Shown here piece after piece: positions 1 through 64,000 of a stretch of DNA of 64,000 bases (position 1 is its first letter; each line of letters opens with the position of its first letter). Made by a program: the position numbers and the translations under genes. Source of the DNA: an uncultured Pseudoflavonifractor sp. (GTDB taxonomy: Bacteria; Bacillota; Clostridia; Oscillospirales; Oscillospiraceae); NCBI RefSeq assembly GCF_944387805.1, contig NZ_CALXGI010000011.1:1-64000 (forward strand), read 5' to 3'. Under the pieces are notes generated by a model, which was not told the origin of the DNA, searched no databases, and was given only the letters and a program-made list of their open reading frames with translations.

Positions 1-74
1 ACACGGCAGTTAAGCTCACCTGCGCCGAAAATACTTGGCTGGAGACGGCCCGGAAAGATAGGTAACGCCAACAC
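1..74 (+). rRNA. rrf: 5S ribosomal RNA, 3' part (5' end outside the window)
   Basis: The first bases match the conserved 3' half of bacterial 5S rRNA: the GCAGTTAAGCTC core followed by the loop and the closing strand GGTAACGCCAACAC. The 5' half lies before the window. It is followed by a short hairpin (84-102) without a T-run and then by tRNA-Asn, the usual end of a Firmicutes rRNA operon. The exact 3' end is an estimate. Confidence 0.9.
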
Positions 75-116
75 AAACAAAAGGGTCTGGTCTGACCAGA
101 CCGGGCCCTTCCATAT

Positions 117-192
117 TCCTCCTTAGCTCAGTCGGTAGAGCCCGCGGCTGTTAACCGCGTTGTCGTTGGTTCGAGTCCAACAGGGGGAGCCA
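117..192 (+). tRNA. tRNA-Asn (GTT)
   Basis: A full cloverleaf can be drawn. The acceptor arm TCCTCCT pairs with AGGGGGA (one G-U), the anticodon loop carries GTT, the T arm is GTTGG/CCAAC, and the CCA end is encoded. It sits just after the 5S gene and is probably co-transcribed with the rRNA operon. Confidence 0.96.
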
Positions 193-202
193 TAAATGAA
201 GT

Positions 203-246
203 GGCTTGCCGCCACGTACGCCGTGACGGCAAGCCGTTTTTCTTTT
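203..246 (+). terminator. Rho-independent terminator after tRNA-Asn
   Basis: A 9-bp stem (GGCTTGCCG with CGGCAAGCC) is followed by a run of T. It would end the rRNA-tRNA-Asn transcript, so the next four tRNAs probably have their own promoter. Confidence 0.8.
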
Positions 247-261
247 CAGTGGACGGCATAT

Positions 262-338
262 GGGCCTTTAGCTCAGTTGGTTAGAGCAGCCGGCTCATAA
301 CCGGCCGGTCCACGGTTCGAGCCCGTGAAGGCCCACCA
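262..338 (+). tRNA. tRNA with CAT anticodon (Ile2 or elongator Met)
   Basis: A cloverleaf with acceptor arm GGGCCTT/AAGGCCC, anticodon loop CTCATAA and an encoded CCA end. The body strongly resembles Bacillus tRNA-Ile2, in which TilS converts C34 to lysidine so that the tRNA reads AUA. Gene finders usually call such genes Met. It lacks the features of initiator tRNA. Ile2 is my preferred reading. Confidence 0.9.
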
Positions 339-341
339 CAC

Positions 342-417
342 AGGGGTATAGCTCAGCTGGTAGAGCAGCGGTCTCCAAAACCGCGTGCCGAGGGTTCGAT
401 TCCTTCTGCCCCTGCCA
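342..417 (+). tRNA. tRNA-Trp (CCA)
   Basis: Acceptor arm AGGGGTA pairs with TGCCCCT (one G-U). The anticodon loop reads CTCCAAA, giving anticodon CCA, and the CCA end is encoded. It starts 4 nt after the previous tRNA, so the two are processed from one transcript. Confidence 0.96.
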
Positions 418-456
418 GAATCATTGCAGCAAAGGCTGTTTTGTATAACCTGAGAT

Positions 457-533
<77 letters not shown>

Positions 534-559
534 TTGTTGGGTGCAATCGCGCCTGACAT

Positions 560-635
<76 letters not shown>

Positions 636-638
636 TTG

Positions 639-676
639 AAACCCGTTGTCCCGCAAGGGATAGCGGGTTTTTACTT
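639..676 (+). terminator. Terminator of the tRNA cluster
   Basis: The stem AAACCCG/CGGGTTT encloses an inner hairpin and is followed by a T-rich tail immediately after tRNA-Thr. Confidence 0.8.
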
Positions 677-1086
677 TTTCTGGGAAATATGCGGAAAAGC
701 AAAAAGGGCAGAGAAAAGGATAAAGCAAGAAGCGGGAGGTGCTTTTTAAGGCGCCTCCCGCTTTTGATTTGCCGGATGCCGGGATAAGGTGTGAAGGCGC
801 CCGCAAAAGAGAACTTACGAGGGGCGAACCGGATGTTTTTCTGTGGACGATACCGGGGCGCCAGCTTTTGAATGGGGAAAAACCGGCACAATGTCTTGCC
901 GCCAAGGCCGCCGGGGGGGGGCGAGCCCAAAACAGCCGCGGACTGGTTTATTCGGGCCGCCCAATTTCCGCATTTTCTTTTTCAATATAATATGGTAAGA
1001 TCATCGTAAATGCGAGCCCCGTGCCAAGCTCAAAATCATATGGCGGATGCGGCTGCTGCCTGTCCGCCTAATAAAAGGGTGGTTAC
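677..1086. other. Intergenic region with one strong hairpin
   Basis: No convincing gene is seen. A 12-bp inverted repeat (about 731-762, GCGGGAGG.. with ..CCTCCCGC) is followed by CTTTT and may be a second terminator. A TATAAT hexamer at 986-991 could be the -10 box for the operon starting at 1087, but no good -35 box lies 16-18 nt before it. A G-rich tract is present near 911-920. Confidence 0.5.
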
Positions 1087-2535
1087 ATGGAACTGACGGA
1101 ACAATTTATTCTGCTTCAAGCCCCCAATCCCGCAGCGGCGGAGAACGGCCGCAAGCTGTCCCGGGGCGGCAAGTTTTCCGGTCTGTGCCGCAGCGGGGAC
1201 GGGACCCTGGTTTGGGGCGCCTGCGCCGGCAGCGGAAAGACGCCCTACCGGGTGTCGGTGGACTGGACTGACCCACAGGCGCCGGTATGCCGGTGCTCCT
1301 GCCCCAGCCGGCAGTTTCCCTGCAAGCACGCCCTGGGGCTCATGTTTGAGCAGCTGAGCGGAAAGCCCTTTGCTGAGGCGGACATCCCGGAGGACCTGGC
1401 AGAGAAGCGGGCCAGGCAGGCCGCCCGGGCCGCCAAAAAGGAGGCGGCCGCACAGACCCCGGCTGAGAAGAAGCCCGCCAAGACCAACAAGGCGGCCCAG
1501 GCCAAACGGCTCAGCCGCCAGCTGGAGGGCCTGGATATGGCGGAGCGGATGGTGGAAGACCTGCTGAATGCCGGCCTGGGCAGTCTGGGAGGTAGCTCCG
1601 CCAAGACCTATGAGCAGCTGACCAAGGAGCTGGGCAACCACTATCTGACCGGGCCGCAGACCGCCTTTTCCCGCATTGCTCTGGCGGTGCGCACCATTCA
1701 GCAGGCTCCGGATCAGGCGGCGCAGGCCTATGACGAGGCACTGCGGGTGCTCATTGCCCTGCGGTCCACCATTAAAAAGGGCCGGGCCTTTTTGCAGCAG
1801 AAGCTGGAGGCGGGCCAGTTCTCCGCCGAGGACAATATCCTCTATGAGGCCATGGGGGGCGTATGGCGGCTGGAAGATCTGGCCGCCATCGGAGCCTGCC
1901 GGGAGAAGGTCCGGCTGGTACAGCTCTCCTTTGACGTGTCCTACGACCAGGCCAGGCGGGAGTATGTGGAGCGGGGTTTCTGGCTGGACCTAGACACCGG
2001 GCATGTGGACCAGACGCTGAACCTGAGGCCGGTGAAGGCCCTGAAGTATGTGAAGGGAGAGGACAGCTGCTTCTCTCTACTGGAGGTTCCGGCGCTGTAC
2101 ACCTATCCCGGCGAGGGCTGCCGCCGCATTCGCTGGGAGAGCGCCGCGCCCCGGCCCATCACGAGGGAGGAGCAGGCGTCCCTGCCTTCCCTGGCCCAGC
2201 CCGACCTGGCCGCAGCGGTGAAGCAGGCCAAGAACCAGTTTAAAAACACCCTTCTGCCCAAATTCATGCCCGTGCTGCTGCCTGTGGGCCGGGTTGGGTC
2301 AGTGGGCGGCGCCTTTGTGCTGGAGGACCCCGCCGGCGGCCGCATGGTCCTGCGGGATCGGCTGGAGGACGGGGCCGACCACGCCTCAGCGGCCCGGGTG
2401 GCGGCGGTGCCCGGCGGCATCCGGAGGGGGGACGCCCTCTTCGGGCTTATGTTCTACCACCGGGAGGACCGGTCCCTCTGCCTGCACCCGTACAGCGTGG
2501 TGACCCGGTTCAACATTATCCGGCTTCAGTATTAA
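1087..2535 (+). CDS. SWIM zinc-finger protein
   Basis: The 482-residue protein has a SWIM zinc-finger motif (CxCx6-8CxH) at residues 68-81: Cys68, Cys70, Cys72, Cys79 and His81. SWIM fingers bind DNA or protein partners. A low-complexity Ala/Lys stretch (about 100-140) links the finger to a large helical C-terminal part with no recognised motif. The start has AAGGGTGG about 9 nt upstream. It is the first gene of a tight five-gene operon with a MoxR ATPase and a VWA protein, so it probably recognises the substrate or couples the system to a nucleic acid. That role is an inference; the finger itself is directly visible. Confidence 0.85.
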   Translation: MELTEQFILLQAPNPAAAENGRKLSRGGKFSGLCRSGDGTLVWGACAGSGKTPYRVSVDWTDPQAPVCRCSCPSRQFPCKHALGLMFEQLSGKPFAEADIPEDLAEKRARQAARAAKKEAAAQTPAEKKPAKTNKAAQAKRLSRQLEGLDMAERMVEDLLNAGLGSLGGSSAKTYEQLTKELGNHYLTGPQTAFSRIALAVRTIQQAPDQAAQAYDEALRVLIALRSTIKKGRAFLQQKLEAGQFSAEDNILYEAMGGVWRLEDLAAIGACREKVRLVQLSFDVSYDQARREYVERGFWLDLDTGHVDQTLNLRPVKALKYVKGEDSCFSLLEVPALYTYPGEGCRRIRWESAAPRPITREEQASLPSLAQPDLAAAVKQAKNQFKNTLLPKFMPVLLPVGRVGSVGGAFVLEDPAGGRMVLRDRLEDGADHASAARVAAVPGGIRRGDALFGLMFYHREDRSLCLHPYSVVTRFNIIRLQY

Positions 2536-2547
2536 GGGGGGATTGCA

Positions 2548-4476
2548 GTGGATTTGCAGCCTTTGTATGAGGTGCAGGAGCGGCTGGAGCACGCCGCCGT
2601 GGCGGGCACGGGCATTTTAAATGAGGATTTCCGGCTGAAGCGGGCCCGGGAGGGGCTGGCCCCGCTGGCCGCCGCCAGTCCTGTGTTTGCCAAAATCGGT
2701 GCCGGGCTGGACGCCCTGCTGTCCGCGGCCCCGGAGAAGCGGGGCGGCGCCCTGCTGGACGTACTGGCTCTGGTGGACGCAGTGGCGTACACCCAGGCGT
2801 CGGCGGGCGCGGCCGGGGAGCTGGAGCCCCTGCCCCCCGGCGCAGGAACCTGCCAGCAGGCGTCCTATGGCCAGCTCAAGCCGCTGCTGGAGGCGCTGAC
2901 CGGCACCGGCAGCGGGCGGATTGGGGTGGTGCAGGAGACCCTCCGTGCCCACCCGGAGTATTTTTCCGACTACCGGGTGCTGCCCGCTCTGGTCTCCGGC
3001 CTGGGGGACAGCTACGGGGAGCTGGCCGATTTAAACGCGGCCATTTTGTCACGGCAGGGGCCGAGTATCCTGCCGCTGCTGGAGACGGGCTTTGATCCCG
3101 CCGGAGGCCGGACCATGGCCCGGCGTGTGGAGGTCATGGCGGGCGCGGCCGGGGCCCAGGCCAACGGTTTCTTCCTGGCGCAGCTGCCCCAGGCGAAAAA
3201 GGACGTCCGCCTGGCTCTGATTGGCGCCCTGGGCTGCGAGCCATCCAATGCGCCGCTTCTGCTGGAGCTGTGCCGGACTGAGCGAAAGGGCGCGTCCCGC
3301 GACCTGGCCCACCAGGCCCTGGCCCGGCTGGACACGCCGGAGGGAGAGGCCTATCTGACAGAACAGGCGGCCAAGGACCCGGACAAGCTTCTGGAGCTGC
3401 TGCGGGGCATTTCCTCCCCGGTGGCCGGCCGCCTCACCGCCCGGATGTTTGAAGAGACCCTGGACCGGATGGAGGCCCGCCCGGAGGACGTGCTGCCCCG
3501 CGAGATGTGGGCGCGGCTCAAGGGACTGTGCCAGACCCTGTACGGCAAGGGAGGCCCGGAGATCCGGGACCTCTACCGCCGCCTGGCCGGCCTGACGGAG
3601 CGCCAGCTGGACCGGCAGGTGGAGGGAGAGAAGGGAAATGCGGAGCGGCTGCACTTCTCCTGTTTTAACGCGGAGTATCAGGGCTCCTTCCGGCTGCTGG
3701 CGGCGCTGGAGCTGTGCCAGACCATTATGTCGGGCGGGGACGGGGCCCTGTGCCGGCTGGCGGTAGAACTTCAGGCTCAGGGGGGCGAGGACTTTCTGGC
3801 CCCGGCCCTGGCGGCCCGGCTCCTCACCCAGGCCCCGGCGGACAGCTGCGCCTGGGCGGAGAAGCAGCTCATCAAGACCGGCCTGCTGGGGACCAGGGTG
3901 CGCCAGGAGGCCGTCCTGCCCTTCCGCTATGTGCTGAGCACCCTGCGCTGGGATGAGCAGCGGGAGACCTACTGCTGGGCTGTGGGTGCCGGGCCCGCCC
4001 ATGGGCTTCCCGTGGCCATCCCGCCCCTGGATATCCGGTGGTTTTCCCTGCTGGCCCGGGAGAGCGGCGGGCTGGACGCGGTGCTGCTGAATCTGCTGGA
4101 GGGGCGGCCGTTCCCCGGCCTGCCCAGAGAGGTGGCCGCCTATCTGTACCGCGCCGCCCTGCGAAACCCCAGCTACGGCCAGGTCCACCGGACCATTCGC
4201 ATTCTGGCGGGGCTGGGCTGGACGGAGTGGGAGGGCTTTGTGGTCCAGTGGGCCAGAAAGAACAGCTGCCCTGCCCAGTGGGAGATTATGAGCCTGCTGG
4301 ATCAGCTCCCTGTCCCCTTCCGGGAAAAGGAGGCCCAGCTCAGGGAGCTGGACCGGCTGATAAAGGAGAAAAAGCTGAAGGTCCAGCGGGGCTACTGGAC
4401 CATGTCCGGGGTAGAGCGGTACCTGGAGAAGTGGCGGCAGGAGGCCCTGCAGAGAGGAGAAGAATACCATGGCTGA
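2548..4476 (+). CDS. Helical-repeat (HEAT-like, DUF5691-type) protein of the MoxR/VWA operon
   Basis: A 642-residue, Leu/Ala/Arg-rich and almost entirely alpha-helical protein without a signal peptide or membrane segment. It uses a GTG start with AAGGGGGG 6 nt upstream, 12 nt after the SWIM gene. Repeated helical units in the middle resemble HEAT/ARM-type scaffolds, and proteins of the DUF5691 type are encoded beside SWIM, MoxR and VWA genes in other bacteria. It overlaps the MoxR gene by 8 nt, which implies translational coupling and a fixed ratio. Likely a scaffold or adaptor. The DUF assignment rests on context and length, not on a motif. Confidence 0.7.
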   Translation: MDLQPLYEVQERLEHAAVAGTGILNEDFRLKRAREGLAPLAAASPVFAKIGAGLDALLSAAPEKRGGALLDVLALVDAVAYTQASAGAAGELEPLPPGAGTCQQASYGQLKPLLEALTGTGSGRIGVVQETLRAHPEYFSDYRVLPALVSGLGDSYGELADLNAAILSRQGPSILPLLETGFDPAGGRTMARRVEVMAGAAGAQANGFFLAQLPQAKKDVRLALIGALGCEPSNAPLLLELCRTERKGASRDLAHQALARLDTPEGEAYLTEQAAKDPDKLLELLRGISSPVAGRLTARMFEETLDRMEARPEDVLPREMWARLKGLCQTLYGKGGPEIRDLYRRLAGLTERQLDRQVEGEKGNAERLHFSCFNAEYQGSFRLLAALELCQTIMSGGDGALCRLAVELQAQGGEDFLAPALAARLLTQAPADSCAWAEKQLIKTGLLGTRVRQEAVLPFRYVLSTLRWDEQRETYCWAVGAGPAHGLPVAIPPLDIRWFSLLARESGGLDAVLLNLLEGRPFPGLPREVAAYLYRAALRNPSYGQVHRTIRILAGLGWTEWEGFVVQWARKNSCPAQWEIMSLLDQLPVPFREKEAQLRELDRLIKEKKLKVQRGYWTMSGVERYLEKWRQEALQRGEEYHG

Positions 4477-5560
4477 GCAGAACGTACAGCGCCTCCCGGC
4501 GGAGGAGCTCTACCGCCGGGAGCTGGAGGCCCTCATGGCCGCCGAGCAGGACCCCATTCCCACCGGCTGGCGCATGTCCCCCCGGTCGGTGCTGACCTAT
4601 ATCATGGGCGGCGAGAAGGTAAAGGGGGTGGAGATCACCCCCAAGTACATGGGCAGCCGCCGCCTGGTGGAGATTGCCATCGCCACCCTGGTCACCGACC
4701 GGGCCCTGCTGCTCATCGGCGAGCCGGGCACAGCTAAGTCCTGGCTCAGCGAGCACCTGGCCGCCGCCGTCAACGGGGACTCCACCAAGGTCATCCAGGG
4801 CACCGCAGGCACCACCGAGGAGCAGATCCGCTACTCCTGGAACTACGCCATGCTCATCGCCAGAGGCCCCAGCCCGGAGGCCATGGTGAAGAGCCCGGTG
4901 TACCGGGCCATGGAGACCGGCTCCATCGCCCGCCTGGAGGAGATCTCCCGCTGCGCCAGCGAGGTGCAGGACGCCCTCATCTCCATCCTGTCGGAGAAGC
5001 GGCTCAGCGTGCCCGAGCTGGGCCTGGAGGTGCCTGCGGTCAAGGGCTTCTCGGTCATTGCCACTGCCAACACCAGGGACAAGGGCGTCAACGACATGTC
5101 CGCCGCCCTGAAGCGGCGGTTCAACATCGTGGTGCTGCCCACCCCCACCGACCTGGCCACCGAACTGGAGATTGTCCGCACCCGGGTGGAGCAGCTCTCG
5201 GCCGGGATGGACCTGAACGCCCGTCAGCCCGGGGAGGACACGGTGGAAAAAGTGGTCACCATCTTCCGGGAGCTGCGGGCAGGGGCCACCCTGGACGGCA
5301 AGCAGAAGCTGAAAACCACCACCGGCGTGCTCTCCACCGCCGAGGCCATCTCCCTGCTGGCCAACTCCATGGCCCTGGCGGGCAGCTTCGGCAGCGGCAC
5401 CGTCACGGCGGAGGATTTGGCCGCCGCCCTCCAGGGGGCGGTGGTGAAGGACGAGGAGAAGGACCGGCTGGCCTGGAAGGAGTACCTGGAGAACGTGATG
5501 AAAAAGCGCGGAAGCGGCTGGCTGCCTCTGTACCGGGCCTGCCGGGAACTGGAGCCTTGA
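4469..5560 (+). CDS. MoxR-family AAA+ ATPase
   Basis: The 363-residue AAA+ ATPase carries Walker A GEPGTAKS (84-91), a Walker B-like acidic pair in ARLEEIS (about 154-160), sensor-1 ATANT (198-202) and an arginine-finger-like LKRRF (214-218). MoxR ATPases form hexamers that remodel protein complexes together with VWA-domain partners, as in RavA-ViaA and CbbQ-CbbO. The usual LDEIN Walker B is replaced by LEEIS, so the first acidic residue is Glu instead of Asp. The start has GAGGAG 9 nt upstream and overlaps the upstream gene. The VWA partner is encoded two genes downstream. Confidence 0.92.
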   Translation: MAEQNVQRLPAEELYRRELEALMAAEQDPIPTGWRMSPRSVLTYIMGGEKVKGVEITPKYMGSRRLVEIAIATLVTDRALLLIGEPGTAKSWLSEHLAAAVNGDSTKVIQGTAGTTEEQIRYSWNYAMLIARGPSPEAMVKSPVYRAMETGSIARLEEISRCASEVQDALISILSEKRLSVPELGLEVPAVKGFSVIATANTRDKGVNDMSAALKRRFNIVVLPTPTDLATELEIVRTRVEQLSAGMDLNARQPGEDTVEKVVTIFRELRAGATLDGKQKLKTTTGVLSTAEAISLLANSMALAGSFGSGTVTAEDLAAALQGAVVKDEEKDRLAWKEYLENVMKKRGSGWLPLYRACRELEP

Positions 5561-7812
5561 TGGACGGCCCGGTTTTGTTCGGCGTGCGCCACCTGTCCCC
5601 GGCGGCGGCCTTCCAGCTGGAGCGGGCCCTGGAGGAGTGCCGGCCCCAGCTGGTGCTGGTGGAGGGCCCCTCCGACTTAAACGACCAGATGCACTGGCTC
5701 TGCCATCCGGAGACCAGATTTCCGGCGGCCATTTTGGCCTACACCAGCGAGCCGCCGGTGCGCACCATCCTGTACCCGCTGGCCGTCTATTCCCCGGAGC
5801 TGCGGGCCGTTCTCTGGGCCCACGCCCACGGCGTCGAGTGCCGGTTTATGGACCTGCCCTCCGGGGCCATGCTGGCCCTGGAGGAGGCGGGGGAGGACCG
5901 GGAGGAGCCGGAGGAGAACACCGAGTGGGTCTACCGGCAGCTGGAGCAGCGCACCGGGGAGGAGCACGACACCTTCTGGGAGCGGAGCTTTGAGCAGCTG
6001 GAGGACTGGCGGGCCTTCCAGGCGGCGGTCAACACCTTTGGGGAGCAGCTGCGCCGCACTGCCCGGGACGGGAAATTCCGCACCGCCAAAACCCTGGTCC
6101 GGGAGGCCTATATGAAGCGGGTTATCGGGGAGGCGGTGGAGGCGGGCGTGCCGCCGGAGCGGATTTTCTGCGTCTGCGGCGCCTTCCATGTGCCCGGCCT
6201 GCGGGAGAACCAGCCCATGACGGATGAGGAGCTTGCCGCCCTGCCCCGGGCCGACTGCACTGCCACCCTGATGCCCTACTCCTATTACCGCCTCTCCAGC
6301 CGCTCCGGCTACGGGGCGGGGAACAGGGCCCCGGCCTACTTTGAGCTGCTGTGGGACGCCCTTCACCAGGGCGGCCCCGGGGATCTGCCCAGCCTCTATC
6401 TGACCCGCCTGGCCGCAGCCCACCGGAAGGCGGGCAATCTGGTGTCATCAGCGGAGGTCATTGAGGCCCTGCGTCTGGCCAGGGCTCTGTGCGCCCTGCG
6501 GGGGAGCCGGTATCCCGTTCTGGCGGACCTGCGGGACGGGGCGGTGGCAGCCATGGGCCACGGCAATTTCTCCGAACTGGCGGTGGCCGCGGCAGACACG
6601 GAGATCGGAACCAAGGTGGGCTTTATCCCCGAGGGAGTGAGCCGCACTTCGGTCCAGGAGGATTTCTACCGGCAGCTGCGGGAGCTGCGGCTGGAGAAGT
6701 ACCGGGGGATGGAGCAGCAGCAGCTGGACCTGGACCTGCGGGAGCGGCTGAACGTAAAGGATCCCAAAGCCGCCCTGCTGGACCTGCGGCGCTCCCGGTT
6801 CCTCCACCGGCTGCGGGTGCTGGGCATCCGCTTCGCCGCCCCGCTGCCCTCCCGGCAGCAGGGGGCCAACTGGGGGGAGTACTGGGCCCTGCGCTGGACT
6901 CCCGAGGCGGAGATTGAGGTGGTGGAGGCCTCCCTGCTGGGGGACACGGTGGAGGGGGCCGCCGCCTTTGCCTTGAAGGAGCGGGGAGAGGCCTGCTCCA
7001 GCATCGCCCAGGCCGCCGCCGTGTTCCAGGACGCCTTTCTGTGCGGCATGCCTGCCGCCGCCCGCCACGCGCTGAAGGTGCTCCAGAGTCTGGCGGTGGA
7101 CGCGGCCGCCCTCACCGACGTGGCGGACACCGCCGTCCGGCTGTCCCTGGTGGTGCGGTACGGGGACCTGCACCGGTTTGACCCGGCCCCGGTGGTGCCC
7201 CTGCTCCAGCAGCTGTTCCTCCGGGCCTGCCTGACCCTGGAGGACGCCTGCCGGTGCGACGCCAAGGCGGCCCCGGCTGTCACCGCCGCCATGGACCAGC
7301 TCAACCGGCTCCAGCTGGACCACGACTGCCTGGACGGGGAGCGGTGGCTGGAGCTGCTCGGCCGGGTGTCCGACCGGGACGACCTGAATACCCTCTGCTC
7401 CGGCTTTGCCATGGCCGCCCTGCTGGAGCGGGGGGAGGCGGACGAGGCGCTCCTTGCCCGGGAAATCTCCCGCCGGCTCTCTCCCGGCGTGCCCGCCGAG
7501 CTGGGCGCCGGGTGGTTTGAGGGCCTGGCGTCCAAAAACCGGTGCGCCCTCATTGCCCGCCTGTCCCTGTGGAGGCACCTGGACGATTACCTGAGCGCCC
7601 TGGACGAGGGACAGTTCCGCCGGGCTCTGGTCTTTCTCCGCCGGGCCTTCTCCGGGTTCACTCCGGCGGAGAAGAGCGACATTGCAGAAAACCTGGGGGA
7701 GATCTGGGGCGTAAACCGGGAACAGGCCGCCGAGGCCCTGATGGGAGAGCTGACCCAGAGCGAGCAGGAGGCGCTGAAGGGTCTGGAGGACTTTGATTTT
7801 GACGATATCTGA
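5560..7812 (+). CDS. DUF5682-family protein of the MoxR/VWA operon
   Basis: The 750-residue protein opens with GVRHLSPAAAFQLERAL followed by LVLVEGPSD, the hallmark of DUF5682 proteins, whose N-terminal region resembles the ChaN/EreA/TraB-type fold. His near residue 11 and Glu in VEGP are likely functional residues. The rest is helical and acidic, without membrane segments. The ATG overlaps the MoxR stop (TGATG) and has GGAG 5 nt upstream; a TTG one codon earlier is possible. Families of this type are consistently linked to MoxR, VWA and SWIM genes. The activity is unknown, so it could be the effector, or the client handled by the ATPase. Confidence 0.78.
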   Translation: MDGPVLFGVRHLSPAAAFQLERALEECRPQLVLVEGPSDLNDQMHWLCHPETRFPAAILAYTSEPPVRTILYPLAVYSPELRAVLWAHAHGVECRFMDLPSGAMLALEEAGEDREEPEENTEWVYRQLEQRTGEEHDTFWERSFEQLEDWRAFQAAVNTFGEQLRRTARDGKFRTAKTLVREAYMKRVIGEAVEAGVPPERIFCVCGAFHVPGLRENQPMTDEELAALPRADCTATLMPYSYYRLSSRSGYGAGNRAPAYFELLWDALHQGGPGDLPSLYLTRLAAAHRKAGNLVSSAEVIEALRLARALCALRGSRYPVLADLRDGAVAAMGHGNFSELAVAAADTEIGTKVGFIPEGVSRTSVQEDFYRQLRELRLEKYRGMEQQQLDLDLRERLNVKDPKAALLDLRRSRFLHRLRVLGIRFAAPLPSRQQGANWGEYWALRWTPEAEIEVVEASLLGDTVEGAAAFALKERGEACSSIAQAAAVFQDAFLCGMPAAARHALKVLQSLAVDAAALTDVADTAVRLSLVVRYGDLHRFDPAPVVPLLQQLFLRACLTLEDACRCDAKAAPAVTAAMDQLNRLQLDHDCLDGERWLELLGRVSDRDDLNTLCSGFAMAALLERGEADEALLAREISRRLSPGVPAELGAGWFEGLASKNRCALIARLSLWRHLDDYLSALDEGQFRRALVFLRRAFSGFTPAEKSDIAENLGEIWGVNREQAAEALMGELTQSEQEALKGLEDFDFDDI

Positions 7813-7825
7813 GGGGGTGTGCGCA

Positions 7826-9019
7826 ATGGCACGGCAGGAACAACTGGCCCGGTGGCGGCTGATACTGGGCGCGGAGAGCCAGCCGGACTTTGCACGGATG
7901 GGGGCAGCGCCCCTGTCCCAGGAGGAGCTGCTGATGGACGGCGCCCTGGCCGCCATCTACGGCGGGCCGGGGGAGAGCTTCGGCGCGGCGGGGCAGGGCG
8001 GTGGACGCGGTCCCTCCGCCCCCCACATTGCCAAGTGGCTGGGGGACCTGCGCAGCCTCTTTGACCCGGAGATTGTGGCCGTGGTGCAGAACGACGCCAT
8101 TGAGCGCAAGGGCTTAAAGCAGCTGCTGCTGGAGCCGGAACTGCTGGAGGGGCTGGAGCCGGACATGAACCTGGCTGCCACACTGCTGATGCTCAAGGAC
8201 CAGATTCCCAAAAAATCAAAGGAGTCGGCCCGGCGCTTTATCCGAAAGATTGTGGAGCAGATCAACCGGCTGCTGGAGGAGGACGTGCGCCGGGCGGTGA
8301 CCGCAGCCCTGAACCGGCGGGCCCACTCGCCCCTGCCCAGCGCCGCCGCCATCGATTTCCCCTGTACCATCCGCCGCAACCTGCACAACTACCGCCCGGA
8401 GCTGGGCGCCATTGTCCCCGAGCGGGTGTGGTTCTTTGACCGCTCCAGCCGGGCCAACCGGTGGCATATCATCCTGGACATCGACCAGAGCGGCTCCATG
8501 GGTCCCTCCATTTTCTACTCCTCCGTTATGGCCTGCATTCTGGCCTCCATGACGGCGGTACGCACCCACGTGGTGGCCTTTGACACCCAGATTATGGACC
8601 TGACGCCCCTGTGCGCCGACCCGGTGGATCTGCTCTTTGGCTTTCAGATGGGGGGCGGCACCGACATCGCCAAGTCCGTTGCCTACTGCCAGGGACTGGT
8701 GGAGGAGCCTGCCAAGACCATCTTTTTCCTCATCTCCGACCTGGAGGAGGGGGGCAACCGGGCCGCGCTGCTCCGCCGCCTGGAGGAGCTGAAGGGCGCC
8801 GGGGTCACGGTGGTGGCGCTGCTGGCCATTGCCGACGGCGGAAAGCCCTATTACGACGCGCAGACCGCCCAGCGCATTGCCGGGATGGACATCCCCTGCT
8901 TTGCCTGCGCCCCCGACCGGCTGCCCGAAATGCTGGAGCGGGTTCTCAAGGGGCAGGACCTGGCGGCGTTCGCCGCGGAGGAGCGCGGCAGGTCCGCCCC
9001 CTCCCGCGCTGGGCAGTAG
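7826..9019 (+). CDS. VWA-domain protein, partner of the MoxR ATPase
   Basis: The 397-residue protein has a C-terminal von Willebrand factor A domain with an intact MIDAS metal site: DQSGS (Asp220, Ser222, Ser224), GGGTD (about residue 278) and ISDLEEGG. The N-terminal half is helical and charged. I chose ATG 7826 because GAGGGGG lies 8 nt upstream; an in-frame TTG at 7793 would overlap the upstream gene without a ribosome site. In MoxR systems the VWA protein selects the client and binds the AAA+ ring through the metal site. This is the last gene of the operon, followed by a hairpin. Confidence 0.9.
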   Translation: MARQEQLARWRLILGAESQPDFARMGAAPLSQEELLMDGALAAIYGGPGESFGAAGQGGGRGPSAPHIAKWLGDLRSLFDPEIVAVVQNDAIERKGLKQLLLEPELLEGLEPDMNLAATLLMLKDQIPKKSKESARRFIRKIVEQINRLLEEDVRRAVTAALNRRAHSPLPSAAAIDFPCTIRRNLHNYRPELGAIVPERVWFFDRSSRANRWHIILDIDQSGSMGPSIFYSSVMACILASMTAVRTHVVAFDTQIMDLTPLCADPVDLLFGFQMGGGTDIAKSVAYCQGLVEEPAKTIFFLISDLEEGGNRAALLRRLEELKGAGVTVVALLAIADGGKPYYDAQTAQRIAGMDIPCFACAPDRLPEMLERVLKGQDLAAFAAEERGRSAPSRAGQ

Positions 9020-9049
9020 AGCGGATATGCGGTGGACACAGAGAGAAAC

Positions 9050-9082
9050 GCGGCCTCCGGAGCATGGCGCTCCGGAGGCCGT
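9050..9082 (+). terminator. Hairpin ending the SWIM-MoxR-VWA operon
   Basis: A 13-bp inverted repeat (CGGCCTCCGGAGC with GCTCCGGAGGCCG) follows the VWA stop by about 30 nt. The tail is only moderately T-rich. Confidence 0.6.
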
Positions 9083-9223
9083 GTTGTGCTGTCGGGCCGC
9101 CCGGCTTGAACGGCGAATCCTCTGCCGCGGGGGAAAAATAATGGTGCGGGACAGCGCTCAATGCGCAGCCGTGCAGGGAAATGCGCGCCGCAGGGGCGCG
9201 GGCGATCGCCCGGAACCGTGGGG

Positions 9224-10060
9224 TCAGCGCATGATCATATAGGATATGACGGCCTCTGCGAGCACCACCACGGCGCTGGTTTTTGGGGGGCGCTTTTTTG
9301 AGAGCATCACGCCGAACAGGATCAGGGAAATTCCAAAGCAGATCAAGACCACAGGGAGAAAGGGAGCAGCGGCAAACATAACGCCCAGAAATCCCGTACA
9401 GGCGGCATAGAGGCCATACTCGCTGCACTCATCCTTGCACCGCCCCGCCTCCAGGTCCTCCGGGGTCAGGCCGCAGGCGGCGAGGGCCATTGCCTCGGCC
9501 AGCTGCCGGGCCTTGCGGCAGGCGGCCTCCTGCATGAGGTCGAAGGGGTAGAAGGAGTTCTTGCGGAAATAGAAGGGGGTCAGATCCATATAAAGCGGCT
9601 GCGTCTGGTCGCCCAGCAGGAAGTGGAAGGTCAGCGTTTTCCCGCGCTTCCCGGTGAGCCGGACCCCTTTTACGATACCGGCATTGAACGGGACAGGCGT
9701 GCCCAGCTGGTAGCTCCGCGCGTGCCTGTCATAGGACATGGGAATTACCCAGAAGGAGTCGCCGTCCGCAACAAAGACCGTGTAATAATAAGTGCTGCTG
9801 AGCACCGTCACCTTGCTGCCGCCGCTGGCGGAGCTCTCCCGGTGGAGGGAGAAGAGCACGTTGTCGTCGTTGGCCTGGGGCAGGAGCTGCTGAATCCGGG
9901 CCACCAGCGCCCGGCGATCCGCGCCCTCCATGGCCCGCCTGCGCCGGGCCGCCCGCTTGATCCAAATGATGGGGCCCGTCTCATAGATCCGCGCCAGCAT
10001 AACCGACACGACGACCAGGACGAACAGTACGGTTACTGCTCCGGAAACTGTAAATTTCAA
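9224..10060 (-). CDS. Membrane protein of unknown function
   Basis: A 278-residue protein with one N-terminal membrane helix (about residues 5-25), a large cytoplasmic or extracytoplasmic middle domain and two hydrophobic helices near the C-terminus (about 220-262). The start is TTG at 10060 with AAGGAG 8 nt upstream; the open frame upstream of it overlaps the preceding gene and is not likely translated. I do not recognise the family. It lies 28 nt behind another single-helix membrane protein and probably belongs to the leftward group that begins with an ECF sigma factor. Base composition is less GC-rich than in the operon on its left. Confidence 0.7.
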   Translation of the reverse strand: MKFTVSGAVTVLFVLVVVSVMLARIYETGPIIWIKRAARRRRAMEGADRRALVARIQQLLPQANDDNVLFSLHRESSASGGSKVTVLSSTYYYTVFVADGDSFWVIPMSYDRHARSYQLGTPVPFNAGIVKGVRLTGKRGKTLTFHFLLGDQTQPLYMDLTPFYFRKNSFYPFDLMQEAACRKARQLAEAMALAACGLTPEDLEAGRCKDECSEYGLYAACTGFLGVMFAAAPFLPVVLICFGISLILFGVMLSKKRPPKTSAVVVLAEAVISYMIMR

Positions 10061-10088
10061 TTCTATTTCTCCTTTTTTCTCACTCCGC

Positions 10089-10559
10089 TCAGTGGCGGCA
10101 TTTTTCCAGCTTGATGATTTCCAGCTGCTGGCTGTTTTGGGCAAACACAGCGGCATAGCCGCACCCGGGCTCCGGCTGAAGCGAGAGATGGGCCTGCATG
10201 CTGTAATGCTTTCGGACGGCATAGAGATCCTTCGTCCAGGACACGGTCGCGTCCAGTTCCACGGGTCCGGGGGCCATATAGCAGGCAATCCCCTTTGAGA
10301 CGCCGAATCCGGGGGCGTCTTTTGCGTCAAATACCTGGGAGAGCGTGCCCTTCTGACACACGACTTTCCCGTCGTTGTGCGGCAGGTCCTGTACGTAGAG
10401 GTAGAGCACCGCCGCATCGGGATGCTCCGAACGGAAATTCTCTGCGATGCTGCGGGAGCGCCTCTGGGCCTGCCGGCGGAGCAGCAGGATCAGAAGGACA
10501 AGAATGACCGCAATCGCTGCTGTTTCCGGGGCGCTGAGGGGATGATTCCAAAAATTCAT
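10089..10559 (-). CDS. Single-pass membrane protein of unknown function
   Basis: The 156-residue protein has one strong N-terminal membrane helix (about 13-28), an Arg-rich stop-transfer patch and then a globular domain of beta character. The start ATG at 10559 has AGGAGG 7 nt upstream. It sits between a zinc-ribbon protein and another membrane protein on the same strand. The layout of helix plus soluble domain resembles its downstream neighbour, so the two may form a complex. No family was recognised. Confidence 0.7.
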   Translation of the reverse strand: MNFWNHPLSAPETAAIAVILVLLILLLRRQAQRRSRSIAENFRSEHPDAAVLYLYVQDLPHNDGKVVCQKGTLSQVFDAKDAPGFGVSKGIACYMAPGPVELDATVSWTKDLYAVRKHYSMQAHLSLQPEPGCGYAAVFAQNSQQLEIIKLEKCRH

Positions 10560-10700
10560 GGCGTTGCCTCCTGATACGAACTGCGGGGACATGGCTTTTG
10601 GGCAGACGGTCAGGCCGTCCCGCTGGGGCGCGCCGTCCTGGGGGTCCGGCTGATTTCCGGCGGATGCCCTGTGCAGCGCGTTTTCCGGGGAAGCCTCTGC

Positions 10701-11051
10701 TTACGGCAGCCCGAGAAAATCGTCCAGCTCCCCGCGCGAAAAGAGGTACGAGTCCTGCCACTTGTCCAGGTCCCGGACCGGAAGGAAGATAGAGAGCATT
10801 ACAATCCGGCGTCCACAGCCGGGACACCGGTAGGCGATGGCTTCGCAGGCATACACCCCGGCCGGAATGTCCGCCCGGCACGCCGCCCGGCTCAGATTCC
10901 GCCTGTAATACTCCGCGTCCTTGTGGGGGATGTAATGGCCCACTGTCATGGGGAGCGTGTAGAGCCGGCGGAGGGTCACGTCCATTGGAACCTGGCACGT
11001 TCCGCACCAGTCATCGAGGAGAGACGCTTTGATTTTGCGGAAAATACCCAT
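10701..11051 (-). CDS. Small zinc-ribbon protein
   Basis: The 116-residue protein has two Cys pairs, CGTC near residue 16-19 and CPGCG near residues 75-79, which would make a zinc ribbon. No membrane segment is present. The ATG lies 1 nt after the stop of the upstream membrane-protein gene, so translation is probably coupled. Function is unknown; zinc ribbons usually mediate protein or nucleic-acid binding. Confidence 0.7.
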   Translation of the reverse strand: MGIFRKIKASLLDDWCGTCQVPMDVTLRRLYTLPMTVGHYIPHKDAEYYRRNLSRAACRADIPAGVYACEAIAYRCPGCGRRIVMLSIFLPVRDLDKWQDSYLFSRGELDDFLGLP

Positions 11052-11052
11052 A

Positions 11053-11640
11053 TTAGCCGGCCTGAGCTCCGGCGCTCTTCAGAACGTCTACCATCATATC
11101 CGCCTTGGAGATGCCGGTGAGGATATAGTTGCTGTCCATACGCCATCTCTTGTTGGAGGTAAAGGTGTTGACCCGGATTTTAATGCCGTCCACAACAAAC
11201 AGAAAGCTGACGCGGCTGCTGCCCTTCAGAAATCCGGCGCCAGAACAGCCGTCGTCCACCCAGATTTTGGAGATGCGGCTGGCAGGGAGGACAAAATATT
11301 CAAACGGATTCCAGAAGAAGAGCAGCGCGATCTGTCCCTTTTCCCCATCGGCGATTACAATGCAGCTTCTGCTTCTAAAGGTGTGGCTGCGGGCAAAGCC
11401 CTTGGCATCCAGCGCATGTTCCATGGCCTTTTCTCTGGCGCGGAAGAGAGCGCGGCCGGCGAAAGTCCACCAGAGTACGGAGAGAATGGTGGGCGCAGTC
11501 AGCAGGAGGGAACGCGTCGAGTTGTCGGTCGGACAGTATTTGACGCCCACCCAGGCGCACAGAAAAATAAGAACGACGGGCACTAAAATGTAGCACAGCA
11601 GATACAATAGGTTGGTCTTTTTTACTTTTTTGTTTTCCAT
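11053..11640 (-). CDS. Two-helix membrane protein with a C-terminal soluble domain
   Basis: The 195-residue protein has a Lys-rich N-terminus, two hydrophobic helices (about 10-33 and 46-66) and a C-terminal domain of beta strands plus one final helix that resembles bacterial PH-like domains in its pattern. The start ATG at 11640 has AGGAG 8 nt upstream. It is the first of four small leftward genes below the ECF sigma gene. The PH-like suggestion rests on secondary-structure pattern only. Confidence 0.7.
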   Translation of the reverse strand: MENKKVKKTNLLYLLCYILVPVVLIFLCAWVGVKYCPTDNSTRSLLLTAPTILSVLWWTFAGRALFRAREKAMEHALDAKGFARSHTFRSRSCIVIADGEKGQIALLFFWNPFEYFVLPASRISKIWVDDGCSGAGFLKGSSRVSFLFVVDGIKIRVNTFTSNKRWRMDSNYILTGISKADMMVDVLKSAGAQAG

Positions 11641-11892
11641 CGGGTTCACTCCTTCTTTTCGTTCAGAGGGCGCAGGGGCATCCTCTTGGGGACAGGGCCT
11701 CTCTTCCGGGCAGAGCGGAAGGAGACGCTGTCCAAGCGCACCTCTCCCCCTCACGTATCTCTAAAACGAAGAAAGGGAGGCGGTTTTGGACACGGACCTT
11801 CAAATTATTGTCCGCGCGGCGGTCTGAACGCCGGGCGCCGCCAGGGAGGACCATGGCGGCGCTGCCGCGCCGGGGAGACAGGCTTTCCGCAA

Positions 11893-12408
11893 TCAAAAAA
11901 TGCCCTCCCGCTCACACAGGCTTTTGAGCTTGTGCTTGGCCCGCTGGTCCAGCTTGATAGCGGCGGACAGGGACATCCCCAGCATTTTGGCGATTTCTCT
12001 AACGCTGTATCCCTGGTGGTAGTGGAGCAGGATCATCCTCCGATATCTGGCGGGAAGGGCCAGAATGCAGGCGGCCAGAGGCTTGTCGCCGTCATATTCG
12101 ACCTGTGCGCCCGGAAGGCCGTCAATGAGCTCCACCGTGGGGTGCTTTTGCAGCTGCCGATATTGGTCGATGGCTCTGTGCTCCACAATCGTAACAACAA
12201 AGCTGTGGGTCTGGGGACACATAGGGTCGCCGATTTTTTTCATGTTTTCTGCTATCTTTACAAATGCGTGGTGGACCGCGTCCTCGGCGTCCTGCCTGTT
12301 ATGCAGTATATTGAATGCCACATGAAACATAAGGCCCCGATACTTCAGGTAGAGCAGCTCAAATTTGGACTGCTCGTCTGGAGTTTCGATCATCTGAAGA
12401 TAAATCAT
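11893..12408 (-). CDS. ECF-type RNA polymerase sigma factor
   Basis: The 171-residue protein has a sigma region 2 (about residues 12-60, with NRQDAEDAVHHAF) and a sigma region 4 helix-turn-helix (about 118-168, with YSVREIAKMLGMS). Length and layout fit extracytoplasmic-function sigma factors. The start ATG at 12408 has GGAG upstream at a long spacing; a second ATG lies five codons later. No gene with a recognisable anti-sigma domain is adjacent, but the membrane protein encoded 250 nt downstream on the same strand is a candidate. The sigma factor may control the four genes behind it. Confidence 0.88.
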   Translation of the reverse strand: MIYLQMIETPDEQSKFELLYLKYRGLMFHVAFNILHNRQDAEDAVHHAFVKIAENMKKIGDPMCPQTHSFVVTIVEHRAIDQYRQLQKHPTVELIDGLPGAQVEYDGDKPLAACILALPARYRRMILLHYHQGYSVREIAKMLGMSLSAAIKLDQRAKHKLKSLCEREGIF

Positions 12409-12743
12409 AATAACAGGAATCTCCGGTTGATGAATTTTACCGCCGAAAAGATAAAAAGCAGCGGCAGCAGGAGGCTGTTCTGCAAAGCCGCAGCAGTTTT
12501 GCGGCGCCGGCAGCCCGGCGGCTGGGGGGAAGCGCCGGCTGGCCGCCTGAACTGGCCCCAATATATATCGGAACCTTTTTAAAAATGTTTAGCATGGCCG
12601 AATATTTCGAGCTTTTATAAAAAGCGGGCACTGAAAAGACCGGCGCTTTCGTCCCGCGGCCCGGACGCCGCTCTTTGACTTTGACCGGCATCCGTGATAG
12701 CATAAGACAAACGCTGCTGCGGCAATTGAAAGGGGCGATGGAC
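12409..12743. promoter_or_regulatory. Divergent intergenic region with a promoter for the replication module
   Basis: The space lies between the leftward sigma gene and the rightward helicase gene. A rightward promoter candidate is TTGACT (12675-12680), 17 nt, TAGCAT (12698-12703). The part at 12545-12625 is AT-rich and may hold the leftward promoter. No gene is seen. Confidence 0.45.
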
Positions 12744-13826
12744 ATGTCTGAAACTGAGCTGGAACGCGGGGGAGCAGGGGCTGTCCCCGGCCGGTCCCTC
12801 AGCGACTGCGCCGGGCAGTTCACCAGGGAGGAGATTGGCAGCATCTCCACCGAGCGGGTGCCCACCGGCTTTCCCGCCCTGGACCGGAGCCTGAACGGGG
12901 GGCTGTTCAACGGCCTGTTTGTGCTGGGCGCGGTGCCCGGTCTGGGCAAGTCCACCCTGGCCCTCCAGATTGCCAACAACCTGTCCGGACGGGGCTATCC
13001 GGTGCTCTACTTCACCCTGGAGATGAGCCGGGCCTGGATTACCGCCAAGGCCCTGTGCCGGGCGGACTTTGCCCTTCACCGGCAGCCCGGCTTTCAGGCC
13101 GCGGACCTGCTGAACCGGGAGAAGCGGTTCACCGACGGGGAGTGGGAGCGGATCAACCAGGCCAGAGAGCTGGTGGAGCGGGACGGACGGAACCTCTACC
13201 TCTACGAGCAGGGATCGGATTTGACCAATATCGGCCAAATCCGCCAGCGCATCTGCCGGTTCCGGGAGCAGTACCGGGCCGCCGGCGGAAAGCAGCCCAT
13301 CCTGGTGGTGGTGGATTATCTGCAAATTCTCAGCCCCCGGGACCCCGTGCTGAAGCTTAGCGACAAACAGATTGTGGACGACAACGTGCGGGAGCTGTGC
13401 GCCATCCGGGACCAGGAGCAGGTCATGATCCTGCTCATCAGCGCCCTGAACCGGTTTAGCTACAACAAGGAGATCTCCCTGGAGAGCTTTAAGGAGTCCG
13501 GATCCATTGAGTATTCCGCCGACGTCATTCTGGGTATGCAGTACCAGGGGATGGAGCAGAGCAGGAAGAAGCCCCCCTTCTCCCTGGAGGAGGCCAAGGC
13601 GCGCACCCCCCGGAAGCTGGAACTGACCCTGCTGAAAATGCGGTACGGCCAGGACGGGGTGCGTATCCCCCTGGAATTTTACAGCGGCAGCTCCTACTTC
13701 CAGGAGCCGGAGGAGGCGGAGCGGGTGCAGCCCGCCCGGGTCCAGGCCCTGCGGGAGCGGTTTGCGGCGCTGCCTGTCCAGTATCACGACGGATTCCACC
13801 AGAAGGCCCGCCGGCGGAAGGGGTGA
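12744..13826 (+). CDS. DnaB-like replicative helicase (C-terminal RecA-type domain)
   Basis: The 360-residue protein matches the DnaB C-terminal ATPase domain: Walker A GAVPGLGKST (62-71), Walker B LVVVDYLQIL, and the conserved ALNRFSY and ESGSIEYSADV segments. The N-terminal primase-binding domain of chromosomal DnaB (about 450 residues) is missing, as in many plasmid and ICE helicases. I chose ATG 12744 because AAAGGGG lies 8 nt upstream; an ATG two codons earlier is too close to it. It overlaps no other gene and is followed by the Rep-like gene after 4 nt. Its likely role is unwinding DNA for element replication. Confidence 0.88.
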   Translation: MSETELERGGAGAVPGRSLSDCAGQFTREEIGSISTERVPTGFPALDRSLNGGLFNGLFVLGAVPGLGKSTLALQIANNLSGRGYPVLYFTLEMSRAWITAKALCRADFALHRQPGFQAADLLNREKRFTDGEWERINQARELVERDGRNLYLYEQGSDLTNIGQIRQRICRFREQYRAAGGKQPILVVVDYLQILSPRDPVLKLSDKQIVDDNVRELCAIRDQEQVMILLISALNRFSYNKEISLESFKESGSIEYSADVILGMQYQGMEQSRKKPPFSLEEAKARTPRKLELTLLKMRYGQDGVRIPLEFYSGSSYFQEPEEAERVQPARVQALRERFAALPVQYHDGFHQKARRRKG

Positions 13827-13830
13827 GGGC

Positions 13831-14721
13831 ATGGAACAGTTTATGATGAACAACTGCAAAATCGCCAACGAGCTGCGGAAATACCGGGACCTGACCGGCT
13901 GCATCAACCGGGTCAGCCTGTCCGACGACCCGGACAACTACGCCGAATATGTAGTCACGCAGGAGCTGTCCTACCTGGATATGGTGACGGCCAACGCCGT
14001 CTACTCCCTGTGGCGGTCCGGGGAAGGGGAGAACGGCTTTGGCGCGGAGACCATTGGAAAAATCATGGCCGGGGACATGAGCCGACGGCTGCGGAGGGAA
14101 AAACGGGAGGAGATGGAGGCGCGGCTTCGGCGGCTGGCCGGGACCGAGATTTATATCCTGGCCGACCACGACCAGCAGGCTGCCCAGGGGGCTTATGAGG
14201 GCCCCATACTGTCCCTTGACTGGGAGGAGGTGGGGAGCGGGCTGCGCTTCCGCTTCCGGCCCGGCGGACAAATGCCCCTCTACCAGTACGCGGAGGAGCG
14301 GAACCAGCTCATTCGGATTCCCATCGCCCTGCTGCGGGACGACAAAACCCTGGGCCAAACCAGGCTTAACAACAGCGACCAGACCCTGCTGCTGCGGCAT
14401 TACCTGCTTCAGGAGCTGGAGATCATCCACTATCCGTCCAACCGGGTGGACCAGCGGGAGCTCCGGCTGCTGAAACGGGACGAGTACGGCGATGAGTACG
14501 GGATTTTGTGGATTTTGGGCCTGCTGGGGGACGGCCAGGCCCAGACTACTGAGGCAAAGCGGGCCCAGCAGGTCATCGCGCAGCTTATGGACAACTGGCG
14601 AAAGAGCGGATATGTAACAGAGGACCAGTATCAGTTCCTTTCTGCGGAAAAAGGTTATGGCATATTGCTGTTACGAGGAGACAAAGCGGAAAAGAAAAGA
14701 AACAAAAAAGAGAAAAAATGA
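13831..14721 (+). CDS. Putative plasmid-type replication initiator (winged-helix)
   Basis: The 296-residue protein has a segment SYLDMVTANAVYSLWRSGE followed by KIMAG, the typical start of a family of small winged-helix proteins annotated near plasmid or ICE replication genes in Firmicutes. A second helical domain follows and ends in a Lys-rich tail (KAEKKRNKKEKK) suited to DNA binding. The gene begins 4 nt after the helicase stop, and the next 680 nt are non-coding with repeats, which fits an initiator beside its origin. Assignment rests on sequence pattern and context and is moderately uncertain. Confidence 0.55.
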   Translation: MEQFMMNNCKIANELRKYRDLTGCINRVSLSDDPDNYAEYVVTQELSYLDMVTANAVYSLWRSGEGENGFGAETIGKIMAGDMSRRLRREKREEMEARLRRLAGTEIYILADHDQQAAQGAYEGPILSLDWEEVGSGLRFRFRPGGQMPLYQYAEERNQLIRIPIALLRDDKTLGQTRLNNSDQTLLLRHYLLQELEIIHYPSNRVDQRELRLLKRDEYGDEYGILWILGLLGDGQAQTTEAKRAQQVIAQLMDNWRKSGYVTEDQYQFLSAEKGYGILLLRGDKAEKKRNKKEKK

Positions 14722-14754
14722 AATAATCCATTTTTATCCATTCATGAACCGCCT

Positions 14755-15360
14755 GGGGCCCAACGGATTGAAAATTGTTTCGCCATTATAATCTAATAAG
14801 ATGAATGGGAATCAGGTAGAACAAGTACAGAACTTCGTTCTGCCCCCATTCAGCTGCGGCCTCTGTAAGAGGCTCTTTCACCCGACTTCCGACAGGAAGC
14901 CGGGTATTTTTTTGCCCAGACTACAAGTAGTAACAAAGTATGAAGCCGGCCTGTGTGCGCTTCTGTGACACGAAGGTGCAGAGAATCCAAAGTGAGCCTG
15001 TACGAAAAGGGACCACCGGTCCCTGGAGAGTAAAGACGAGAAATATAGAAAATACGGACAATTTGCAGAGCAGAACAGATAGTCTGTGTGCAATTCTGCT
15101 TCTCTGAGCGTCACGGAGGATATTCGCATAAATGGGGCCCCAAAGGGCCCCAACGGGTAATATTGTGAAAAAATAAAAATAAGACAACTGCACTGCGAAT
15201 ACGGAGGTGAAAAAAACGCATTGCAGATACCCGGAACAGCCGCCATAAACCGGGGTTCCGGATAACAACGAAGGAGAAAAAACCCTATCCGGGTTTTCGG
15301 GTGTGTTGATGAGAGACGTAAAAGGGACCCTCCGGGCCCACAGGTAAAATTGTGAAGAAA
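14755..15360 (+). repeat. Four imperfect GC-hairpin repeats in a 680-bp non-coding region (possible origin or leader)
   Basis: The region from 14722 to 15404 has no convincing gene. Four related elements stand out: GGGGCCC then AACGGATTGAAAATTG (14755-14777); AGGGACC/GGTCCCT (15008-15024); GGGGCCCC/GGGCCCC then AACGGGTAATATTGTG (15134-15167); and GGGACCC/GGGCCC then ACAGGTAAAATTGTG (15324-15354). Each has a self-complementary GC core, and three share the tail A-C-R-G-(G)-T-A-A-W-A-T-T-G. Lying between a Rep-like gene and SSB, they could be iterons of an origin. Some copies could also encode short leader peptides. Both ideas are inference. Confidence 0.5.
14787..14912 (+). ncRNA. Candidate structured RNA ending in a terminator
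   Basis: A TATAAT at 14787-14792 is followed by closely packed hairpins. An 8-bp outer stem pairs TGAATGGG (14802-14809) with CCCATTCA (14845-14852) and encloses a 6-bp hairpin, CAGAAC/GTTCTG (14828-14842). Next comes a 6-bp hairpin, GCCTCT/AGAGGC (14859-14873), and then a terminator (14880-14904, one mismatch) followed by seven T. It could be a small RNA that controls replication or a long terminator structure for the helicase operon. No -35 box at good spacing is seen. Confidence 0.45.
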
Positions 15361-15404
15361 CAGGGCGAAAAGCCTGAAACATCATCAGAAAGGAAGTAAA
15401 CATT

Positions 15405-15824
15405 ATGAAAAACAGCAAGTATCTGTACAACGCCCTTGGCGACCGCAGCGGAGCGCTCACCCGTGAGAACCCCATCCACTGCTACGGCGAGGAGCAGACC
15501 ATCACCGGCCGTGTGTACGGTGGCTGGAGGAAATTTCGGCGCCCGGGCGGCAGCAGCCAGTATGTGTTCAAGCTGACCGGGACCAACGAAGCTGGAAAGC
15601 CGGGGACCCGCAAGCTGACCGAACTGGAGCTCTATGTGAACACCGACCAGAATCTGGGCGATGTGGAGCAGGTGCTGTGCGGCGGCCGGCTTCTGGAAAT
15701 CGACTTCTACCAGCGCTACGACGTGTACATCGACCGGGACGGCGAGATAGCCCAGCGCGGCTTCCTGTTCATCGATGGCCTGGAGAATATCCGGCTGCTG
15801 GACGATACAGCCGCTACGGCGTAA
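15405..15824 (+). CDS. Unknown protein of the replication module
   Basis: A 139-residue soluble protein with no signal peptide and mixed alpha/beta character. It contains ITGRVYGGWRKF near the start and VLCGGRLLEIDFYQRYDVY in the second half. I do not recognise a family. The start has GAAAGGAAG about 9 nt upstream. It lies between the repeat region and the SSB gene, so a DNA-binding or replication-control role is plausible but unproven. Confidence 0.65.
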   Translation: MKNSKYLYNALGDRSGALTRENPIHCYGEEQTITGRVYGGWRKFRRPGGSSQYVFKLTGTNEAGKPGTRKLTELELYVNTDQNLGDVEQVLCGGRLLEIDFYQRYDVYIDRDGEIAQRGFLFIDGLENIRLLDDTAATA

Positions 15825-15960
15825 GGCCTGCGGCACAGGGAGAAGGTGATATAAGCCCGCCGGGGCGGCTCTGTCCCGCCCCGGCCGCCCCTGAGCGTCT
15901 GCTCAATAAACCGCGAACCTCACATAAAAACATCAATTATATGAAAAAGGAGTGCTTTAT

Positions 15961-16398
15961 ATGAATAACATGAATACCCGCAACTATGGTGTGGTCATTG
16001 GCCGCCTGGTCCGTCAGCCCAAGGTGTACGAGAACCGGGACGGCTCCCACAAGGTCCTCTACACCCTGGCAGTCAGCCGCAACTTCTCCAACAAGGAGGG
16101 CAAGCGGGACAGCGACTTTGTGAACCTGGAGGCCTTTCTGCCCGCCAGAAGCCGGCTGGACCAGTCCGTGTACAGCTGCATCCGGGTGGGTGAGCTGATG
16201 GCGGTGCGCTACACCATCCGCACCAGCACCTACACCGATGCCAACGGGGAGGGCAGATTTGGCACCAGCCTGCTCACCCAGGACGTGGAGCTGCTGGAGG
16301 GCAAGCCCGCAGACGCGGAACAGCCCGCCCGCGGCAGAGAGACGAGAGAGACGAAGGGAGGTGTGGAGCTGCAGAAGGAGGACGAGCTCCCCTTTTGA
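15961..16398 (+). CDS. ssb: Single-stranded DNA-binding protein, element-encoded
   Basis: The 145-residue protein has an OB-fold pattern (YGVVIGRLVRQPKVYEN, FVNLEAFLP) and ends in the acidic tail DELPF, the SSB signature that recruits partner proteins. The fold is more diverged than in chromosomal SSB, which normally ends in DDDIPF next to rpsF/rpsR. The start ATG at 15961 has AAAAGGAG upstream. It probably protects single-stranded DNA formed when the element replicates or transfers. Confidence 0.8.
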   Translation: MNNMNTRNYGVVIGRLVRQPKVYENRDGSHKVLYTLAVSRNFSNKEGKRDSDFVNLEAFLPARSRLDQSVYSCIRVGELMAVRYTIRTSTYTDANGEGRFGTSLLTQDVELLEGKPADAEQPARGRETRETKGGVELQKEDELPF

Positions 16399-16486
16399 CG
16401 CCGGCGGCATGCGGGGCGGCGGCAGCGCCGCCCCGCATGCCGCCCCGGGAGAACACCAGACGGAAATGGAAAAGGAGCTGATAAAT

Positions 16487-17770
16487 ATGAAATGCCGCTC
16501 TCAGCGCATTCTGGCCAGGGACATCTACATTGACAACGACACCTGGGCCACCGGAAATAATAACAACGACCTGATTATCGGCCCGTCGGGAGCCGGAAAG
16601 ACCAGGGGCTACGTCATTCCGAACATTCTCCAGGCCGAGGGCAGCCTGGTGGTCACCGACACCAAGGGCAGCCTCTGCCGCCAGTTTCAGCCCTACCTGG
16701 AGTCCAGAGGCTACCAGGTCATTGAGCTCAACTTCGCCAGGATGGACGGGAATACATGGGGCTATAACCCTCTGGCCTCCATCCGGTATGACCGGGAACA
16801 GGGGGAGTACAGCCAGCAGGACATCATCTCCCTGTCCAACATCATCGCCCCGGTGCTCACCAGGGACGACCCCTTCTGGGACCAGTCCGCCCAGATTTAC
16901 CTCCAGGCCCTGGTGGGCTACGTGCTGGAGTGCCTGCCCGAGGAGGAGCGCAACCTGAACTCGGTGTGCAGGCTCAGCGGCCTCATCGGAAGCATCACCC
17001 TGGACCAGATGTTCCGGGAGCTGGGCGAGCTGAAGCCGGACTGCTTCGCGGTGTCCCGCTACCGCAGCATGCTCACCACCCGCTCCGCCAGCCGGACCGA
17101 CGCCTGCATCCGGGCTTTCCTGGACCGGCATCTGCTGCCCCTGAGCTATTCCGGAGTGAGCCGGATGTTCTCCAACCGGCAGCAGGTCAGCTTTGAGCGC
17201 ATCGGCACCCGGAAGACCGCCGTGTTCCTCACCGTCAGCGACACCGACCGCTCCAACGACCAGCTGGTCAACCTGTTCTACGCCCAGGCCTTTCAGCGGC
17301 TGGTGGCTCTGGCAGACCGGTGCCCCGGTTCCCGGCTGCCTGTTCCGGTGCGCTTCATCCTGGACGATTTCGCCACGAATACCGTCATTCCCGACTTTGA
17401 CAACCTGATTTCCGTTATCCGGTTCCGGGAAATGTCGGTGAGCCTGATTATCCAGAGCCTGTCCCAGCTGGAGAGCATCTATGGCCGGACGAAGAGCCAG
17501 ACCATTGTAAACAACTGCGACAACTGGCTCTATCTGGGCGGACTGGACCTGCAGACCGCCCAGGAGATGAGCACCCGGCTCAACCGAACCGTGCAGTCTG
17601 TGCTGAACATGTCCCACGACGACGCGGTGGTGCTCACCCGGGGCCAGGCGCCCCGGAAGTGCGCCAAGTTCATGCCGGAGGACCACCCCTTCTGGAAGGC
17701 GGCCATGGCGCGGCTGGCTGCCGACGGAAAAACCGAAGAAAGGAGCCTTTTCTATGAGAGAGCAGTATAA
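16487..17770 (+). CDS. VirD4/TraG-like coupling ATPase lacking the membrane domain
   Basis: The 427-residue protein has Walker A GPSGAGKT (32-39) in the VirD4/TraG context (GNNNNDLIIGPSGAGKT, then PNILQ and DTKGSL) and Walker B RFILDDFAT. Coupling proteins feed the relaxase-DNA complex to the secretion channel. Typical clostridial members are near 600 residues with two N-terminal membrane helices; this one starts directly before the ATPase core, with AAAGGAG 10 nt before ATG 16487, so it appears soluble. An upstream extension of the open frame overlaps ssb and has no such site. It overlaps the next gene by 17 nt. Confidence 0.87.
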   Translation: MKCRSQRILARDIYIDNDTWATGNNNNDLIIGPSGAGKTRGYVIPNILQAEGSLVVTDTKGSLCRQFQPYLESRGYQVIELNFARMDGNTWGYNPLASIRYDREQGEYSQQDIISLSNIIAPVLTRDDPFWDQSAQIYLQALVGYVLECLPEEERNLNSVCRLSGLIGSITLDQMFRELGELKPDCFAVSRYRSMLTTRSASRTDACIRAFLDRHLLPLSYSGVSRMFSNRQQVSFERIGTRKTAVFLTVSDTDRSNDQLVNLFYAQAFQRLVALADRCPGSRLPVPVRFILDDFATNTVIPDFDNLISVIRFREMSVSLIIQSLSQLESIYGRTKSQTIVNNCDNWLYLGGLDLQTAQEMSTRLNRTVQSVLNMSHDDAVVLTRGQAPRKCAKFMPEDHPFWKAAMARLAADGKTEERSLFYERAV

Positions 17771-18116
17771 CAGCGCGCCTGCGGTCCGGCCCTCCCTGGA
17801 GGAGCGGCTGGACCGCCTGAAAAAGGGCCTGGTCAGCGACAGCATGGTGCTGGACGCCCGGCTGGAGCACATGAGCAGCTTTCCCCTGGCCGACTGGTTC
17901 GGAGAGCACCGGGAGCGCCTGGAGCAGCTGAGCCGGGCCTTTCCCGGCATCACCGGGGACATGACCTTCGGCCAGGCCGCGGACGTACTCTGGGAGCACC
18001 GGGATACCCGGCGGGGCGCGGAGGGCATGTGGCTTCTCCTGGCCCCGCTGCTGGACGCAGACCGCTATATGGTAAAACACAACGATGGAGGTGCATTCTA
18101 TTGGGGAGCCAGATAA
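17754..18116 (+). CDS. Small helical protein of unknown function
   Basis: A 120-residue, charged and mostly helical soluble protein. It starts inside the end of the coupling-ATPase gene, with AAAGGAG before the ATG, and overlaps the next gene, which implies translational coupling in the order coupling ATPase, this gene, next gene. No family was recognised. It may bind the coupling ATPase or the element DNA. Confidence 0.65.
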   Translation: MREQYNSAPAVRPSLEERLDRLKKGLVSDSMVLDARLEHMSSFPLADWFGEHRERLEQLSRAFPGITGDMTFGQAADVLWEHRDTRRGAEGMWLLLAPLLDADRYMVKHNDGGAFYWGAR

Positions 18117-18643
18117 TCACGCGCCCTCTGGCCCAGCGGCTGGAGGCAGCCGGCCGGAGGGGAATTTTGCGGTCCAATTCACCGAAAAATCCCTTCTGGG
18201 TGCCGGAAGAGAATCCCGTGCTCCGGCTCTGGGACATGACCCTGGAGGAGTACTGCCAGACAGTCCGGCGGGCCGTCGGATTGGATCTGCGGACCGAGTG
18301 CGGGGCGGCCTTCTGCACGGCCTGGCCTGAGCTGATTCAGTCTGACTGGAACATCGGGCTGGTGGCCATCCTGGGCCACGGGTACCGGCTGACTCATCCG
18401 GACTGGGAAGAGGAGCCGCCGCAGGACGGCGGCCCGGAGGACCAGCCGCGCTATGTCCCGGCCGGCGACCCATACAGCGTGTGGGTCCGATGGGAGGACA
18501 GCCCTGTGCGCACCATCGGGGAGGCCCGGGACAGGGAAGCGCTGGAGCGGAACCTGGTGAAGCTGGTGCTGAGCCCGTTTCACGCCATGGAAGTAAAAAA
18601 GAAAGAGAAGAAAGACCCGGACAACCGGGAGAAAGGACGGTAA
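18101..18643 (+). CDS. Unknown protein of the replication-transfer module
   Basis: A 180-residue soluble protein. I chose TTG 18101 because GGAGGTG lies 7 nt upstream; the open frame upstream has no ribosome site. The middle is rich in Trp and acidic residues, and the C-terminus is a Lys-rich tail. The DMTLEEYCQTVRRAVGLD segment looks helical. It overlaps the preceding gene by 16 nt and lies 3 nt before the ClpP-like gene. Function unknown. Confidence 0.6.
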   Translation: MGSQIITRPLAQRLEAAGRRGILRSNSPKNPFWVPEENPVLRLWDMTLEEYCQTVRRAVGLDLRTECGAAFCTAWPELIQSDWNIGLVAILGHGYRLTHPDWEEEPPQDGGPEDQPRYVPAGDPYSVWVRWEDSPVRTIGEARDREALERNLVKLVLSPFHAMEVKKKEKKDPDNREKGR

Positions 18644-18646
18644 ACC

Positions 18647-19249
18647 ATGAACATTCCCAACATTCTGATGGAGACCAGCTACGGCTACACCAGCTGCCGC
18701 CTTCAGGACAGCCTGATGCAGCAGCGGGCCGTGCTCTGCTTCGGGGCCATCACCCCGGAGCAGGCCGACAGCCTGATTCTCCAGCTGCTCTACCTGAGCG
18801 CCCAGTCCGACCGGGAGATTACCATGTACATCCACAGCCCCGGCGGAGAGGTGAACAGCGGCTTTGCCATCTACGACACCATGAAGCTGCTGGGCTGCCC
18901 CATCCGCACCGTCTGCGTGGGCGATGCCAGCAGCATGGCCGCTCTGCTCTTCGCCGCCGGGGACACCCGCTGCATCCTGCCCCACAGCCATGTGATGATT
19001 CACGACCCCCTGGTGCAGCAGGTCAGCGGCAGCACCATGAAAATCAAGGACTGCGCCGATTCCCTGCTCCGGATTCGCTCTGCCATGGCCGATATCCTGT
19101 CCCAGCGCACCGGCCGGACGGTGGAAGAAATTCTGGAAAAGACCGAGCAGGAGACCACCTTCAGCGCCCGGGAGGCGGTGGAGTTCGGTCTGGCCGACCA
19201 GGTCCTCGACACGGTGGCCGGCCTGCCCCGGCCTGAGGCAGGAACCTGA
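18647..19249 (+). CDS. ClpP-like serine peptidase encoded in the mobile module
   Basis: The 200-residue protein has the ClpP fold signatures: YIHSPGGEVNSGFAIYDTM (about 61-79), the nucleophile segment GDASSMAAL with Ser96, and LPHSHVMIHDP with His119. Length equals chromosomal ClpP. The canonical GMAASMGA becomes GDASSMAA, and the position of the catalytic Asp (ERDxF in ClpP) reads EQETTF, with Glu instead of Asp, so activity is uncertain. No ClpX or ClpA gene is nearby. The tight spacing to the previous gene ties it to the transfer/replication operon. It may process an element protein or compete with host ClpP. Confidence 0.85.
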   Translation: MNIPNILMETSYGYTSCRLQDSLMQQRAVLCFGAITPEQADSLILQLLYLSAQSDREITMYIHSPGGEVNSGFAIYDTMKLLGCPIRTVCVGDASSMAALLFAAGDTRCILPHSHVMIHDPLVQQVSGSTMKIKDCADSLLRIRSAMADILSQRTGRTVEEILEKTEQETTFSAREAVEFGLADQVLDTVAGLPRPEAGT

Positions 19250-19284
19250 GCCCCGGGCGCACAGACAGAGAGGAGGAGCATACC

Positions 19285-19491
19285 ATGGAGGACTTTGAGC
19301 GCCCCGCGCCCCTGAGGGGGGAGGAGGCGAGGTACGCGGCAGCCTGGCTGGAGGAGCTCCGCCGACGTCTGGACGACCTTTACAGCCAGATGCCCGAGGA
19401 CTTTACCGGCGTGAAGTTCGAGTGCTGGATAGAGCGGTGCGCCGAGCTGAGCCGGCAGATTGGCCTGCTGGAGGAGGTGCTGCGCAGCTGA
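19285..19491 (+). CDS. Very small helical protein
   Basis: A 68-residue acidic protein, almost wholly helical, with two predicted amphipathic helices. GAGGAGG lies 8 nt before the ATG, a strong ribosome site that supports translation. It is the last gene of the module before the terminator. No family was recognised. Confidence 0.65.
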   Translation: MEDFERPAPLRGEEARYAAAWLEELRRRLDDLYSQMPEDFTGVKFECWIERCAELSRQIGLLEEVLRS

Positions 19492-19507
19492 ACGATAGAA
19501 TGAAAAA

Positions 19508-19552
19508 GGACCCGCGCCAGGCGTCCGAAAGAGCTTGGCGCGGGTCTTTTCT
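19508..19552 (+). terminator. Terminator of the replication-transfer module
   Basis: The stem GACCCGCGCCA.. with ..TTGGCGCGGGTC is followed by TTTT. It ends the rightward operon about 20 nt after its last gene. Confidence 0.85.
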
Positions 19553-19596
19553 CAATTTTTCAAATTTTCAAACAATTTCATGAAAATTCCATCTGA

Positions 19597-19745
19597 TTTG
19601 CTGTACCTGAAATGCAGGTACAGCAAAAGAGACGGTTTGCTGCATGCAGCAAACGGGAAGAAGAGAATTTTGATTCTCAGGAAAAGTTTATTTTGTAAAA
19701 GCCGGAAGGGGCAGGCCGTCATAATGGCCTGCCCCTTCCGGTATT
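19597..19745. repeat. Array of four hairpins between convergent operons
   Basis: Four inverted repeats follow each other: TTTGCTGTACCTG/CAGGTACAGCAAA (19597-19627, 13-bp stem, 5-nt loop); a perfect 20-bp palindrome with half-site GTTTGCTGCA (19635-19654); GAGAAT/ATTCTC (19663-19678); and a 16-bp stem CCGGAAGGGGCAGGCC (19702-19741) followed by TATTTTTA. The last one is a terminator. The first two share TTTGCTG/CAGCAAA and look like protein-binding or recombination sites. Confidence 0.6.
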
Positions 19746-19765
19746 TTTAAAGACTAAAAACAATC

Positions 19766-21544
19766 TTATTCCAGATAAAAGACCGGGCCTCTGGGCGGGA
19801 AGGGCAGGCTGCGGCCCCGGGGCACCAGAAAGGCGTGGTCCCGGCCGCAGAGGTTCAGCCGGTCGCACGCGCAGTCGGTGATGATGATCAGAGGGGCGTC
19901 CTTGGGGAAGTCGGAGGCCTGCTCCAGCAGCTCGATGCCCGGCTGGAGCACCGTGCCGCCCCGGCCCCGGACTTTTACGCTGCCGGCGATGTCGGCGGCC
20001 TCCATATACCCCTGGTCGTAGGGGGCGGCGTCGCAGAACACCACCCGCACCCGGTTTACGTCCCGGGCCGCGCTGTAACTGGCGATAGACCCCAGGGCGG
20101 CGGAGAGCAGGGACCGGTCCATGGAGCCGGAGGTGTCCAGCAGCACGCCGAAGGTGCGGCCCGCCTGGGCCGCCTCCTCATACCGCCAGGAGGGCCGGGG
20201 GATGTCCGGCGTGGCCGACTGGCGGCGGCTGAGCCGGGCGTAAGTGCGGCGCCTCTCCAGGGGCTCAAACCGCTCGTCAAACCACCGGGCCAGCTTCACA
20301 TCCCAGGGGATGGGGGGCTGGGACAGGGCCCGAATCTCCTCCACCAGCCCTTCGGGCAGGTAGCCCCGCTCATGGGCCTGGTGGTAGTCCAGACCCCGCT
20401 GGATGGCGGAGCGGCACCAGCTGTCCAGGTCCACAAAGTCCCTGGTGGCCGTCCAGTCGGGTGGGCCGAAGAGAATGTCGCGCTGGGCCATGCGCCTGTA
20501 TTTGCGCAGGTTGGCGGCCAGACGGTCGTAGACGCTCTCTGCCGACAGGCCCTGCAGCTCCGGGTCGAAGAGCAGGCCGTCGGGCATGGAGCCCACCTCC
20601 ATGTCCCGCAGCCACTGGTTGATGACATAGTCGCAGGCCACGTTCCACAGCTCCGGGTCCCGCCTGCCCAGCCGGGCCTCGTGGCACAGGGCGGCGTGGA
20701 GGTACTCATGGGCCAGGACGAACCGCCACTCCTGCTCGGTGAGCCCGGCGGCGGGGTTGACGTAGATCTCCTTCATCCGCATGGAGATGGCGGCCACCGG
20801 GATGTCCATCCGCTGGACCGTCAGGGGGTCGTCCACCAGCCTGAAGCCGGAGGCCACGCCTCCCAGCAGGGGATAGCTGGACAGAAACCACTCCTGGGCC
20901 CGCTGGATGGGCCCCATTTTTTTGCGGTCACCCGGCTGGGTGGTGACGCCGCCGGCGTAGTCCACGGCGGAGCGCAGGGCGTCCCGCAGGCTCCCGGCAA
21001 AGAGCTGCCGCCAGTCCGGGGGTTTCTGCCACCAGCCGGAAGGGGCAGGCTCCCACACCATGTCGGGCCGCCCGCCGCTCATGGTGGAGAAGCGAAAATA
21101 GGCGCTGTCGCTGTGCTCCTTCAGCCAGCGCCAGAGGGCCTCCTCCTCCCGTGTGTTGGGGGGCAGGGGGGCGGACAGCTCACCCGGCGGCGTGCCCACC
21201 CGCAGGTCGGACAGGTACCGGGCCGCCACGCAGTCGCAGGCGGCGTTCCACACCATATCGCCCGCCCTGTCCTCCCGGATGTGGCCCAGGGCCAGGTGGA
21301 GCAGGCAGTGGGCCAGTACATAGGCCCACTCCTGGGGCGCGGCCCGGCGGCGGCTGTTGGCGTAGAGGCCGCCGTTGGCGCTCACCCACACCCAGTCCTC
21401 TTTGGCCATGGGGTAGCTGTCATCAAAATGGGGGGTGGCCTCCTTCATCAGCGGACCCAGCACAGGGTTCTGGTTCACCAGAGCGCACCCGGCCTGAAAG
21501 GCCTCCTTGGCCGGGTTGGGCTTGTTCTGCTTTTTCCCGCTCAT
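19766..21544 (-). CDS. Metallopeptidase-like VWA protein (DUF2201 type)
   Basis: The 592-residue protein has two related metallopeptidase-like units followed by a C-terminal VWA domain. The second unit has a zinc motif HEYLHAALCH (279-288) followed by WNVACD (300-305). The first has HCLLHLALGH (79-88) and WNAACD (99-104), where Cys replaces the catalytic Glu. The VWA metal site is DTSGS (470-474). It overlaps the MoxR gene upstream by 4 nt. Such pairs act together, the ATPase remodelling or activating the VWA partner. Presumably the protein duplicated an ancestral peptidase unit and kept activity in one. Its client is unknown. Confidence 0.88.
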   Translation of the reverse strand: MSGKKQNKPNPAKEAFQAGCALVNQNPVLGPLMKEATPHFDDSYPMAKEDWVWVSANGGLYANSRRRAAPQEWAYVLAHCLLHLALGHIREDRAGDMVWNAACDCVAARYLSDLRVGTPPGELSAPLPPNTREEEALWRWLKEHSDSAYFRFSTMSGGRPDMVWEPAPSGWWQKPPDWRQLFAGSLRDALRSAVDYAGGVTTQPGDRKKMGPIQRAQEWFLSSYPLLGGVASGFRLVDDPLTVQRMDIPVAAISMRMKEIYVNPAAGLTEQEWRFVLAHEYLHAALCHEARLGRRDPELWNVACDYVINQWLRDMEVGSMPDGLLFDPELQGLSAESVYDRLAANLRKYRRMAQRDILFGPPDWTATRDFVDLDSWCRSAIQRGLDYHQAHERGYLPEGLVEEIRALSQPPIPWDVKLARWFDERFEPLERRRTYARLSRRQSATPDIPRPSWRYEEAAQAGRTFGVLLDTSGSMDRSLLSAALGSIASYSAARDVNRVRVVFCDAAPYDQGYMEAADIAGSVKVRGRGGTVLQPGIELLEQASDFPKDAPLIIITDCACDRLNLCGRDHAFLVPRGRSLPFPPRGPVFYLE

Positions 21545-22599
21545 CCGTTGCGCTTGTCGGCCAGGCGGGGCAGGTCCCGGAACAGCTCCACCACAAACCA
21601 GTCGGGCAGCTCCCTGCCGTCCTCGGGGGTCACCGCCATCCGGGCAATCTCCAGGCTCAGGTCGGCCAGCTCGGTGATACGGTCCTTGGCCTGGAGCACC
21701 AGGACGCGGCTGTCGGCGCTGAGCCTGCTCCGCTCCGGGGGCAGCTCCTTCACCAGCCGGGCCCGGAGGGACTGGGCCAGGAAGTAGAGCACATCCCGCT
21801 CCTCCGGCTTATCCGGCCAGGGCTGCTCGCCGGAGAGAATCTTGTCCAGGGCGTACTGGCTGCGCACCTGCCGGATGTAGGCCAGAAACTGGGCGGCGTG
21901 CTGGGGACTGAGGCAACCGGCGGCCAGGATGCGAAGGCTCTCCACGCTGATGTCCGCGCCGTAGCTGTGGATGGCGTCGCTGAGCATGTGCCAGGAGCGG
22001 GGCATGGAGAAGGGCTCCTCGCTCTTGGGGGGCTTGGACCACAGGTGGTCGGGGCGGCTGGAGATGTAGTCGTAGATGTAGGGGTGGATGTTGTGCGCAC
22101 CCGCCCACTCCAGCCACAGCCGGGGGCTGGCGGTGAGCTCCACATGGAACATCCGGTTGATGAGAGCGGAGGACATGGGCCGGGTGATGGCGTTGTCCTG
22201 GGCCCGGTTGCCCGCGCCCACCACGATGGAACCCTCGGGCAGATGGTATTCCCCGATGCGCCGCTCGTGGATGAGGGAGTAGAAGGCCTTCTGTACCTCC
22301 GAGGTGCAGGCGTTCAGCTCGTCCAGGAACAGCACATAGGGCTCTGACCGGGCGATGGTCCTGGGGGGACAGAACTGGCTGAAGCCGTCCCGGATTTGGG
22401 GCACGCCGATGATGTCCTCCGGGGCCAGCTGGCTGCCCAGCAGGGAGACGCACTCCAGCCCCAGGCTGCCGGCGAACTCCTGGACGATGGCGGATTTCCC
22501 GATGCCGGGGGCGCCCCAGATGAAAACAGGGCGGACCAGGCCCACATTTAAAAGGACGTCCAATAGCTGCTTGTGGTTGACGGTAACTGTGAGGTTCAT
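21541..22599 (-). CDS. MoxR-family AAA+ ATPase, partner of the metallopeptidase-VWA protein
   Basis: The 352-residue AAA+ protein has Walker A GAPGIGKS (29-36), Walker B VLFLDELNA (89-97) and a sensor-1 region VVGAGNR. I chose ATG 22599 because AGGAG lies 9 nt upstream. It belongs to a different MoxR branch from the ATPase at 4.5-5.6 kb: the Walker B here is canonical and the C-terminal part differs. It is the first gene of a two-gene leftward operon with the VWA metallopeptidase. Confidence 0.9.
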   Translation of the reverse strand: MNLTVTVNHKQLLDVLLNVGLVRPVFIWGAPGIGKSAIVQEFAGSLGLECVSLLGSQLAPEDIIGVPQIRDGFSQFCPPRTIARSEPYVLFLDELNACTSEVQKAFYSLIHERRIGEYHLPEGSIVVGAGNRAQDNAITRPMSSALINRMFHVELTASPRLWLEWAGAHNIHPYIYDYISSRPDHLWSKPPKSEEPFSMPRSWHMLSDAIHSYGADISVESLRILAAGCLSPQHAAQFLAYIRQVRSQYALDKILSGEQPWPDKPEERDVLYFLAQSLRARLVKELPPERSRLSADSRVLVLQAKDRITELADLSLEIARMAVTPEDGRELPDWFVVELFRDLPRLADKRNG

Positions 22600-22870
22600 A
22601 AATAGCTTCTCCTGTGGTCTGGGGGAGGAATCTGCGGCCTGAGCCGCATGTCCGGCGTAGTAAACAATTTTAACATAAAAAACAGGCGGAAGAAACAAAA
22701 AAGCAAAGTCTTGTTAAAATTTAAGAGTTTTATCTGCGCAGAAAATATCCTCCGCTTTCGAGAAAAACAGGAAAGCACAGAGAAAAAAGGGGCCTTTTCT
22801 GCCGCCAGGCAGGCCGTCTGGGGAGAGAAATCCTATATTTTATGAACAAACATCATATTCTTTGTAAACG
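22600..22870. other. AT-rich intergenic region before the heat-shock operator
   Basis: This stretch between the leftward MoxR gene and the hsp20 promoter is AT-rich, unlike its surroundings. It should hold the leftward promoter of the MoxR/VWA pair, but no clear -35/-10 pair was found. No gene is supported. Confidence 0.4.
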
Positions 22871-22913
22871 TTAGCACTCTCCTCTTGACAGTGCTAATCC
22901 CCGGTGCTATAAC
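22871..22913 (+). promoter_or_regulatory. CIRCE operator (HrcA site) overlapping the hsp20 promoter
   Basis: TTAGCACTC, 9 nt, CAGTGCTAA (22871-22897) matches the CIRCE consensus TTAGCACTC-N9-GAGTGCTAA in all but one base. A near-consensus promoter overlaps it: TTGACA (22885-22890), 17 nt, TATAAC (22908-22913). HrcA bound to CIRCE would cover the -35 box and block transcription until heat shock removes it. Confidence 0.92.
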
Positions 22914-22993
22914 ATAGTTGTTCCAAGAGAGGGAGACCAAAAGGTTCCCTCCCGCAGGGCAAGAGATAAGTGATATGAATGGAGGAATGACTT

Positions 22994-23437
22994 ATGTTGC
23001 CCAGCATTTTTGGTGAGAATTTGTTCGATGAGTTCTTTGATAATAACTTCGGGATGTTCCCGATGTGGAATGGCCGCAACCCTCTGTACGGCAAGCACGC
23101 CAAGAACCTGATGAAGACCGATGTGCGGGAGACCGAGAACACCTATGAGGTGGACATCGACCTGCCCGGCTTCAAGAAGGACGAGATCAGCGTGGACCTG
23201 AAGGACGGCTACCTGACCATCAGCGCCTCCAAGGGCCTGGACAAGGACGAGAGCGACAAGAAGGGCAAGTACATCCGTCAGGAGCGCTACGCCGGCGCAT
23301 GCAGCCGGAGCTTCTATGTGGGCGATGTAAAGCCCGAGGATGTGTCCGCCAAGTATGAGGACGGCATTCTGAAGCTGTCCATGCCCAAGCAGGCCAAGCA
23401 GGAGCTGCCCAAGAGTTCCACCATCGCCATCGGCTAA
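22994..23437 (+). CDS. Small heat-shock protein Hsp20 (alpha-crystallin family)
   Basis: The 147-residue protein has the alpha-crystallin domain (about residues 40-133), with DIDLPGFKKDEISVDLKDGYL and the late GILKLSMPK segment, and a C-terminal tail with an I-x-I-like STIAIG. It is an ATP-independent holdase for unfolding proteins. The ATG has GGAGG 8 nt upstream and lies about 75 nt from the CIRCE-controlled promoter. Hsp20 genes are less often CIRCE-controlled than groE or dnaK, which makes the pairing notable. Confidence 0.95.
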   Translation: MLPSIFGENLFDEFFDNNFGMFPMWNGRNPLYGKHAKNLMKTDVRETENTYEVDIDLPGFKKDEISVDLKDGYLTISASKGLDKDESDKKGKYIRQERYAGACSRSFYVGDVKPEDVSAKYEDGILKLSMPKQAKQELPKSSTIAIG

Positions 23438-23450
23438 CCGAATCAGAAGA

Positions 23451-23490
23451 AACGAGGGGCGCTGCCGCGCAAGCGGCGGCGCCCCTCGTT
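23451..23490 (+). terminator. Terminator of hsp20
   Basis: A strong GC-rich hairpin (AACGAGGGGCGC.. with ..GCGCCCCTCGTT) lies 14 nt after the hsp20 stop. Confidence 0.8.
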
Positions 23491-23608
23491 CGCGCTGTTT
23501 TGGTGAGAATGCCGCCGCCCGCCCACTTGCCCGGAGTGGGTCAGCTGTGCTAAAATGTACAAGTTAGTTTTGCGGAAAGCGGATTTTATTTTTCAACAGG
23601 TGAATGGT

Positions 23609-24889
23609 ATGCCGATTGTAGATACGTTTGGACAGTTTGTGGAGAAATGGTGCGACACTGCGCCCCAGCGGGCCCGCTGGCTGCTGAAAACCGGGTGGGA
23701 GGCGCAGAACCTGAAATTCCGGTTCCTGCCCGACAGGCGGCTCATTCCGGCGGACCGGTATCTGGCCCGCCTGATGATGGACACCATGCTGCGGCCCCTT
23801 CAGCACCCGGAGCAGTGCGCCATTATCAGCGTCTTTACCCCCTGCGAGCTGCTGCAGGAGGCAGGGCTGAGCCCCTACAACGCGGAGGCCTTTTCCTGCT
23901 ACCTGTCCGCCTCCAGGGCCGAGCGGGGACTGCTGCAGCAGGCGGAGAACGCCGGGGTGTCCGAGACGCTGTGCAGCTACCACAAGACTTTCCTGGGGGC
24001 GGCCCAGAAGGGCCTGCTGCCCAAGCCCCGCTGCATTGTCTACACCAGTCTGATGTGCGACGCCAATCTGCTCACCTTCCGGACTCTGGCCCAGATGTAC
24101 GGCGTGCCCCTGTTCGCCATCGACGTGCCCCTCCGGCAGACGGAGGACAACGTGAAGTATGTGGCCGGGCAGCTGCGGGAGCTGGCCGCCTTTCTGGAGG
24201 AGGTCACGGGCCGGAAAATCGACGCCCAGTCCCTGCGGACCCGGGTGGGCGTCAGCCGGCGGACCCTGGAGAAATTTCAGCGGTTCCAGCGGCTCCGGGC
24301 CGGCCGGTATATTCCGGAGGACCTGGTGTCCCCCCTCTACTGCGGCATGACCAACAACATCCTGCTGGGCACCCCCCAGGAGGAGAAATACGTGGACATG
24401 CTGCTGCGGGACGTACAGTCCGCGCCCCCCAAGCGGGGCAAGCACATCTACTGGATGCACACCATCCCCTTCTGGTCCGGCGCGGTGAACGACGCCCTGT
24501 CCTTCAGCGAAAAGGCCCAGATTGTGGGCTGCGAGCTGAGCCAGGCCTGCCCGCCTGACTTTGACCCGGAGGAGCCCTATGAGGCCATGGCCCACCGGCT
24601 GGTGTACCACTTCCTCAACGGCAGCGTGAACCGGCGGATTGAGGCGGGCATCCGCCACGCCAAGGAGGCGGGGGCGGACGGCGTGGTGTGGTTCGACCAC
24701 TGGGGATGCAAGCACACCATGGGCGCGGCCCAGCTGGCCAAGAAGCAGTTTGAGGCTCAGGGCCTGCCCCTGCTGATCCTGGACGGGGACGGCTGCGACC
24801 GGAGCCACGGCGGCGAGGGCCAGACCGCCACACGGCTGGGGGCGTTTCTGGAGATGCTGGACCAGGCGGGAGGGACGAGAGATGAATAA
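23609..24889 (+). CDS. 2-hydroxyacyl-CoA dehydratase-like (HgdB/double-cubane type) protein
   Basis: The 426-residue protein belongs to the HgdB family: FTPCELLQEAG (Cys79), SETLCSYHK (Cys122) and SLMCDAN (Cys150) are the usual iron-sulfur ligand positions, and a further Cys lies in DHWGCKH near the C-terminus. Dehydratases of this family need two different subunits and an ATP-dependent activator; single-gene relatives (YjiM-like) carry a double-cubane cluster and reduce small substrates. No CoA-transferase or second conventional subunit is nearby. ATG 23609 was chosen for its AGGTGA site. It overlaps the next gene by 8 nt. Confidence 0.82.
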   Translation: MPIVDTFGQFVEKWCDTAPQRARWLLKTGWEAQNLKFRFLPDRRLIPADRYLARLMMDTMLRPLQHPEQCAIISVFTPCELLQEAGLSPYNAEAFSCYLSASRAERGLLQQAENAGVSETLCSYHKTFLGAAQKGLLPKPRCIVYTSLMCDANLLTFRTLAQMYGVPLFAIDVPLRQTEDNVKYVAGQLRELAAFLEEVTGRKIDAQSLRTRVGVSRRTLEKFQRFQRLRAGRYIPEDLVSPLYCGMTNNILLGTPQEEKYVDMLLRDVQSAPPKRGKHIYWMHTIPFWSGAVNDALSFSEKAQIVGCELSQACPPDFDPEEPYEAMAHRLVYHFLNGSVNRRIEAGIRHAKEAGADGVVWFDHWGCKHTMGAAQLAKKQFEAQGLPLLILDGDGCDRSHGGEGQTATRLGAFLEMLDQAGGTRDE

Positions 24890-26543
24890 ACTCTACTATG
24901 TGTGCAAATACACGCCGGTGGAGCTGCTGACGGCTCTGGGGGCGGACTGCGCCAACCTGAACGGCATGCCCCAGGGCTTTGACCGGGCGGACCAGATCGC
25001 CCACCCCAACCTGTGCGGCTTCGGCAAGGCGGTGCTGGAGCAGGTGATGGCCGGGGAGGTCAAGGAGCTGGTGCTGGTCAACTGCTGCGACACCATCCGC
25101 AGCGTGTATGACATCCTGGCCGACAGCGGCAAGCTGGACTTCCTCTATCTGATGGACATGCTCCGCAGCGACGGCACATGCAGCCGGGAGCGGACTGTGG
25201 AGCAGCTCAGGGACCTGGCCGCGGCCTACGGGGTCTACCGGGGCGCTGCCTTTGATATTCAGGCCTTCCGCAGGGCCTTTCAGCCTGTGGAGCGGGGCAT
25301 GGAGCCCTACATCAGCGTGCTGGGCGCCCGCATGGGGAAACAGCTCTACGACATGGTGAGCAAGGCCATGCCCTACCCGGTGGAGAACGACACCTGCGTC
25401 CACAACCGGTCGGTGGGGGAGGCGCCGCCCCCGGAGGACGGGGATTTTGACAGCCTGATGGACTGGTACGCCGGAGAGCTGCTCCGGCAGCTGCCCTGCA
25501 TGCGGATGATGGACAACACCGGCCGCAAACAGCTCTACCGCCACCCCAACCTGAAGGGGATTATCTACCATACGGTGAAGTTCTGCGACTTTTACAGCTT
25601 TGAGTACATGCAGGTCAAGCAGGAGGCGGCGGTGCCCCTGCTGAAAATCGAGTCGGACTACACGCTGCAGAGCAGCGGCCAGCTGCTGACCCGGCTGGAC
25701 GCCTTCGCCGAGCGCATTGGAAGCCACTGGCAGGAAGGAATGGAGAAAAAGATGGGCAAGGGCTATTTTGCAGGCATTGACAGCGGCTCCACCAGCACGG
25801 ACGTGGTCATTCTGGACCGGGACGGGCGCATTGTGACAGGGGTTATCCTGCCCACCGGCGCGGGGGCCGCCGCCGGGGCGGAGCGGGCCCTGGAGGAGGC
25901 CCTGTCCCACGCGGGGCTGAAGCGGGAGGACATCGACGCCATGGTGACCACCGGCTACGGCCGCACCGCCATCGACCAGGGGGACAAGAGCATCACTGAG
26001 ATCACCTGCCATGCCAGGGGGGCCTACTATCTGGACCCCGCGGTGCGGACGGTCATCGACATCGGCGGCCAGGACAGCAAGGTTATCCGGCTGGACGAGA
26101 ACGGCGGCGTGGTCAACTTTGTGATGAACGACAAGTGCGCCGCAGGCACCGGCCGCTTCCTGGAGATGATGGCCCGGACCATGGAGACCAGCCTGGACCA
26201 GATGAGCCATATGGGCCTGAAGTACCATGAGGACATCACCATTTCCAGCATGTGCACTGTGTTCGCCGAGTCGGAGGTGGTGTCCCTCATCGCCCAGAAC
26301 AAGGCCCCTGACGATATTGTCCACGGCCTGAACAAGGCGGTGGCGTCCAAGACGGCGGCCCTGGTCAAGCGGGTAGGCGGCGAGGAGCGGTACATGATGA
26401 CCGGCGGCGTGTCCAAAAACGAGAGCCTGGTAAAAACCCTGGAGGAGAAGCTGGGCGCCGCCCTGGTGGTGGACGAGAACGCCCAGCTCTGCGGCGCCCT
26501 GGGGGCGGCCCTCTTCGCCATGGACATGGTGGACCGGAGCTGA
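24882..26543 (+). CDS. Fusion of an HgdB-like domain with a dehydratase-activating ATPase
   Basis: The 553-residue protein has two parts. Residues 1-285 form an HgdB-like domain with three ligand Cys positions (TPVELL context; Cys8, Cys45, Cys68/69). Residues 290-553 form a BadF/HgdC-type ASKHA ATPase: GIDSGSTSTDVV, DIGGQDSK, and the cluster Cys in DKCAAGTGRF and SSMCTVF. The activase normally dimerises around one [4Fe-4S] cluster and shoots electrons into the dehydratase. Here it is joined to a second HgdB-like domain. It overlaps the upstream HgdB-like gene, so both form one enzyme system of unknown substrate. Confidence 0.82.
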   Translation: MNKLYYVCKYTPVELLTALGADCANLNGMPQGFDRADQIAHPNLCGFGKAVLEQVMAGEVKELVLVNCCDTIRSVYDILADSGKLDFLYLMDMLRSDGTCSRERTVEQLRDLAAAYGVYRGAAFDIQAFRRAFQPVERGMEPYISVLGARMGKQLYDMVSKAMPYPVENDTCVHNRSVGEAPPPEDGDFDSLMDWYAGELLRQLPCMRMMDNTGRKQLYRHPNLKGIIYHTVKFCDFYSFEYMQVKQEAAVPLLKIESDYTLQSSGQLLTRLDAFAERIGSHWQEGMEKKMGKGYFAGIDSGSTSTDVVILDRDGRIVTGVILPTGAGAAAGAERALEEALSHAGLKREDIDAMVTTGYGRTAIDQGDKSITEITCHARGAYYLDPAVRTVIDIGGQDSKVIRLDENGGVVNFVMNDKCAAGTGRFLEMMARTMETSLDQMSHMGLKYHEDITISSMCTVFAESEVVSLIAQNKAPDDIVHGLNKAVASKTAALVKRVGGEERYMMTGGVSKNESLVKTLEEKLGAALVVDENAQLCGALGAALFAMDMVDRS

Positions 26544-26557
26544 GCCTATAAAAAGCA

Positions 26558-26609
26558 TACAAAGAGGCCGTGGGGCCGCTCAGAGAGCGGCCCCACGGCC
26601 TCTTTGTAT
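26558..26609. terminator. Bidirectional terminator
   Basis: A very long stem (TACAAAGAGGCCGTGGGGCC.. with its complement) lies between the dehydratase-activase gene and the convergent SLH-protein gene and can end both transcripts. Confidence 0.85.
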
Positions 26610-26616
26610 TAAGGGA

Positions 26617-29600
26617 TTACCGGCTGAAGAACCGGTACAGGAAGGTGACCACCTGGGCCCGGGTGCAGGTGAGCATGGGGGAGAAGGTGGCGGCAGAGGT
26701 GCCGGTGGTGACATACTCCGCAACGGCCCATTTCACCGGATACCAGAAAAAGTCGTCCTGGTCCACGTCGGTAAAAGCCATGGAGCCGGAGAGCTGCCTG
26801 GGCGAATCGTCGGCCCGCCACAGGAAGGTGACCACCTCCGAGCGGGTGCAGACGGCGTTGGGGGAGAAGGTGGCGGGGGTAGAGCCGGTGGTGATGCCGT
26901 TTGCCGCCGCCCACAGCACCGCGTCATGGTAGAAGGCGCTGGAGGGCACGTCCCGGAAGGGGTTCTCGGCGGAGGCGCCGGCCGTCCCCTCCAGGCCCAG
27001 GGCCCGCCACAGCAGAGTGACCACCTCGGAGCGGGTACAGGCCCGGTCGGGGGAGAAGGTGTCCGGGCCGGTGCCCGAGGTGACGCCGTTTTCCACCGCC
27101 CACTGGACCGCGTCGCAGTACCAGCTGCCGGCGGGCACGTCCCGAAAAACGGAGGAATCTCCGGTGGTGACGTCGCTGGTGGGCCGGATGACCGCGTCCC
27201 CGTCCTTCAGCAGGTATTTCTGCCCGGGCGCGCCGGCGTCCACGTCCAGGGCCATGGTCAGGTCCTTCAGAGCCACGCCGGAGAACAGCACCTCACGGTG
27301 CAGGGCACTGTTGGCGTCCAGCTCCAGGACGGTGATGTCCGCTGTGCCCGAGCCGTAGACCTCCACCGTCCAGTCGCCGCTGGTGAGAAATACAGCGGTC
27401 TGGCCGTCCACGCACTCCAGCTGGAGGCCGCCGGACTTTTTCACGGTGGAGATGACGCCGCCCCGGATGGTGGCCGCCACATCGCCGCTGCTGCTCCTGA
27501 TTTGGGCGTTGGCGGAGGAGGCGAAAGTGACCATCTTTCCGCTGGCGTCAAAGTCACTGATGGAGTTGAGGGTGCCCGCCTCCAGCCAGGCCAGATAATG
27601 GGCTGGCTGGTGGGCCCGGCCGATGGCATTCAGCAGGAGTGCAGCGGGGGCGTTGACAGGCAGCAGCGGCAGCAGGACAGAGATGGACAGCCCGTTGGCC
27701 AGCGTCTCTCCTGCGGAGTACTCCGGCTCTTTCACGCCGTAGTAGGCCCGCAGGCTCTGCTGAATCAGGTCGGAATACCGTTCGTTGTAGGCGCTGCGGC
27801 TGCCTACCGCAACCCCCAGGGAGGAGATGAGCTGCTGGACTGCGGCGGGCTGAGCCACATAGGTGACGGACTCGTCATCATCCAGGTCAATGCCGGAGAG
27901 CGCCTCGAACTCGTCCTTGCGCACCTCGGGCAGGACGGAGGGGAAGGTGAGGGTGGTGCCGTGGCGGCCGAAGCCCCACTTGCTCAGGGGCACGCAGGGC
28001 ACCAGGTCGGCGGCGCTGATAATGGAGAACAGCCCCCGGCAGGCCTTGGGGGAGGTGGTGCAGTTGGGGGCGGCGAACACATAGGCGTAGAGGTTGTCGC
28101 TGTCGATCTGGGAGGACATGGCCTGGGCCAGCAGGTTGCAGGTGGCGCCGGAGCGGCTGTACCCGGTCATCCACAGCTTTACGTCCCCGGAGAACTGGTA
28201 CAGGTCCTTCAGCCCGGCGATGTAGTCCTCCAGCTCAGCCTGGACCGACTTGGTAGCGGCGGAGAAGCCGGCGTGGTCGCCGCTGGCGCCCACATTGAAG
28301 TTGTCCGCCCACTCGCCGCCGTAGCCGCCGCCCCGCAGCACCACGGCCACCACCACGTCCTGGCCGATCTGCCTGCTGGCAAAGCCGTAAGCCACCTTGG
28401 AGGAGGAGTCGGTGAGGGCGGTGTTGTAGTTGTGGAACTCCGCATTGCCAAAGCCGATGTCGGAGAAGAGCCGCTGGAGGTTGAGGGCCCGGCGCAGGTC
28501 GTGCTCGGGCAGCTCCTCGGTATAGAGGTTCTGCCGGGAGTAGCCCGCCATGGCCAGCTTCAGGGTCATGACGGCCAGGTCGCTGTGGTAGGCGCTGTTG
28601 TCGTAGGAGAAGAAGCCGTCGTTGTAGTAGAAGGAATAGGAGGCGGTGTCCCCGTTGGCGTCGGGGTACTCAAAGGTGCCCCGGGCGATTTTATCCACAT
28701 CGGAGGGAATGTACCGGAATTTGACGCCCTCCATGCTGCACTGGAGCTCCGCAGGGGTGCGGACGTAGCCCGTCACCGTCAAAAGCGAGGTCCAGCCTTC
28801 CAGGGCGTGCTCTCCCACGGCCTGGAGGTCGGGACCGCACCGGAGGTCCGTCAGGTCAGAGCACCAGGCAAAGGCCTGCCGGCCGATGCTGATGACGTGG
28901 GTCAGGTCGATGGAGGTGAGGGAGGAGCAGCCGTTAAAGGCGTGGTCCCCCACCACGGTCAGGCAGTCGGGCAGGGTGACGCTGGTCAGCTTTCTGCAGC
29001 TCTGGAAGGCGCCGTCGCCGATCATAACCACCGGGCAGCCCTCCAGCTCCGCCGGGATGGCCACGCTGACCGCTGTCTCCCGGCAGTCGGTGATGACAGC
29101 CTTTCCATTTACGATCTCGTAGGACAGGTCGTCGCTGACGCCGGGCGGGTCCTCCGCCTTGACGGTCAGGCCCTCGGCGTTATAACTGCCGGTCTTGCCC
29201 TGGTAGCAGGCCTGGACGGTGTAGGTATAGGTAGCCCCAATGATGACCGTCCGGTCGGTGTAGGAGCCGCCGGAGCTGCCGGATACGGCGGCGATTTTTT
29301 GGTAGCTGCTGCCGCTGCCCGACTTGCGCAGGATGTTGAAGCTGTCCACCGTGTGGGTCTGGCCGGGGACGGTGAGGGGCAGGGTCCAGGTCACGGTCAC
29401 CGCCTTGTTGGCAAACTCCGCCTTCTCCAGAACGGGGGTGGGGATGGTGCCGGAGGAGGGCTGGGTGGTAGAATCGCCGCTGGAACCGCCGCCTGAGAAG
29501 CGCATGCCCCGCAGGACAGGGTAGGGGTAGCTGCCGCTGCCCATGGTCCAGATGCTGTCAAAGTCAAAGCCGGTGAAGCTGGAGGAGGAGCCCATCTGGC

Positions 29601-30921
29601 GCTCACTCAGACCGCGGACGTTGACCAGAGAGTCATCCGCATAGCCCTCGGGGAGCAGGGGCAGGGCGTCGTCCTGACGCACCAGGCCAAAGCAGTTCTC
29701 CAGGTCCCAGGGCCAACCGCCCAGCGAGGCGGAATAGGAGTTCCCGTTGGAGTCTTTCCCCATATTGACGGCGGTGACCCGCCCTGTGTTATAGCAATTC
29801 CGGGCCAGCCGGGGACCCCAGCCGGACAGGCCGCCCACCATGCAGCAGCCGTCGCCGGAGATGTCGCCGCAGTTGAAGCAGTCGTACAGGGTCCCGCCGT
29901 AGGAGAGCAGGCCGCCTACCTCGCTGGCCCGGCTGCTGTCGGAGCCCTTCGTGGTATCCGTGACAGAAATGTCCGCGGCGTTCATGCAGCGGGTGAGCGT
30001 GGGGCCTGAGGAGCTGGAATTGTTAATGATACCGGCCGCTTTGCCCTCCGGGCCCCGGTATGTGATGGCGCCCCAGTTCTGGCAGCCGGTAATCTCGCCT
30101 GAACCGTGGCCGCAGATACCGCCGATGAGGGCGCTCTGGCCCACAGCCTGGATATCGCCCATATGGATGCATCCGGTTATGGTGATGCGGTCGGCAATGC
30201 CCACAATTCCGCCCAAATCAGGCCCGGAGAACAGGGAACCGGGGTGGGTGGAGACAATGCCGCCCGCCATCCAGCAGTTTTCCACCAGGGCGCCGTCGCC
30301 GGAGGCCCGTCCCACAATGCCGCCCATGGCGCAGGAAGAGGAACTGGAGGAACCGGAGGGGGCGGCGTCATGAATATCCCCGGAGAAGTAGCAGTTGGAG
30401 ATGACCGAGGAGGTGGCAGAAGTGGCGATCTCCCCCACAATGCCGCCGATGGGGGAGGGATTGCTCACGGTTGTATCCGGATAGATGGCGGAATTTTTCA
30501 CCCCCACATTCCGGATGGTCCCGCCTCTGAGAGAGGCAAACAGGCCGCCGGAGCCAGTGATGCCGGTGATGACATGGCCGTTGCCTTCAAAGACGCCGGT
30601 AAAGGGGGAGGTGGAGCACAGGGGCTTCCACTGATAGCCGGACAGGCCGATGTCGGCCATCAGAATGTAGTTGCGGTTGGGGGCGTCCGAGATGGCCAGC
30701 AGATCGGCGGCGGTGTACACGCCGGTGTACCCGGCGGGGACCTGGGCGGCCTGGGACACCGGCGCCAGAAAGCCGTCCAGCACCGGCGCGGCAGGCTTGA
30801 GAGAGCCCGCCGCCTGCGCCTTGGGCGCCAGGGGAGCGCACAGCCCAGCCGCCAGCGCCAGGGTCAAAAGCCAGCTGACGATCCGTGTTGTATTCCGTGT
30901 CCTCGTATCTTGTTTTTTCAT
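26617..30921 (-). CDS. Large secreted multidomain protein with a lipase-like domain and three SLH domains
   Basis: The 1434-residue protein starts with a Sec signal peptide (about 1-37, ending AQAAG). Then come GLUG-type repeats (about 110-470, ..GGIVG.. units), a fibronectin-type III domain (about 485-585), a BspA-like leucine-rich segment (590-720, AFQSCRKLTSVTLP), and an alpha/beta-hydrolase region with the lipase box GYSRSGA (Ser near 922). Three SLH domains (about 1255-1434) end it and bind the cell wall. ATG 30921 has GGAGG upstream. It is exported and anchored to the surface, likely acting on host or microbial lipids or esters; the substrate is unknown. Confidence 0.88.
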   Translation of the reverse strand: MKKQDTRTRNTTRIVSWLLTLALAAGLCAPLAPKAQAAGSLKPAAPVLDGFLAPVSQAAQVPAGYTGVYTAADLLAISDAPNRNYILMADIGLSGYQWKPLCSTSPFTGVFEGNGHVITGITGSGGLFASLRGGTIRNVGVKNSAIYPDTTVSNPSPIGGIVGEIATSATSSVISNCYFSGDIHDAAPSGSSSSSSCAMGGIVGRASGDGALVENCWMAGGIVSTHPGSLFSGPDLGGIVGIADRITITGCIHMGDIQAVGQSALIGGICGHGSGEITGCQNWGAITYRGPEGKAAGIINNSSSSGPTLTRCMNAADISVTDTTKGSDSSRASEVGGLLSYGGTLYDCFNCGDISGDGCCMVGGLSGWGPRLARNCYNTGRVTAVNMGKDSNGNSYSASLGGWPWDLENCFGLVRQDDALPLLPEGYADDSLVNVRGLSERQMGSSSSFTGFDFDSIWTMGSGSYPYPVLRGMRFSGGGSSGDSTTQPSSGTIPTPVLEKAEFANKAVTVTWTLPLTVPGQTHTVDSFNILRKSGSGSSYQKIAAVSGSSGGSYTDRTVIIGATYTYTVQACYQGKTGSYNAEGLTVKAEDPPGVSDDLSYEIVNGKAVITDCRETAVSVAIPAELEGCPVVMIGDGAFQSCRKLTSVTLPDCLTVVGDHAFNGCSSLTSIDLTHVISIGRQAFAWCSDLTDLRCGPDLQAVGEHALEGWTSLLTVTGYVRTPAELQCSMEGVKFRYIPSDVDKIARGTFEYPDANGDTASYSFYYNDGFFSYDNSAYHSDLAVMTLKLAMAGYSRQNLYTEELPEHDLRRALNLQRLFSDIGFGNAEFHNYNTALTDSSSKVAYGFASRQIGQDVVVAVVLRGGGYGGEWADNFNVGASGDHAGFSAATKSVQAELEDYIAGLKDLYQFSGDVKLWMTGYSRSGATCNLLAQAMSSQIDSDNLYAYVFAAPNCTTSPKACRGLFSIISAADLVPCVPLSKWGFGRHGTTLTFPSVLPEVRKDEFEALSGIDLDDDESVTYVAQPAAVQQLISSLGVAVGSRSAYNERYSDLIQQSLRAYYGVKEPEYSAGETLANGLSISVLLPLLPVNAPAALLLNAIGRAHQPAHYLAWLEAGTLNSISDFDASGKMVTFASSANAQIRSSSGDVAATIRGGVISTVKKSGGLQLECVDGQTAVFLTSGDWTVEVYGSGTADITVLELDANSALHREVLFSGVALKDLTMALDVDAGAPGQKYLLKDGDAVIRPTSDVTTGDSSVFRDVPAGSWYCDAVQWAVENGVTSGTGPDTFSPDRACTRSEVVTLLWRALGLEGTAGASAENPFRDVPSSAFYHDAVLWAAANGITTGSTPATFSPNAVCTRSEVVTFLWRADDSPRQLSGSMAFTDVDQDDFFWYPVKWAVAEYVTTGTSAATFSPMLTCTRAQVVTFLYRFFSR

Positions 30922-31073
30922 GACGTTTCCTCCCGGCATTCCCGCCGGCGGCGCCTGCGCCCGTTCCCGTCCTGCAGGATGGCCCGTCCTGTCCCGGAAC
31001 AGGACGGGCAGGCCGCAGGGCCGGCGGTGGGAATAAAGAAATTCCATTTACCCCAATTTCAGTGCAGCGCCGC

Positions 31074-32522
31074 TCACGCCGGTGTACCGGCCAGCCCGTC
31101 CAGAACCGCTGCCGTCTCCTCCCCGCTCAGGGTTCCCTCGCCGTCAGGCAGGTGGAGGAGCCACTGGTGGAAGGCGCGGCACAGGTTGGGCTCCCGGATC
31201 TGCACGGAGCAGAAGCCGTCCTGCAGGGGAAAACGCTCTGTGGTAAAGAAGCCCACCCCCGAGTGCTGGGAGGTGGTCATGCTCAGATAGCCTGGAAAAA
31301 TCCCTGGCTCCAGCAGCCGCCCGGTGATATCCCCCGCACGGATGCGCTCCGCCATGGCGGCCAGCAGCCGCCGCCGCTGCTCCGGCGGAAAGGGAGCGAC
31401 AAAAGCGGTGGGGAAGTCATCCAGCGAGCCGGTGTCCAGGAACCGTTCCAGGCCGCTGCGGGTAAACAGGGTGTAGAACCGCTCCACTGTCCGCAGCCGC
31501 CCAAACCGCCGCCTGGCCGCCCCGGCCAGACGGTCATAGAAGGGCAGGCCGGGGCGCAGATACCGGCCGATGACCTCGTCGCCATAAAACCGGCCGAAGC
31601 AGGGCTGATCCATTACCATGTAAAAGCCGTTTTCATCGGTGCACAGGTCATAGGACTCCAGAATTTCCACAGGGTCGGCGGTGTACTGAATCAGGCTGTA
31701 ACACTGGGAGAGAAGGCCCTGAAAGTGCCGGTGGTAGCCCGTCACCTGGTCGTCGCCCCGCAGCAGCATGGCCTGGTTGCCGTCCTCCGACAGGCACACC
31801 ACACAGCTGTGGGTGACCAGAAAATAGGGGAAGGGGTCGGTATACCGGGCAACGATGGTATTGTCATAATAGTAGTAGGGGTGGTACCGCCGCCGGGACA
31901 GCAGGCACACAGGCAGCAGACGGCAGAAGCAGTCCAGGTTGTGCCGGCTGATGTCCGCCGCCGCCCCCGAGGCGTCGAAGGCCACAATCTGCCGCACCTC
32001 CGCCCCCATCTGTCCGTCCAGATAGCGGCGGAGCAGCTCGCTGCTGAGGAAGGTGTCGGTGGGGGGCACGGTCAGATCCACCCGGGCGTCCGGCCGGGCC
32101 AGCTCCTGGGCCAGCACCATCCGCAGCAGAGGCTGTACGCTGGCCGCGCCGGAAAAAATGGACCGCTGCCCGGCATACTGGTCCAGATTCATCAGCAGGC
32201 GGCTCTCCTCAAAGGCGGGAATGGAGAAATCCAGCTCCGCCAGGTCGGAGAACAGCTGCCCCACCATCTCTCTGGCCCGGCGAAGGCCTTCTTTTTCAAA
32301 CTGGGCGTCGTAATAGACCCGCAGCCGCCGGCTCTCGCCCGGGGTCAGGCGCAGATGGTAAATCAGGGCGTCCAGCGCGTCGTAGGGCAGCACCCGCTGC
32401 CCGGCCAGCGCCTTGGAGAGGGCGGTCCGCTCCACCCCCGACAGCCGGGACAGGGCGGACACCGTGATTTCTTTGGCCTGTAACAAGTCCCGCAGGTATT
32501 CGCTGAACAGAAGCAAAAACAT
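31074..32522 (-). CDS. Large XRE-family regulator with an unknown C-terminal domain
   Basis: The 482-residue protein begins with an XRE helix-turn-helix (about 8-60: ALSRLSGVERTALSKALAG). The remaining 420 residues show no recognised domain but have several Tyr/Phe-rich stretches (RRRYHPYYYYDNTI) and look like a sensor or effector domain. Starts are uncertain: GGGAGG lies only 2 nt before ATG 32522 but 8 nt before an in-frame TTG two codons later. It runs leftward and stops 150 nt before the SLH-protein gene, so it may control that gene. Confidence 0.75.
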   Translation of the reverse strand: MFLLLFSEYLRDLLQAKEITVSALSRLSGVERTALSKALAGQRVLPYDALDALIYHLRLTPGESRRLRVYYDAQFEKEGLRRAREMVGQLFSDLAELDFSIPAFEESRLLMNLDQYAGQRSIFSGAASVQPLLRMVLAQELARPDARVDLTVPPTDTFLSSELLRRYLDGQMGAEVRQIVAFDASGAAADISRHNLDCFCRLLPVCLLSRRRYHPYYYYDNTIVARYTDPFPYFLVTHSCVVCLSEDGNQAMLLRGDDQVTGYHRHFQGLLSQCYSLIQYTADPVEILESYDLCTDENGFYMVMDQPCFGRFYGDEVIGRYLRPGLPFYDRLAGAARRRFGRLRTVERFYTLFTRSGLERFLDTGSLDDFPTAFVAPFPPEQRRRLLAAMAERIRAGDITGRLLEPGIFPGYLSMTTSQHSGVGFFTTERFPLQDGFCSVQIREPNLCRAFHQWLLHLPDGEGTLSGEETAAVLDGLAGTPA

Positions 32523-32931
32523 CGCCTCCCGTAGGGAATTGACAGAATCAAGCAAATTTAGTATAACATAGATTTTTCAAAGTGGTGTGCACAGGAAGAA
32601 AGGTTTTCGCGCACAGATTTTTGCACAGCTGCCGGGGCCCGGCCCACCGCCGCTTCGTCTGGAACAGCCGGAGCGGATATGGTATAATAACCGCGATACA
32701 AACAGCGCTGCTGTTTGCGGCCGCCTTTTGGGCGGCCCGGCGCGGTGAAATCGCCGCGCGCTGCGCTTGTTGCACCACAGCTCAAAACCGGCGGGGCCGG
32801 TTTTTCGCCGCCCTGCGGCGGGCAAGCCCAAATGGCTTGCAGCTATGATACCTCTCTGGCCCTTTTCCCGCCCCTGCGGGGCAGGTGAAAAAGACGGCCG
32901 GAGGGCAAGACTGGGAAAGGGGAGCTTATCA
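32523..32931. other. Divergent intergenic region with hairpins
   Basis: No real gene is supported. TATAAT at 32683-32688 could be the -10 of a rightward promoter, though no good -35 is present. Further on are small hairpins, for example GCAAGCC/GGCTTGC (32822-32840). The leftward start of the XRE gene probably has its promoter near 32555-32580. Confidence 0.4.
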
Positions 32932-33699
32932 GTGAAAGTAGTCTATTTCAGTCCCAATGACACCACGAGAAGGGTGACCCAGGCGGCGGCAGCGGCCATG
33001 GAGCCCGGCGGAGAGCAGGTGGACCTGCTGAAGGCTCCGCTGACAGCGGACCTGAGCGTGGGCGAGGAGGAGATGCTGGTGGTGGGGATGCCGGTGTACG
33101 CGGGCCGCATCCCCGGCCTGTGCCTGTCCTCCCTGGCCCATTTGAAAGGAAACGGCAGCCCGGCGGCGGCCATTGTGGTGTACGGCAACCGGGACTATGA
33201 CGACGCTCTGCTGGAGCTGACCGACCTGCTGGAGGCCCAGGGCTTCCGGGTGGTGGGGGCCGGGGCCTTTATCGCCAGGCACTCCATCTTTCCCACCGTG
33301 GCGGCGGACCGGCCCGACGAAAAAGACATGGAGGCCATCGCCGCCTTTGGCCGGGAGTGCCAGGCCCGGCGGGGGCTGTTCTCCGAGGGCCACCCCGGCG
33401 AAATTCTGGTCAAGGGCAGCCGGCCCTACAAGAAGCCGGGCGCCTCATCTTTCCGGCCCTCCGGCGACAGGACATGCACCGCCTGCGGCGCCTGCGCCGC
33501 CGTGTGCCCCACCAAGTCCATTGACCCGGCAACCCCCACCAAGACCAGAGAAGACACCTGCCTGGCCTGCGCGGCCTGCATCCGGGTGTGCCCCACCGGC
33601 TCCCGGGCCTTCCGGGGCGTGGCCTATCAGACTGCCCGCAAGGCCTTTGAGATTAAGTGCGCGGCCTACCGCCTGCCTGAGGCGTTCTACCGGGCGTAA
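32932..33699 (+). CDS. Flavodoxin-ferredoxin fusion (EFR1-type)
   Basis: The 255-residue protein has an N-terminal flavodoxin-like domain (VYFSPNDTTRRV FMN loop; MPVYAGRIPG) and a C-terminal pair of [4Fe-4S] sites (CTACGACAAVCP and CLACAACIRVCP). The GTG start at 32932 has AAAGGGGAG 8 nt upstream. Such proteins shuttle low-potential electrons in anaerobes. It is 9 nt before trmO and may be co-transcribed with it. Confidence 0.88.
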   Translation: MKVVYFSPNDTTRRVTQAAAAAMEPGGEQVDLLKAPLTADLSVGEEEMLVVGMPVYAGRIPGLCLSSLAHLKGNGSPAAAIVVYGNRDYDDALLELTDLLEAQGFRVVGAGAFIARHSIFPTVAADRPDEKDMEAIAAFGRECQARRGLFSEGHPGEILVKGSRPYKKPGASSFRPSGDRTCTACGACAAVCPTKSIDPATPTKTREDTCLACAACIRVCPTGSRAFRGVAYQTARKAFEIKCAAYRLPEAFYRA

Positions 33700-33708
33700 G
33701 GAGGCGGC

Positions 33709-34173
33709 ATGGATTGTATGAAACTGTGCATCGCCCCCATCGGCGTGCTGCACAAGGATGAGCAGGGCGTCCGGGTGGAGCTGGAGCCTGCCTATGCCCC
33801 AGGCCTGCTGGGCCTGGAGCTGTACAGCCATGTGCACATCCTCTGGTGGTTTAACCGCCGGGACACCCCGGAGGACCGGGGCCGCCTCCAGGTCCGGCCG
33901 CCCCACCGCGGCACGCCGGGGCCCATGGGAGTCTTTGCCAGCCGGTCTCCAAGCCGGCCCAACCCCATTGCCCTGTCCACCGGGCGAATCCTGTCTGTGG
34001 ACAGGGAGCGGGGGGTGCTTACCCTGGACTGGAGCGACGCGGAGGACGGCACCCCGGTGCTGGACATCAAGCCCTACTCCACCGGCCTGGACCGGGTGAC
34101 AGAGGCCAGGGAACCCTACTGGCACGACGAATGGCCCCACACCTATGAGGAGGCCCGGCAGCGGGGGGAGTGA
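33709..34173 (+). CDS. trmO: tRNA (adenine37-N6)-methyltransferase TrmO
   Basis: The 154-residue protein is a TsaA/TrmO family member with the signature GVFASRSPSRPNPIALS. It methylates t6A37 in some tRNAs using SAM and folds as a beta-barrel distinct from Rossmann methyltransferases. ATG 33709 follows AAGGAGGCGGC. It probably shares a transcript with the electron-transfer gene in front. Confidence 0.92.
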   Translation: MDCMKLCIAPIGVLHKDEQGVRVELEPAYAPGLLGLELYSHVHILWWFNRRDTPEDRGRLQVRPPHRGTPGPMGVFASRSPSRPNPIALSTGRILSVDRERGVLTLDWSDAEDGTPVLDIKPYSTGLDRVTEAREPYWHDEWPHTYEEARQRGE

Positions 34174-34190
34174 ACCCTGCCCGCAGAATA

Positions 34191-34228
34191 AAAAGGTCCG
34201 CACCGTACATACGGTGCGGACCTTTTTA
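34191..34228. terminator. Bidirectional terminator after trmO
   Basis: The stem AAAAAGGTCCGCACCGTA.. with its complement, flanked by A and T runs, lies between convergent trmO and the DUF975 gene. Confidence 0.9.
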
Positions 34229-34235
34229 TCGGCAA

Positions 34236-35276
34236 TCAGAGGGGGCGGCTGCCCTCTCCGGGCATCCGCCACTCGTCGGCAGGCTGGGCGGCATCGGAGA
34301 CGGCGCAGTAGTACCGGGCCAGGGTGCCGGTGTAATACCCCTGGAGCCAGACGGCGAGAGGGAGGGGCAGCAGGAAGGAGAGCACCTCGCCGGTCACAAT
34401 GCCTGCCGTGAGGGCAGTCAGACTGCCGGAGGTGAGGAAGAAGGCGCAGCCCAGGCCCATACAAACGCCGGACACCAGCATGGAGAGGACGGAGGACAGA
34501 ATACTCCACCCCAGGAAGGAAAGAGACAGCTTAAAGACCTCTCCGCGGCGGGCATAGAGCAGGGCCCGGCTGCGGCGCACAGCCTCCAGGGCTCCGTCGT
34601 CCGGGTGGTCGGCCAGGCAGAAGGGAGCGAGGACATAGCGCAGCAGCAGGAAGAGAAGAACCAGGGCCGTAGCAATAAGCACCGCAATAAAGCCTGCGTA
34701 GAGGATCGTCATCTGGAGGGTGACCGCTTCCACAGAGGGCGCATAGTAAGAACCCATGGCGAATACGGTCACAAGAAAGGACAGAATCAGGGACGCAGGC
34801 ACCAGCACCAGCACAGCCCAGCAGATGGAAAAGGCCAGAATAATCAGGTTCATCAGGATGACCCGGCCGGCCATGCCGAAGCCGCTCAGCAGGTCGCCCA
34901 AGCCGGACGCCTCCCCGCGGCTGCGCCTGAGGGTGTAGCTGTCATAGCCGAAGGACAGGACTGCGGCATAGAGCTGGAGAAGAATCTGAAGAAAAAAGAC
35001 AGGCACCGCCACAGGAGAGGCGGGGGCGGTGAGAACGGCCAGCAGCTGCTGGGGGTCGGTATAGGTGAGCAGGGCCGCCAGCATATCCCGGGTGGCGGTC
35101 ACAGACCCCCCCACCACCAGGTTCAACAGGAGGGAGAGCCCGCTGGTGAGGAGCAGGTAGACCAGCGTCACCTTCCACACTCTGGGGCGGTCGGTGCGCA
35201 GGCTCTCCCGCGCGGCCCGCTTCAGGTCTTTCCGGCTGACGAATTGGGGCGGGCCGGACATCGGAACGTTGTACAT
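34236..35276 (-). CDS. DUF975-family multi-pass membrane protein
   Basis: The 346-residue protein begins RKDLKRAARESLR after a short leader, a motif common at the start of DUF975 proteins, then has about six membrane helices (such as VTLVYLLLTSGLSLLLNLVVGG and the ILMNLIILAFSICWAVLVLV segment). Its function is unknown. The ATG has GAGAGGGGG about 10 nt upstream. It is transcribed alone. Confidence 0.82.
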   Translation of the reverse strand: MYNVPMSGPPQFVSRKDLKRAARESLRTDRPRVWKVTLVYLLLTSGLSLLLNLVVGGSVTATRDMLAALLTYTDPQQLLAVLTAPASPVAVPVFFLQILLQLYAAVLSFGYDSYTLRRSRGEASGLGDLLSGFGMAGRVILMNLIILAFSICWAVLVLVPASLILSFLVTVFAMGSYYAPSVEAVTLQMTILYAGFIAVLIATALVLLFLLLRYVLAPFCLADHPDDGALEAVRRSRALLYARRGEVFKLSLSFLGWSILSSVLSMLVSGVCMGLGCAFFLTSGSLTALTAGIVTGEVLSFLLPLPLAVWLQGYYTGTLARYYCAVSDAAQPADEWRMPGEGSRPL

Positions 35277-35350
35277 GGGCAGATTCCCCCTCTCTCAGAT
35301 GTGTGCATCATACCATAAGCCGGGCGCAAATGCAAATAGGGCGCAGATGC

Positions 35351-35387
35351 AAAAAGCCCGGCGGGCAGCCTGGGCTGCCCGCCGGGA
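35351..35387 (-). terminator. Terminator of the iron alcohol dehydrogenase gene
   Basis: On the minus strand the stem GGCGGGCAGC/GCTGCCCGCC is followed by CTTTTTGC, about 15 nt after the stop at 35403. Confidence 0.8.
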
Positions 35388-35402
35388 CTCAGAATCGCAT
35401 CC

Positions 35403-36539
35403 TTAGTCGCCCGCCAGTTTGGACAGGAGGAACTCCACATCCCGCTCACGGACGGGGCGGGGGTTGTCCGTCACGAAGCGGTCGTTGAGAGCGGCCCGGA
35501 CAATGTCCGACCGGACGGACTTGAACTTGTCCATGTCCGCGCCGCACTCCCGCAGGTTGGCGGGAATGTTGATGGTCTGCATTAGCCGCTCCACCTCGGT
35601 GATCAGATTGGTGACGCCCAGCCGCACCGTGGGGGCGGGCAGGTAGAGGAGCTTGGCGATGTGCTGGTATTTCTTGGCCGCCAGGGTAAAGCCGGCGGGA
35701 TTCTGCAAGTCGGCGTTAAAGGCCAGCACATGGGGCAGCAGCATGGCGTTGAGCCTGCCGTGAGAGATGTGGAGCTGGCCGCCCACCGCGTGGGCGATGG
35801 AGTGGCACACGCCCAGGCCCGCCGAGTTGAAGGCCAGGCCGGCCATGCAGGACGCGTTGTGCATCCGCTCCCGGGCGTGGAGATCGCTGCCGTCCAGAGT
35901 GGCAATGGGCAGGAAGCGGAAGGTGAGGGCAATGGATTTCTCCGCCAGGGCGTCGGTGAAGTCGCTGGCGGCGTTGGCCACGTGGGCCTCCAGCGCGTGG
36001 GTGAGCACGTCCATGCCGGTGTCCGCCGTAACCGAGGGGGGCGCGGAGAGCACCAGCTCCGGGTCCAGAATGGCGATGGGGGGACGGAGCTCCTGGCTGA
36101 CCAGGGGGTACTTGACGCCCTGGTCCGTGTCGGTAATGACAGCGGCCTCAGTGACCTCGGAGCCGGTGCCGCTGGTGGTGGGAATGGCAAAGCACTCCTC
36201 GATCTGAATCTCGTTGCCCTCCATTTTGGACGCCACGGCCCGGATGGCCTTGGCCGCGTCAATGGCGGAGCCGCCGCCCAGAGCGATCATGACCTCCGCC
36301 TTGCAGTCCAGCAGGACCTTCACGCCCTCGGAGACCACATGAATGGAGGGGTCGGGGGTGACGCCGCTGAAAATGGTGAGCTGGCAGTCGGTCAGGTGGG
36401 AGGCCACCCGCTCCGCCGTGCCCGACTGGGCCATATAGTGGTCGGTGACCATCATAACCCGCTTGTTCTTTACGCGCGCAAGGCGCTCCAGCGCGCCTTC
36501 ACCGAAAAAAATTCTGGTGCTGAAGCTGAATTCCCGCAT
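35403..36539 (-). CDS. Iron-containing alcohol dehydrogenase
   Basis: The 378-residue protein is a group III (iron-dependent) alcohol dehydrogenase. GGGSAIDAAKA binds NAD(P), PTTSGTGSEVT and TGMDVLTHALEA form the centre, and GLGVCHSIAHAVGG and HGRLNAMLLPHV provide the metal-binding Asp/His. It reduces short aldehydes to alcohols or the reverse and resembles PduQ/EutG types. It starts with an ATG behind CAGGAGG and is a single-gene unit with its own terminator. Confidence 0.92.
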   Translation of the reverse strand: MREFSFSTRIFFGEGALERLARVKNKRVMMVTDHYMAQSGTAERVASHLTDCQLTIFSGVTPDPSIHVVSEGVKVLLDCKAEVMIALGGGSAIDAAKAIRAVASKMEGNEIQIEECFAIPTTSGTGSEVTEAAVITDTDQGVKYPLVSQELRPPIAILDPELVLSAPPSVTADTGMDVLTHALEAHVANAASDFTDALAEKSIALTFRFLPIATLDGSDLHARERMHNASCMAGLAFNSAGLGVCHSIAHAVGGQLHISHGRLNAMLLPHVLAFNADLQNPAGFTLAAKKYQHIAKLLYLPAPTVRLGVTNLITEVERLMQTINIPANLRECGADMDKFKSVRSDIVRAALNDRFVTDNPRPVRERDVEFLLSKLAGD

Positions 36540-36725
36540 AGCCCGCCCTCCTGAACAGTGTATAATTGATTATGTATGATAAAAATATGTACCGGACAAA
36601 ACCGGAGAACGCCGCAGTACGGCTTATCCGACAGATACTATTTTAACAAAAACAGAATGGGCAGACAAGGGAATATTGTATGATATTTCGTCCTGAGGTG
36701 TTCTAAACCGGAGAGAACAGGGGGA

Positions 36726-36754
36726 TTGCGCTGGAGGAAGAGGTCTGGTATAGT
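36726..36754 (+). promoter_or_regulatory. Promoter of cobO
   Basis: TTGCGC (36726-36731), 17 nt, TATAGT (36749-36754), 45 nt before the start codon. Confidence 0.55.
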
Positions 36755-36799
36755 GGAGGAGAACACAGAAGATTTGCGCGGAACAGAGGAGGAAACGCC

Positions 36800-37315
36800 A
36801 TGCTTCATATCTACTGCGGAGACGGAAAGGGAAAGACAACCTGCGCCTTTGGACTGGCCCTGCGGGCTGCGGGCCGGGGGCGGAAGGTGGTGATTGCCCA
36901 GTTCCTCAAGAGCGGGGACAGCGGCGAGCGGGAGGCCATCGCCCGGGTGCCCGGCGTGACCCTGCTGGAGGTGCCCGAGCAGGTGAAATTTACCTTCATG
37001 ATGAACGACCAGGAGAAGGCGGAGGCCTCTGCCCGGATGAAGGAGACGCTGAAGCGGCTGTCCGGCCTGGTGAAGGCGGGGGACTGCGGCCTGGTGGTGC
37101 TGGATGAGTGCTGCGCTGCCGTGTCCACTGGCCTGCTGCCCCTGGCGGATGTGCTGGCATTTCTGGACAGCGCGCCGGAGGACCTGGAGATAGTGATTAC
37201 GGGCAGGGACCCGGACCCAGCCCTGGTGGAGCGGGCCGACTATATCACCGAGATGAAAAAAATACGCCATCCCTTTGACAAGGGCGTGGCCGCCCGGAAG
37301 GGGATTGAGTGGTAA
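36800..37315 (+). CDS. cobO: Cob(I)yrinic acid a,c-diamide adenosyltransferase
   Basis: The 171-residue protein has the P-loop GDGKGKTT near its start and the CobO/BtuR pattern GLVVLDECC and ITGRDPDPAL. It transfers adenosyl from ATP to the cobalt of corrinoids, giving coenzyme B12. ATG 36800 follows GAGGAGGAAACGCC. It stands alone here with its own promoter and terminator, so it may serve salvage of imported corrinoids. Confidence 0.93.
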   Translation: MLHIYCGDGKGKTTCAFGLALRAAGRGRKVVIAQFLKSGDSGEREAIARVPGVTLLEVPEQVKFTFMMNDQEKAEASARMKETLKRLSGLVKAGDCGLVVLDECCAAVSTGLLPLADVLAFLDSAPEDLEIVITGRDPDPALVERADYITEMKKIRHPFDKGVAARKGIEW

Positions 37316-37327
37316 ACGACAGAATGT

Positions 37328-37358
37328 GCGCGTCAGGCGGATGCCTGGCGCGCTTTTT
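37328..37358 (+). terminator. Terminator of cobO
   Basis: The stem GCGCGTCAGGC/GCCTGGCGCGC is followed by TTTTT, just after the cobO stop. Confidence 0.9.
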
Positions 37359-37713
37359 GTCTGCCTGAGCTGGAAAATAGAAAAAAGTGGAATAAAAAAT
37401 TGCATAAATAGAAAAGAGAAAAAAATCAAAAAAGATAACATTTTCTATAATAACAAAATAAGGAAAACGGTTGAAGTGCATAAAACATGCATTGATAATT
37501 ATAAAAAATACCGGTAAATTTTTAGTATGAGAAAATATTGCATAATTTATACAAAGAAACCTTGAAAAGTTTTGACAAAATGATATAATGATTTCCATTA
37601 AGGGGAAATCAGGCTGCGGCCGCCTGCGCGTCTCCCGGAACGGAAGCCGTTGTCCGCTTCGGAAGGACAGACGCCACGCTTCTTATCCCCATCCCGCTAA
37701 GGAGGAAGTATAC
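37359..37713 (+). promoter_or_regulatory. AT-rich intergenic region with the ppdK promoter and leader
   Basis: The first 200 nt are strikingly AT-rich for this genome. A promoter lies at TTGAAA (37562-37567), 16 nt, TATAAT (37584-37589), giving a leader of about 120 nt before the start codon. No gene is supported. The leader shows no structure that I recognise. Confidence 0.7.
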
Positions 37714-40347
<2,634 letters not shown>

Positions 40348-40375
40348 ATCTCCGGCACAGGCCCATCAAAATGAA

Positions 40376-40410
40376 CAGGCGCACCGCTCAAAACGGTGCG
40401 CCTGTTTTTG
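40376..40410 (+). terminator. Terminator of ppdK
   Basis: The stem CAGGCGCACCG/CGGTGCGCCTG is followed by TTTTTG. Confidence 0.92.
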
Positions 40411-40450
40411 CCATTGCCTGAAATCCGGATTCAAAAGGAGAAAATGGAGT

Positions 40451-40732
40451 ATGGACGAGAACCTGAGCAATATGATTACACTCAACGACGAGAGCGGGAA
40501 CCCGGTCCGGTTTGAATTCCTGGACCTGGTGGAATACGACGAAGAGGAGTACGTCGTCCTGCTGCCGGAGGAAGGAGATGGAGAGGTGGTTATCCTCCGG
40601 GTGGACCACACCGACCCGGACAGCGAAGAAGAGATTTATACCGGCGTACAGGACGACGAGACGCTGGAAGCTGTGTTCAACATATTCAAGGAGAAGTTCA
40701 AGGAACAGTTTGACTTCCTGGATGAGGCGTGA
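40451..40732 (+). CDS. DUF1292 family protein
   Basis: A 93-residue, very acidic protein with the DUF1292 pattern (ITLNDESGNPVRFEFLDLVEYDEEEYVVLLPEE), as in Bacillus YrzB. Function is not known. The ATG at 40451 has GGAG sites at 5-15 nt. It is flanked by terminators on both sides and would be a single-gene unit. Confidence 0.9.
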   Translation: MDENLSNMITLNDESGNPVRFEFLDLVEYDEEEYVVLLPEEGDGEVVILRVDHTDPDSEEEIYTGVQDDETLEAVFNIFKEKFKEQFDFLDEA

Positions 40733-40762
40733 GCGCTCCCGGAAGGGCATATGCAAGATAAG

Positions 40763-40802
40763 ACAGCGCCGCCCCGGCTCAAAACCGGGGCGGCGCTGTT
40801 AT
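40763..40802. terminator. Bidirectional terminator
   Basis: The stem ACAGCGCCGCCCCGG/CCGGGGCGGCGCTGT lies between convergent genes and is followed by T-rich sequence. Confidence 0.85.
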
Positions 40803-40824
40803 TCTGCGCAGGGGTGGGACCGGC

Positions 40825-41241
40825 TCAGACGCCCTTTGGAGGCTTGTCCACCGTATAGCCGTTGACAGTAAGATGGGCCACCTGGGCCCCCAGGTCATCG
40901 GTGACATCCACGGCGTAGAGGCAGGTGGTGCGGCCCGCCTTCAGGCATCTGGCCTCCGCAATGAGGGTTTTCCCACGGGATGGGGCGAGAAAGGTGATGG
41001 CCACCTGCTGTGTGACAGTGGTACGCTGGCTGTGGCCGTTGGCGGCCACGGCAAAGGCAAAGTCCGCCAGAGTGAAGATGGCGCCTCCCATGGGGACGGA
41101 GTTGATGTTGAGATGGATGGAGCGGATAGGCATGGAGCAGACCGCTCGGCCGGGTTCGGCAATGTCAATGACTGCGCCTGCCACTTCAACTGCAAAGCGG
41201 TCGCCGGAAAAGCAGGCGCGAATTTGGTCAAGGGTGGGCAT
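40825..41241 (-). CDS. PaaI-type hotdog thioesterase
   Basis: The 138-residue protein matches the hotdog thioesterase family: HLNINSVPMGGAIFTLADFAFAVAAN contains the catalytic Asn/Gly and Asp region. It probably hydrolyses acyl-CoA. The start ATG at 41241 has AAAGGGGTG upstream; the open frame extends further but without a ribosome site. It is transcribed alone toward the terminator. Confidence 0.87.
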   Translation of the reverse strand: MPTLDQIRACFSGDRFAVEVAGAVIDIAEPGRAVCSMPIRSIHLNINSVPMGGAIFTLADFAFAVAANGHSQRTTVTQQVAITFLAPSRGKTLIAEARCLKAGRTTCLYAVDVTDDLGAQVAHLTVNGYTVDKPPKGV

Positions 41242-41480
41242 GAGAAGCACCCCTTTCTGAAGAGTTTTGCACAGGAAATGGGTATGCGGTGGATAAATTA
41301 TAGCAAGAGCGGGGGAAAAGCACAACCGGGTTTTCGCGCTCAAAGCAGGGGCAAGCCTGGCGGGGCCCAGCTTATTTTCCTGATAAGCAATATTTTTCTA
41401 TCAAAATAAGAAAAACACTGCCTTTTTTCCCGGGGAAAAGGGCGGTATACTGAATGCACAAACAGGAGAGGAGTGAGCAC

Positions 41481-42557
41481 ATGAAGGTGTGCCTGGCGGA
41501 GAACATCCGCATGCTGAGAAAAGAGCGGGGACTGACCCAGGAGCAGCTCTCTGAGGCTATGGGGGTCACGGTGGGGACAGTCTCCAAATGGGAGACGGGC
41601 AGCTGTATCCCGGACGTATCCCTGATGATGGAGCTGGCGGAGTTTTTTGAGACCAGCGTGGATGTGCTGCTGGGGTATGAGCAGCAGAGCACGGCACTGG
41701 AGGACAGGCTGGAGCGGCTGCAGACCCTGCGGTTGGAGAAGAACTATTCCGCAGCCTTTCGGGAGGGGGAGAAGGCTCTGCAGAAGTACCCCAACAGCTT
41801 CCGGGTGGTGTATGAGTGCGCCCAGCTCTATCAGGCGGCAGGGATAGAGCTGGGGGACGGCCAGATGTTCCAGCGCTGCCGGGCGCTGTTCCGGCGGAGC
41901 CTGGGCCTGCTGGACCAGAACCGGAACCCGGAGATTGGAGCGGTCTCCATCCACAACGCCATCGCGGCCACCTATCTGAGCCAGGGGGAGCGGGAGAAGG
42001 GGGTGGCCCTGCTGAAGGAAAACAACGTAGAGGGTATCAACAACGGGCTCATCGGCACACAGCTGGCCCAGGACAAGACCACCAGCCAGGAGGCATTGGG
42101 CTACCTGACCAAAGCGCTGGTGGACAGCGGCATGCAGCTGGTCCAGTTCGCCATCGGCTACAACAACGCCTGTCTCCGCCTGGGCAGAGCGAGGGATTCC
42201 CTTGCCTTTACCCAGCTGCTGCTCCAGTTCCAGGAGGGGCTGAAGAAGCCGGGAAAGACCTCCTATCTGGACAAGGTCAGCGTCATGCTCCTGACGCTGT
42301 GCGCTTTCTCCAGCATGGATATGGGGGATGGCGAACAGGCGGAGGCATATCTCCGGCAGGCCTGGGACCAGGCTGTACGCTTTGACGCCGCCCCCAGCTA
42401 CACACTGGAGAACGTGCGCTTCATTACCACACATCAGAGCGCCGCCTATGACGACTTCGGGGCTACCGCAGCGGGCAGCATCCGAAAGCTGCTGGAGGAA
42501 AACCAGGCGGAGTATCCCGCTCTGCTGGAGCGGTGGAAGGAGATGGAGAGGCGATAA
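41481..42557 (+). CDS. XRE-family regulator with a TPR-like domain
   Basis: The 358-residue protein has an N-terminal XRE helix-turn-helix (about 7-60: LTQEQLSEAMGVTVGTVSKWE). Residues 70-358 are helical with TPR-like periodicity (EKNYSAAFREGEKALQKYPN) and may bind a peptide or a partner protein, as in Rgg/PlcR-like regulators. ATG 41481 has AGGAGAGGAG upstream. A TATACT at 41446-41451 may be its -10 box. It is followed by a gene for a retropepsin-like protein. Confidence 0.85.
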   Translation: MKVCLAENIRMLRKERGLTQEQLSEAMGVTVGTVSKWETGSCIPDVSLMMELAEFFETSVDVLLGYEQQSTALEDRLERLQTLRLEKNYSAAFREGEKALQKYPNSFRVVYECAQLYQAAGIELGDGQMFQRCRALFRRSLGLLDQNRNPEIGAVSIHNAIAATYLSQGEREKGVALLKENNVEGINNGLIGTQLAQDKTTSQEALGYLTKALVDSGMQLVQFAIGYNNACLRLGRARDSLAFTQLLLQFQEGLKKPGKTSYLDKVSVMLLTLCAFSSMDMGDGEQAEAYLRQAWDQAVRFDAAPSYTLENVRFITTHQSAAYDDFGATAAGSIRKLLEENQAEYPALLERWKEMERR

Positions 42558-42619
42558 AACAGCCGGGTCGGAGGGGAAGCGTCTATAATATGGGCGCGCT
42601 GCGGAAGAGAGGATGGACT

Positions 42620-43408
42620 ATGGCGGAAAGACAGGAAAGAAAAGCTGCATTTGAATTGATAGATGGAATTATTCTGGTGCCGGGCGCAATAAAAGATACT
42701 TCCGGATACTTCGCGATTGACACGGGCGCGGTCCAAACGGTTTTGAACCGAATCTACTGCGCTTCAGCGCCCGGCAGTGAGATAAAAGAGGCGCTTACCT
42801 TTAACGGCGGCATGAAGCCCAGTGATATTTCAACGGGGAGTGCAGAAAAAATTTCTGTGGCCGGCTGGGAAATAACGCTGAGCAGCGCTTTGACGATGGA
42901 TATGGATTATGTGGAACGGCCTTTGAGAAAGGGGAGAGACGACCTGGTCTTTCTCGGTTCTATTGGAGCGGATATTCTGGGAACAGGTCTCCTTCTCATA
43001 GACTACCCGAATAAGCAACTCGACTTTTGTGTCTCAAAGATTCCGGAACATGCGAAGAGAGTAAAAATGATAATTGAGAAATTGCCGACGGTTGAGTTGG
43101 AGATACAACAGAGGACATTTCGCTTTGTGATGGATACCGGTGCGAATCATTTTGTGATGGATCGGGAAGCGGTTCCAATGGGAGCCATTGTCGCGTCCTC
43201 TGACAAAGATGCGCCGCAGATGCTCAAATCTCTGCACTTTGCGGGGAGAGAATACAGAAACATAACCGGAATGACAGCCGATCTGTCAGCTGTGAGGGAT
43301 AAGCTTCAGGCGCAGGTGGATGGAATCATCGGCTATCAGCTTCTCAAGGAATATCTGTGCTGCTTTGACTACAAAAATGAATGGCTCTATTTGGCGCCGC
43401 AATGCTGA
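42620..43408 (+). CDS. Two-domain retropepsin-like aspartic protease
   Basis: The 262-residue protein has two DTGA motifs: FAIDTGAV (Asp34) and FVMDTGAN (Asp172). Each is followed by a hydrophobic segment of the GADILG or GIIGYQLL type, so both halves of the protease fold are present in one chain, like a pepsin rather than a dimeric retropepsin. No signal peptide is visible. The start is uncertain: ATG 42620 (AGAGGA upstream) or ATG 42590. GC content and codon choice are lower than around it, suggesting transfer. It follows an XRE regulator that may control it. Confidence 0.8.
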   Translation: MAERQERKAAFELIDGIILVPGAIKDTSGYFAIDTGAVQTVLNRIYCASAPGSEIKEALTFNGGMKPSDISTGSAEKISVAGWEITLSSALTMDMDYVERPLRKGRDDLVFLGSIGADILGTGLLLIDYPNKQLDFCVSKIPEHAKRVKMIIEKLPTVELEIQQRTFRFVMDTGANHFVMDREAVPMGAIVASSDKDAPQMLKSLHFAGREYRNITGMTADLSAVRDKLQAQVDGIIGYQLLKEYLCCFDYKNEWLYLAPQC

Positions 43409-43443
43409 ACGGCTACGGACGGGCGATTGGTGAAAAATAAAAG

Positions 43444-43476
43444 CGCCAGCCCTCCCCACTACGGGGAGGGCTGGCG
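43444..43476 (-). terminator. Terminator of the opp operon
   Basis: The stem CGCCAGCCCTCCCC/GGGGAGGGCTGGCG is followed on the minus strand by CTTTTATTTTT. Confidence 0.9.
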
Positions 43477-43492
43477 GATGGCGGCGTCCTGA

Positions 43493-43705
43493 TCAGAGAA
43501 AACGGAAGAAGAACAGGTACAGAACCAGCAGGAACACGGCGATGACGCCGATAAGCACCGGGACAAAGACAATCAGGGCGGCCAGAATCATGGCCAGCCG
43601 GTCTTTCTTCTCCAGGGGCAGCTCCTCCCGCTCTTTCTCAAACCGCTCCTCCGCCTCCTTGACGTTCAGGACGCGGTTAATCTTTTTCCCGAAGAGCATG
43701 GACAA
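43493..43705 (-). CDS. Small membrane protein at the end of the opp operon
   Basis: A 70-residue protein with a charged helical N-terminus (KEAEERFEKEREELPLEKKD) and one or two hydrophobic helices at the C-terminus. The gene starts right after the oppF stop, at TTG 43705 (AAGGA 7 nt upstream) or ATG 43699. No family was recognised. Placement suggests it belongs to the transporter operon. Confidence 0.6.
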   Translation of the reverse strand: MSMLFGKKINRVLNVKEAEERFEKEREELPLEKKDRLAMILAALIVFVPVLIGVIAVFLLVLYLFFFRFL

Positions 43706-44716
43706 TCAGCCTTCCTTTTTGCGCAGGGGGAAGTGACAGGCCACATAGTGGTCGTTGCCCACGTTGGTCCACTCAGGAACCTCCTCCTTGCACTTCTGCT
43801 GGCAGTAGCGGCAGCGGGTGTGGAACTTGCAGCCGGAGGGGGGATTGACCGGGCTGGGGATATCGCCCTCCAGCAGGATGCGCTCCCGCTTGTCGTCCTC
43901 GTCCACCACGGGGATGGCGGAGAGCAGGGCCTCGGTGTAGGGGTGCAGAGTGTTGGCAAAGAGCTCCTCCGTGGGGGCCAGCTCCACCATGTTACCCAGG
44001 TACATGACGCCGATGCGGTCGCTGATATACTTCACCACGCTCAGGTCGTGGGTGATGAACAGGTAGGTCAGGTTCTGCTTTTCCTTCAGGTCGGAGAGCA
44101 GGTTGAGGATCTGGGACTGGATGGACACGTCCAGCGCGGACACGGCCTCATCGCACACCACAAAAGAGGGGTTGAGAGCCAGGCTGCGGGCGATGCCGAT
44201 GCGCTGCCGCTGGCCGCCGGAGAACTGGTGGGGATAGCGGCCGAACATATAGGTGGCCAGTCCGCAGTCCTCCATGACCTTAAAGATATAGTCCCGCATG
44301 GCCGGGTCGCCCCGCTTGAAGATGCCGTGGGACACCAGGCCCTCGCCGATAATCTGACCCACCGTCATGCGGGGGTTCAGAGAGGAGTAGGGGTCCTGGA
44401 AGATGAGCTGCAGGTCCTTGCGCAGCACCCGCATCTCCTCCTTGGACAGCTTCTTCAGGTCAATGTCCTTGCCGTCCTTGTGGTAGATGACGTCGCCGTG
44501 GGTCTGGGGATAGAGCTGCAGCAGGGTGCGGCCAAAGGTGGACTTGCCGCAGCCCGACTCGCCCACCAGGCCCAGGGTCTCGCCGGCGTAGATATCCAGG
44601 GAGATACCGTCGTTGGCGCGGACATAGCGCTGCTTCTCCCGCAGCTTGGTCTTTTTTACCGGGAAATACTGCTTCACGTCCCGGACAGTCAGCAGCACTT
44701 TTTTCTCATTCACCAT
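43706..44716 (-). CDS. oppF: Oligopeptide ABC transporter ATPase OppF
   Basis: The 336-residue ABC ATPase has Walker A GESGCGKS, signature FSGGQRQRIGIARSLA and the ABC D-loop region of DEAVSALDVS. The C-terminal Cys-rich oligopeptide extension (CKFHTRCRYCQQKC) is present. It forms the nucleotide-binding pair with OppD. The start ATG has GGAGG 7 nt upstream. Walker B reads VVCDEA, with the Asp-Glu pair intact. Confidence 0.95.
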   Translation of the reverse strand: MVNEKKVLLTVRDVKQYFPVKKTKLREKQRYVRANDGISLDIYAGETLGLVGESGCGKSTFGRTLLQLYPQTHGDVIYHKDGKDIDLKKLSKEEMRVLRKDLQLIFQDPYSSLNPRMTVGQIIGEGLVSHGIFKRGDPAMRDYIFKVMEDCGLATYMFGRYPHQFSGGQRQRIGIARSLALNPSFVVCDEAVSALDVSIQSQILNLLSDLKEKQNLTYLFITHDLSVVKYISDRIGVMYLGNMVELAPTEELFANTLHPYTEALLSAIPVVDEDDKRERILLEGDIPSPVNPPSGCKFHTRCRYCQQKCKEEVPEWTNVGNDHYVACHFPLRKKEG

Positions 44717-45701
44717 GTTCAGTCCTCCCCGCCTTCTCCGGGTAGAAACACCGGACCAGATGATTGGGCGCGACCTCCACCAGCTCGGGTTCGGCCTGCT
44801 TGCACTTTTCCGTGCAGTACTTGCACCGGGGAGCAAACTTGCAGCCCTGGGGCAGGTACAGGGGGTTGGGCACCGCGCCGGGGATGGCCTCCAGCCGCTT
44901 GCCCTTGGGGGTGTTGAGCCGGGGGATGGAAGTCATCAGACCCTCGGTGTAGGGGTGGGAGTGGACGCCCTTGTGGAAAATGGTGTAGGCGTCGGCCTTC
45001 TCCACAATCTGGCCGCAGTACATGACGGCCACCTCGTCGGCCATCTCGTGGATGACGCCCAGGTCGTGGGTGATGAACAGGATGGAGGAGCCCGTCTGAT
45101 GCTTGAGCTCGTTCATCAGCTTGAGGATCTGGGCCTGGATGGTCACGTCCAGAGCGGTGGTGGGCTCGTCGGCGATGAGCAGCTTGGGCCGGCAGGCCAG
45201 GGCCATGGCGATCATGACGCGCTGCCGCATACCGCCGGAGAGCTGGAAGGGGTACTGCTTGGCCACCCGCTCCGGATTGGGGATTTTTACGTCGGAGAGC
45301 AGGGAGATGGCCTTGGCGTGGGCCTCCTTCTTGCTCATGTGCTGGTGGAGAATCAGGACCTCGCCGATCTGGCGCTCAACGGTGAACACCGGGTTGAGGG
45401 AGGTCATGGGCTCCTGGAAGATAACGGAGATCTCGTTGCCCCGGATGTGGTGCAGTTCCTTGTCCGAGGCGGCCAGAATGTCCTGGCCGTCAAAGGTGAT
45501 GCTGCCGCTCTCGATATAGCCGTTTCCGTCCAGCAGGCGCAGAATGCTCATGGCGGAAACGCTCTTGCCGGAACCGGACTCGCCCACGATGCCCAGGGTC
45601 TTGCCGGCCTCCAGGCTGTAAGTCACGTCGTTGACCGCCTTCACGATACCCTTCTTGGTGGTGAAGTAGGTGTGCAGATTTTTTACTTCAAGCAGACTCA
45701 T
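44706..45701 (-). CDS. oppD: Oligopeptide ABC transporter ATPase OppD
   Basis: The 331-residue ABC ATPase has Walker A GESGSGKS, signature LSGGMRQRVMIAMALA, Walker B LLIADEPTTALD and the C-terminal Cys motif CKFAPRCKYCTEKC typical of Opp/Dpp ATPases. ATG 45701 follows GAGGTG. It overlaps oppF by 11 nt. Confidence 0.95.
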   Translation of the reverse strand: MSLLEVKNLHTYFTTKKGIVKAVNDVTYSLEAGKTLGIVGESGSGKSVSAMSILRLLDGNGYIESGSITFDGQDILAASDKELHHIRGNEISVIFQEPMTSLNPVFTVERQIGEVLILHQHMSKKEAHAKAISLLSDVKIPNPERVAKQYPFQLSGGMRQRVMIAMALACRPKLLIADEPTTALDVTIQAQILKLMNELKHQTGSSILFITHDLGVIHEMADEVAVMYCGQIVEKADAYTIFHKGVHSHPYTEGLMTSIPRLNTPKGKRLEAIPGAVPNPLYLPQGCKFAPRCKYCTEKCKQAEPELVEVAPNHLVRCFYPEKAGRTEHGE

Positions 45702-45708
45702 ATCCGGT

Positions 45709-47523
45709 TCACCTCTCTTTCGACTTGGGATCAATGGCGTCCCGCAGGCCGTCGCCGATGCAGTTGATGCTGATGGTGCAGATGCCCAGCATCAGGGCCG
45801 GGAACACCCAGCGCCACCAGTAGTTCTCAATAACCTGGCCGTTCTGTGCGCCGGTGAGCATGTTGCCCCAGGTGGCGTTGGGCTCGTTGACGCCGAAGCC
45901 GATAAAGGACAGGGAGGACTCGGTCAGCATACAGGTGGCGAAGTTCAGGGTGGCGTTGACAATGATGACGGTGATGATATTGGGCAGGATGTGCCGGAAG
46001 ATAATGCCGGTCTCCTTGACGCCCAGGGACTTGGCGGCGGTGACGAACTCCTGCTCGCGCTCGGCCAGCACGCTGCCGCGGACCAGGCGGGCGATGCCGG
46101 GCCAGGACAGCAGGCCCAAAATACACATGATCAGGATGATGCGCTGGGTCTCGCTGATGCTGTTGCCCAGGATGGACGACAGGATAATACAGAAGGGGAG
46201 GAAGGGGATGGAGGAGACAATCTCGGTCAGACGCATGAGCAGGTTGTCCACCTTGCCGCCCTTGTAGCCGGACACGCCGCCCACAATGATGCCGATGATG
46301 GTGGAGATAATGACGGAGATGGCGCCCACGGTCATGGTCATGCGGCCGCCCACCAGAATACGGCGGAACAGGTCGCGGCCGAAGGCGTCGGTGCCCATCA
46401 GGTAGCCCTTCAGGCCCCAGGCCACCACATTGCCGTCCTCCTGGATGGCGTAGTTGGCGTAGTAGCCGGCGTCCACAGAGGCCACGGAGGTGGCGCTGGA
46501 GGGCGCGGAAGCCTGGCCGTGGGTGTTGTCGCCCCAGCTGACGGCGGTGCCGTCCTTGAGGATGGCGGTGTAGTGATAGCGGCCGGCGGAGAGGGAGGCC
46601 ACCTGGCCCTGGATCTCCTCGGGCACGTCCAGGGAACCCTTGACGTTGTTGCCCCAGGTGTACACCCGGCCGTCGGAGGTGACGGCGGCGGCGCTCTCGT
46701 CGGTAATGGCCAGGTCAATGACGCTGCCCTGGATCTCCTCGGGGATGTTGGTGTAGGCAGAGGTCTTGGTGGTCAGGGGCACCACCTCGCCGTCCTTGGT
46801 CAGGGCCATGACGATGTTGGTGCTGGCGGCGAACTTGTCGATGTTGCCCTGGACCCCCTCGGGGTAGGTGATGCGCAGCAGGTACTCGCTGCCCCAGTTG
46901 TACATCTTGCCCTCTTCGGTCAGGGCCAGGGAGATCTGGTAGCCGGCCAGAATCTGCTTGATGTTGTTGCCGCCGGTGCGCAGCTCCATGGGGATGCTGC
47001 TCAGGCCCATGCGGTCGTTGCCCCAGGTGAACACCTGGCCGTCCTCATTCACGGCCACCACATGGTCCAAACCGGCGGAGATCTGGACCAGCTTGCCGGT
47101 CTCGCTGGCGCTGGGGATATTTTTCAGCTTCTCGTTGGGGAAGGTGCCCCACTCGTAGACGTTGCCGTCCTTATCCAGGCCCACGGAGAAGGAGCTGCCC
47201 ACGGACATGTCCTGGGCGTTGCCCTGGAGGCCGCTGGGCACGCTCAGCATGCCGAAGCCGGGGGCCACGTTGGCCTGGGTCACGTCCTGGTAGTACAGGT
47301 CGATGGGGAAGAAGTAGGGCAGAATAACGCAGCAGAGGAAAATAACGGTGAACAGAATGACGCCGGCCATGGCGATCTTGTCCCGGACAAAGGAGTGGAG
47401 CGCCATCTGCATGGGGCTCTGAAGGACCTCGTCCTCCTCCTGAGGGAGACTGCCCACCATCATGCGCTGGGCCGCCATGGAGGCGGTGGAGCGGCGGGTG
47501 GCTTTTTTCTTTTGATTTCGCAT
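45709..47523 (-). CDS. oppC: OppC-type permease with an inserted RCC1-like beta-propeller
   Basis: The 604-residue protein is about twice as long as normal OppC (about 300). Residues 1-80 hold the N-terminus and first membrane helix (about 50-73). Residues 105-372 form seven RCC1-type repeats of about 40 residues, each with a DG.V..WG core (near 114, 156, 199, 239, 279, 319 and 358). The permease then resumes with MGTDAFGRD (376-384), further membrane helices and the EAA loop EFVTAAKSLGVKETG. The frame is open throughout, so this is a true fusion. The propeller should sit on the outer face and could hold the binding protein or substrates. Confidence 0.92.
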   Translation of the reverse strand: MRNQKKKATRRSTASMAAQRMMVGSLPQEEDEVLQSPMQMALHSFVRDKIAMAGVILFTVIFLCCVILPYFFPIDLYYQDVTQANVAPGFGMLSVPSGLQGNAQDMSVGSSFSVGLDKDGNVYEWGTFPNEKLKNIPSASETGKLVQISAGLDHVVAVNEDGQVFTWGNDRMGLSSIPMELRTGGNNIKQILAGYQISLALTEEGKMYNWGSEYLLRITYPEGVQGNIDKFAASTNIVMALTKDGEVVPLTTKTSAYTNIPEEIQGSVIDLAITDESAAAVTSDGRVYTWGNNVKGSLDVPEEIQGQVASLSAGRYHYTAILKDGTAVSWGDNTHGQASAPSSATSVASVDAGYYANYAIQEDGNVVAWGLKGYLMGTDAFGRDLFRRILVGGRMTMTVGAISVIISTIIGIIVGGVSGYKGGKVDNLLMRLTEIVSSIPFLPFCIILSSILGNSISETQRIILIMCILGLLSWPGIARLVRGSVLAEREQEFVTAAKSLGVKETGIIFRHILPNIITVIIVNATLNFATCMLTESSLSFIGFGVNEPNATWGNMLTGAQNGQVIENYWWRWVFPALMLGICTISINCIGDGLRDAIDPKSKER

Positions 47524-47536
47524 TGTCTTCCCTCCT

Positions 47537-48529
47537 TTAGTTCTCGAGTCGGACGCGGGGATCCACCATGGTGTAGGCGATATCCATCAGCACGTTGCCG
47601 GCCAGGGACAGCACCACGTAGAACATCTGCATGCTGAGCACCACGGCGAAGTCACGCTGGAGCAGGCCGTCAATGAGCATCTTGCCCAGGCCGGGCCAGA
47701 GGAATACGGTCTCGATGACGATGGAGCCGCCGAACAGGCTGATAATCCACGAGGTGGTGATGGTCACAATGGGGATCAGGGCGTTGCGGAAGGCGTGGAC
47801 ATAGATGACGGTCTTTTCCCGCAGGCCCTTGGCCCGGGCGGTCTTGATATAGTCCATGCGCAGCACGTCGATCATGGCGGCGCGGACGTACCGGGTGATG
47901 CCGCCGATGCCGGACACGGCCATGACCAGCACGGGCAGGACCATGTGCCACGCCGTATCCAGGAACGCACTCAGGCCTGTGGCGTCAAGGCCGGCGGTTT
48001 TTACGCCGCTGATGGGGAATATGGGGAACTTGACGGCCAGCAGGAAGATGGCCAGCAGGGCTACGATAAATTGGGGCAGACTGTATCCCACTATGGTCAG
48101 CACCTGGACCGTCTTGTCAAAGACGCCGTTTTTCCGCACCGCGGTTACAATACCCAGCGGGATGGCGATGATAAACACCACAATCATGGTCAGCACGTTA
48201 AGCAGAACAGTGTTCGCCATGGGGGCGCCGATGATGTTGATGACCTCCTGCTTGTACTGGGTGGAGTAGCCGAAGTTGCCGGTGAGCATGTTGCCCATCC
48301 AGGCCAGGTACTGGATCGGCAGGGGCTTGTCCAGACCCAGGCTGGCCACCGTCTTGTCGTACAGGGCCTGATAGGCGTCCGGCTTCATGGTGGTCTTGCT
48401 GTTGCCCAGCATGATGTCCACCGGGTCGCCGGGCATGGACTTATAGATTGCAAACATCAGGATGGAAATGATAAAAAATACAAAAACGATATATACAAAT
48501 CGTTTTAGCAAATATCTTCCTTTTCCCAT
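47537..48529 (-). CDS. oppB: Oligopeptide ABC transporter permease OppB
   Basis: The 330-residue permease has six membrane helices, the early motif KSMPGDP, and the EAA loop DYIKTARAKGLREKTVIYVHAFRNAL spread over it. It pairs with the OppC-type fusion protein encoded 13 nt downstream. ATG 48529 has GGAGG upstream. Confidence 0.95.
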   Translation of the reverse strand: MGKGRYLLKRFVYIVFVFFIISILMFAIYKSMPGDPVDIMLGNSKTTMKPDAYQALYDKTVASLGLDKPLPIQYLAWMGNMLTGNFGYSTQYKQEVINIIGAPMANTVLLNVLTMIVVFIIAIPLGIVTAVRKNGVFDKTVQVLTIVGYSLPQFIVALLAIFLLAVKFPIFPISGVKTAGLDATGLSAFLDTAWHMVLPVLVMAVSGIGGITRYVRAAMIDVLRMDYIKTARAKGLREKTVIYVHAFRNALIPIVTITTSWIISLFGGSIVIETVFLWPGLGKMLIDGLLQRDFAVVLSMQMFYVVLSLAGNVLMDIAYTMVDPRVRLEN

Positions 48530-48671
48530 TCACCTTTCCTCCGTTTCAAATTTATGGGATCGGGGTTCCCGTCTGTCGTGGGAGATGGCTTGTCAGTATT
48601 GTGTCCATTCCCAGGGAAATGCGGCATGAAAAGGGGGATGCGACATTTCCCCGGGAATGCCCAAATACCGG

Positions 48672-48712
48672 AAAACCGGCGGAACCCGCGCAAACCTGCG
48701 GGGTTCCGCCGG
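48672..48712 (-). terminator. Hairpin between oppA and oppB
   Basis: On the minus strand the stem CCGGCGGAACCC/GGGTTCCGCCGG lies right after the oppA stop and is followed by TTTTCC. It could lower readthrough so that the binding protein is made in excess of the membrane parts, as in many ABC operons. Confidence 0.75.
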
Positions 48713-48721
48713 ATATTCGGC

Positions 48722-50623
48722 TTAGGCCTCTACCCAGGCATCCAGGACGGCGCGGGACCACTCCCAAACGGCGGTGGAGTACCAGTCATGGAGCTTCGGA
48801 GAGTAGAAATCGTAATACTCGTCGGAATACAGGGGAATATCGGGCAGTTTGTCGTTCCAAATCGCGATGAAGTTCTGCCAGGTGGTCAGCCAGGTCTCGG
48901 TGTCGTCATAGGGGATGGCCTTCAGGGCCTCAGCGGCGGCAGCCAGCTCCTCGTCGGCAATCCAGTTGCTGTTATAACCTCCCTGCATCCACACGGGATC
49001 GGTGGAGAAGTAGTACCAGGGGGAGCTGGCCAGAGCGAAGCCGGTGGCCAGGTTGTACATGTTGTAGATCTTGTCGCCGGTGTGGGTGATGGCGGCCTGC
49101 ATGGTGGGGAAGTCGGTGGTGGTGGCGCGCAGCTCCATACCGGCCTCGGTCATGCTCTCGGGCAGCATGGTGGCCAGCAGCTCGGACACGGGGTTGTTGC
49201 TGGTGTTGCACCACTCGATGACCAGAGGCTTCAGCTCGCCGTCAACCTCCTTGTAGCGGGTGCCGGTGCCGGAGTAGGGAGTGCCGTCGGCGTTCAGGGT
49301 CCAGCCGTCCTCCTCCAGGAGCTGCTTGGCCATGTCGATGTTCTTCTCATAGGTGTTCAGGTTCTGTTCGATCCAGTCCTGGGACTCCTGGTACTCCCAC
49401 TGGGCCAGGCCGTAGTAGGAGTGGACCACGGAGGCGTAGCCGCCGCTGTACTGACGGGCGAACTCGTTGCGGTCCAGGCAGTAGGCAATGGCCTTGCGGA
49501 CGTTCTCAGAGTCGGTGGGGAACTGGCTGCAGTCGAACTGCACCTTGCCGTAGCCGTTGCGGTAGAAGGTGTTGTCCATCGCCTCGCCGGCCTCCACCAG
49601 ATCCAGGCCGGCATTGATGGTGTCGGCGCCGGAGCACTGGAACAGCAGGTCCACGGAGCCGGAGGCCAGCTCGTTCATCATGGTGTCGCTCTTGACGGTC
49701 TTGATGATGATCTTCTCAATCAGGGGCTTCACGCCGCGGTAGTCGCCGGCGTAGTTGGGGTTGACCACCAGGACGCCCTGGCGGCTGGCGATGTCATAGG
49801 ACTGGAACAGGTAGGGGCCGCAGGTGACGGTGGGGTTGTACCGGTAGCCGGTGGTGGAGTTGTTGATGGTCTCCATGAGCAGATCAGCGGTGAAGTCGCC
49901 GGTGATCATAGCGCCCTCGGGGGCGTCCACCACGTCGCAGCCGGGGGCGATGACGTGCATGGGACGGGGAGCGGCGGAGGCGTAGGTAATGTCGTAGTGG
50001 TAGGGCAGCTCCTCAGCCTGGACGGTGACGGAGTAGGTCATGTCGTCCACCAGGTGCACGCCGGCGAAGTTCTTGGTGTTGCCGGCAAAGTAGTCCTGAT
50101 AGCCCACCAGGGAGTAGCCGGCCTGGCTGGGATAGCCGTCCACGGCGTTCATCTCAGGGCTGCTCTCCAGCAGCAGCTGGAAGACATAGTCCTTGGCGGT
50201 GATGGGAGTGCCGTCGCTCCACACCAGGCCGTCGTTGATGGTGACGGTGTAGGTCTTGGTGCCGTCCTCGTTCTCCACTTCCTCGTGGCTGGCCACCACG
50301 GTGGGATCGTAGACCCAATCGCCCTCAATGTCGGAGACAATGGTGCCGTAGCCGTGGAGCAGGTCGTACAGCTTGTAGTTGGTGGCGTTGTTGTTGAAGC
50401 TGGCGTCGTAGAAGTCGTTATCCAGGTCGGTGGTGGTACCGATAACCAGCTGGCCGGTGGGCTCAGTGGGCTTGACAGCCTCGGTGCCCTGGCTCTGAGA
50501 GGGGGAGGCTGCGGGGGTATTGCTGGCAGAGGGGTTTGTGGTCACGGTCTGCTGGCCGCAGGCAGCGAGCGAGAGAACCGTAGCGCCTGCCAGCAGGAGG
50601 GACAGCAGCTTTTTCTTTTGCAT
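48722..50623 (-). CDS. oppA: Oligopeptide-binding lipoprotein OppA
   Basis: The 633-residue family-5 solute-binding protein starts with a lipoprotein signal (LSLAAC, Cys22), followed by a Ser/Pro/Thr linker. Typical SBP_bac_5 segments follow, such as YTVTINDGLVWSDGTPITAKD and VRKAIAYCLDRNEF. It would deliver peptides to the OppBC channel. It is the first gene of the opp operon, and the 190-nt gap to oppB contains a hairpin. Confidence 0.94.
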   Translation of the reverse strand: MQKKKLLSLLLAGATVLSLAACGQQTVTTNPSASNTPAASPSQSQGTEAVKPTEPTGQLVIGTTTDLDNDFYDASFNNNATNYKLYDLLHGYGTIVSDIEGDWVYDPTVVASHEEVENEDGTKTYTVTINDGLVWSDGTPITAKDYVFQLLLESSPEMNAVDGYPSQAGYSLVGYQDYFAGNTKNFAGVHLVDDMTYSVTVQAEELPYHYDITYASAAPRPMHVIAPGCDVVDAPEGAMITGDFTADLLMETINNSTTGYRYNPTVTCGPYLFQSYDIASRQGVLVVNPNYAGDYRGVKPLIEKIIIKTVKSDTMMNELASGSVDLLFQCSGADTINAGLDLVEAGEAMDNTFYRNGYGKVQFDCSQFPTDSENVRKAIAYCLDRNEFARQYSGGYASVVHSYYGLAQWEYQESQDWIEQNLNTYEKNIDMAKQLLEEDGWTLNADGTPYSGTGTRYKEVDGELKPLVIEWCNTSNNPVSELLATMLPESMTEAGMELRATTTDFPTMQAAITHTGDKIYNMYNLATGFALASSPWYYFSTDPVWMQGGYNSNWIADEELAAAAEALKAIPYDDTETWLTTWQNFIAIWNDKLPDIPLYSDEYYDFYSPKLHDWYSTAVWEWSRAVLDAWVEA

Positions 50624-50729
50624 TTTTCGTCTTCCTTTCCCATCTGATTAGGAGCTGACGATCATGAACGGCGCAGCGGGACGGAGAGACCTCCGCCGGA
50701 CGCATTGCCGAGCAGATGAAAGCTTGCTT

Positions 50730-50758
50730 ATTTTATCAAAAAAATATCAGATAATCAA
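50730..50758 (-). promoter_or_regulatory. Promoter of the opp operon
   Basis: On the minus strand TTGATT (50758-50753), 17 nt, TAAAAT (50735-50730), about 107 nt before the oppA start. The surrounding 170 nt are AT-rich. Confidence 0.7.
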
Positions 50759-50869
50759 GGGGAACCGCAATATTTGTAAAAAAAGTATCAAGCGGGGTAG
50801 CGGAACGGAAAAATTTCTGCCATGCCGGGACGGGTCGGAATATCTCTGTATGGCGGAATAATGTCCGCA

Positions 50870-52672
50870 TTACGACTGCATAAGCCCCTCCATTTCCCCA
50901 ATTAGTGTGTCAAAAAGTTTCAAAGCGTCTACGATGGGAGCGGGGGAGGAGATGTCCACGCCGGCGCCCCTGAGCAGGGACACAGGGTCGGCGGAGCAGC
51001 CGCCGCTGAGGAAGCGGAGGTAGTCTTCCACCGCCGGGCGGCCCTCTTTCAGGATGCGCTGGGACAGGGCGATGGCCGAGGCGAAGCCGGTGGCGTACTG
51101 GTAGACATAGAAGTTATAGTAGAAGTGGGGGATGCGGGCCCACTCCAGGGCGATCTCCGGATCGGGCTCGATGTCCTCGCCGTAGTAGAGGGCGTTGAGC
51201 TGGGCGTACTTCTCGTTCAGTGCCTCGGCGGTGAGGGGCTGGCCCTTCCGGGTCTGCTCGCTGCACCACAGCTCAAACTCGGCGAACATGGTCTGGCGGT
51301 AGAGGGTGCCCCGGAACTGCTCCAGGAAGTGGTTGATGAGGTAGGCCCGGCGCTTGGGCTCGGTGGTCTTGCTCAGCAGGTGCTGCATCAGCAGGGCCTC
51401 GTTGCAGGTGGAGGCCACCTCGGCCACGAAAATCTTGTACCCGGCGTAGGTGACGCTCTGGGTGTGGTTGGACAGGTAGGAGTGGAGGGCGTGGCCCATC
51501 TCGTGGACCAGGGTGAACACGTCGTCCAGGGTGTCGGTGTAGTTGAGCAGCACGTAGGGGTGGACGCCGTACACGCCGGCGGAGTAGGCGCCGGAGCGCT
51601 TGCCCTGGTTCTCGTAGACGTCGATCCAGCGGTTGTCAAAGCCCTCGCTGAGGATCTTCAGGTAGTCCTCGCCCAGGGGGGCCAGGGCCTCCCGGGCCAT
51701 ATCCTTGGCCTGCTCGAAGGGGATGCCGGCGTCCTCGTCGGCCACGATGGGGGTGTAGAGGTCGTAGTAGTGGAGCTTGTCCACCCCCAGCAGCTGCTTG
51801 CGCAGGCGCACATAGCGGTGCATGGCGCCCAGATTGTCGTGGACGGTCTGGATCAGGTTGTGGTAGATCTGGGGGTCCACCTCGGTCTCGGCCAGGGCGG
51901 CGTGGAGGGCGGAGGGGTAGCGCCGGGCGTCGGCAAAGAACTGCAGCTGCTTCATCTGGGCGCTCAGGATGGCGGCGCAGGTGTTGCGGAACTGGCCGTA
52001 CACCCCGTAGAGAGACTGGAAGGCGGACTTGCGCAGGGTCCGGTCGGCGGACTGGATCAGGGAGACATAGTTGCCGTGGGTGACGGGGTGGGCCTCGCCC
52101 TTGCCATCCACCGCGTCGGGGTAGGTCATGTCGGCGTCGTTGAGGAGGGAGAAAATGTCGTCCGGGGCCTGGGCCATCCGCTCGGCGGAGGCCAGCAGGG
52201 CCTCGCCGTCCGGGGAGAGGGTGTGGTCCTTCTTGCTGCGGATGCGGCTGAGCATGAGCCGGTAGTGGGCTAGGGCGGGCTCCTGGGCGTAGAAGGCCTC
52301 CAGGGTGGCGTCGTCAATGGCCAGCAGCTCCGGGGTCTGGAAGGAGAGGGCCTGGCTCAGCTCCACCAGAAGGTTCTGGCACTGGGCGCTCATCTCCTGA
52401 TAGACGGCGTTGCGGGTGTCCTCGTCGCTCTTGCGGAAGGCGTAGGAGATGACCCGGTCGCCCTGGAGATCGATCTCGTCCTGGAGCTGGAGGAAGGCCA
52501 GCAGGGTGGCGGCGCTCTCGCCCAGACGGCCCCGGTAGCCGGCCAGGTGATTCACCAGGCCCCGGACGCTGTCGAAGGCCTCCCGCCAGGCCTGGTCGCT
52601 GGGGTACAGGTCGGTGATGGCCCAGGTGTAGGCCGGGTCCACCTGGCTGCGGGTGGGAAGGGTATGTGCCAT
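50870..52672 (-). CDS. pepF: Oligoendopeptidase F (M3 family)
   Basis: The 600-residue zinc peptidase has HEMGH (His390) in LVHEMGHALHS, then the downstream Glu in EVASTCNEALL. Family M3 PepF enzymes cut peptides of 7-17 residues in the cytoplasm. ATG 52672 has AAGGAG upstream; the open frame upstream is not needed. Downstream of it on the same strand lies the opp operon with its own promoter, a natural peptide import and digestion pair. Confidence 0.93.
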   Translation of the reverse strand: MAHTLPTRSQVDPAYTWAITDLYPSDQAWREAFDSVRGLVNHLAGYRGRLGESAATLLAFLQLQDEIDLQGDRVISYAFRKSDEDTRNAVYQEMSAQCQNLLVELSQALSFQTPELLAIDDATLEAFYAQEPALAHYRLMLSRIRSKKDHTLSPDGEALLASAERMAQAPDDIFSLLNDADMTYPDAVDGKGEAHPVTHGNYVSLIQSADRTLRKSAFQSLYGVYGQFRNTCAAILSAQMKQLQFFADARRYPSALHAALAETEVDPQIYHNLIQTVHDNLGAMHRYVRLRKQLLGVDKLHYYDLYTPIVADEDAGIPFEQAKDMAREALAPLGEDYLKILSEGFDNRWIDVYENQGKRSGAYSAGVYGVHPYVLLNYTDTLDDVFTLVHEMGHALHSYLSNHTQSVTYAGYKIFVAEVASTCNEALLMQHLLSKTTEPKRRAYLINHFLEQFRGTLYRQTMFAEFELWCSEQTRKGQPLTAEALNEKYAQLNALYYGEDIEPDPEIALEWARIPHFYYNFYVYQYATGFASAIALSQRILKEGRPAVEDYLRFLSGGCSADPVSLLRGAGVDISSPAPIVDALKLFDTLIGEMEGLMQS

Positions 52673-52853
52673 AGCGTATGACTCCTTTGTAATTGTAAAA
52701 TGGTCTGTGCCTGCTTCTTTCGCACAGTATAAATGTAGTATACCACATAACGGCCGGTCTTGCCACGGCATCCGTCCATTCGAGGGAAAATTGGGCAAAT
52801 GGAGCGCAATATATATAAAGGTATAGGCTATATAGTGAAAGGAGGAGGCGGAG

Positions 52854-53258
52854 GTGCTGGTGATTGAGAAGCTCTCCGCCACCGGCGGCACCTCCGCCCT
52901 GTCCGGCGGCGGCATCGACGCCCCCGGCTCCGTGCTTCAGAAGGAGGCGGGCATTGAGGACAGCCCCGAGGCCTATGTGGAGCAGTGGATGTACTACCAG
53001 TCCCTCACCCACCGGGAGGGCATGGAGAATCCCGACGAGGAGCGCTGCCTGTTCCTGGCCCGGCAGGGCGCCGGCCTCATCGACCGGCTCATGAGCTACG
53101 GCTATGAGTTCGGCACCCCCATCCCCAACCTGTATGCCGCCGGCGCCATCTCCAACGGCGCCCTGTATGACACCGCCTACATGTCCGGCTCCTCGGTTCT
53201 CAACTGCTATGTGATGGGCCGCATTGCCGGCGCCAACGCCGCCGCCCTGGCGGACTGA
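52854..53258 (+). pseudogene. Remnant of a flavocytochrome c/fumarate-reductase-like flavoprotein
   Basis: The 134-residue frame joins an N-terminal piece (VIEKLSATGGTSALSGGG, then SPEAYVEQWMYYQ) to the very C-terminus (IPNLYAAGAISNGALYDTAY and the closing MGRIAGANAAAL). About 300 middle residues and the N-terminal FAD-binding GxGxxG are missing. Both pieces match the family of the intact flavoprotein at 54.1-55.9 kb. The protein cannot bind FAD normally, so this is a deletion remnant. It may still be transcribed. Confidence 0.82.
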
Positions 53259-53290
53259 GCCGGAAAACAGCCCCAAAATCAGACAGCACA

Positions 53291-53328
53291 CAAAAAGCCG
53301 CCTCCCCACACAGGGGAGGCGGTTTTTG
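53291..53328. terminator. Bidirectional terminator
   Basis: The stem AAAAAGCCGCCTCCCC/GGGGAGGCGGTTTTT lies between the flavoprotein remnant and the convergent TetR gene. Confidence 0.92.
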
Positions 53329-53344
53329 CGCGCCGGATGATAGG

Positions 53345-53941
53345 TCATGGCGCCGGCTGCCGGCAGTCGGGCGGAGGCAGCAGGCGGGGAAGCTGGTCCC
53401 GCATGCGGAGCAGGTCGCCGGAGTCCTGCTTGATCCAGCAGGAGATCAGCGCGCCGTGGACCAGGGTGAAGAGCACCAGGCTGCACTGCCCGGCCAGGTC
53501 GGGGGAGTACCCGCAGGATACCAGCTTGTCCCGGTACAGCTGCTGCCACTCCTCGTACACCTGCCGGGCCTGGAAGGACACCTCTTCGCTGATGTACACC
53601 GACTCCAGCCCCATAAACGTGATGACCAGAGACTCAAAGTGGTGCTCCCGGCTGAACAGGGAGGCCAGCCGCTCCAGCATGGCACGAAAGACCGTCAGCG
53701 CGTCGTCGGAGACGGAAAAAATATGGGTCCGGATGCCCTCGGCCATCTGATCGTAGGCAAAGCGGATGACCTGAGCGGCCAGCTGCTCCTTTCCGCCGGG
53801 AAAGTAGTAGTAGAAAGAGCCCTTCGGAATATTGCAGGCGGCCACAATCTCGGCAATGCCGGTGCCGGAGTAGCCGTTATGGGAGAAGAGTTCAGCGGCG
53901 GCCCGGAGAATGCGGGTTTTCTTGTCTGTGCTGCGGTCCAA
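53345..53941 (-). CDS. TetR/AcrR family regulator
   Basis: The 198-residue protein has an N-terminal TetR helix-turn-helix (about 10-56: GTGIAEIVAACNIPKGSFYYYF). The TTG start at 53941 has GAGGAGG 8 nt upstream. The C-terminal helical part would bind an unknown ligand. It lies between a dead and a live flavoprotein gene of one family and probably controls them. Its own promoter may use TTGACA at 54005-54010 (minus strand). Confidence 0.9.
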   Translation of the reverse strand: MDRSTDKKTRILRAAAELFSHNGYSGTGIAEIVAACNIPKGSFYYYFPGGKEQLAAQVIRFAYDQMAEGIRTHIFSVSDDALTVFRAMLERLASLFSREHHFESLVITFMGLESVYISEEVSFQARQVYEEWQQLYRDKLVSCGYSPDLAGQCSLVLFTLVHGALISCWIKQDSGDLLRMRDQLPRLLPPPDCRQPAP

Positions 53942-54026
53942 GGGGCAGGCCTCCTCTGTCTGATGTCTGTCAGGTCACATTAGGTTAACACGGCTTGAGC
54001 CGGGTGTCAATGACGGAGGAAAAGAG

Positions 54027-54061
54027 AAAAGCGCCCCGGAGCAGGCTGCTCCGGGGCGCTT
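54027..54061 (-). terminator. Terminator of the flavoprotein reductase gene
   Basis: The stem AAGCGCCCCGGAGCA/TGCTCCGGGGCGCTT is followed on the minus strand by TTTTCTCTTTT. Confidence 0.9.
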
Positions 54062-54072
54062 CAGAAGGGGGC

Positions 54073-55947
54073 TCAGCCCTCGAACACGGTGTTGCCGGTG
54101 ACGGCCAGGCCGGCGTTATGGCCGCTGGTCATGGCCCAGCCGAAAAGGGAGCCGGGGGCGTAGATGTCGCCCACCACGCCGCCGACCACCTCGCCGGCAG
54201 CGTACAGGCCCTGGATGGGCTGTCCGTCGGTGTCCAGCACCTGCATATTGTTGTTGATGCGCAGGCCGCCCAGGGTGGCATAGTAGCGCAGGTTCATCTC
54301 CACGGCGTAGTAGGGGCCGTCACCCATGGGGGCGGTGACGTTCCGGCCAAAGTCGGCGTCCTCGCCGGCGGCCACAAAGCCGTTGTACCGCTCCACCGTC
54401 TCAGTCAGGGCGCCGGAGGGAATGCCCACAATGGCGGAGAGGTCCTCCAGGGTGTCGGCGTGGGCAAAGACCGGGTTGCCCTCGGTGCCGTTGGCCTCCA
54501 GCCACTGGTCCAGCTGCTCCTGGGTGAAGTTGTGGGAGTTGATGCAGGTCTGGGCGTAGGTCTCAAAGGAGGCCGCGTCCATGATCAGGTAGGAGTGCTG
54601 ATTCTGCTCCATGCCGGCCTTGATGTCGTTGGCGCTGCCCTGCTCGTTGACAAAGCGGACGCCCTGGTCGGACACCAGGATGGAGCCGGTGCCGTTGTAC
54701 ATGGCCAGGCAGCCCTGGAAGGTGTGCTGTCCCCGGCCGTCGGGGAGGATGATGCTGTGGGGCTGGATATTTACCTTGTCCAGGTTGAAGGCGTCGGCGC
54801 CGATGGCGGTGGCCATGTTCAGACCGTCGCCGGTGGCGGACACGGCGCCGGCATAGGGCAGGCTGGTGACCGACTCGGGCAGCATGCCGGTGTTGGCGCC
54901 GTAGCCGCCGGTGGCCAGGATGACGCTGCCGGCGGTAATCTCATAGGGGGTGCCGTCGGCGGCCAGGGCTTTCACGCCGGTGACAACGCCGTCGGTGACC
55001 ATCAGTTCCTGGGCGGGGGTCTCCATCATGATGTCCACACCCAGACCGGTCAGCTCGCTCTGGAGGGCGCTGATTACGCCGGCGCCGCCGCCGTCAGGGG
55101 AGAAGGTGCGGCCATAGGAGTGTTCGGCGGAGGGGGAGGGCTGGCTGTTCTTGTAGGGCAGGGCAGCGCCGTCCTCGGCCACCAGCCAGTCAAAGGCCGC
55201 GCCCTGGGTGTTGGCGTAGAGCCAGAGGGTGCGGGCGTCGCTGTAAAAGTGGCCGTTCTTCATGATATCCATGAAATAGGCCTCGGGGCTGTCCTCAATG
55301 CCGTAGGACTGCTGCCACTGGCTGCCGGTGGCGTTGGTGCCGCCGCCCGCCATGGCGGACGCGCCGCCCACCATGGCCATCTTTTCCAGCACGACCACGT
55401 CGGCGCCGTTCTGAGCGGCGGTCAGGGCGGCGGTCAGGCCGGCGCCTCCGGCGCCCACCACCACCACGTCGGTGCTCATGGCCACGGTCTCCTTGGCCTC
55501 GCCGCCGCTGGCCTGTCCCTGTCCCAGGGCGTCCGGGTCGGCGCCCGAGGCGGTGATGGCCTCCCGTATGGCGGTCAGAAAGCCGTCGCTGGTGTAGGTG
55601 GCGCCGCTGACGCCGTCGATGTTGACGCTCTGGGCGTCCAGAACCCGGTCCACCAGGGTGGGCAGGGCTGCGCCGCCCACGCTCTCGGTCTCAGTCTGCT
55701 CCAGGACCTCGATATCGGTGATGGAGGTCTCGTCCACGGTGACGGAGACTTTGATATCGCCGCCGTAGCCCTTGCCGGTGCCCTCATAGGTGCCGGGAGT
55801 AAAGACGGCGGCGGCGGAGCTGGTCTCGCTGGGCTCGGGAGCGGTGCTGCCGCTGGGCTGGACAGAGGCCTCCGGCTGGGCGGTACAGCCGCTCAACAGC
55901 AGAGCGGCAGTCAGCGCGCCTGCCAATAAAGTGCGAATGTGCTTCAT
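54073..55947 (-). CDS. Flavinylated lipoprotein reductase (FMN-binding plus fumarate-reductase-like domain)
   Basis: The 624-residue protein has a lipoprotein signal (LLLSGC, Cys21), a linker, an FMN-binding domain with the covalent-attachment motif SGATYT (Thr117), and a flavocytochrome-c/fumarate-reductase FAD domain (GAGGAG at 165-170; C-terminal LYAAGEVVGG). It should sit outside the membrane and pass electrons from the FMN domain to an organic acceptor. Proteins of this layout serve anaerobic respiration in gut bacteria; the acceptor cannot be told from sequence. The start ATG has AGGAGG upstream. No ApbE gene is near. Confidence 0.9.
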   Translation of the reverse strand: MKHIRTLLAGALTAALLLSGCTAQPEASVQPSGSTAPEPSETSSAAAVFTPGTYEGTGKGYGGDIKVSVTVDETSITDIEVLEQTETESVGGAALPTLVDRVLDAQSVNIDGVSGATYTSDGFLTAIREAITASGADPDALGQGQASGGEAKETVAMSTDVVVVGAGGAGLTAALTAAQNGADVVVLEKMAMVGGASAMAGGGTNATGSQWQQSYGIEDSPEAYFMDIMKNGHFYSDARTLWLYANTQGAAFDWLVAEDGAALPYKNSQPSPSAEHSYGRTFSPDGGGAGVISALQSELTGLGVDIMMETPAQELMVTDGVVTGVKALAADGTPYEITAGSVILATGGYGANTGMLPESVTSLPYAGAVSATGDGLNMATAIGADAFNLDKVNIQPHSIILPDGRGQHTFQGCLAMYNGTGSILVSDQGVRFVNEQGSANDIKAGMEQNQHSYLIMDAASFETYAQTCINSHNFTQEQLDQWLEANGTEGNPVFAHADTLEDLSAIVGIPSGALTETVERYNGFVAAGEDADFGRNVTAPMGDGPYYAVEMNLRYYATLGGLRINNNMQVLDTDGQPIQGLYAAGEVVGGVVGDIYAPGSLFGWAMTSGHNAGLAVTGNTVFEG

Positions 55948-55987
55948 TTTATGTGTTCCTCCTTCAGATTCCTGGTTCATAAGTTTG

Positions 55988-56036
55988 TAGACGAACGGTC
56001 AACTAGTAATGTAGCAGATTGTTATGTATTTGTCAA
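55988..56036 (-). promoter_or_regulatory. Promoter and possible TetR operator of the flavoprotein gene
   Basis: On the minus strand TTGACA (56036-56031), 17 nt, TACATT (56013-56008) forms a good promoter. An imperfect inverted repeat, TAGAC-N5-GTCAA on the plus strand (55988-56002), lies just downstream of the -10 box, where a TetR protein could block transcription. The operator is inferred. Confidence 0.6.
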
Positions 56037-56074
56037 TGTGTTTTTTAACGGTTTGGGAGGGGTAATTTTGCGGC

Positions 56075-56117
56075 AAAAAAGACTGTCCGCACAACCTGAC
56101 TTGCTGTGCGGACAGTC
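56075..56117 (-). terminator. Terminator after the small DUF2007-like gene
   Basis: The stem GACTGTCCGCACA/TGTGCGGACAGTC is followed on the minus strand by TTTTTTGCC. Confidence 0.9.
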
Positions 56118-56133
56118 TCTCTGGGACAGCGGA

Positions 56134-56400
56134 TTATCTGCCGGTGTGCAGCGCGCCCCGGGCGGCGTCCAGGTCCTGCTTTTTTACGTAGAACAGATAC
56201 TCATAGAACAGGGCCTGATTCTCCCCATAGGTGCCGGTGTAGGCCCGGCGGCTGGGGGAGATGGCGCCGGGGCTGGAGCGGTTGACGGTTTTGAGCTTGT
56301 AGCGGATGCCCTGACCTGACAGGGCGCTGCGGACGCGGGCCTGCTCCTCGGCGGAGCAGGTGCTGGTCAGCTCCGTCCAGCCGAACAGTTCCAATAACAT
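56134..56400 (-). CDS. Small protein resembling DUF2007-type signal proteins
   Basis: An 88-residue protein with the pattern AEEQARVRSALSGQGIRYK..., then FYVKKQDLDAARGALH, similar to DUF2007 (putative signal-transducing) proteins. The fit is loose. It is a single-gene unit ending at a terminator. Confidence 0.65.
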   Translation of the reverse strand: MLLELFGWTELTSTCSAEEQARVRSALSGQGIRYKLKTVNRSSPGAISPSRRAYTGTYGENQALFYEYLFYVKKQDLDAARGALHTGR

Positions 56401-56675
56401 GACGTATCCCTCCCGATGTCAGACGAATGAATTGGCCTATGCGGCAGGATGTACTGCAAAAATGATATCGGATCGTGGGTGCCCACAAGACCGGCGGCAC
56501 GGACAACAAAACAGACATAATTGTGTTATGCGACGCAAAACCGGTGTTTTCAGGCGCTGTTGCCCTTTACTTTGACAGAAGGGATGTGATACAATGGCGA
56601 AGAATCCACAAAACCTTGGTTTTAATATGCTGTTATGTCATTTTTAAAATGACCGGCTTGCAGGGAGGACCGCAC

Positions 56676-57230
56676 ATGGAAGAGATAGCAGAACTGAAGC
56701 GGCGTCTGGAAGAGGAGCGGCCCCAGAAGTGGGATGCCTTTCCTGATATCGGCCTGTATATGGACCAGATCATCTCCTATATGCCCCGCCAGCTCATCCA
56801 TTTCAGCGATGAGGACAGCCTGACCTCCGCCATGGTAAACAACTATATCAAGGACGGCATACTCCCCCGGGCGGAGGGAAAGCGGTACAACCGGACCCAT
56901 CTGGCCTACCTGACCGCCATCTGCGCCCTGAAGCAGGTCCTCTCAGTACGGGACGCCAGCCGCCTCATCGGCGCCGGGGTGGAGTTCCCTGAGAAGGACA
57001 CCCGGGATTTGTACGAGTATTTCCGCAAGGAGCTGGACCAGGCCCTCACCGAGACGGCGGAGAGCCTGGACGAAAACCTGGCCGAGGACCGGCTGCCCGC
57101 CCTGGCCCTCAGTCTGGCCCTGCGGAGCTACGCCGACAAGCTGGCCTGCCAGCGGGTGCTGGACATCATGCAGATGAAGCACGCCCCGACCGATCCGGAG
57201 GGGAAGGGCAAAGAAAAAGGCAAAAAGTAA
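56676..57230 (+). CDS. DUF1836 family protein
   Basis: A 184-residue protein with the DUF1836 pattern: LTSAMVNNYIKDGILPRAEGKRYNRTHLAYL in its first half looks like a MerR-type DNA-binding segment. ATG 56676 has AGGGAGG about 8 nt upstream. The protein is presumably a regulator. It lies 48 nt before degV and may share its transcript. Confidence 0.87.
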   Translation: MEEIAELKRRLEEERPQKWDAFPDIGLYMDQIISYMPRQLIHFSDEDSLTSAMVNNYIKDGILPRAEGKRYNRTHLAYLTAICALKQVLSVRDASRLIGAGVEFPEKDTRDLYEYFRKELDQALTETAESLDENLAEDRLPALALSLALRSYADKLACQRVLDIMQMKHAPTDPEGKGKEKGKK

Positions 57231-57278
57231 ATACAGAGCGAAATATATGCCCTGTATTATTACAGGAGGTATCAACCG

Positions 57279-58151
57279 ATGAGCGAATATGTAATCGTCA
57301 CCGACTCCTCTGCGGACCTGACCGCCGGCATGGTGGAGGAACTGGGGGTGGAGGTTCTGCCCCTGTCCTTTATGGTAAAGGGGCAGACCTACCGCAACTA
57401 TCCCGACAACCGGGAGATGGACCCCGGGGCGTTTTACGCCATGCTGCGCGCAGGTGAGATGGCCACCACTGCCGCGGTGAACGTGGCCGACTATACCTCC
57501 GCCCTGGAGCCCCTGCTGGAGAGCGGCAAGGACGTGCTGGTGCTGGCCTTCTCCTCCGGCCTGTCCGCCACCTACCAGTCCTCCGTTATTGCCGTCAACG
57601 AGCTGAAGGACAAGTTCCCTGAGCGGAAAATCTTCACCGTGGACACACTCTGTGCCTCTATGGGCCAGGGCCTGCTGGTGTACCTGGCCGCCAAGAAGAA
57701 GCAGGCTGGCGCCACCATTGAGGAGGTGCGGGACTGGACCGAGGAGAACAAGCTGAAGCTGTGCCACTGGTTCACCGTGGACGACCTCCACTTCCTCAAG
57801 CGGGGCGGCCGCATCTCCGCCGCCACTGCCGTGGTGGGCTCCATGCTCCACATCAAGCCCGTGCTCCACGTGGACGACGAGGGCCACCTCATCAACATGG
57901 GCAAGGCCAGAGGCAGAGGTGCCTCCCTCACCGCCGTGGTGGACCACATGGAGGAGACCGTCACCGACCCGGCCGAGCAGGTGGTGTTCATCAGCCACGG
58001 CGACTGCCTGGCCGATGCGGAGAAGGTGGCTGCCGACGTGAAGAAGCGCTTCGGCGTGAAAGAGGTCGTCATCAACTACGTGGGCCCGGTCATCGGCGCC
58101 CACTCCGGCCCGGGTACGCTGGCCCTCTTCTTCCTGGGCTCCAAGCGCTGA
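57279..58151 (+). CDS. DegV family fatty-acid-binding protein
   Basis: The 290-residue protein shows DegV signatures: IVTDSSADLT at the start, the SSGLSATYQS central motif, and KRGGRISAATAVVGSMLHIKP. Members bind a fatty acid, and some act as FakB subunits that present it to the kinase FakA. No FakA gene is present here. ATG 57279 has AGGAGG upstream. Confidence 0.93.
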   Translation: MSEYVIVTDSSADLTAGMVEELGVEVLPLSFMVKGQTYRNYPDNREMDPGAFYAMLRAGEMATTAAVNVADYTSALEPLLESGKDVLVLAFSSGLSATYQSSVIAVNELKDKFPERKIFTVDTLCASMGQGLLVYLAAKKKQAGATIEEVRDWTEENKLKLCHWFTVDDLHFLKRGGRISAATAVVGSMLHIKPVLHVDDEGHLINMGKARGRGASLTAVVDHMEETVTDPAEQVVFISHGDCLADAEKVAADVKKRFGVKEVVINYVGPVIGAHSGPGTLALFFLGSKR

Positions 58152-58175
58152 GCAAGGACAATTAAGACACAGATG

Positions 58176-58240
58176 CGCCGGACAGGCCTTATTTCTCTTG
58201 CAATCCCAGGGGATTTCTGAGAAAATGGGCTTGTCCGGCG
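58176..58240. repeat. Long hairpin between degV and prmA
   Basis: The arms 58176-58189 and 58227-58240 pair over 14 positions (CGCCGGACAGGCC with GGCTTGTCCGGCG, with G-U pairs), then a 2x2 internal loop and six more pairs (TTTCTC/GAGAAA). No T-run follows, so it is not a classic terminator. It may be a mobile palindrome or an RNA control element. Confidence 0.55.
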
Positions 58241-58289
58241 ATGATTTATGCCCGGCGGACGCCGCCGGGGAGAAAAGGAGCGAATATAG

Positions 58290-59267
58290 ATGGATGACAG
58301 ATGGCTGGAGGTGTCCGTGGACACCACCGACGCGGGCATGGACGACCTGGCCGCCTACCTGACCGCCTTTGACCTGGGCGGCCTGGTGCTGGAGGACGAG
58401 GCCGAGTTCCAGACCTTCCTGGAGCAGAATAAGCAGTACTGGGACTATGTGGACGAGGACCTGATGGAGCGGATGAAGGGCGTGGCCCGGGTGAAGTTCT
58501 ACGTCACCGACGACACCCACGGCCACGGGAAGCTGGATCGCATCACCGAGGGCCTGCCCGCTCTCCGGGAGCGCTGCGGCGACAAGATGGGCACGCTGGC
58601 TGTGCGCACCGCCGGACTGCGTGAGGAGGACTGGGCCAACAACTGGAAGCAGTACTATAAGCCCCTCACCGTGGGCGAGCGGCTGTACATCGTCCCCGAG
58701 TGGGAGAAGGGTGAGACAGCCGTCCCGGAGGGCCGCACGGCCCTGTACCTGAACCCGGGCCTCATCTTCGGCACCGGCGCCCACGCCTCCACCCAGCTGT
58801 GCCTGGGCGGCGTGGAGGAGTTTGTGAAGGACGGAGACAGGGTGCTGGACCTGGGCTGCGGCAGCGGCATCTTGTCCATCGCAGCCCTGCGCCTGGGCGC
58901 GGCGTGCGCCTTCGGCGTGGACATCGACCCCAAGGCGGTGGATGTGGCCTATGAAAACGCCGCCATGAACGGCATCGGACAGGACGTCTACACCGTCCGG
59001 GCGGGCAATGTGCTCTCCGACCGGACCCTGTGCGCCCAGCTGGCGGAACAGAAGTGGAACCTGGTGCTGGCCAACATTGTGGCCGACGTAATCATCCCCC
59101 TGTCCGCCCAGGTGCCCGGCCTGCTGGCCGAGGGGGGCGTGTTCCTCTGCTCGGGCATCATCGACACCCGGGCCGGCGAGGTTCAGGCCGCCATTGAGGG
59201 CCGGGGCATGAAGATCATCCGCAGGTGGGAGAAGAACGGCTGGGCAGCCCTGGCCGCGGCCATGTAA
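58290..59267 (+). CDS. prmA: Ribosomal protein L11 methyltransferase
   Basis: The 325-residue protein matches PrmA: a ferredoxin-like N-terminal domain and a SAM-dependent Rossmann domain with DLGCGSGILSIAALRLGA and VDIDPKAVDVAYENA, and LANIVADV at the catalytic region. It trimethylates ribosomal protein L11. ATG 58290 follows AAAAGGAGCG. Confidence 0.95.
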   Translation: MDDRWLEVSVDTTDAGMDDLAAYLTAFDLGGLVLEDEAEFQTFLEQNKQYWDYVDEDLMERMKGVARVKFYVTDDTHGHGKLDRITEGLPALRERCGDKMGTLAVRTAGLREEDWANNWKQYYKPLTVGERLYIVPEWEKGETAVPEGRTALYLNPGLIFGTGAHASTQLCLGGVEEFVKDGDRVLDLGCGSGILSIAALRLGAACAFGVDIDPKAVDVAYENAAMNGIGQDVYTVRAGNVLSDRTLCAQLAEQKWNLVLANIVADVIIPLSAQVPGLLAEGGVFLCSGIIDTRAGEVQAAIEGRGMKIIRRWEKNGWAALAAAM

Positions 59268-59413
59268 AAACAGATATCAAAGGCCCGCAGCGGAAAACTT
59301 TTGCCGCAAACACATGGGCGGCGTATCGAAAAAGCCCCCGGAAAAGAGGACCACGCAGGCTTCCCGGGGCTGTGACAGAATCATTACTTGTGAAAATGGG
59401 GGGTGAGGCAGCG

Positions 59414-60532
59414 GTGATCAAGGCGACGGTTGTGGACATGGCCCTGCCGGAGGAAGGGCGGATTTTCGCTGTCAGCGATATTCACGGCGCGGGGGACCTG
59501 CTGAAGCGGGCGCTGGAGCAGGTAAACTTTGGGCCGGAGGACACCCTCTTTGTGCTGGGGGACATTGTGGAGAAGCGGGCGGGGGGACTGTCCACCCTGC
59601 GGTACGTCATGGACCTGAAGGAAAAGTACCGGGTGCACGCCGTCTGCGGCAACTGCGACGATCTGGTGCCCGGCTTCCTGGACGGCCGGGACGAGCTGCC
59701 TCCTGCCTTTTACGACCACTATTTCCGCTTTTTCAAGGACCGCAGCGTGCTGGTGGAGATGGGCATGGCCCTGGGCATGACCCTGGAGGACTGTCTGGAC
59801 CAGCCCAGGCTCCGCGCCGCCATCGCGCAGCCCTTCCGGGCGGAGCTGGACTTTCTGCGCGGCCTGCCCACCGCCATCCGGACCCCGGAGATGCTCTTCG
59901 TCCACGGGGGCGTGCCCTCCGCTCAGGGCATCGAGGACATGGAGGCCTGGCGGTGCATGAAAAACGACAACTTCCTGGGCCAGGACAACCAGCTGGACCG
60001 CTGGTGCGTGGTGGGACACTGGCCCACCACCCTGTACCGGCCCCACATCCCCTGCTTCAACCCCCTTGTGGACCGGGAGAAGCGGGTCATCAGCATTGAC
60101 GGAGGCACCTCCATCAAGGAGGACGGCCAGCTCAACCTGGCGGAGCTGAGCCGGGACGGGCTGGTGTCCTGGGTGGGGCTGGACCGGCTGCCCACCGCCG
60201 TGGCCCTGGACGGCCAGGCGGCGAGCGCCCACTCGGTGAACATCCGCTGGGGCCGGGACAATCTGATTGCCGTGCTGGAGCGGGGGGACGAGTTCTGCCG
60301 CTGCCGCCACCTGGCCACCGGCCGGGAGATTGACATTCTCACCGACTACATCTGGGAGAAGGACGGCCTCACCCGCTGCGAGGACTCCACCGACTACCGC
60401 CTGCCCGTCTCTCCCGGGGATGCGCTGTCGGTGGTGCGGCGCACCTCCCGGGGCGCCCTGGTGAAGAAGGACGGCGTCACCGGCTGGTACACCGGCCGCC
60501 TGACCGAACCTACGCCCAGCCATAGGACCTGA
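59414..60532 (+). CDS. Calcineurin-like metallophosphoesterase with a C-terminal extension
   Basis: The 372-residue protein has metal-site motifs SDIHG, GDIVEKR and GNCDD, and later VHGG and GHWPT, in a PPP-type serine/threonine phosphatase arrangement. After residue 260 comes an extra domain of about 110 residues, beta-rich and SH3-like in pattern. The start is uncertain; GTG 59414 has a GGGGGTGAGG site, and an ATG lies six codons earlier. Substrate is unknown. A terminator follows. Confidence 0.82.
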   Translation: MIKATVVDMALPEEGRIFAVSDIHGAGDLLKRALEQVNFGPEDTLFVLGDIVEKRAGGLSTLRYVMDLKEKYRVHAVCGNCDDLVPGFLDGRDELPPAFYDHYFRFFKDRSVLVEMGMALGMTLEDCLDQPRLRAAIAQPFRAELDFLRGLPTAIRTPEMLFVHGGVPSAQGIEDMEAWRCMKNDNFLGQDNQLDRWCVVGHWPTTLYRPHIPCFNPLVDREKRVISIDGGTSIKEDGQLNLAELSRDGLVSWVGLDRLPTAVALDGQAASAHSVNIRWGRDNLIAVLERGDEFCRCRHLATGREIDILTDYIWEKDGLTRCEDSTDYRLPVSPGDALSVVRRTSRGALVKKDGVTGWYTGRLTEPTPSHRT

Positions 60533-60546
60533 TTTGCAGAAAAAGA

Positions 60547-60587
60547 AGGCGCGGCCGTTTCCTGTGTGAGGGAAACGGCCGCGCCTG
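60547..60587 (+). terminator. Terminator of the phosphoesterase gene
   Basis: The stem AGGCGCGGCCGTTTCC/GGAAACGGCCGCGCCT is followed by a T-rich tail. Confidence 0.8.
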
Positions 60588-60625
60588 GTTAATCAATTTT
60601 GTTGGTATGTGGAGCAAACAGGAGG

Positions 60626-60856
60626 TTACGCCCTCTTTTTCCCGGCAAAACAGGAGGCGACAAGAACAAACAGGCCCAGAACAACCTTGATAAGGCCCTG
60701 CACAAGGTTGTAATTCACCAACCTCCTGATAAGCTGCGCCCCTTCATAATGCTGCAGCATCTCCTGGCCGATCACCGCATAATGATAGAAATCCACCGCG
60801 CCCCAGATAAGGAGCAAAACAGCGGCCAGGAGCAGCGGCCATGATACACGTCTCAT
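60626..60856 (-). CDS. Small membrane protein
   Basis: A 76-residue protein with two hydrophobic helices (about 5-22 and 50-70) and a short charged middle. ATG 60856 has GGGAGGGG upstream. No family recognised. It is transcribed away from the rplU operon. Confidence 0.7.
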   Translation of the reverse strand: MRRVSWPLLLAAVLLLIWGAVDFYHYAVIGQEMLQHYEGAQLIRRLVNYNLVQGLIKVVLGLFVLVASCFAGKKRA

Positions 60857-60987
60857 CGTAACCCCTCCCTGAGAATTCCGCTTTTTACCTATGCTTTCCA
60901 GATAAAAGTATAGCATAAGACGGTGGACAGTGCAACCTGCGGAGAAGGGATGGGAAACATTTTTTCTGAAAAGAGCTGGAAAATCCC

Positions 60988-61016
60988 TTGACTTTGGACT
61001 TTTCGGCTGATATACT
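60988..61016 (+). promoter_or_regulatory. Promoter of the rplU-prp-rpmA operon
   Basis: TTGACT (60988-60993), 17 nt, TATACT (61011-61016). Confidence 0.85.
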
Positions 61017-61090
61017 ATCATAGCCGCTTTGAACAGGTCTCAAGTGAGCCTTCGCTCCGCCTGCAACAGCGAGCCCGTAATGAAGGAGTG
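61017..61090 (+). promoter_or_regulatory. Putative L21 leader RNA
   Basis: The 75-nt leader of rplU holds nested hairpins (GAGCcttcGCTC inside CAGG/CCTG) and the run CGCCTGCAACAGCGAGCCCGTA, which resembles the L21 leader of Firmicutes, where L21 binds its own mRNA to limit translation. The match is from memory of the motif and needs a covariance search. Confidence 0.6.
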
Positions 61091-61097
61091 AAACAGA

Positions 61098-61409
61098 ATG
61101 CACGCAATTATCGAGACCGGCGGCAAGCAGTTCAAGGTGGCCGAGGGCGACACCCTCTTCATCGAGAAGCTGCCTGTGGAGTCCGGCGAGACCGTCACCT
61201 TTGACAAGGTCCTGGCCGTTATCGACGGCGACAAGATCACCGTGGGCACCCCCGTGGTGGCCGGCGCCAAGGTGGACGCCAGCGTCGTGAAGAACGGCAA
61301 GGGCAAGAAGGTCATCGTCTTCAAGTACAACCCCAAGAAGGGTTACAGCCGCAAGCAGGGTCACCGTCAGCCCTACACCAAGGTGACCATCGGCAAGATC
61401 TCCGTGTAA
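61098..61409 (+). CDS. rplU: 50S ribosomal protein L21
   Basis: The 103-residue protein matches L21 ([35 protein letters not shown]). ATG 61098 has AAGGAG upstream. It overlaps prp by one base. Confidence 0.98.
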
Positions 61410-61741
61410 TGATTACCGCATCATTCCGGATGAAGGGCGACCGCATCGAGGGCTTTACCGTAAAGGGCCACAGCGGCTACGCCGACGAGGGGCGTGACAT
61501 TGTCTGCGCCGCCGTCACCAGCGCCGTCCGCCTCACCGAGTGCGCCGTCAACGATGTGCTCGGGCTGGAGGCCAGCGTGAAGGTGAGAGAGCGGGACGCG
61601 GCCGTCACCCTCCGCCTCCCCGGCGGGCTGGGCGAGGAGAATGAGAGCACCTGTCAGACTCTTCTGACCGCCCTCATGGTCTACCTCACCGAGCTCCACG
61701 GCGAGTACCCCGAAAATATTATTGTGATGGAGGAGGAGTAA
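61409..61741 (+). CDS. prp: Ribosomal-processing cysteine protease Prp
   Basis: The 110-residue protein has the Prp motif [20 protein letters not shown] with catalytic His21 and Cys33. Prp removes the short N-terminal extension of L27 before it enters the ribosome. The gene sits between rplU and rpmA, the usual Firmicutes order, and the L27 here carries the substrate motif. Confidence 0.95.
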
Positions 61742-61793
61742 GTCCTCTCCGTCCCAACCATTTATCTGCACACTGTCTGGAGGTGTACGACAC

Positions 61794-62078
61794 ATGCTGA
61801 AGATTGGCATTCAGTTCTTTGCCCACAAGAAGGGCGTCGGCTCCACCCGCAACGGCCGTGACTCCGAGTCCAAGCGCCTGGGCGTGAAGCGGGCCGACGG
61901 TCAGTTCGTTCTGGCCGGCAACATCCTGGTCCGTCAGCGCGGCACCCACATCCATCCCGGCGTCAACGTGGGCAAGGGCAGCGACGACACCCTGTTCGCT
62001 CTCAAGAGCGGCACCGTGAAGTTCGAGCGGCTGGGCAAGGACCGCAAGCAGGTCTCCATCGTGGAGATCGCCCAGTAA
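61794..62078 (+). CDS. rpmA: 50S ribosomal protein L27 with N-terminal extension
   Basis: The 94-residue protein starts [14 protein letters not shown]; the part up to QFFA is the extension cut by Prp, after which the conserved AHKKG sequence follows. The rest is typical L27 ([18 protein letters not shown]). Confidence 0.98.
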
Positions 62079-62154
62079 CCGTTCTATATGGGTATACTAA
62101 GAGCCTCGGACGGGACCCCGTTCGGGGCTCTTTCTTTCTGAAAGGAGGTACCAT

Positions 62155-63432
62155 ATGCCGAATTTTATTGATACCGCCCGCATCACCGTCCGCTCCGGCA
62201 GCGGCGGCAACGGCGCGGTGGCCTTCCACCGGGAGAAGTACGTGGCCGCCGGCGGACCCGACGGCGGCGACGGCGGCCGGGGCGGCGACGTGATTCTCAA
62301 GACCGACCGCCATCTGTCCACCCTGATGGACTTCCGCTACAAGCGCAAATACGTGGCTGAGAACGGCCAGGACGGCCAGGGCAAGCGCTGCACCGGCAAG
62401 GACGGCGCCGACCTCATCATCAAGGTGCCTGTGGGTACCGTGGTGAAGGACGGGGAGACCGGAGAGATCATCTGCGACATGTCCGGGGACGAGCCCTTTG
62501 TGCTGGCCCGGGGCGGCAAGGGCGGCTGGGGCAACCAGCACTTTGCCACGCCTACCCGTCAGGTGCCCCGGTTTGCCAAGGCGGGGCTGCCCGGCGTCAC
62601 CCGGGATGTGGTGCTGGAGCTGAAGCTGCTGGCCGACGTGGGCCTGGTGGGCTTCCCCAACGTGGGCAAATCCACCCTGCTCAGCGTGGTGAGCAAGGCC
62701 AACCCCAAAATCGCCAACTATCACTTCACCACCCTCTACCCCAACCTGGGCGTGGTATACGTGGAGGAGGGCACCTCCTTCGTTATGGCCGACATCCCCG
62801 GCATCATCGAGGGGGCCAGCGAGGGCGCCGGCCTGGGCCACGACTTCCTGCGCCACATCGACCGCTGCCGCCTGCTCATCCATGTGGTGGACGTGTCCGG
62901 CTGCGAGGGCCGAGACCCGGTGGAGGACTTTGAGACCATCAACAAGGAGCTGGCCGAGTACAGCCCTCAGCTGGCCAGCCGCCCCATGATTGTGGCCGCC
63001 AACAAGACCGACATCGCCTTTGACCGCACCCTGGTGGACAAGCTGAAGGCCCACGTAGAGGCCAAGGGCATGCCGTTCTACGAGATCTCAGCCGCCGCCC
63101 AGAAGGGCGTCCGGGACCTGGTGTACGCCGCCGCCCGGGCGCTGGCCGATCTGCCCCCCATCACGGTGTACGAGCCCACCTATGTGGAGCGGCCTCCCCA
63201 GGTGGACATGTCCCAGCCCCTCAGCATTACCCGCGAGGATGACGTGTGGATTGTGGAAGGCCCCTGGCTGGAGCGGCTTATGGCCAACGTCAACTTCGGG
63301 GACTACGAGTCCCGCAACTGGTTTGACAAGATGCTCCGGGAATCCGGCCTGTTCCAGCGGCTGGAGGAGATGGGCATCGAGGACGGGGACACCGTGTCCA
63401 TGTACAATCTGGAATTTGAATATCAGCGCTGA
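62155..63432 (+). CDS. obgE: GTPase Obg/CgtA
   Basis: The 425-residue protein has the glycine-rich Obg domain (GSGGNGAVAFHREKYV; GGPDGGDGGRGGDV), then a G domain with G1 GFPNVGKST, G3 DIPGII and G4 NKTD, and a C-terminal OCT domain. It acts in late 50S assembly and stress signalling. ATG 62155 has AAAGGAGGTACCAT directly upstream. Confidence 0.97.
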   Translation: MPNFIDTARITVRSGSGGNGAVAFHREKYVAAGGPDGGDGGRGGDVILKTDRHLSTLMDFRYKRKYVAENGQDGQGKRCTGKDGADLIIKVPVGTVVKDGETGEIICDMSGDEPFVLARGGKGGWGNQHFATPTRQVPRFAKAGLPGVTRDVVLELKLLADVGLVGFPNVGKSTLLSVVSKANPKIANYHFTTLYPNLGVVYVEEGTSFVMADIPGIIEGASEGAGLGHDFLRHIDRCRLLIHVVDVSGCEGRDPVEDFETINKELAEYSPQLASRPMIVAANKTDIAFDRTLVDKLKAHVEAKGMPFYEISAAAQKGVRDLVYAAARALADLPPITVYEPTYVERPPQVDMSQPLSITREDDVWIVEGPWLERLMANVNFGDYESRNWFDKMLRESGLFQRLEEMGIEDGDTVSMYNLEFEYQR

Positions 63433-63469
63433 AAAAAGGCGAGGCACACTGTGTGCCTCGCCTTTTTGT
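63433..63469. terminator. Bidirectional terminator after obgE
   Basis: The stem AAAAAAGGCGAGGCACAC/GTGTGCCTCGCCTTTTT lies between convergent genes. Confidence 0.93.
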
Positions 63470-63483
63470 GTCTGCGACAGGTG

Positions 63484-64000
63484 TTACGCCTGGGGAACCG
63501 GAATTTCAAACTCCTGCTGGCCCATATAGCCGGGGGCGATCTCGTACTTCTCAAAGACCACCACCGGGTTGCCGGCCTCGTTGATATAGAAGGGCTGGTC
63601 GGCGGCAATGGACTGGAAGCCCTGGATGCCGTCGGTGCCGTCAAAGTACACGTTGTCCGGGTCCTGGCTCCGGCGGGCGATCTCCTCGCGGATGACCTGG
63701 TTGGCGATCTCCTTGTAGTTCGGGCCCAGCATGTCCTGGAGGGTCAGGTCCGTTCCGGTCTCCAGGTCGATGTTGTAGCAGAAGAACTCGGTGTAGGCGC
63801 TGGCCTTGGTCTCGGTCTTGAAGATGACAAAGGACAGGTACTGGTCGTTCCGGCACTTGACCTCATAGTCCACGTCGATGATCACCGGCATGAACTCGTC
63901 CGGGTCCCCGCCGGTGGCCACAAAGGCCTCCTTGGTCTCCTCCGCCCGGGCCTGGGCCTCGGCCAGCACCGCGTCGATGCGGGTCTGGATCTCGGTGTTG
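63484..64000 (-). CDS. C-terminal part of a DUF3298/RsiV-type protein (5' end outside the window)
   Basis: The frame is open from 64000 to the stop at 63484. The visible part (about 171 residues) shows an Ala/Glu-rich helical stretch and then DUF3298-type segments: LETGTDLTLQDMLGPNYKEI, NQVIREEIARR, and EKYEIAPGYMGQQEFEIP. Such domains occur in anti-sigma factor RsiV and in surface proteins of Firmicutes. The N-terminus, and any membrane anchor, are not visible. Confidence 0.8.
   Translation of the reverse strand, partial: NTEIQTRIDAVLAEAQARAEETKEAFVATGGDPDEFMPVIIDVDYEVKCRNDQYLSFVIFKTETKASAYTEFFCYNIDLETGTDLTLQDMLGPNYKEIANQVIREEIARRSQDPDNVYFDGTDGIQGFQSIAADQPFYINEAGNPVVVFEKYEIAPGYMGQQEFEIPVPQA

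Follow-up and report, generated by a model that had tools for sequence, protein, structure and literature searches.

A predicted seven-bladed RCC1-type propeller in the TM1-TM2 loop of an OppC permease

What is a run of RCC1 repeats doing between the first two membrane helices of a peptide permease? The question is raised by an oppC gene in a 64,000-nucleotide stretch of DNA from an uncultured Pseudoflavonifractor species (the window). The gene is an uninterrupted minus-strand frame running from 47523 to 45709 and encoding 604 amino acids (Table 1); a 655-aa open reading frame lying over it on the plus strand was rejected as a shadow of the coding gene. Pfam profiles match OppC_N at residues 36-88, six RCC1_2 stretches, and BPD_transp_1 at residues 411-601, all above their cut-offs: OppC_N scores 42.8 bits against a gathering score of 23.9, BPD_transp_1 118.6 against 26.4, and the RCC1 repeat profile PF13540 reaches 145 bits in the insert against a cut-off of 22. 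The score for the NCBIfam equivalog Opp4C, a narrow subgroup, is 323.6 bits and falls below the cut-off of 350 because the insert cuts the match in two. On these profile matches, the protein is placed in the broad OppC family, outside the Opp4C equivalog.

A first-pass annotation had described the insert as seven DG.V..WG units spaced by 39-43 residues. The seven DG units and their spacing are borne out, with starts at residues 103, 145, 188, 228, 268, 308 and 347; WG is present in six only, the fourth unit reading KDGEVVPLT. The DG motif occurs seven times in the insert; when these residues were shuffled 5,000 times, it appeared at most twice. The insert is real, but its earlier limits (residues 105-372, about 270 residues) need redrawing, as the fold spans 103-370 and residues 72-376 separate TM1 from the GTD motif. 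Structure prediction, proposed at the time as the check on whether the insert is a propeller at all, returned a propeller. The AlphaFold2 (AF2) model, built on 57 relatives (mean pLDDT 86, pTM 0.79), places exactly seven blades of three strands each between TM1 and the TM2-TM6 core, with pLDDT of about 93 for the propeller (residues 103-370), ranging over about 87-95. BLIP-II likewise has three-stranded blades. When the model was compared with the PDB by Foldseek, BLIP-II (1jtd, 3qhy, 3qi0) ranked first, with TMt of 0.77-0.79, rmsd of 2.3-2.5 Å and 30-31% identity to the insert, and Escherichia coli OppC 8z21_B aligned over 225 columns (TMt 0.73, rmsd 2.0 Å, 42% identity in the Foldseek alignment). 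Sequence searches agree: among solved sequences, the insert is closest to BLIP-II and the core to OppC. With seven modelled blades and BLIP-II as the nearest solved fold, the repeats are predicted to close into a full propeller, as had been expected. BLIP-II, also seven-bladed and RCC1-type, is a free secreted inhibitor, whereas the OppC propeller is part of a membrane protein.

Table 1. Features of the propeller-bearing oppC gene and its surroundings, in window positions
Feature	Residues	Position	Strand	Basis or remark
oppC with RCC1 insert	604 aa	45709..47523	-	single open frame
Ribosome-binding site AAGGAGG		47531..47537	-	7 bases ahead of oppC ATG
TM1, after K/R-rich cytoplasmic N-terminus	49-71	47311..47379	-	AF2 helix, hydropathy, charge count, OppC_N
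TM1-propeller linker	72-102	47218..47310	-	conserved; N85, P88, P96 nearly invariant
Seven-bladed RCC1/BLIP-II-type propeller (predicted)	103-370	46414..47217	-	Pfam, sequence search, AF2, Foldseek
Blade 1	103-126	47146..47217	-	AF2 strands
Blade 2	145-168	47020..47091	-	AF2 strands
Blade 3	188-211	46891..46962	-	AF2 strands
Blade 4, without WG	228-249	46777..46842	-	AF2 strands
Blade 5	268-291	46651..46722	-	AF2 strands
Blade 6	308-331	46531..46602	-	AF2 strands
Blade 7	347-370	46414..46485	-	AF2 strands
Junction LKGYLMGTDAFGRD	371-384	46372..46413	-	highly conserved; runs straight into TM2
Permease core, TM2-TM6 and coupling helix	385-604	45712..46371	-	
oppB, partner permease		47537..48529	-	ordinary TM1-TM2 (scoop-region) loop
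oppA, lipoprotein substrate-binding protein, SBP_bac_5		48722..50623	-	best PDB match OppA 9p48
oppD, ATPase		44706..45701	-	
oppF, ATPase		43706..44716	-	
Terminator-like hairpin		43444..43476	-	strong; downstream of oppF
Promoter-like site ahead of oppA		50730..50758	-	weak, near chance
Oligoendopeptidase F, Peptidase_M3		50870..52915	-	upstream neighbour in the window's lineage

The window comes from a draft genome of 110 contigs, and one might suspect that an assembly artefact or a chance join of two genes produced this layout. The recurrence of the architecture in many independent genomes, in cultured isolates and in single-contig genomes refutes this concern, a sequencing join having been named in the first-pass annotation as a possible refutation, and leaves it a vanishing probability. 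In an order-level survey, 30 of 394 genomes carried a full or contig-cut propeller-OppC, separated from permease-only matches by a sharp gap in score. Class-wide and phylum-wide draws, which overlap, gave 17 carriers among 391 genomes (20 matches, three of them permease-only) and 14 among 398, respectively; two carriers from these draws are single-contig genomes. When 84,980 species genomes were scanned for the junction WGLKG[YF]LxG, with a seven-sequence alignment as query, 230 relatives were recovered. The 80 that were kept comprise Bacillota (Oscillospiraceae, Lachnospiraceae, Tissierellia and Erysipelotrichaceae) and five spirochaetal records. Isolates bearing the architecture include Coprococcus comes, Hungatella effluvii DSM 24995, Gemmiger formicilis, Soehngenia longivitae and Falcatimonas. 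All dereplicated members (57 of 57) combine OppC_N, RCC1 and BPD_transp_1, and the length from TM1 to the GTD motif stays within 297-350 residues across 97 proteins, so that there is no sign of blades having been gained or lost. Spread by plasmids or other mobile elements was rejected, as none of the plasmid records matches the protein over 80% of its length. Far from being a one-off oddity, the architecture is ancient and widespread. The window's own genome also holds, on contig C2 (L176:1138-1857), a stand-alone 239-aa RCC1-repeat open reading frame unrelated to the operon.

OppC-type permeases have a cytoplasmic N-terminus and six transmembrane helices. In the present protein, the segment before TM1 contains 9 K/R against 5 D/E, a bias common to nearly all of the 97 relatives. 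Because the insert comes after TM1, the propeller should, by homology, lie outside the membrane. The earlier placement of the insert on the outside, near the site where OppA docks, is consistent both with OppC topology and with the Ami model considered below.

The rest of the operon is complete, as noted at first sight: oppC is encoded with intact neighbours for OppA, OppB, OppD and OppF, and this gene order (OppA-OppB-OppC-OppD-OppF) is found in the loci of the kept relatives wherever the contig is long enough, the exception being L095, in which the locus check did not detect OppA upstream. An LSLAAC box marks OppA as a lipoprotein, and the protein resembles peptide-binding OppA proteins of solved structure; the system is predicted to be an oligopeptide importer. 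In the window's lineage, the operon is preceded by an M3-family oligoendopeptidase F gene, which makes peptide use plausible. Directly beyond the opp terminator, the plus strand encodes an aspartyl-protease-like protein (42533-43408) beside an HTH regulator (41454-42557). Farther away, on the minus strand (26617-31047), lies a gene for a likely surface protein of 1476 aa that combines S-layer homology domains with leucine-rich repeats of the BspA type.

When permease cores were placed in a tree, the 95 sequences with a propeller grouped in a single clade (support 1.0), separate from 32 other OppCs, so that the simplest history would be a single old insertion, kept vertically ever since. Propeller and permease-core distances are correlated (r = 0.83; permutation maximum 0.10). 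Among the five closest orthologues, the propeller has a dN/dS ratio of 0.12-0.24, against 0.5-0.6 in two more distant pairs whose dS is doubtful, a further pair being saturated at synonymous sites; in close relatives, the propeller is under purifying selection. Median identity is 0.44 for the propeller, 0.41 for OppA and 0.68 for the permease core: the propeller evolves at OppA's pace and faster than the core to which it is joined. The uniform layout, the single clade, the presence of an Opp operon at nearly every locus and the low dN/dS lend support to the earlier view that the fusion is functional. Another idea is that the propeller is a surface adhesin or a cell-wall anchor that happens to be borne by the transporter. 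An extracytoplasmic position would suit such a role, and some propellers are lectins, the Tectonin match of the insert being weak (24.5 bits, below cut-off). However, the length and architecture are constant, the rate equals that of OppA and is not hypervariable, and propeller distances track the Opp operon. We regard the adhesin as a long shot.

Of the three roles put forward in the first-pass annotation, a dock for the binding protein is the best supported, while the adhesin and the substrate "cage" found no positive support. We favor, with a probability of roughly 55%, the reading that the propeller is a rigid extracytoplasmic platform that docks and clamps OppA beside the scoop loop of OppB. 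On the simplest history, an ancestral oligopeptide importer gained a complete propeller between TM1 and TM2 of OppC a single time, and its lineage has retained it. Sitting above the channel formed by OppB and OppC, at its outer opening, the propeller would contact the lipoprotein OppA and would also touch the scoop loop of OppB; on OppA, the contact would probably be with lobe 2, the predicted binding place of the short coil in an ordinary OppC or AmiD. The loaded binding protein would be held in register, and the propeller would help to keep the cavity sealed during peptide transfer.

Precedents exist for this arrangement. The pneumococcal Ami model has two predicted contacts with the binding protein: AmiD, which is homologous to OppC, touches lobe 2 through the coil joining TM1 and TM2, and AmiC clamps the binding protein with its large extracellular domains (PMC11192437). 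In E. coli, a scoop motif in the TM1-TM2 region of DppB enters DppA (PMC12136057) and MalF-P2 contacts MalE (PMC3150292). By these precedents, a propeller located between TM1 and TM2 of OppC stands where OppA should dock. The AB loops, which by strand order are on the propeller face where the chain exits to TM2, are better conserved in blades 1-3, 6 and 7 than in blades 4-5, their AG..H pattern being partly generic to RCC1 repeats. The residual (partial) distance correlation of the propeller is 0.41 with the outer TM1-TM2 loop of OppB, 0.27 with OppA and -0.11 with cytosolic OppD, values that are weak and suggestive only, among sequences that share history. It is the combination of the Ami, Dpp and Mal precedents, AB-loop conservation and partial correlations that makes us favor docking. 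The propeller is not needed for docking as such, because ordinary OppCs dock OppA without any such domain; two paralogous ordinary OppCs in the window's own genome (L002 and L003) have no propeller.

The strongest of the residual correlations, that with the OppB loop, together with the very short and conserved C-terminal link to TM2, would also suit a propeller that packs on the outer loops of OppB and steadies the channel, acting in permease assembly or gating without binding OppA. Since the correlation with OppA is positive too, and other OppCs assemble without any insert, this is distinctly unlikely. One could also envision a receptor that captures peptides or proteins for the transporter, much as beta-lactamase is captured by BLIP-II, or that senses a protein outside the cell: the RCC1/BLIP-II propeller is a fold that binds proteins, the nearest solved relative, BLIP-II, is itself a binder, and, in the window's lineage, the gene for peptidase F is located upstream. 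Yet a dedicated OppA is co-encoded in nearly all loci, and a ligand does not follow from the fold alone. We give this proposal a minor but real chance, and a slimmer one to a built-in, BLIP-II-like second receptor that would itself capture peptides or secreted proteins, feed or gate the importer and provide it with two extracytoplasmic recognition modules.

How does the docking platform proposed here relate to known systems? MalF P2 of the E. coli maltose importer differs from the OppC propeller in both loop and fold. It is also a folded periplasmic insert in one permease, contacting the binding protein (PMC3150292), but in a sugar importer, unlike Opp. Streptococcal AmiC, an OppB homologue, likewise has a large extracellular region (ECD1/ECD2) in one permease of a peptide importer (PMC11192437); AmiC is, however, the opposite permease subunit from OppC, and its extracellular region is described as two ECDs rather than a propeller. 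Solved OppC and DppC structures (E. coli OppC 8z21 and DppC 8z1v; Mycobacterium tuberculosis 8j5q) share the transmembrane core, the GTDxxGRD motif, the coupling helix and the operon with the propeller-bearing protein but have a short TM1-TM2 loop and no propeller. The first-pass annotation knew of no described transporter with this layout, and in the open-access literature searched we found nothing relevant on RCC1 combined with OppC or a permease. The OppC architecture is widespread and apparently undescribed, although automatic domain databases may already list the OppC_N-RCC1-BPD_transp_1 combination. It provides a repeatedly seen natural case of a complete propeller tethered at both ends in a transporter loop, in common gut Clostridia such as Coprococcus comes, Gemmiger formicilis and Hungatella effluvii, and a few hundred 600-residue entries named "ABC transporter permease" could receive a more precise annotation. 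If docking is true, the OppC TM1-TM2 loop would be a site at which peptide importers acquire clamps for the binding protein, and the propeller a clean, deletable module for testing how handover from binding protein to importer is controlled.

Other OppCs of the same order, 520-740 aa long (L011, L017, L019, L022, L147), carry a large insert at the same TM1-TM2 site; it consists of alpha/beta repeats without a Pfam match, and these proteins fall outside the propeller clade. An unrelated insert in this position suggests that outer domains have been accommodated by this loop more than once. In Foldseek searches of the PDB, only the permease core of the alpha/beta type gave confident matches, and confidence in the insert fold is moderate. 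A non-RCC1 insert of helix-plus-strands repeats, again with no Pfam match, is seen in the TM1-TM2 loop of the 520-740-aa OppCs at L147, L144, L145, L146 and L151. In propeller-Opp operons outside the window's own sub-clade, the ATPase OppF has about 150-200 extra residues, with much charged coiled-coil-like sequence, inserted after Walker A and before the Q-loop (L088, L097, L098, L113, L132, L138 and L141). On the propeller tree, the OppFs without this stretch make up precisely one clade (24 of 57), and the OppFs encoded beside the other large-insert OppCs are without it as well.
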